22,585 nt of DNA from a virus. Both the position numbers and the translations under genes were made by a program. This document shows positions 1 through 22,585 of this stretch, piece by piece. The stretch covers positions 1 to 22,585 of the IMG/VR virus record IMGVR_UViG_3300006805_002151. One strand, 5' to 3'. The notes beneath the pieces are model-generated. The model had not been told where the DNA came from, made no database searches, and was given only the letters and a program-made list of their open reading frames with translations. Position 1 is the stretch's first letter, and every line of letters begins with the position of its first letter.

Positions 1-1
1 A

Positions 2-700
2 CCTACAGCCAAAGAGTTTAGCGACTGGTCACATGATAAGTGGCTCGACTTTCTCCGTTTTTTGGACTCATATGTTGAAGTTGGTAAGAAGGGGGATGTG
101 TATAAGGTAACTCTTGAGAAGATGAAGGAAATGGAAACCTATTTGCAGATCCATAATCACCCATACCAAGAACATATATATAGAATAGGGCTCTATTCTA
201 ACTATACTAACCCTCGTGCCTACTTCTACAAGCTCAATTCATATGCTCGTATGGGTTTGACGTACCTAAAGAAGCACCCTGGTATTGTTAGTCCTGAAAT
301 GACTGAGATATTGCAAAGTAAAACTCGCTTCTCATGGGCTCTTAACCAATATAAGGTAGAGGATGTAAATGATACAGAGGTGGTGACTAGAGACACAGAA
401 ACCCTTGATGGTTTCCATAAAAAGCAGGTGAGTATGCCAAATATCCAGGTTAAGCTCCTTAGCTCTATGGTTAAGTTGGCTGATATATATGAGACTGTAG
501 CCCACTCTATGTCTACAAAGGAATTAAAGAACCTAAAGACTATGGATAAGATGGCGATTCTTAAAAACCTCCAATTCATCTTCACAACAGGTGGAAAAAA
601 GGTTACTCCTAATCATTTCACTCAAATAAATGTAAATGCGAGTAATGTAAAGGAGGCTGAGGAATCTATGCTTAATTTTATTAAGAACAAGCAAAATTAA
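2..700 (+). CDS. Putative terminase small subunit, 5'-truncated
   Basis: The reading frame is open from base 2 with no stop, so the gene starts before the window; the TTG at 62 is only an internal codon. At least 232 residues are visible. The protein is mostly helical and charged. The C-terminal part (KLADIYETVAHSMS, then a predicted strand QINVNASNV and a final helix) resembles the layout of small-terminase proteins that end in a short assembly or large-subunit docking region. The strongest support is position: its stop TAA shares a base with the ATG of the large terminase, so the two are translationally coupled. Small terminase subunits recognise phage DNA and hand it to the motor. No helix-turn-helix is obvious in the visible part; the N-terminus that would carry it is cut off. 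It could instead be an unrelated packaging-adjacent protein. Confidence 0.5.
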   Translation, partial: PTAKEFSDWSHDKWLDFLRFLDSYVEVGKKGDVYKVTLEKMKEMETYLQIHNHPYQEHIYRIGLYSNYTNPRAYFYKLNSYARMGLTYLKKHPGIVSPEMTEILQSKTRFSWALNQYKVEDVNDTEVVTRDTETLDGFHKKQVSMPNIQVKLLSSMVKLADIYETVAHSMSTKELKNLKTMDKMAILKNLQFIFTTGGKKVTPNHFTQINVNASNVKEAEESMLNFIKNKQN

Positions 701-2310
701 TGAGAATTAAGAAGCTCCAAGAGTACTATAGTTCACCTGAATACATTGAGAAGCTCAATAGGCGGTTTAAAATATTCAAAAAATGTGCTGATGACCCAAT
801 GGAGATAAATAAGTATGTTTTAGAGTCATGGGCTATTGATCCTATTGCCTTTATTGAGCAATTTGGATGGATTATCAACCCAAAGTTCAATAATGAGATA
901 AAACCCTTCTTTTTGTTTGAATATCAGAAAAATATCATTAGAAGGATGTGGGAATGTGAGATTTCAGGGGAAGAACACAATCTATTGGTAGATAAGCCAC
1001 GAGAAATGGGACTTACATGGGTTGTTATTTGGTATTTGATATGGAGATGGCTATTTACAAAGAATTGGTCTGGATTCGTGCTATCAAGAACAGAAACAGA
1101 AGTAGATGACGGTACATCTGACCCTTCTTCCAGTCTTTTTGGTAAATTAAGGTGGTCTTTAAGCTATTTGCCAGCATGGATTATGCCAGAGGGCTTTGAA
1201 CCTAAAGGAAAGAAAGGTAATTCAACAGATATGGGTCTTAGACTTGCAAATCCATCTATGATGTCATCAATAGTAGGGTCAACTGCTAACCAAAACGCTG
1301 CACGAGGCCGTCGTTACTCATTTGTGTTCCTCGATGAATGTTTTTTCATTGAAAACTTCCTTTCTGTGAATAGATCTTTAGCACAGGTAGCCAATACACG
1401 TGTATATGTATCAACCTCAAAGACAGGGCGTACATTTCAGAAGTTTGTTGCCCTAGCGGATGAGCGAGGAGACCATATACAGCTCTCATGGAAAGATAAC
1501 CCATTTAAAGATCAGGAATGGTATAACGAGAAATTAAAGGATGCAGAAGTAGATCCAGAAGCCTTAAAAGAGATTGAAGTAGGGTATTCTGTGCCTGAAT
1601 CTAGCCAATATTACCCTGAAATTTCGCTTGCGAAAGTAGAGCCTGTAGAATATGACCCTAATATCCCTCTATTTATTGCCCTAGATTATGGTAGACAAGA
1701 TCATACAGTACTCGTTTGGGGCCAGTTTACAGGTGGAGGAGTCAATATAATAGAGTGTCTAGCAAAGAATAAAGTAGATTTTGATTGGTTTGTGCCATTT
1801 ATGAACAAAGAAGCACTCTATAATCCTGAAAAATATTTCGGTGCTCATAAAGATTTACTTGAAAGAACAAGAACATGGAAGAAACCTCTCGCTTATTTTG
1901 GTGAACCTGCTCATAAGCAAGTACATTACCCATCTAACACTTCTATTCAAAAGGAATTGTTTAAGTATGGTATTAGACTTGTAGTAAATGACCATGCTAT
2001 TAAGCATGAAGTAAGAAGAAAGGCAGGTTCAACCCTTTTGCCCAAGATGACATTCAACGAAAACTCAGATGGTGTAATGAACTTATATGATGCTATTCAA
2101 AATAGTAGATATGCAGGTTCAGCGAAGTCTGTTTCAAAAGATTCGATGATGAAACCAGCTCACGATGATGAGACTGGGGATTTCAGATCAGCTTTTGAAA
2201 ACTTGTGTGTTAATATAGGTAGAATGGCGAGAACGCAGAGAACAGATATCACGCCTGATATGAAACAAAACAATTTCATTGGTAGTTTGATTAAGTATTT
2301 ACGAGTTTAG
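700..2310 (+). CDS. terL: Terminase large subunit (packaging ATPase-nuclease)
   Basis: 536 residues, the usual length for the family. It translocates DNA into the prohead using ATP and cuts concatemers. The ATPase half shows a variant Walker A (DKPREMGLTW, about residues 98-107, the KxRxMGxS/T class in which the usual GK lysine is absent), Walker B with catalytic glutamate (FVFLDE, 208-213), and a coupling-motif-like STS near 238-240. The nuclease half shows a RuvC/RNase H-like first aspartate (ALDYG, Asp329), GEPA near 401-404, and a late acidic cluster HDDETGDF (488-495) fitting the remaining metal ligands. The ATG overlaps the upstream stop by one base, and no Shine-Dalgarno is present. 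Arginine is mainly AGA (17 of 29 by hand count), unlike the capsid gene. Confidence 0.95.
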   Translation: MRIKKLQEYYSSPEYIEKLNRRFKIFKKCADDPMEINKYVLESWAIDPIAFIEQFGWIINPKFNNEIKPFFLFEYQKNIIRRMWECEISGEEHNLLVDKPREMGLTWVVIWYLIWRWLFTKNWSGFVLSRTETEVDDGTSDPSSSLFGKLRWSLSYLPAWIMPEGFEPKGKKGNSTDMGLRLANPSMMSSIVGSTANQNAARGRRYSFVFLDECFFIENFLSVNRSLAQVANTRVYVSTSKTGRTFQKFVALADERGDHIQLSWKDNPFKDQEWYNEKLKDAEVDPEALKEIEVGYSVPESSQYYPEISLAKVEPVEYDPNIPLFIALDYGRQDHTVLVWGQFTGGGVNIIECLAKNKVDFDWFVPFMNKEALYNPEKYFGAHKDLLERTRTWKKPLAYFGEPAHKQVHYPSNTSIQKELFKYGIRLVVNDHAIKHEVRRKAGSTLLPKMTFNENSDGVMNLYDAIQNSRYAGSAKSVSKDSMMKPAHDDETGDFRSAFENLCVNIGRMARTQRTDITPDMKQNNFIGSLIKYLRV

Positions 2311-2330
2311 TTTAAAAATAATAAAAAATA

Positions 2331-3854
2331 ATGTCTAATAAAGTAATTTTTAATACAGAAGGCCTTAAAAGAGGAATGGATATTGCTCATAAAGCAGTTG
2401 CCCCAACTTTAAGTAGTTCAGGAAAAAACACCGCCTATAACGATTATAATAGCCCTACAATTACTAATGACGGTATCTCAATTCTTAACAGAATCAATCT
2501 TGAAGACAATGAAGAACAGATGGGTGTTGATTTTATCAAGCAAGCATCACAGAAAACTGATGATGAAGCTAATGATGGTACAACTACTGCTGTCATTCTT
2601 TCTCATGCAATGGTTGAAGGTGGTCTTGAGGCAGTAAAGAGTGGAATTAACCCAATGAGACTACGAAAAGAGATTAACGAGGCGGTTGATAAAGTTATTT
2701 CTGAGATTACAGCCACTCCTATTACAAATGATGAGGAACTTTTCAATATTGCTAATATTTCAGTAGAAAATCCAGAGATTGCACAAATTATTGTTGACTC
2801 TGTTACAAAGGTAGGTGTTTTTGGCGAAGTCTTGGTTGAAGAATCAAATGGTGTATCTATCGAGAAGGAAGAAATCGAAGGTTTTAGTTTCGATAAGGGC
2901 TATATCTCTCCGTATCTAGTTACCGATCCTGAAAAGATGGAGTGTATGCTAGAAAATACTCTTGTACTTGTAACAGATAAGACTTTGAATCTAAACAAAG
3001 ATGCTGTTGGTCTTCTTGATGCTGTAATGAAGCAGGGGCACAAACAATTATTTGTTGTGGCTGAAAATGTACAAGGTGAACTCTTGTCTACTTTAATTGT
3101 AAACCGAATGAAGGGTAGTTTTTATCCTGTAATTGTCCAGAGACCTTTTAATAAGGATATGCTTGAGGATATTGCCGCTCTAACTGGTGCTACAGTACTT
3201 ACATCTGAAAAAGGAATAGGGGAACTCAAGGCTGAACACTTCTCAATGCTCGGTGTCGCAAAGAAAGTGATTGTTACTAAGGACAGAACTACCATCATTG
3301 GTGGCTTAGATGAAAAGAGTCGTGTAGATGAGAGAGTTTCAGCAATTCAGAATGAATTGAAGACCGCTGAGCACTATGAGAAGGCAAAGCTAAAGGAGAG
3401 ACTAGCAAAACTGACTGGTGGTATTGTCATTATTAAGGTTGGTGCTCCTGTTGAAGCTGATATGAAGTACCTAAAGAAAAAGATTGATGACTCAGTAGGT
3501 GCTACACGTGCAGCTATGGAAGAAGGGGTAGTAGTTGGAGGTGGTAAGACACTCTACGAGCTTTCATTAGTAGAACCAAGTACTGCTGGAGAAAAGGTAG
3601 TACGAGATGCTTGTGCTATGCCTATTAAGACAATCATTAAGAACTCTGGATATGATGAAAGTGTAATCTTGCCTCAAATTACTGGTGATAAGATTTTTAA
3701 TTCATCTACAGGTGAAGTTGAAGTGAACAATAAGATTATTGATCCAAAGAAAGTAGAAAGATGTGCTCTAAAGAACGCAGCAAGCCTCGCTGGTATCTTT
3801 ATCACCATGAATGCAGTGATAATTGATACTCCAAAAAAAGTTGATATGGTATAA
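2331..3854 (+). CDS. groEL: Phage-encoded GroEL-type chaperonin
   Basis: 507 residues against about 548 in E. coli GroEL; collinear over the whole length. GroELs form ATP-driven rings that fold proteins in a central cavity. Conserved landmarks: ITNDG (catalytic Asp47, equivalent to Asp52), NDGTTT (Asp82, equivalent to Asp87), YISPY (191-195) and LLDAV/LLSTLIVN in the apical domain, which carry the hydrophobic substrate/GroES-contact positions, IDDSVGATRAAMEEGVVVGGG (start at 386; equivalent to the Asp398 region), and IIDPKKV (469-475). Differences: the near-invariant LGPKGR phosphate loop is replaced by LSSSGKN (27-33), and there is no GGM tail. No GroES is encoded nearby. It sits between the large terminase and portal genes, so a role in folding capsid or other virion proteins is likely but inferred. 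The stop codon lies inside a promoter-like TGGTATAAT. The start follows a 20-base A/T-only gap. Confidence 0.95.
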   Translation: MSNKVIFNTEGLKRGMDIAHKAVAPTLSSSGKNTAYNDYNSPTITNDGISILNRINLEDNEEQMGVDFIKQASQKTDDEANDGTTTAVILSHAMVEGGLEAVKSGINPMRLRKEINEAVDKVISEITATPITNDEELFNIANISVENPEIAQIIVDSVTKVGVFGEVLVEESNGVSIEKEEIEGFSFDKGYISPYLVTDPEKMECMLENTLVLVTDKTLNLNKDAVGLLDAVMKQGHKQLFVVAENVQGELLSTLIVNRMKGSFYPVIVQRPFNKDMLEDIAALTGATVLTSEKGIGELKAEHFSMLGVAKKVIVTKDRTTIIGGLDEKSRVDERVSAIQNELKTAEHYEKAKLKERLAKLTGGIVIIKVGAPVEADMKYLKKKIDDSVGATRAAMEEGVVVGGGKTLYELSLVEPSTAGEKVVRDACAMPIKTIIKNSGYDESVILPQITGDKIFNSSTGEVEVNNKIIDPKKVERCALKNAASLAGIFITMNAVIIDTPKKVDMV

Positions 3855-3855
3855 T
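3847..3855 (+). promoter_or_regulatory. Extended -10 promoter, TGGTATAAT
   Basis: A perfect TGnTATAAT motif overlaps the last codons and stop of groEL. No -35 at normal spacing is seen, as expected for extended -10 promoters. With the usual spacing, transcription would begin near 3862, leaving about 4 bases before the ATG at 3866, so the portal operon message would be nearly leaderless. The same TATGGTATAATA string recurs at 6531-6542. Confidence 0.6.
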
Positions 3856-3865
3856 ATAAAAAACC

Positions 3866-4135
3866 ATGCGACCAGACATTAAAAAATTTGTACTAAAAGT
3901 ATGTTCAACTTTCAAGTTGGAAGCATATTATCTACCGACAGATGATATTTATTGTATTACAAAAAGAGGAATGTCTGTTCGAGTATTTACCACTAAACAG
4001 TTTGATGAAATACCTAAAGTATATAGGTTTCATCAGATAGGTAGGATGCTCCGCCTTGGTCTTAATCATAATCTAGGGGAAAGCTATAGAGATCAAGTTT
4101 TCCACCAAAGAAAAATAGGAATTAAAATAGCATGA
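3866..4135 (+). CDS. Hypothetical 89-residue basic protein
   Basis: Not recognised. The 89-residue product is basic, with several aromatic residues (AYYLPTDDIYCITKRG) and no signal peptide or membrane helix. Its predicted alternation of short strands and helices suggests a small alpha/beta fold. It is not GroES: the length is similar, but the mobile loop and the strand pattern of co-chaperonins are absent. It lies directly behind an extended -10 promoter and its TGA stop overlaps the portal start as ATGA, so it is coupled to the portal gene. TGA as a real stop here argues against code 4 or 25. Confidence 0.75.
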   Translation: MRPDIKKFVLKVCSTFKLEAYYLPTDDIYCITKRGMSVRVFTTKQFDEIPKVYRFHQIGRMLRLGLNHNLGESYRDQVFHQRKIGIKIA

Positions 4136-6117
4136 AAAAAGACAAAGACGGAAAAGTAAAAATAGAAGATGTTAGAGGAGTAATATCTAATACAGAGCTT
4201 GAAGAAGTGGGTCAAACCTATGCAAACTTTTACAGATACAGAGGTTTTAGATCTGGGCTTGTTAAACAATATCAGAACAACTCATTTGAGGATGCTTTGA
4301 CTATTAGTCGAGAGCTATTTTGGAACTCTATGACAACTAAGTCGGAAGATTTACAAAATCTACAGCTTGACTTCTCTATTCCTTTTGCAAGAAAGGAGGT
4401 TCTTGAGTTTTTGGGTAGACTTACATCTCTTAACGTAAAACCTCGCATCTCTGGCGATGGACTCGACTCACTTGGAATCAAAGCATTGCAGTCTTTATAT
4501 AACCACTGGAGATTCAAGTCTAACGGAAAGGTGGAAAGATTCTGGGAACTCTTATACGGTATTGTAAACGGTACTGTGTGCTCGTATGTTGGGTATAACA
4601 ATACAAAACTACAGCGTAGATACCTAAAAAGCTATGATGGTGAAACAGGTGCTTTTAAAATCGAGAGAAAGGAACAAACATATTGGGATGATGTATGGAA
4701 AGAGATTGTTCCTATTGAAGATATATACTTACCAAAGATATTTGAACGAAATTTCCAAAAACAAGGGAAGATGATTTGGCGTACCCAGATGGAAGCAAGT
4801 GATTTCCATGCTGAGTTTGACAATAAGTATGAAATGGCTAAATACGCAATGCCTGGGAATATGATTTCAGGTGATTCTCTTTATCTTGAGCTTCTAGGAG
4901 GATCTGTAAGCTCATCTTACACAAAGATTGAAATTTTGAGAGAATATGACTGGATTGAAGATAAATACAAAATGATAGCAAATGGTATCTTGCTTAACCC
5001 ATTGGGTAAGGGAAGAAATGTTGATGTGGCCCCTATGCCATTTGACCATAAAATGGGCCCTTTCACTTGGGGTATTATGTCTCCTCTTGATGAGAAATTA
5101 TCATATGGACTTATGATGCCGTTTCTTATTAAAGATCCACATAAGATTTCAAATACAGCCATTACTATGATGGTGGAGCGAGAACTTAGAGCAATCGACC
5201 CTCCTATTCTTACATCTGACATTGAATCTCCAGAACTTATCTTCGGGCAGCATAAAGTTATCCCAGTAAATGATGTGAATGCATACAAGGAGATGAATAT
5301 CTCTGAGCCTTCTTCTCAGTTCTTCACAATGCTTAATTCATTGCAAGGACAGATGTCTTCTATCTCTCAAGGTGGGGACTCCCAAGTGGTTCCGTCAAGA
5401 CAGCCTAAGTCTGCACGTGAAGCATCTCAAAATGCTCAGATAAAACAGCAATCAATGGCGAACTCTATGGTGATGTACTACGATATTATCCGCCAGGAGG
5501 TTCTGTTGGTCATCAAAACAGCTCTACAATTCTACACAATAGAGAAAGCAAAAAATGGAGATAAGAGAGTTATAAAATCAATCACATCTCAAGATATGCC
5601 TCTTACACAAGGAGGTATTGGTAATGTGAAGCTACGATTTGTAAAAGAAAAGGCTGATGCTATGGATTTATTCATAGAAGCTATCAAAGAATCAGTAATT
5701 AATGGAAAGCCTACAGAGATTATTGAAGTCCCACTTGAGTTTATTCAAGACCTAGAGTGTTATATCTCAGACATTGAGCTTGAGGCTGACGAAGGAAGTG
5801 AACTTGAGATGGCAAACTTCGTAGAAAACGTGATCAACCCAATGCTTAATGTATATGTACCTGCTGGAATTGCAGATATGGGTAAGACATTCTTAAGGCA
5901 TGTAGAAAAGATGGGTGAGAATCCTGCTGATTTCGCTTCTGAGCAAGCCATCAGTCAAATGAACGGCCAAGGACAGAAACAACAGCAAGCACAGCCAGGT
6001 GCAGTGCAAGCAGGAGGTGGACAGCAAGGAGTAGGCCCAGCCCAGGGTAATATGCTTCAAAGTTTACAGGGTCAGAAGTTCGGAGGCCAGAATAATAGAG
6101 GTTTACCAGTTCAATAA
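4132..6117 (+). CDS. Portal protein
   Basis: 661 residues, near the size of P22-type portals. The portal is a dodecameric ring at one head vertex through which DNA enters and leaves. Supporting features: position downstream of the large terminase and just before scaffold and capsid genes; a long mixed alpha/beta N-terminal half; a segment around 427-441 (SAREASQNAQIKQQS) followed by a helix-rich stretch, the pattern seen in the stem/crown region of podovirus portals; and a Gln/Gly-rich flexible tail from about 613 to 661. No catalytic motif is expected. The ATG overlaps the preceding TGA. The Gln/Gly tail could contact DNA or internal proteins, which is inference only. Confidence 0.85.
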   Translation: MKKDKDGKVKIEDVRGVISNTELEEVGQTYANFYRYRGFRSGLVKQYQNNSFEDALTISRELFWNSMTTKSEDLQNLQLDFSIPFARKEVLEFLGRLTSLNVKPRISGDGLDSLGIKALQSLYNHWRFKSNGKVERFWELLYGIVNGTVCSYVGYNNTKLQRRYLKSYDGETGAFKIERKEQTYWDDVWKEIVPIEDIYLPKIFERNFQKQGKMIWRTQMEASDFHAEFDNKYEMAKYAMPGNMISGDSLYLELLGGSVSSSYTKIEILREYDWIEDKYKMIANGILLNPLGKGRNVDVAPMPFDHKMGPFTWGIMSPLDEKLSYGLMMPFLIKDPHKISNTAITMMVERELRAIDPPILTSDIESPELIFGQHKVIPVNDVNAYKEMNISEPSSQFFTMLNSLQGQMSSISQGGDSQVVPSRQPKSAREASQNAQIKQQSMANSMVMYYDIIRQEVLLVIKTALQFYTIEKAKNGDKRVIKSITSQDMPLTQGGIGNVKLRFVKEKADAMDLFIEAIKESVINGKPTEIIEVPLEFIQDLECYISDIELEADEGSELEMANFVENVINPMLNVYVPAGIADMGKTFLRHVEKMGENPADFASEQAISQMNGQGQKQQQAQPGAVQAGGGQQGVGPAQGNMLQSLQGQKFGGQNNRGLPVQ

Positions 6118-6126
6118 TAAAAAACA

Positions 6127-6501
6127 ATGCTTAGATTGATTTATAAGATGTTCAAGACAAGAATTTGGGAGCTAGTGGCAGAGGACATGTTTGGAAATAT
6201 ACCAAAAGATGTAAGTGAACCATCACTTGAGTTTTTGGGCAATGGAAAGGAAACACTTGATAGGTTTTTTGCTATTAATGCATATCAGTTACAAAGATCA
6301 GCAATTAATAATCCAAAACAATCTGATATATACACAGGTATGCTTATTTATATTAAGTCTTTGATGATAACTATAAAGAGAGCACCTGTTGCTCGTGAAA
6401 AAATTGTTGTTAAAAAATCTCCAGAGGATAGCATATCAATGTTGGATAGAGTAAATTCTTTTATAAACAAAGCAAAGTCTTTGAATAAAAAAGAAGAATA
6501 G
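6127..6501 (+). CDS. Hypothetical protein between portal and scaffold
   Basis: 124 residues, not recognised. It is predicted to be mostly helical, with a hydrophobic patch (IYTGMLIYIKSLMITIK, about 75-91) that is amphipathic rather than a clear membrane span, and a lysine-rich C-terminus. It starts 9 bases after the portal stop with an A-rich leader and no Shine-Dalgarno; an internal ATG at codon 8 is a possible alternative start. Position suggests a head-assembly accessory protein, without direct evidence. Confidence 0.7.
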   Translation: MLRLIYKMFKTRIWELVAEDMFGNIPKDVSEPSLEFLGNGKETLDRFFAINAYQLQRSAINNPKQSDIYTGMLIYIKSLMITIKRAPVAREKIVVKKSPEDSISMLDRVNSFINKAKSLNKKEE

Positions 6502-6532
6502 TTATGCACATTGTATGTACTTTATTTATATA

Positions 6533-6541
6533 TGGTATAAT
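6533..6541 (+). promoter_or_regulatory. Extended -10 promoter, TGGTATAAT, for the head operon
   Basis: TGGTATAAT lies in the 139-base gap after the 124-residue gene, inside TATGGTATAATA identical to the copy at 3845-3856. A weak TTGTAT at 6511-6516 is 19 bases upstream. The predicted start is near 6548, giving a leader of about 93 bases that ends in a small hairpin before the scaffold gene. It would drive scaffold, decoration and capsid genes. Confidence 0.6.
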
Positions 6542-6603
6542 ACAGCAAACAGGGTCTTCGCTTGGGATTGTAAAAAATCTAAACGGAAGGTTTAAAAATA
6601 AAA

Positions 6604-6632
6604 GGGCGTAACAGTTAATGTCGCCAATTAAC
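6604..6632 (+). promoter_or_regulatory. Leader hairpin, possible pseudoknot, before the scaffold gene
   Basis: GTTAAT (6614-6619) pairs perfectly with ATTAAC (6627-6632) around a 7-base loop. Within that loop CGCC (6622-6625) is complementary to GGCG (6605-6608), so an H-type pseudoknot can be drawn, although the 1-base loop at 6626 may be too short. The structure ends 8 bases before the ATG at 6641 and is followed by an A-rich stretch. Function is unknown; translational control is a guess. Confidence 0.35.
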
Positions 6633-6640
6633 AAAAACAC

Positions 6641-7255
6641 ATGGAACATAAAGAAATTATAGAGAAGGAAATTAATGGAGAAGATGTTACTGAGCTTAAA
6701 AAGGACTTCACAGAGGAACAAACTCACGAATACAATTTAGGATTCAGAAAAGCATCAAGTGAAGCTAAGACGAAAGAATTAGAAGAACTAAAAGCTCTAA
6801 GATTAGAGAAAAAGCGAGTAGCCGATAAAACAAGTGATAACGATACAGTTGTAAAACAGTTTCGTGAAGAACAGGTTGGAAAGGCAAAAGAAAAGTTTTT
6901 CTCTGATGCACGATTTCCTCTTACTGCTGAGCAAAAGACAGAGTTTGAAGAAAATTTCAAACGTCTTGATACAGGAAAAGTTGACTCAGATTTGATTTTT
7001 AAAGACTTGACTAAGGTATATGCCTATATGAATGGTGATACCCTTCTATCTTCTCAAGAAAAATTGAAAGATATGGAGAAACAAGCTCAAGAGTTTAATT
7101 CTCAAGGAGCATTTGGAACAGGGGGGAACCCAGGTTCACCAGATGAATCTAAATTCTCTGAATCAGCAAAGCAACTGTATAAAGCATGGCAGAAAGCTGG
7201 TTATGGCTCTACATACACACTTGAGAGAGCTCAGCGTGTAGTAGATCGTAGCTAA
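6641..7255 (+). CDS. Probable capsid scaffolding protein
   Basis: 204 residues, highly charged, rich in Glu and Lys and predicted to be almost all helical, with coiled-coil-like stretches at about 5-70 and 130-155. A Gly/Pro-rich linker (FGTGGNPGSPDES, near 158-170) precedes a small C-terminal helical segment. This architecture, plus the slot between portal and capsid genes, is typical of internal scaffolding proteins, which nucleate capsid assembly through a basic C-terminal helix and leave or are degraded before DNA fills the head. No protease motif is visible. It is expressed from the extended -10 promoter about 100 bases upstream. The start has no Shine-Dalgarno. Confidence 0.7.
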   Translation: MEHKEIIEKEINGEDVTELKKDFTEEQTHEYNLGFRKASSEAKTKELEELKALRLEKKRVADKTSDNDTVVKQFREEQVGKAKEKFFSDARFPLTAEQKTEFEENFKRLDTGKVDSDLIFKDLTKVYAYMNGDTLLSSQEKLKDMEKQAQEFNSQGAFGTGGNPGSPDESKFSESAKQLYKAWQKAGYGSTYTLERAQRVVDRS

Positions 7256-7301
7256 TCTATAATTTGTAGATGTCCATTTTACCCAATTAAACTCTAAAAA
7301 A

Positions 7302-7790
7302 ATGGCATTCATCCCAAACAAAAAGGTTGAAGAACAAGATCTTAAAGAGTACGTCATCACAAACAGTTCTACTGTTGCTATTGGCGATGCTCTTATTGTA
7401 GACGGTACAAACAAGCTCAGTGTTAAAGGAGCGGCTAACACAACTGGTATTATTATCGGTGTATGTGTTGCATTACGTTCAAGTAACGCTGTTCTTGAAA
7501 AGAACTCAGTTACAGTAGCTTCTGACAACGAAACAGTTGCACAAATCAAGGCTGTATTTATTCCTGCTTATCTTCCTATCGAATATACAGCAGATCTATC
7601 TGCTGCGGCTGGTACAACAACTGGATCAGATAAAATGGGTCAGTTTAACTTATCTACATCACTTTCTGGAACACTAGACGAAACATCGGTCGGAGTTTTC
7701 TCTACTCAGAAGCAGTTTTTCTCTTTTGGGCCTACTTCTTACTCAACCACAAAGGTTACAGGTAAGTTCTCAACAACAAAGGTTCTTTAA
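7302..7790 (+). CDS. Probable head decoration (cement) protein
   Basis: 162 residues, beta-strand rich, with many Thr, Ser, Val and Ala and few charges. The central region (DALIVDGTNKLSVKG, GIIIGVCVAL) matches the feel of trimeric decoration proteins that stabilise the capsid shell after expansion. Location right before the capsid gene supports this. There is no signal peptide or catalytic motif. A bare TATAAT at 7258-7263 lies upstream but lacks both TG and a -35, so it is not called as a promoter. The start is preceded by AAAAAA and no Shine-Dalgarno. Confidence 0.6.
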   Translation: MAFIPNKKVEEQDLKEYVITNSSTVAIGDALIVDGTNKLSVKGAANTTGIIIGVCVALRSSNAVLEKNSVTVASDNETVAQIKAVFIPAYLPIEYTADLSAAAGTTTGSDKMGQFNLSTSLSGTLDETSVGVFSTQKQFFSFGPTSYSTTKVTGKFSTTKVL

Positions 7791-7809
7791 TATCTAAATA
7801 TAAACCATC

Positions 7810-8916
7810 ATGGAACAATTCTATCAGGGTTCATTGGATGTATTCTTAACAAAAGTTCGAGCTGATTTCGACACAGTAGAAGACCAGGCTGAAAAGGCCA
7901 TCTCTGCACTCGAAGTCAATGGACTCTTGAAGTCAGAAAACATGCCAAATGCCCTATTCACAGAGGTATCAAATATTGACTCAGACGGAGACCGAGCAGT
8001 ATGGCGTAACATTTCAGTAACAGGTATTAAACAACTTGGAACTCGAAAGGCTGGAGGTAACTTCCCAGAAGCGACCTTTATCCGAGGTTATGAAACTGCT
8101 GTTTACGATCCAGATACACAAGATGCATCTGAAATCGTAGTACCAGAGGAACGACAGGATAAGGAAGGAAAGATGTACAAGTCTGTGCTCAACCGAGCTA
8201 CAAAACTTATCATCGAAGGACGACGAAAGAATATTGGAGATCCGTTTGACGTGTTCAACCATGCTTTTACAGCTCCAACTTCTTACCCAGTTCACTTCAA
8301 TGCTAAAGGAAACCTTGGTCTTGACGGTAACTTGACAGCTCTCGGAGAGAGACTTATTTCTATCGCTCATGCACGAGCTGATGGAGGTACAACTATCTCT
8401 AACGCTGTTCAGAACTCAGGAAACGCCGCTCCTTTCAATGTAACTTACTATGAAGCTGCACTCGAACAGGGTCAGACTTTTAAGGATGATGTTGGAAAGC
8501 CTATGCCAATGTTCGGAGGTTCAATCACAGTAGTGGTTCCACCAGCAAACGGACTTGTTGCAACAGCTAAGGAGATTGTAGATTCAGAATGGGCTCCAGG
8601 TACAGCAAATAACGAAATTAACGCCTTTAAGGGTACGTTTAATAACATTATTTCTTCACCTTACCTTTCTGCTTCTTACAACACATCTTCTATCACTGAC
8701 ACACGAAAGTGGTTCTTGGTTGATACATCAACTCAGGATCCAGAAGTAGGTACAGGTCTAGTACGAGTGTGCTTTGTACCAACAAACTCACGAGTAGGAC
8801 GAGATCAGCGAACACAGGCGGTAATGTTCCAGTACAAGCAGAGTTACAACTATGTTTGGACAGACTTCCGAAATGTTCTCGGTTCTAAGGGTGATAACGC
8901 AAGTTACACTGGCTAA
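7810..8916 (+). CDS. Probable major capsid protein (HK97-like fold)
   Basis: 368 residues, typical for an HK97-type capsid subunit without a long delta domain. Evidence is position after scaffold and decoration genes; a helical, charged N-terminus (VRADFDTVEDQAEKAISALE); a long E-loop-like region followed by a spine-helix region (near 180-210); and a late beta/alpha section. Codon use is strikingly different from the packaging genes: 15 of 17 arginines are CGA by hand count, consistent with selection for high expression. No Cys-rich or catalytic motif is seen. No prohead protease gene lies nearby. The start is preceded by AAACCATC with no Shine-Dalgarno. Confidence 0.8.
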   Translation: MEQFYQGSLDVFLTKVRADFDTVEDQAEKAISALEVNGLLKSENMPNALFTEVSNIDSDGDRAVWRNISVTGIKQLGTRKAGGNFPEATFIRGYETAVYDPDTQDASEIVVPEERQDKEGKMYKSVLNRATKLIIEGRRKNIGDPFDVFNHAFTAPTSYPVHFNAKGNLGLDGNLTALGERLISIAHARADGGTTISNAVQNSGNAAPFNVTYYEAALEQGQTFKDDVGKPMPMFGGSITVVVPPANGLVATAKEIVDSEWAPGTANNEINAFKGTFNNIISSPYLSASYNTSSITDTRKWFLVDTSTQDPEVGTGLVRVCFVPTNSRVGRDQRTQAVMFQYKQSYNYVWTDFRNVLGSKGDNASYTG

Positions 8917-8936
8917 TATCTGATTAATTAAAAATC

Positions 8937-8967
8937 TAACCACAACAACAAATGTTGCCTGTGGTTA
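8937..8967 (+). promoter_or_regulatory. Competing upstream hairpin after the capsid gene
   Basis: TAACCACA (8937-8944) is exactly complementary to TGTGGTTA (8960-8967), and inside it CAAC (8946-8949) pairs with GTTG (8954-8957) around an AAAT loop. The 3' arm is also part of the 5' arm of the longer hairpin at 8953-9002, so the two folds exclude one another. This is the layout of an attenuator-like or otherwise switching RNA. Confidence 0.45.
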
Positions 8968-9002
8968 TGAGGGATTCGATGCCTTCTTAACCATAGGTAA
9001 CA
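8953..9002 (+). promoter_or_regulatory. Long RNA hairpin between capsid and exported-protein genes
   Basis: Bases 8953-8973 pair with 8982-9002 in 20 of 21 positions (three G-U pairs, one T-T mismatch at 8968/8987) around the 8-base loop ATTCGATG. It is followed by an A run, not a T run, so it is not a + strand intrinsic terminator. It ends 14 bases before the ATG at 9017. Likely roles are message processing, 3'-end protection of capsid mRNA or control of the downstream start. Confidence 0.65.
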
Positions 9003-9016
9003 AAAAAAACATAAAC

Positions 9017-9508
9017 ATGAAAAATCTATTAATCGTATCAATTGCACTAGCAATTATCGCACTGTCGTTTACAGTATTCTCTAAAGAGGCTATTCGAGTA
9101 AGCGGTACATCTAACTTTAGCGACATTACTTTAACAGGTAATTTAACTACAGGTGGATCATATGCAACAACTACTTCATCTTCATCAAACTCAGTTCTAT
9201 TTGAACGAGATATCTCTGGATATTCTGTTATCGTAGTTACAGGTGCTTCTTCAACAGCAACAACTGTTTTAAAACTTCCTGCAACATCAACTATTACAAA
9301 TCTTATCCCCAATTCAGGAGATACATACCGATTTACAATTGTAAACGCAACTACTACAGGTGTATCTACGCTTACAATTACTACAAATACAGGAATTGCA
9401 ATGCGAGTAGCAAGTTCTACTCCAATTGTTCCTGTAAATGGAAATGCAGTAGTTACACTTATTAGAAAGGCAAATACAGATGTGATTGCTAACGTAGAAA
9501 ACTACTAA
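9017..9508 (+). CDS. Beta-rich protein with N-terminal signal/anchor segment
   Basis: 163 residues. The N-terminus (MKN, then a hydrophobic run from about 4 to 22 ending near TVFSKEA) is a classic signal peptide or single membrane anchor. The rest is Thr/Ser-rich and beta-strand rich; the part from about 90 to 155 (DTYRFTIVNATTTG, LTITTNTG) resembles the small beta-sandwich repeats found in phage head fibres and tail fibres. Placement just after the capsid gene suggests a virion surface protein, but the signal segment implies the protein, or at least its N-terminus, enters the host membrane. Four of five arginines are CGA, as in the capsid gene. It begins after the long hairpin at 8953-9002. 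Specific function is unknown. Confidence 0.7.
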   Translation: MKNLLIVSIALAIIALSFTVFSKEAIRVSGTSNFSDITLTGNLTTGGSYATTTSSSSNSVLFERDISGYSVIVVTGASSTATTVLKLPATSTITNLIPNSGDTYRFTIVNATTTGVSTLTITTNTGIAMRVASSTPIVPVNGNAVVTLIRKANTDVIANVENY

Positions 9509-9510
9509 AT

Positions 9511-9876
9511 ATGAAACTTGTAACATCAAACGTAGGAGAAATATCTTTCAAGTATGATTCTACAATAACAATCGAGCTTGGAGCTACTCCAGTACTTGTT
9601 CCTGAATATATTGTAGAAGTACTATCTGAAAGACTCGGTGATAATATAACAGTGACTGAATCAGACGGTTCTGAAATTGAAGCACCAGAGGCTACAGAAG
9701 AAGTTGAGGAAACAAATACAGTAGAAGAAACTTTCGCAAACGAAACTGAGGAATTAACAGAAGATGCCAATGAATCAACAGAAGAAGTAGCACCAGAGGC
9801 TACAGAAGAAGTTGAGACAAAGGTTGAAGCTCCTGCTCCTAAGAAACGAGGACGACAGGCTGCTAATACAAAATAG
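9511..9876 (+). CDS. Acidic low-complexity protein with basic tail
   Basis: 121 residues. The first 50 or so form a short beta/alpha domain (KLVTSNVGEISFKYDS, VPEYIVEVLSERLG). The remainder is a disordered Glu/Thr/Ala-rich linker with an exact internal duplication (EAPEATEEVE-like, 28 bases at 9681-9708 and 9789-9816), ending in a basic KKRGRQ tail. The protein is not recognised by fold. Short proteins of this shape are common in phage head modules, where the charged tail may bind DNA or another virion protein; that role is inferred. It starts 2 bases after the previous stop. Confidence 0.7.
   Translation: MKLVTSNVGEISFKYDSTITIELGATPVLVPEYIVEVLSERLGDNITVTESDGSEIEAPEATEEVEETNTVEETFANETEELTEDANESTEEVAPEATEEVETKVEAPAPKKRGRQAANTK
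9681..9816 (+). repeat. 28-base exact direct repeat inside the acidic gene
   Basis: The same 28 bases occur at 9681-9708 and 9789-9816, 108 bases (36 codons) apart and in the same frame, encoding the APEATEEVE unit twice. Identity at third positions indicates recent duplication or slippage within the low-complexity linker. Confidence 0.9.
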
Positions 9877-9879
9877 TAT

Positions 9880-10293
9880 ATGTCTGAGAAAATCTCATAT
9901 AATCTCCCTGGCCCTGCTGGAGCAGTTACAGCACTAACTGTAACTACGACAGAAGCAGATGCACTTGTAATCACAGACTACAAGTTTCCTGAGAAGTCTC
10001 AGTTGACTGTTTATTATAAGGTAACTCTTGGATCTGCCACATCTGTGAAATTTAGATACTATTTTTCACCAGATGGAACTACGTGGTACAGAGCACCTAT
10101 TAAGAATGAATCAACAGGACTCCTTGCTGATATTCCAACAGTAGTTGATGCAACATCTCCTACGACATCTGGTGCGATCCAGACTATGGAAGATCTAGGT
10201 CTTTCTGGATGCCTTGCATTCAAAATAACAGCTCAGTCAGTAGCAGCCAGTGCAACACTGAACGTATTATCAGCCTTTGTAAGAGACAACTAA
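9880..10293 (+). CDS. Beta-sandwich virion protein, unknown
   Basis: 137 residues, all predicted strands, no signal peptide. Segments such as SQLTVYYKVTLGSATSVKFR and FSPDGTTWYRAP give the alternating pattern of a jelly-roll or Ig-like domain often present in phage virion accessory proteins. It ends in SAFVRDN. The gene lies 3 bases after the acidic gene and 3 bases before the coiled-coil gene, so it belongs to the same head/tail accessory operon. Whether it sits on the head or at the tail is not decided by the sequence. Confidence 0.65.
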   Translation: MSEKISYNLPGPAGAVTALTVTTTEADALVITDYKFPEKSQLTVYYKVTLGSATSVKFRYYFSPDGTTWYRAPIKNESTGLLADIPTVVDATSPTTSGAIQTMEDLGLSGCLAFKITAQSVAASATLNVLSAFVRDN

Positions 10294-10296
10294 TAT

Positions 10297-10902
10297 ATGG
10301 ATAAATTAATTGAACTTGTAAAACAGTTAGATGATTCTTATGCGGTGGAAAAGGAATCTTTTTCAGAGTATCTAAAAGAGCGTAATGAACTCGCAGATCT
10401 CCATTTGGCTAAATTAGCGACTATTAAGTCTGAAATTGAATCAATTAAGAGTTCTGTTGTAAATCAGCTTGAAAAAATAAATTCTGAACTTAGTACATCT
10501 GGTAAAGAATATGAACTTCTAAAAGCTAATCAACTACAGACGACAAAGAACTTTGAAGAAAAATTATCTAGTTTGAACATGTTGATTGAAGCAAAAGAAC
10601 AGACTTCTAGTGAACTAGATGTTAAAATTGAAAGTGTACAGTCTATGTATGATGCTTCTTTGATCAGAAAGAAAGAAATTTCTCAAGAGATTATTGAGGC
10701 CCAAAACCACCTTGCAGATAGAGAGAGTAAGCTCCGATCTACTGAAAATGCTATTACAGTACTTTCAAAAAAAGAAGAAGCTCTTTCCGCTACAGTTGGT
10801 GAACTTACAAGTCAAATTGACACTCTCAATACAGATATCAGAAAGAAGACTGAAACTGTAACCATATTAGAAAAGAGAGCTGCTGATATAAAAAACAAAT
10901 AG
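10297..10902 (+). CDS. Long coiled-coil protein
   Basis: 201 residues, almost entirely helical, with heptad-like hydrophobic spacing from about residue 25 to the end (repeated Ile/Leu with Glu, Lys and Ser between). No signal peptide, membrane helix or catalytic motif is seen. It could be a fibrous linker, a fibre chaperone, or an assembly scaffold for the beta-rich proteins on either side. The family is not recognised. Spacing of 3 bases upstream and 2 bases downstream shows operon membership. Confidence 0.7.
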   Translation: MDKLIELVKQLDDSYAVEKESFSEYLKERNELADLHLAKLATIKSEIESIKSSVVNQLEKINSELSTSGKEYELLKANQLQTTKNFEEKLSSLNMLIEAKEQTSSELDVKIESVQSMYDASLIRKKEISQEIIEAQNHLADRESKLRSTENAITVLSKKEEALSATVGELTSQIDTLNTDIRKKTETVTILEKRAADIKNK

Positions 10903-10904
10903 CC

Positions 10905-11348
10905 ATGGTAATGAAAACACCATCATATCAATCGTCTGATGCTCTTACGCCTACAGAGCAGGAAGAAATGATAGACCTGTTTAATAATGGAATGATTAAA
11001 CAGGTTATGCTTGGAAAAAAACTTTCTGTAAACATGAACTCAACAGCAGATCAAGCTATCATCATAAATAGCTCGAACTATGTAATTAGGCGTATTCTTG
11101 TTACAAATGCTTCTGCCTCTCTTACATTGGGAGCTGGAGGTATTTATACAGCAGCCTCTAAAGGTGGAGTTGCGGTTGTAGCAGCAGGACAAGTGTATTC
11201 AGCCCTAACTGGTGCTGCTAAAATACTTGATTTAACACTTGCTGTGACTGATAGACGAACAGAAAATACTCTTTATCTATCGTTAACAACTGGACTCGGA
11301 AGTGCTGCTACTGCTGATGTTTACATCTTCGGAGATAGATTAGATTAA
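10905..11348 (+). CDS. Beta-rich virion protein with N-terminal TPSYQ motif
   Basis: 147 residues. A short N-terminal tag (KTPSYQSSDALTPTEQ) leads into a beta-sandwich region (VIRRILVTNASASLTLGAGG and TLYLSLTTGLGSAATADVY), a pattern frequently seen in phage structural proteins. The TPSYQ tag is shared with the next gene. There are two in-frame starts, 10905 and 10911; the second gives a length of tag more like the neighbour's. I keep the longer form because it is only 2 bases from the previous stop. Likely a fibre base or head-fibre protein, inferred. Confidence 0.65.
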   Translation: MVMKTPSYQSSDALTPTEQEEMIDLFNNGMIKQVMLGKKLSVNMNSTADQAIIINSSNYVIRRILVTNASASLTLGAGGIYTAASKGGVAVVAAGQVYSALTGAAKILDLTLAVTDRRTENTLYLSLTTGLGSAATADVYIFGDRLD

Positions 11349-11352
11349 AACC

Positions 11353-11691
11353 ATGCCTTTTAACACACCATCATATCAAGAAGCTGGTGCTACTAGGTTT
11401 ATTGACCTGAGCGATGTACCAGGGTCATATTCTGGACAAGGAGGAAAAAATGTAGCTGTTAAAGCAACAGAAGACGGTCTTGAATTTGTTACAGCAAATG
11501 GTGTCTCATTTGAGACTCCTACTGGAGCAATCAATGATTCAAACGTAACCTTTGTTGTATTAAACATACCTAAGTTTATAGTATTAAATGGTTCTGTATA
11601 TTTCGAGAATGATGGATATACACGCTCAACTCTTACATTAACATTAAACATAGTTCCAGCTACTGGCTCGACACTTAAATCTGCATACTAA
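11353..11691 (+). CDS. Short tail-fibre-like protein
   Basis: 112 residues. After the NTPSYQ tag it has DLSDVPGSYSGQGGKNVAV and ATEDGLEFV, the motif common at the start of phage tail-fibre shafts. The following region (ETPTGAINDSNVTFVVLN, then a terminal GSTLKSAY) matches a small beta domain found in many fibre proteins. It therefore looks like a stand-alone fibre head or adaptor rather than a full receptor-binding fibre. It is followed after 2 bases by the large S74 fibre gene, and the two probably work together. Family resemblance is from memory of fibre motifs. Confidence 0.7.
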   Translation: MPFNTPSYQEAGATRFIDLSDVPGSYSGQGGKNVAVKATEDGLEFVTANGVSFETPTGAINDSNVTFVVLNIPKFIVLNGSVYFENDGYTRSTLTLTLNIVPATGSTLKSAY

Positions 11692-11693
11692 AC

Positions 11694-14555
11694 ATGAAAA
11701 ATAAAACTAAAAAAATAATATTACTTTTATTAGCTATATTTTTCATACCATTTAGTGTTCAGGCTTTAATTGCCTATCCATTAAATCAAGGAGGTACAGG
11801 CTGGGATACATCTACAAAAGGGGATCTATTGGTTGGTACAAGTTCAATATCTAAATATTCAAGGCTTCCAGTGGGAGCTAATGGGTATTTACTTACAGCT
11901 TCTTCTACTTCACCTATTGGATTGGTGTGGGTAGCTACCTCTACGCTTGGAATTATAAGTGGGTCAAATGCAACAACTACATGGCTTGTAGGTAACGGAT
12001 TTCTATACACAGCAACCTCAACCGACGGTGCAAAAGCCTCTTATTTTATTGCAACATCAACAACCGCTTCATCTACTTTTACAAATGGATTTGAAACACC
12101 ATCTGCACGTGCATTAACATCAGCAGGACTTGGTATTTATGCTGGAAACAGCACGCTTGTCGGTCTGTTAGGAGCGGGAAATACAGCAAATGTAGCTTGG
12201 TACGGTTCACACACTATGGCTGGTAATTTAATAGTTGACACAAATACTCTGTATGTAAATTCAACAACAGATAATGTAAGTATTGGCACAACAACAGGAA
12301 ATGCAAAACTTACTGTGCAGGGGACGACAGGTTCAGCAGACAATATTTTAACTGTTTCATCATCAACAAACCCTTTTTATCAAATACTCTCAAACGGTAA
12401 TCAGAGGTGGGGAACAGTTGGAAATGGAGTTGGAGAAAAGTATGCTTTTGACGGAAGTATTCGTATTGCAGCAAACACATCATCTATAGCAACAGGTGCA
12501 GGAACGACACCAAATGGTATATGGAGCTTTGGAGTTACTGACTTTATATTTACTCCTGATAATGGTGGTACTGGAAATAGCTTTTATATGAAAGGTACTA
12601 CTGGTAGCTTTGGTATAGGTACATCTACACCTATTTCAACATTGTCGGTTAAGGGATACGCAGGGGTAGACCTTGTAACAATTGCATCATCAACAGGTGC
12701 ACGATTGTTTAATATTTTGCAAAACGGAAATGTCGGTATTGGAGTTACTACACCATTGTATCCACTGCACGTGGTTGGTACTGGATATGTTTCAAATATA
12801 CTCGGTGTTGGTGCCGTTCCGTCTGGTTCGTATAACTTTGAAGTAACAGGTGCGTCAAACTTTACTAGCACAACCTATTTTAGAGGGATAACATATCATT
12901 TTAACAATATAAATAACTATTTTGGAATGCACGCAGTTGGCACTGTTAATAAAATATTTACAACAGCAGCTTCGACAAATAAAGATATTGTCATACAACC
13001 AGGTGATGTTACATCAGCTACGTTTGCCTTCGGTGGAAATGTCGGTATCGGCTCGACCACTCCAAATGCTCTATTTGTGGTTTCAGGTACAACAACATCT
13101 CCTACAAATGATCTGTTCGTGGTTGCTTCTTCGAGCAATGCACAATTCCTAACTATTAAAAGTACAGGGAATGTAGGGGTTGGTTCATCATCACCTGTTG
13201 CAAAACTTACAGTTGTTGGCACTGCATCATCACCAACTGCTACACTTTTAAATGTTGCATCGTCTTCAAATGCTTCAATACTTAGTGTGACAAGTATAGG
13301 AAATGTAGGGATTGGTTCTACTTCTCCATCAAATACGTTGTTTGTACAAGGAAGGGCTGGGGCAGATCCATTTGTTGTGGCAAGTTCTACAGGAACAAAT
13401 TTATTGACATTATTGCAAAATGGCTATTTTGGTATTGGAATTAGTCCAGCAATTACATTAGATGTATATGGTGCAGGTACTGCTATTGGAAGAATTGGGA
13501 ACCCAAATGGATCTTTTTCTATGGGTTTTGATGGATCTGGTGGATATTTCCAACCATTTACAGCTTCAAAGGGATTTTACTTTTACAACGCCGCTGGTAC
13601 AAGTTACATGGGTGTATCTGGGGCAGGAGGAGTTGGGGTAAATACAACATCTCCAGGATCAACATTCTCAGTTAACGGCTCTGCTTCATTGGGGACATAC
13701 GCAACTAATGCCGCTCCGTCAAACGGTTTGGTTGTGTCTGGTAATGTTGGTATTGGAACTACAACTGTGTCCGAAAAATTAACTGTAGCATCAGGAAATG
13801 TATTATTAACAGGAGAATATGCACTTAAATGGACAGGTGGTTCACAGCTCTACGAACAGACGGCGGCGGTTTCAGGTGTTGATCGAATGATCTATCGACC
13901 AAATGGAGATAGATTTGATGTTATTACTGAAAACGGTGCCAGTTTTATGGCAGGTTTTAGATTAGGAGAAATAAACTTATATACAAATGGTACAAGTAGA
14001 TTATATTTAGATGGTACTGGAAATGTTGGTATTGCATCTTCTACTCCTAACTATAATTTATCAGTAACTGGTACTGTTGCTTTTCCTACTTTGACATCAT
14101 CAGGTACAGGTAATGCCGTTTGTATTTCAACTGTAGGACAAATCTTGAATGCAGGAGGTGGTACTTGTACACCATCTTCAATCAAGTTTAAGGAAAATGT
14201 TGACACTCTAAAGCAAGGCACAGCCCTTAGTATCATATCAAAGCTCCGCAGTGTCTCGTTTGACTATAAGGAAAAGCAAGCATTTGAAACTAATCACTCA
14301 TATGGAATGATTGCAGAAGAAGTAGAAAAGATTGATAAAAATCTTGTTGATTATGACGTAAACGGTGAAGTGTACAGTATTCATTTTGAGAAGGTTACAG
14401 GACTTCTTGTACAGGCTGTAAATGAACTTGCACAAAGCAAAGGAATGGTAAATGCTAAACGATCAACTGAAGAAAACTATCAGTGGATAATCATCGGACT
14501 TCTTGCCATAGGGTATATCCGATTAAATCGAAAAATTAACAAATTAACAAAATAA
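11694..14555 (+). CDS. Exported repeat fibre with S74 self-cleaving chaperone domain
   Basis: 953 residues. Residues 1-24 are a strong signal peptide (MKNKTKK, a Leu/Ile/Phe-rich core, then SVQA). A GGTGWDTSTKGDLLVG fibre motif follows at 33-48. About ten GxVGIGTTTP-type repeats start near 195, 307, 347, 449, 493, 537, 579, 647, 684 and 777, each followed by LxVxG. The S74 intramolecular chaperone domain spans about 827-915 (SSIKFKENV; GMIAEEVEKI). Known S74 proteins trimerise and cleave themselves with a Ser-Lys dyad five residues apart; Ser828 and Lys833 fit, so cleavage before Ser828 is predicted. A membrane helix (931-943) then a basic tail end the protein, an unusual combination in a phage fibre. 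It may be a virion fibre or a protein displayed on the infected cell. Confidence 0.85.
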   Translation: MKNKTKKIILLLLAIFFIPFSVQALIAYPLNQGGTGWDTSTKGDLLVGTSSISKYSRLPVGANGYLLTASSTSPIGLVWVATSTLGIISGSNATTTWLVGNGFLYTATSTDGAKASYFIATSTTASSTFTNGFETPSARALTSAGLGIYAGNSTLVGLLGAGNTANVAWYGSHTMAGNLIVDTNTLYVNSTTDNVSIGTTTGNAKLTVQGTTGSADNILTVSSSTNPFYQILSNGNQRWGTVGNGVGEKYAFDGSIRIAANTSSIATGAGTTPNGIWSFGVTDFIFTPDNGGTGNSFYMKGTTGSFGIGTSTPISTLSVKGYAGVDLVTIASSTGARLFNILQNGNVGIGVTTPLYPLHVVGTGYVSNILGVGAVPSGSYNFEVTGASNFTSTTYFRGITYHFNNINNYFGMHAVGTVNKIFTTAASTNKDIVIQPGDVTSATFAFGGNVGIGSTTPNALFVVSGTTTSPTNDLFVVASSSNAQFLTIKSTGNVGVGSSSPVAKLTVVGTASSPTATLLNVASSSNASILSVTSIGNVGIGSTSPSNTLFVQGRAGADPFVVASSTGTNLLTLLQNGYFGIGISPAITLDVYGAGTAIGRIGNPNGSFSMGFDGSGGYFQPFTASKGFYFYNAAGTSYMGVSGAGGVGVNTTSPGSTFSVNGSASLGTYATNAAPSNGLVVSGNVGIGTTTVSEKLTVASGNVLLTGEYALKWTGGSQLYEQTAAVSGVDRMIYRPNGDRFDVITENGASFMAGFRLGEINLYTNGTSRLYLDGTGNVGIASSTPNYNLSVTGTVAFPTLTSSGTGNAVCISTVGQILNAGGGTCTPSSIKFKENVDTLKQGTALSIISKLRSVSFDYKEKQAFETNHSYGMIAEEVEKIDKNLVDYDVNGEVYSIHFEKVTGLLVQAVNELAQSKGMVNAKRSTEENYQWIIIGLLAIGYIRLNRKINKLTK
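12276..14062 (+). repeat. Tandem GNVGIGTTTP-type coding repeats
   Basis: About ten imperfect copies of a short unit coding for GNVGIG(T/S)(T/S)(T/S)P plus LxVxG recur through the S74 fibre gene, with irregular spacing of roughly 35 to 110 residues. Near-identical DNA (GGAAATGTCGGTAT, GGAAATGTAGGG) is seen in several. They probably form beta-helical or jelly-roll shaft segments. Confidence 0.75.
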
Positions 14556-14557
14556 AT

Positions 14558-14815
14558 ATGGAAAAAGAAATAAACAATAAAGTAGAAGAAACAAATGCAG
14601 TGTTTCTTAAAAAGGCAGAGATGAGAATCGAAGACGTATCTGCAAATGAAGTATTAAAGACTCCTACAACAAAAAAGATTGTTATTCAACCATCTGATAT
14701 AATAGTTACACCGCCAGCTATTGAATATACTCTTGAGACATGTATTTCAAACCGAGATACCGCTCAAGCAGAAGTTGATAAATGGCAAGGTTATATTAAC
14801 GAAATACAAAAATAA
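14558..14815 (+). CDS. Hypothetical 85-residue protein
   Basis: Not recognised. The charged N-terminal half (EKEINNKVEETNAVFLKK) and middle segment (KKIVIQPSDIIVTPP) lead to a C-terminal helix (LETCISNRDTAQAEVDKWQ). There is no signal peptide or membrane span. It follows the S74 fibre gene after 2 bases and precedes a membrane protein after 2 bases; a fibre-assembly chaperone or lysis accessory would suit the position, but nothing in the sequence decides. Confidence 0.65.
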   Translation: MEKEINNKVEETNAVFLKKAEMRIEDVSANEVLKTPTTKKIVIQPSDIIVTPPAIEYTLETCISNRDTAQAEVDKWQGYINEIQK

Positions 14816-14817
14816 GC

Positions 14818-15003
14818 ATGAAAAAAATAACAGTAATCACTCTCATAATCGGTATCGTAGTAGGTTCGTGTATTACACTTACTTATTTGGCTATGCGGAG
14901 CACTATGGCTCTTGCAGATAGTGTAAATAAACAAGGTCAGGCAATAGTTGAAATCACAAACTTTATCAATAAGAGCATTGAAGCTCAGAAGGCTACTAAA
15001 TAA
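14818..15003 (+). CDS. Small membrane protein, lysis-cassette candidate
   Basis: 61 residues: KK then a hydrophobic span from about 4 to 25, then a short amphipathic helix with Lys near the end. A VGSC at 15-18 loosely resembles a lipobox, but hydrophobic residues continue past the Cys, so a plain membrane anchor is more likely. Its position two genes before the amidase suggests a lysis role such as a spanin- or antiholin-like protein; this is inferred from context only. Confidence 0.65.
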   Translation: MKKITVITLIIGIVVGSCITLTYLAMRSTMALADSVNKQGQAIVEITNFINKSIEAQKATK

Positions 15004-15005
15004 TC

Positions 15006-15350
15006 ATGGATTCTAAAGACATCAAGTCAATAGTAGATCAACTTGCCTCTCATATAGAGGAGCAAGTAAAAACTACCATATATGAACATGGTGTCCTTAA
15101 AGACAAGGAAGTCAGCGGACTGCATAGAGAGATTAATGCAAAGTTAGGTGCACTGACCTCAAACATGGAGGTTGTAAGTAAGACAGTATCAAACCATGAT
15201 GAGGTTATACAGGAACTCAGACAGTTATACAAAACCGCAGGGACTATTAAAAAGTTCTTCATAACAATAATCGTAGGTGTTCCAAGTCTTGCTGCGTTTG
15301 TAGCAGGAGTTGCATATATCTATCATGTAATTTTCCCACTCAATGATTAA
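15006..15350 (+). CDS. XhlA-like membrane protein, lysis module
   Basis: 114 residues. A helical, charged N-terminal part with coiled-coil spacing (about 20-80) is followed by a single membrane span (FITIIVGVPSLAAFVAGVAYIY, about 87-108). This coiled coil plus C-terminal anchor layout resembles the XhlA proteins that sit beside holin and amidase genes in PBSX-like lysis cassettes. Its stop overlaps the amidase start by 8 bases, which couples the two. It may anchor or time the lysis proteins. Confidence 0.65.
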   Translation: MDSKDIKSIVDQLASHIEEQVKTTIYEHGVLKDKEVSGLHREINAKLGALTSNMEVVSKTVSNHDEVIQELRQLYKTAGTIKKFFITIIVGVPSLAAFVAGVAYIYHVIFPLND

Positions 15351-15936
15351 AAATATAATTGTCCATCATTCATCTGCACCAGAATCTGCACCATATATAG
15401 ACGGAAGAAACTATACTCTTGCCATGTGTAATTCAGATCATAAAGTTCGTTTTAACATGAAATCAAGTTTAGGATGGTACATTGGCTATCATTATTTTAT
15501 TGACTCTTTTGGAAAAGTAACACAAACAAGAATAGATACAGAGGAAGGTGCTCACTGTAAAGGGTATAACAATACTGCCTATGACAAAATATACCACCCA
15601 GAGACACTTTCTGTTGGTATATGCCTAGTTGGTAACTTCGATAGCGTACTCCCCACAGAAGCCCAAATTTCAAGCCTGACAGGTCTTTTAAAACAACTTG
15701 TTGATAAATATGGGATAGATTTAAAAAATATTGTTCCACATAGAGCACATGCAGTTAAAACATGTTATGGAAATAAGCTAAAAGAATCATGGGCTAGAGA
15801 TTTGTTTGTTCAAAAGTCTGTCCAGACTATTCCAACTCCAGTCGTGACAGCTGAAACATGGCAAGATAAATTCCATAAGATAATGCTCGCCTCTGGCTTT
15901 ATTGTGAAAGATGGTAAATATGTCTGGAATAAATAA
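15343..15936 (+). CDS. N-acetylmuramoyl-L-alanine amidase (endolysin)
   Basis: 197 residues of the Amidase_2/PGRP family, to which T7 lysozyme belongs; it cuts the bond between muramic acid and the first L-alanine of peptidoglycan. Zinc ligands expected from the family are present: His8 in IIVHHS, His133 in PHRAHAVKTC and Cys141, with Lys139 matching the T7 catalytic lysine. GYHYFID (49-55), GAHCKGYN (70-76) and VGICLVGNF (91-99) fit the fold. After about 155 comes a Thr/Pro/Val linker and a 40-residue C-terminal domain that may bind the wall but is not recognised. There is no signal peptide, so release depends on a holin. The start lies within the previous gene, 8 bases before its stop. Confidence 0.9.
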   Translation: MIKNIIVHHSSAPESAPYIDGRNYTLAMCNSDHKVRFNMKSSLGWYIGYHYFIDSFGKVTQTRIDTEEGAHCKGYNNTAYDKIYHPETLSVGICLVGNFDSVLPTEAQISSLTGLLKQLVDKYGIDLKNIVPHRAHAVKTCYGNKLKESWARDLFVQKSVQTIPTPVVTAETWQDKFHKIMLASGFIVKDGKYVWNK

Positions 15937-15957
15937 ATTCTATACCTGGGGATAACT

Positions 15958-15973
15958 ATAATAAGTTTATTAT
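15958..15973 (+). repeat. AT-rich palindrome ATAATAA-GT-TTATTAT
   Basis: A perfect 7+7-base inverted repeat with a 2-base centre sits 22 bases after the amidase stop and overlaps a bare TATAAT (15957-15962) that lacks TG and a -35. It could be an operator over a weak promoter, a DNA-bending site or a weak hairpin. No T tract follows, so it is not a good terminator. Confidence 0.4.
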
Positions 15974-15991
15974 GTTATTCTTTGTGTATAA

Positions 15992-16073
15992 GAGCCTTTT
16001 AAGAACTTAAAGAGACAAAAACTACTTCATATATACTCTCTTTTAAGGTATGGTGCAAATCCATAGAGGCTCA
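15992..16073 (+). ncRNA. tRNA-like or three-way-junction leader RNA
   Basis: An acceptor-like 7-bp stem, GAGCCTT (15992-15998) with GAGGCTC (16066-16072), encloses a 5-bp/7-base-loop arm TATGG-TGCAAAT-CCATA (16049-16065) that abuts it exactly as a T-arm does; the loop differs from TTCRANY only at the second base. A second arm, CTTAAAGAGA with TCTCTTTTAAG (16006-16015/16037-16047, one bulge), has a 21-base loop. A 4-bp arm TTAA-GAAC-TTAA (15999-16010) could replace part of it, giving a cloverleaf with an oversized anticodon-like loop. There is no GG in a D loop, no 7-base anticodon loop and no CCA, so it is not a normal tRNA. It ends 1 base before the ATG at 16075, which favours a cis-regulatory leader. 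Confidence 0.5.
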
Positions 16074-16074
16074 C

Positions 16075-16245
16075 ATGATACTTAAAATAAGGTCTTATTT
16101 TAAAAGATTATTATGCAATCACGATTTTGTGAAAGATGATGTATTGCCTGAAAAGAGAAGATACCATATGTGGGGAGTAGAAATAATTACGCCAGTAGTA
16201 TGTACTAAGTGTAGACATACTTCACTAGAATCTAATGTGGTATAA
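16075..16245 (+). CDS. 56-residue Cys/His protein, possible zinc finger
   Basis: An open frame from ATG 16075 to TAA 16243-16245 codes for a compact basic protein, MILKIRSYFKRLLCNHDF to CTKCRHTSLESNVV. It has CNH near 14-16 and CxxC (CTKC) near 42-45, the spacing of the small CxH...CxxC zinc-ribbon-like proteins common in phages. It directly follows the leader RNA at 15992-16073 and its first codons lie over an AT hairpin (16082-16103). Its stop is inside the TGTGGTATAAT promoter of the next gene. Function is unknown; a DNA- or RNA-binding or structural zinc role is guessed. Confidence 0.65.
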   Translation: MILKIRSYFKRLLCNHDFVKDDVLPEKRRYHMWGVEIITPVVCTKCRHTSLESNVV

Positions 16246-16246
16246 T
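16238..16246 (+). promoter_or_regulatory. Extended -10 promoter, TGGTATAAT, predicted leaderless
   Basis: TGGTATAAT overlaps the end of the 56-residue gene. The usual spacing places the transcription start exactly at the A of the ATG at 16253, so the holin-like gene would be read from a leaderless message. No -35 is seen at normal distance. Confidence 0.6.
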
Positions 16247-16252
16247 ATATAT

Positions 16253-16468
16253 ATGCCAACAGAAACACAAAGTAAAAAGTTTGCCTTAAATAAAGAAGAC
16301 GGAAAAAGAATTGCAATTGGAGGTTTAGTTGCTGTATCTGGTGCACTACTCACTTATATAAGTAGTGTTGTCACAATGACAGATTTTGGCTCTTGGACAC
16401 CAATTGTAGTATCTTTTTGGTCTATTATTGCAAATACAGCTCGTAAATTTGTAGTAGGACAAGAATAA
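16253..16468 (+). CDS. Holin-like small membrane protein
   Basis: 71 residues from ATG 16253. Two hydrophobic spans, about 23-41 (AIGGLVAVSGALLTYIS) and 49-63 (TPIVVSFWSIIANTA), with charged ends (KKFALNKEDGKR; ARKFVVGQE) fit a small two-span holin that would pore the membrane to release the amidase. An upstream in-frame ATG at 16235 would add six residues, but it lies over the promoter TATAAT and so would precede the predicted transcript start. Position just after the amidase supports the role; sequence alone does not prove it. Confidence 0.65.
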   Translation: MPTETQSKKFALNKEDGKRIAIGGLVAVSGALLTYISSVVTMTDFGSWTPIVVSFWSIIANTARKFVVGQE

Positions 16469-16473
16469 ACTTT

Positions 16474-17193
16474 ATGAATCCTTTTAACAGGATAAGTAGT
16501 TTTAGTAGGTCTTTCGGTAATGGAATGATAAATTCATTGCCAATTTCGTATTTGATACATACAAATGGTGTAAAAGAGCAGGGTAAAGATACTGACAAAT
16601 GTTCTTTTTATGCTATAGCATCTTGCTTCGAACCACTGGTTAATACTGAAATAGTACCTGATAGGACATATAATCTGGCAAAAACTAAGCAAAACAAGAC
16701 TGGTTTTGAACTAGGGTGGGCCTGTAGTTTCGCTTGCGAAAACGGATTTACAGATACACTAGGAAATGATATTAAAAATCAATATATTAAGCCATATAAA
16801 GTAGATGGATCACATGATGTCTTTGATAATATAAGAACTGCACTTGACATAACAAAGCTACCTATCGTTAGTTCAGCCTACTGGAAACCAGAGTGGACTT
16901 TTGCCGCCAATGGGGTTGTACAAGATAGTATAAATAAAGGTGGAGAACCACACGCTTTCTGTGTGATTGGCTGGAATGAAAACAATTTAGTAATACAAAA
17001 TTCAAAAGGAAAAAAGGTTGGGGATAAAGGATTATTTTATTTTGATAGATATTTAGTCAATAAATACTTTTTAGATTCTTTTTGTTTTAAAGAAGTTGCA
17101 GAAAAAGATACTTTTACACTTGCAGTGTTTAAAAAAATAGTTTCTTCTTTACTAAAGTGTTATAATACTAGACATGAGCCAAGTCACTCTTAA
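16474..17193 (+). CDS. Papain-like (C1) cysteine protease
   Basis: 239 residues. The catalytic set of papain-like proteases is present in order: the oxyanion Gln36 in EQGKDTDKC, catalytic Cys43, His160 in GEPHAFCVIGW and Asn176 in VIQNSKGKKVGDKGLFYF, the last matching the NSWGxxWGxxGYF motif. No signal peptide is clear, and there is little propeptide (about 35 residues before Gln36). The gene lies between the holin-like and connector genes. Possible jobs are capsid or fibre processing, DNA-ejection help or cleavage of a host surface protein; none is proved. No other head-maturation protease is visible in the window. The last 20 bases overlap the connector gene, and an extended -10 lies in its 3' end. 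Confidence 0.8.
   Translation: MNPFNRISSFSRSFGNGMINSLPISYLIHTNGVKEQGKDTDKCSFYAIASCFEPLVNTEIVPDRTYNLAKTKQNKTGFELGWACSFACENGFTDTLGNDIKNQYIKPYKVDGSHDVFDNIRTALDITKLPIVSSAYWKPEWTFAANGVVQDSINKGGEPHAFCVIGWNENNLVIQNSKGKKVGDKGLFYFDRYLVNKYFLDSFCFKEVAEKDTFTLAVFKKIVSSLLKCYNTRHEPSHS
17158..17166 (+). promoter_or_regulatory. Extended -10 promoter, TGTTATAAT, near-leaderless
   Basis: TGTTATAAT lies inside the 3' end of the protease gene. With usual spacing transcription would start near 17173, one base before the ATG at 17174, so the connector gene would be essentially leaderless. No -35 at normal distance is seen. Confidence 0.55.
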
Positions 17194-18373
17194 TGACATT
17201 TTACTTAATGTCAACGATTTCAATCAAAACTACTCTACATCTACTATAGATCAGGGTAATAAACTTAGGGCTATAAATCGAGCCATCGAGTATGTTCAGC
17301 GTAGATTAGGTCTTCCATCTGATAAGAGAATCAAAGAATTTTATTTTTATGAAGATACGTTATTTTATAATGCTGATGAGGGTACAAATGAACTTTTAGA
17401 GATTTATTATAATACTGATAGTAGTAGTTCAGCAGACAGTAATTCATTCCCTAATAGATGGTTTGCATATAAAGATATTGAAATACTCAGAAATACAAAT
17501 GGTAATAATCAGCAAAACAGATTTGCTTTTACATCTATAAATGGATTAAACCAAATTTTGATGAAAGGCTATAATACAAGACCTAGAAATCTAATTAATG
17601 CTTTTAATTCTACAGTAGGACTCACAGGTTCTACTTCTGTAACAAGCCTTACAACTGATTCAAATATCTACCAATCAGGAGGATCTTCTGTCTCATTTGG
17701 TATGGATAACTCAGAGAGTACATCAACTATTACATTTGCAGCTAATCTTGATATACATTCATCTCTTAATGAAGGAGGACAAGTACGATTTTATATAGAT
17801 TGGCCTACAGGTATCAGTACTTCTGTCATTTCATCAGTTACACTTCGATTGCAGTCCTCTACAGGAAATTATTATACTATTTCAACAACTACTCAAGATG
17901 ACGGTACTGCATGGTCAGCTACAGGATTTAACCGATTATCTTTTAACCTAGCAAATGCGGTGAGTACTGGAACACCAAATGCTTCTGCTATTACTACCGC
18001 CGTACTTAGCTTCGTACATGGAGGTTCTTTTGTAACTCAGACTAATGTACGAATAAACAACATGTATATGGTACAGCCAGATTTAGTTAATCTGATCTAC
18101 TATTCTGCATATAAGGGAACAGATACTACAGGGGCAACAGATAAAATACTACTCACAGAGCTTACTGATATTGTTTCATTTGGTGCATATGCTCCTGATT
18201 TAATTCTACCTATTGCACTAAAAGCATCTCTAATCTTATGGCCACAACTAAGAGGTGATATTAATTTCCTCCAGGTGTATAAGTCGGATTCAGAAGATAC
18301 TATGAAGTTATTTAGTAGGTCGTACCCACGCTATAAGAATGTAACAAGTGGAAACACTCAACTTATCAGATGA
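17174..18373 (+). CDS. Connector/adaptor-like tail protein with beta-sandwich insert
   Basis: 399 residues. The N-terminal helical region (LRAINRAIEYVQRRLGLP, about 31-48) and the C-terminal helical region (LPIALKASLILWPQLRGD to FSRSYPRYKNV) resemble the head-tail adaptor proteins of short-tailed phages (P22 gp4, T7 gp11 type), which are only about 165-200 residues. The extra length is a Ser/Thr-rich beta region at about 140-300 (VRFYIDWPTGI, TLRLQSSTGNYYTIS, RLSFNLANAVSTGTPN, RINNMYMV), the strand layout of a carbohydrate-binding or galactose-binding-like beta-sandwich. It would join portal to tail and may bind a surface glycan. The stop overlaps the next ATG (ATGA). Family assignment rests on layout and position. 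Confidence 0.6.
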   Translation: MSQVTLNDILLNVNDFNQNYSTSTIDQGNKLRAINRAIEYVQRRLGLPSDKRIKEFYFYEDTLFYNADEGTNELLEIYYNTDSSSSADSNSFPNRWFAYKDIEILRNTNGNNQQNRFAFTSINGLNQILMKGYNTRPRNLINAFNSTVGLTGSTSVTSLTTDSNIYQSGGSSVSFGMDNSESTSTITFAANLDIHSSLNEGGQVRFYIDWPTGISTSVISSVTLRLQSSTGNYYTISTTTQDDGTAWSATGFNRLSFNLANAVSTGTPNASAITTAVLSFVHGGSFVTQTNVRINNMYMVQPDLVNLIYYSAYKGTDTTGATDKILLTELTDIVSFGAYAPDLILPIALKASLILWPQLRGDINFLQVYKSDSEDTMKLFSRSYPRYKNVTSGNTQLIR

Positions 18374-20202
18374 CCCTTAGAAATGACAAATTTGCCTCTA
18401 TAAGAAAGGTCGGATCAGACGGCTGGAATATTTTTAGTGACAGTCAAGATATAAAAGACACTGAGCTATCAGATGTCCTAAATATGGTCTTTGATAAAGG
18501 ATACCCAGAGCCTAGACGTGGTTCTACTCTAAAATGGGAAAAGCCTGACGGAGAAACAAATGATGCTCTTTGTGCTTTTAAAGCTGTTACATCAGATGGT
18601 TTGAATTATGGAATTGTCGTATATGGAAACAACTTCTATGTCCGAGATGAAACAAATGATCAATGGATTCAGATAAATCAATCTTATACTCCAAGCGTGT
18701 CTTATATTGACCTCATGTATGGATATATAAACTGGAACGCAGGACGAGGAGCTGATGCCCTTTACGCCTGTAATGGACAAGAGGATTTTATCAAATGGCC
18801 TATAGCTATGGGATATGTAACATCAGCCACGCTTGCAGCTAGTACAACTCTTACTCTTGATGATGCAAGTTATTTTCCAACAACAGGTGGAGACCTAGTT
18901 ATAAAAGAAGCAAACCTTACTGCTTTTACTGTCTCTTATACATCAAGGACAGGAAATGTTTTAACATTATCTGGGACATTAGGGACAGACGTTGGTGCTG
19001 GTACTGGTGTGACTTTTCAAATAGATAACGTATCAGCTATGGCTAAAGGAAAAGTAATGGCTCGTCACCAAAGACGTTTGTTTGTGGCAAACTATCCAGG
19101 TGGCGAAACAGCTCTTAAATATTCAGTAACAGAAGACCCAGAGGATTTTACTGTTGGTTCGACGGTTACATCAGGAGGTGCACTTATTCTTTCAGATGGA
19201 AATGGAGAAATCACAGGTCTTGATGATTTTGGAGAGTATCTAGCAATTGAAAAACAAGATTCTCTACATAAGTTTGCATTTGTTATAAACCAAGATTTAA
19301 GTGCAAAACTAGATCAGATTTTACCTATCGTTACTGATAACTCTGTAGGGCCCCTACAGCCTTGGGCTAAGATTAAAAAGAATAACATTCTATATTTCCC
19401 TACCGAAAAGGAAGGTATCTTTGCCATTTCACCAGATACAACTGGTGCTCAAACATCAACCAACACTCAGGTTATTTCTATGCCAATTCAGCCGTATGTG
19501 ACTTCTCTTAACTTTGAGAACACAAGAGTTGCTGCCTACGAGCAAAAGCTCCATTGGTCTATTGCATCAAATACCGTAAATGATTACGTGCTTGTATATG
19601 ATGTACTCAGAAATGTATGGACTCGTTTTAACAACTGGAATGTAAAAGACTGGCTACCTTATAATGATGAGCTTTTATTTGTTTCACGAACAGATGGAAA
19701 TGTATATCAGTGTTATGCTGATAACTATATTGATAACAATAGTCAGTATGAATGTTTCTTTTATACAAAGAGATGGGATATGGGAGACCCTGCAAAGCCT
19801 AAAACTCAGGCTTTAGTCTTCCTGCAAGGGTATATAACAAGTACTACAAACCTATATGTAGATGTCTTATTCAATGAAGGAGGAACACTTCAAACTGTAA
19901 CTTACAAAATTGATGGAAGTGGTCAATATGTTTCACAGCCTATATCTGAGGCTCTGGCTATGTCTATGCTCGGACTATCAATGCTAGGAACTGGATCAGT
20001 TACCGATTTAGATGACATTGGAATATTCCGCCTCTACTTAAACATTCCTGTTAAGTATGGCTACTATGTTCTTGGATTAAAGTTTTACACAAACGCAAAA
20101 GCATCAAGATTTGGTGTTACTGGAATTTCACATGCTCCATATGGAGAGTTTGGTATTCCGTCAGAGTTGTGCATGGATGCTATTGGTGGAGCACAAACTT
20201 AA
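18370..20202 (+). CDS. Tail hub/nozzle-like protein, probable beta-propeller
   Basis: 610 residues, nearly all beta. The N-terminus (ELSDVLNMVFDKGYPEPRRGS, about 31-51) carries the NxxFDKG-RRG pattern usual at the start of podovirus tail-hub proteins (P22 gp10 or T7 gp12 type). Repeated blade-like segments follow, for example GIVVYGNNFYVRD, RRLFVANYPG, LVYDVLRNVWTRFNNW and LLFVSRTDGNVYQCYAD. A Ser/Thr-rich insertion near 150-215 interrupts them. Lying next to the connector gene, it likely forms the distal tail tube. It is translationally coupled to it by the ATGA overlap. The family is inferred from pattern, not search. Confidence 0.65.
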   Translation: MTLRNDKFASIRKVGSDGWNIFSDSQDIKDTELSDVLNMVFDKGYPEPRRGSTLKWEKPDGETNDALCAFKAVTSDGLNYGIVVYGNNFYVRDETNDQWIQINQSYTPSVSYIDLMYGYINWNAGRGADALYACNGQEDFIKWPIAMGYVTSATLAASTTLTLDDASYFPTTGGDLVIKEANLTAFTVSYTSRTGNVLTLSGTLGTDVGAGTGVTFQIDNVSAMAKGKVMARHQRRLFVANYPGGETALKYSVTEDPEDFTVGSTVTSGGALILSDGNGEITGLDDFGEYLAIEKQDSLHKFAFVINQDLSAKLDQILPIVTDNSVGPLQPWAKIKKNNILYFPTEKEGIFAISPDTTGAQTSTNTQVISMPIQPYVTSLNFENTRVAAYEQKLHWSIASNTVNDYVLVYDVLRNVWTRFNNWNVKDWLPYNDELLFVSRTDGNVYQCYADNYIDNNSQYECFFYTKRWDMGDPAKPKTQALVFLQGYITSTTNLYVDVLFNEGGTLQTVTYKIDGSGQYVSQPISEALAMSMLGLSMLGTGSVTDLDDIGIFRLYLNIPVKYGYYVLGLKFYTNAKASRFGVTGISHAPYGEFGIPSELCMDAIGGAQT

Positions 20203-20203
20203 A

Positions 20204-20212
20204 TGTTATAAT
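20204..20212 (+). promoter_or_regulatory. Extended -10 promoter, TGTTATAAT
   Basis: TGTTATAAT begins 2 bases after the hub gene's stop. A partial -35, TTGGTG at 20183-20188, is 18 bases upstream of the TATAAT. The predicted start is near 20219, giving an A-rich leader of about 16 bases before the adhesin ATG at 20235. Confidence 0.6.
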
Positions 20213-20234
20213 ATAAAAAAACTAATAAAAAAAC

Positions 20235-21914
20235 ATGTCAAACGTCGGAGCAAACTTTTTTCGAGCATATCTAGCATCAGAACTCACAGAAGGTGGAAGT
20301 GAGACTGAAATTTTCTTAGATAGAATCACCACACTTACTGGTGAAACAATAACAACCGCAAACTTCTCTACTTTTGGGAGAGGAACTATTACTCTTGCCC
20401 CTACGGTTGCTGATAGCATTGAATGTGCTTCTTTTACAGGGGTTGATGCAACTGCTGTAAGTCTAACAGGAGCTATTAGAGGATTATCAGCTTTGAGTGA
20501 TTCTGTGGTTACAGCAAATAAAAAGTATCATCCTGTGGGAACTCAGGTGATTATTGCCTTTGGAGTACACAATCTCAATGATTTAACTACATATATTGCA
20601 AGTCTTGTCACAGGCTCTATAGGTACTGCAACAGATTTAGTAGGAGGTTCTACAAAGATAACAGAAGGGTTAGGTTCTCTGCCTAGAGCGATGGCTGCTC
20701 TTGTATCTGAACAGACAAGTCCAAATATGACTTTGAAAGTCAACCCTTTTGCAATTGCCGTATTAGATAGTGTCATTTCATACACAGGTGGTAATACAGC
20801 TACTCTTACTGCTCCAGTTACAAATCCACGTATCGACCTAGTTGTTTACAGCACAACTGGATCAGCGATTGCTGTACGAGCTGGATCAGAAGGAGTAAGC
20901 CCATCAGAGCCAACTCCTACAACTGGAGACATTGTCCTTTGTTCTATCTACCATAGAGTAGGTGAAACAACTCTAAGAGAAAGAGATATTAGTCCTAATA
21001 CTCAAGGGTATATTAAGAGATGGTATACACCTGTTGTATATAGAACTGATATAGCCACTCAGACATATGTTGGAAATAGAATCAAGTTTGGAGGTACTGG
21101 TACAGACGGAGCATTAACACTTACATCTGGAACAACAACACTTGATCTAGGAAGTGCTGCTTATTTTGAAAAAAACTATACAAGTATTTCTATTACAGGA
21201 ACAGGTAAACTTGCTTTCAGTAATCCAAATACAAATGGAACTATTATTGTCATTAAATCTCAAGGTGCAGTAACACTTACATCTAGTACTTCACCTTGTA
21301 TTGATGCATCTGGTATGGGTTCAGCAGCAGGGGCAGCAGCTAGTGGTACTGTTACTGCAACATCTGCATCAACAGCAAGAACATCTCAAATGTTCAATTC
21401 TATTCCTGCAAATGTAAGTAATGCAGGAGGAGCTGCACCAATATCTACAATTACAAATGTAAAAGCATTACTATTAGCACCTGGGTGCGGTGGAGGCGGT
21501 GGAGGACAGTATACTGGAGCAACTGATGGTGCTGGAGGTGGAGGAGGTGCATCTATAATTAATAACGGAACAAGTGGAGGTGCATCTGGAGGAAATACAG
21601 GAGGTACTGCATCTGCCGCTGGCGGTAGAGGAGGAGGTGCACTTTATATTGAATGTGCAGGTACTTATACCAATACATCTGCTACTGTGTCAGTTGCAGG
21701 TGTTGCAGGATCAAACTCCGCATCAAACGGTTCTGGAGCTGGAGGAGGAGGAGCAGGTGGAACGCTCTACGTCCTTTATAATACATTAGGTTCTGATACA
21801 GGTACTTATACTGTAACTGGTGGAGCTGGAGGAACAAATGCTAATGGACAGCACAATGGTGGAGCTGGAGCTACTGGCTATTCATCTATAGGACTTAATA
21901 CACAATTCGCTTAA
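20235..21914 (+). CDS. Tail adhesin with glycine-rich C-terminal domain
   Basis: 559 residues. The N-terminal part (about 1-110) is a mixed beta region with TGAIRGLSAL, close to the virion-attachment motif of many phage fibres (SGVTRGL-like). A central beta region spans about 160-300. A Ser/Thr/Val-rich shaft leads to a C-terminal domain (about 416-555) with runs GCGGGGGG, GAGGGGGA, GGRGGGA, GAGGGGAGG and GGAGGT. Such glycine arrays form a polyglycine-II sandwich in the receptor-binding adhesins of T-even-like phages (gp38 type), so this is the leading candidate for host recognition. It follows the hub gene behind its own promoter. Confidence 0.75.
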   Translation: MSNVGANFFRAYLASELTEGGSETEIFLDRITTLTGETITTANFSTFGRGTITLAPTVADSIECASFTGVDATAVSLTGAIRGLSALSDSVVTANKKYHPVGTQVIIAFGVHNLNDLTTYIASLVTGSIGTATDLVGGSTKITEGLGSLPRAMAALVSEQTSPNMTLKVNPFAIAVLDSVISYTGGNTATLTAPVTNPRIDLVVYSTTGSAIAVRAGSEGVSPSEPTPTTGDIVLCSIYHRVGETTLRERDISPNTQGYIKRWYTPVVYRTDIATQTYVGNRIKFGGTGTDGALTLTSGTTTLDLGSAAYFEKNYTSISITGTGKLAFSNPNTNGTIIVIKSQGAVTLTSSTSPCIDASGMGSAAGAAASGTVTATSASTARTSQMFNSIPANVSNAGGAAPISTITNVKALLLAPGCGGGGGGQYTGATDGAGGGGGASIINNGTSGGASGGNTGGTASAAGGRGGGALYIECAGTYTNTSATVSVAGVAGSNSASNGSGAGGGGAGGTLYVLYNTLGSDTGTYTVTGGAGGTNANGQHNGGAGATGYSSIGLNTQFA

Positions 21915-21916
21915 AT

Positions 21917-22585
21917 ATGGCACAATATTCTTACATTGATACAGGAGGTAAAATGCAAAGTATAGAGGCAGCAGATGCAAAATCTGCTCTTTCTTCTGCA
22001 CCAAATATTATGAAAGGTAGTGGTGTTATGGCAGCACCAACTCCTGTTGCTACACAGGCTCCTGCTAATCCTAAAGCACCTGTTTCTTCTGCTACATATC
22101 AACAGAATCAGCAGGTAACTCAAGCAGTAAATAATGCAATGAATCCTCCTCAGCCAAAACCTTTGAGTGCTCAACAGCAAAGAGTAAAGGACTTTTTGGG
22201 CACAGAAGATGATTCTTATATTGCTAACCTTGGAATGTCTGATCTGCTTGCTATTGATAAGGAGGCAAATGCAAGACAAATGCAGTCTGAATCTTTCAAA
22301 AAGGCAGAAGAAAACCAAAAGTCTAGCTACAATCAAGCTCTAGCAGCACAGAATGCTCAATATGCTCAATTAGCCTCACAGCTTGGATCACAGCGTACAA
22401 ACGACTTGGCTAAGGCAAAAACAACTGCTGCACAGCTTAATCCATACTCAGGTGCTAATACTGATGAAAATAACTATACTACCGCTGTAAACGTAAAATA
22501 TGACCAATTACAGGCTGATCTTGATTTGAAAGCACAGCAAGCACAAGCAGCACTTGCGGCTGGTAATTCAGAAGGATATGCAAAG
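21917..22585 (+). CDS. Gln/Ala-rich virion or ejection-type protein, 3'-truncated
   Basis: The frame from ATG 21917 is open for 223 codons to the window end without a stop, so the gene continues beyond. The visible part begins MAQYSYIDTGGK, runs through a Pro/Ala/Gln-rich disordered section (about 35-85), a short helical domain (RVKDFLGTEDDSYIANLG, about 89-106), then a long Gln/Ala/Lys helical region (about 115-223). There is no signal peptide. A large, helical, Gln/Ala-rich protein after hub and adhesin genes resembles the internal or ejection proteins of short-tailed phages, but a tape measure cannot be excluded because the length is unknown. It starts 2 bases after the adhesin stop. Confidence 0.7.
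   Translation, partial: MAQYSYIDTGGKMQSIEAADAKSALSSAPNIMKGSGVMAAPTPVATQAPANPKAPVSSATYQQNQQVTQAVNNAMNPPQPKPLSAQQQRVKDFLGTEDDSYIANLGMSDLLAIDKEANARQMQSESFKKAEENQKSSYNQALAAQNAQYAQLASQLGSQRTNDLAKAKTTAAQLNPYSGANTDENNYTTAVNVKYDQLQADLDLKAQQAQAALAAGNSEGYAK

Follow-up and report, generated by a model that had tools for sequence, protein, structure and literature searches.

A predicted three-way-junction RNA fold abutting the start codon of a small gene in an uncultured tailed phage, with a possible role as a 5' leader

The RNA encoded at positions 15992-16073 of the window (the whole 22,585-base IMG/VR contig of a tailed phage that was analysed here) is predicted to fold into a three-way junction. This predicted fold is truly encoded at that place and probably makes up the structured start of the messenger RNA of a 56-residue gene. 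We tentatively read this element as a cis-acting 5' leader that may impede translation initiation at the ATG at 16075. The phage encodes a terminase, a GroEL-like chaperonin, tail fibres with an S74 chaperone domain and an amidase. The chaperonin gene (window 2331-3854) adjoins the terminase gene and is kept in many, not all, relatives. No Shine-Dalgarno (SD) motif is evident in the sequences upstream of the phage's genes, and from this and the fibre repeats we suspect that the host belongs to the Patescibacteria (CPR). Non-coding gaps total only 541 nt up to position 21914. The features of the locus are as follows.

15343-15936: amidase (lysin) gene, directly 5' of the gap
15937-16074, plus strand: non-coding gap between the amidase gene and the 56-residue ORF; only three gaps, this one included, reach 100 nt
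15941-15990, plus strand: long A+T-rich hairpin immediately 5' of the element, z -3.38
15957-15962, plus strand: TATAAT, candidate -10 box, inside the hairpin 15941-15990; such boxes are enriched in gaps
15968-15975, plus strand: possible anti-start strand, pairing with 16073-16080 including the ATG in a modelled transcript starting near the TATAAT
15992-15998, plus strand: 5' strand of the acceptor-like stem, GAGCCTT, in the predicted fold
16006-16047, plus strand: predicted bulged 10-bp arm with a 21-nt loop (16016-16036)
16049-16065, plus strand: predicted T-arm-like hairpin TATGG-TGCAAAT-CCATA, 5 bp and a 7-nt loop
16066-16072, plus strand: GAGGCTC, the 3' half of the acceptor-like stem; A and C come next, then the start codon
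16075-16245, plus strand: 56-residue ORF, zinc-ribbon-like (CNH...CTKC), downstream of the folded element

The three-way junction is the minimum free energy fold of the element at -19.4 kcal/mol (z -2.66), and 4 of 200 shuffled sequences were equally stable. Its acceptor-like stem, GAGCCTT/GAGGCTC, comprises 7 bp including one G-U pair and ends 2 nt before the ATG. Seven unpaired bases lie between the 5' strand of this stem and the bulged arm, whose strands CTTAAAGAGA/TCTCT(T)TTAAG close the 21-nt loop, and a single base separates the bulged arm (ending at 16047) from the T-arm-like hairpin (starting at 16049). The stems persisted in four longer transcript contexts, with acceptor pair probabilities of 0.83-1.0, and the whole acceptor was kept in 108 of the 130 suboptimal structures within 3 kcal. 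The pairing claimed in an earlier note on this DNA, an acceptor-like stem, an arm with a TGCAAAT loop and a third, bulged arm with a 21-base loop, was thus confirmed, as was the position of the element one base before the start codon (last base 16073, then C, then the ATG at 16075). The same note took the element to be the entire space before the gene; however, the gap spans 15937-16074, and the separate hairpin at 15941-15990 precedes the element and takes up most of the remaining gap.

Taken as a whole, the 138-nt gap folds at -33.8 kcal/mol (z -3.10) and is more stable than 199 of 200 shuffles; its minus strand gave a z of -1.5. On the plus strand, 5 of the 21 TATAAT sequences touch the 541 nt of gaps against about 0.5 expected, an enrichment of about tenfold, and the boxes in gaps are likely to be phage promoters. 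The five lie at window positions 3850, 6536, 7258, 15957 and 20207 (plus strand), some of them just 16-28 nt 5' of the next ATG. For the TATAAT at 15957-15962 no good -35 box was called. If transcription begins there, the leader would be about 105 nt long, and in modelled transcripts starting near the box the start codon was paired with a probability of 0.72-0.78.

On the leader reading, the three-way junction would be a structured 5' leader on the mRNA of the 56-residue gene and the genes behind it. The helix ending 2 nt before the AUG would keep the start region closed to ribosomes, an additional helix could cover the AUG itself when transcription starts locally, and only remodelling, binding or cutting of the RNA would open it. 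Because no SD is evident before the genes, control would act on how accessible the start region itself is. Sequestration of an SD sequence was dropped as a mechanism since the sequences upstream of the phage's genes show none.

We gathered 25 related viral contigs by iterated searches, with terminase identities of about 37 to 54%; the nearest relative, G020, has a capsid-like protein that is 65% identical. Neither the 56-residue gene nor the amidase gene was found in any of the 25. A DNA search of the locus in the first 19 relatives returned two trivial matches of 17-19 nt only, and a tBLASTn search of the locus in the related contigs gave no homologous locus. No DNA similarity to the locus was found in 50,697 phage records, no close relatives of the lysin or of the 56-residue protein were found in IMG/VR, and scans of genome contigs for host or prophage copies gave nothing. 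The 56-residue ORF has a weak match (E 6.4e-4) to phrog_3036, a family of unknown function. The exact pattern of the T arm plus the acceptor 3' strand occurs in 17 contigs; by eye, the flanks have no matching stems and look unrelated, and these candidates were rejected. In G001 and G020, different genes occupy the interval equivalent to the lysis region, so the lysis/moron region looks variable among the relatives. The absence of the element from these relatives is neutral on function, neither for nor against.

The same phage carries another leader, at window 6550-6640 (plus strand), which in our view is the better supported RNA of the two. It is a tandem loop-strand pseudoknot located before an ORF at 6641-7255 that sits between the portal-like and capsid-like genes and is scaffold-like by position only; PHROGs gave no name for any of these three genes. 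In hairpin 1, positions 3-6 of a 7-nt loop pair with a downstream strand a; strand b follows strand a and has as its partner positions 3-6 of the loop in hairpin 2; this second hairpin ends about 8-10 nt before the ATG. In the window, hairpin 1 is CAGG-GTCTTCG-CTTG with GGAAG, and strand b is GGGCG with hairpin 2 GTTAAT-GTCGCCA-ATTAAC. A scan found this leader in the window and in 11 related contigs (G001, G005, G006, G008, G010, G011, G019, G022, G023, G024 and G025), G022, G023 and G025 being near-identical. Inspection showed the leader in G020 as well, where hairpin 2 contains a single mismatch; in G003 and G009 the first half is retained and the second pairing is weak. Loop 1 and strand a covary (CTTC/GAAG, CGCC/GGCG, TGTC/GACA and CGTC/GACG, with CTCC/GGAG in G009), as do loop 2 and strand b (CGCC/GGCG, CGAC/GTCG and CTGC/GCAG). 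Once the linkers had been taken out of 11 distinct sequences, 97.7% of the pairing cells were paired versus 65% in shuffles, and the covariation score was 0.914 versus 0.228 in shuffles (reached in 0 of 500) and no more than 0.18 when the structures were slid; these values are inflated because the pairing guided the manual excision of the segments. A less biased count found both halves at 11 of the 4,953 ATGs examined across 26 contigs, 10 of the 11 before this same gene. A gene-blind scan gave 22 clusters, and 12 of these lie at the leader locus with near-identical contigs counted separately; shuffled sequence gave 5-10. The leader was unmatched in Rfam and is apparently undescribed, in the sense that it is neither in Rfam nor met in a shallow literature search. 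A very stable hairpin (window 8917-9016, plus strand, z -7.05) without a T run directly follows the capsid-like gene, and strong hairpins of differing sequence follow this gene in many relatives too.

The element resembles the tandem-pseudoknot leader in being a putative leader of about 100 nt behind a TATAAT box, whose last hairpin has a 5-6-bp stem and a 7-nt loop and sits near -26 relative to the start codon. However, neither the loop-strand pairings nor the G-N-Y-N-N-C pattern of the loops is present in it. A scan for such pairings at the start 16075 was empty, and membership of the element in this family was rejected.

The main rival to the leader reading is chance folding, in which an A+T-rich intergenic stretch pairs by accident and was spotted through its T-arm resemblance; we regard this as doubtful, yet the most serious of the alternatives. 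Of the windows simulated with an order-2 Markov model, 19% had an acceptor combined with some 5-bp/7-nt arm at equal stem strength, the z of the element is only -2.66, and 673 of 9002 82-mers of the window (about 7%) fold at least as stably. The relatives have no match, and distances from the motif to a start codon among them are not clearly enriched (4 within 6 nt versus 2.2 expected). Against chance stand the 199 of 200 shuffles that the whole gap outdoes and the T-loop signature: when T54, C56, purine 57 and A58 were included, the combination appeared in 0 of 150 simulations, which makes the tRNA resemblance suggestive only, because the signature was picked after the sequence had been seen. 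Next comes an unlikely reading as a transcript-end or processing element, in which the hairpin at 15941-15990 and the junction would shield the lysin mRNA at its 3' end or act as a mark for RNase cleavage between two transcription units. Two tandem structures do occupy the gap after the amidase stop, and the capsid-like gene, here and in many relatives, is likewise followed by long hairpins, but neither structure in the gap is followed by a T run, and a terminator scan found no intrinsic terminator (a G+C-rich hairpin with a T run) there.

Ranked after these, and likewise unlikely, is a tRNA-derived or tRNA-mimicking RNA, either the decayed remnant of a phage tRNA or a tRNA-like site for cleavage by RNase P/RNase Z, at which a 3' cut would leave an mRNA starting about one base before the AUG. 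Like a tRNA (RF00005), the element has a 7-bp acceptor-like stem directly adjoining a 5-bp T-like arm, a 7-nt loop of the form T-x-C-A-A (the T-loop-like GGTGCAAATCC) and an unpaired A at position 73 after the acceptor. The arm carries G53-C61, T54, C56, A57 and A58; position 55 is G and not T, as it is also in the genuine tRNA-Met of G020. Unlike a tRNA, however, it has no D arm and no 7-nt anticodon loop: minimum free energy and suboptimal folds give a single bulged 10-bp arm with a 21-nt loop in their place. The tRNA covariance model left the window unmatched up to E=10 while scoring the G020 tRNA at 56.5 bits, and ARAGORN at default thresholds, with and without introns, called no tRNA in the element; with lowered thresholds it made dozens to hundreds of calls per window and was uninformative. 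The mascRNA-menRNA model (RF01684) was also unmatched up to E=10. With that family the element shares an acceptor plus T arm and a reduced third arm, whereas mascRNA/menRNA is a product of animal lncRNAs and differs in arm and loop lengths. Rfam scans at gathering scores and in relaxed mode gave chance-level matches only and placed the element in no curated family.

Three tRNA-like pieces were observed in relatives. G020 (L081) carries at 29721-29793 on the minus strand the genuine phage tRNA-Met(CAT), whose T-loop, TGCAAAT, is identical to that of the window element. G012 (L050) has at 8150-8191 (minus) a mascRNA-like minihelix (RF01684, 21.8 bits, below the cut-off of 42.5) that ends 1 nt before the start codon of a terminase-small-subunit-like gene. 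In G005 (L057), minus 5081-5224, a 7-bp stem AGAGACG/CGTCTCT closes on the consensus T arm CGGGGTTCGACTCCCCG and leaves 113 nt in between; the piece lies 5' of the pseudoknot leader. The shared T-loop and the placement of the G012 minihelix speak for a tRNA-derived origin, but the minihelix and the window element are not homologous, and the count of acceptor plus T-arm combinations in the first 19 relatives and the window (3 versus 0.6 expected) is a hint and no proof. A bolder form of this idea, which we consider very unlikely, is that a tRNA-shaped element before the start codon is cut by host tRNA-maturing enzymes, exposing the AUG at or beside the 5' end of the mRNA; this would be 'tRNA punctuation' in a bacterial virus, and the G012 minihelix would be a second, independent case. 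Since no known RNA matched and no relative shows the fold, the tRNA likeness may be a coincidence, and it is most likely convergent or accidental. The tRNA mimic suggested earlier is unsupported by the covariance models, by ARAGORN and by the arm architecture, and we consider it unlikely.

The leader reading is favoured by a stable and robust fold, by non-coding DNA retained despite just 541 nt of gaps, by the TATAAT in the gap, by the lack of an obvious SD and by the comparative support for a leader of similar length in the same phage. Against it stand z values of -2.7 to -3.1, which are moderate, the share of about 7% of 82-mers that are as stable, and the lack of a homologue with the fold. 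Overall, as far as the folding models go, the original observation was mostly right. Its suggestion of a cis-regulatory RNA is plausible, in that the gap holds a TATAAT, the fold abuts the start codon and the leader in another gap is conserved.

The autoregulatory leader pseudoknot of T4 gene 32 is described as a folded mRNA leader able to govern translation of the gene that follows (PMC535899, PMC3014915). The element would likewise be a folded phage mRNA leader before a gene; the two have no sequence relation, and the element is a predicted three-way junction without a demonstrated pseudoknot or protein ligand. If real, the element would control a late-gene unit through a folded mRNA leader in poorly known, uncultured phages that lack an evident SD. 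With the tandem-pseudoknot leader that precedes the capsid-gene block, translational control becomes directly testable in these phages.
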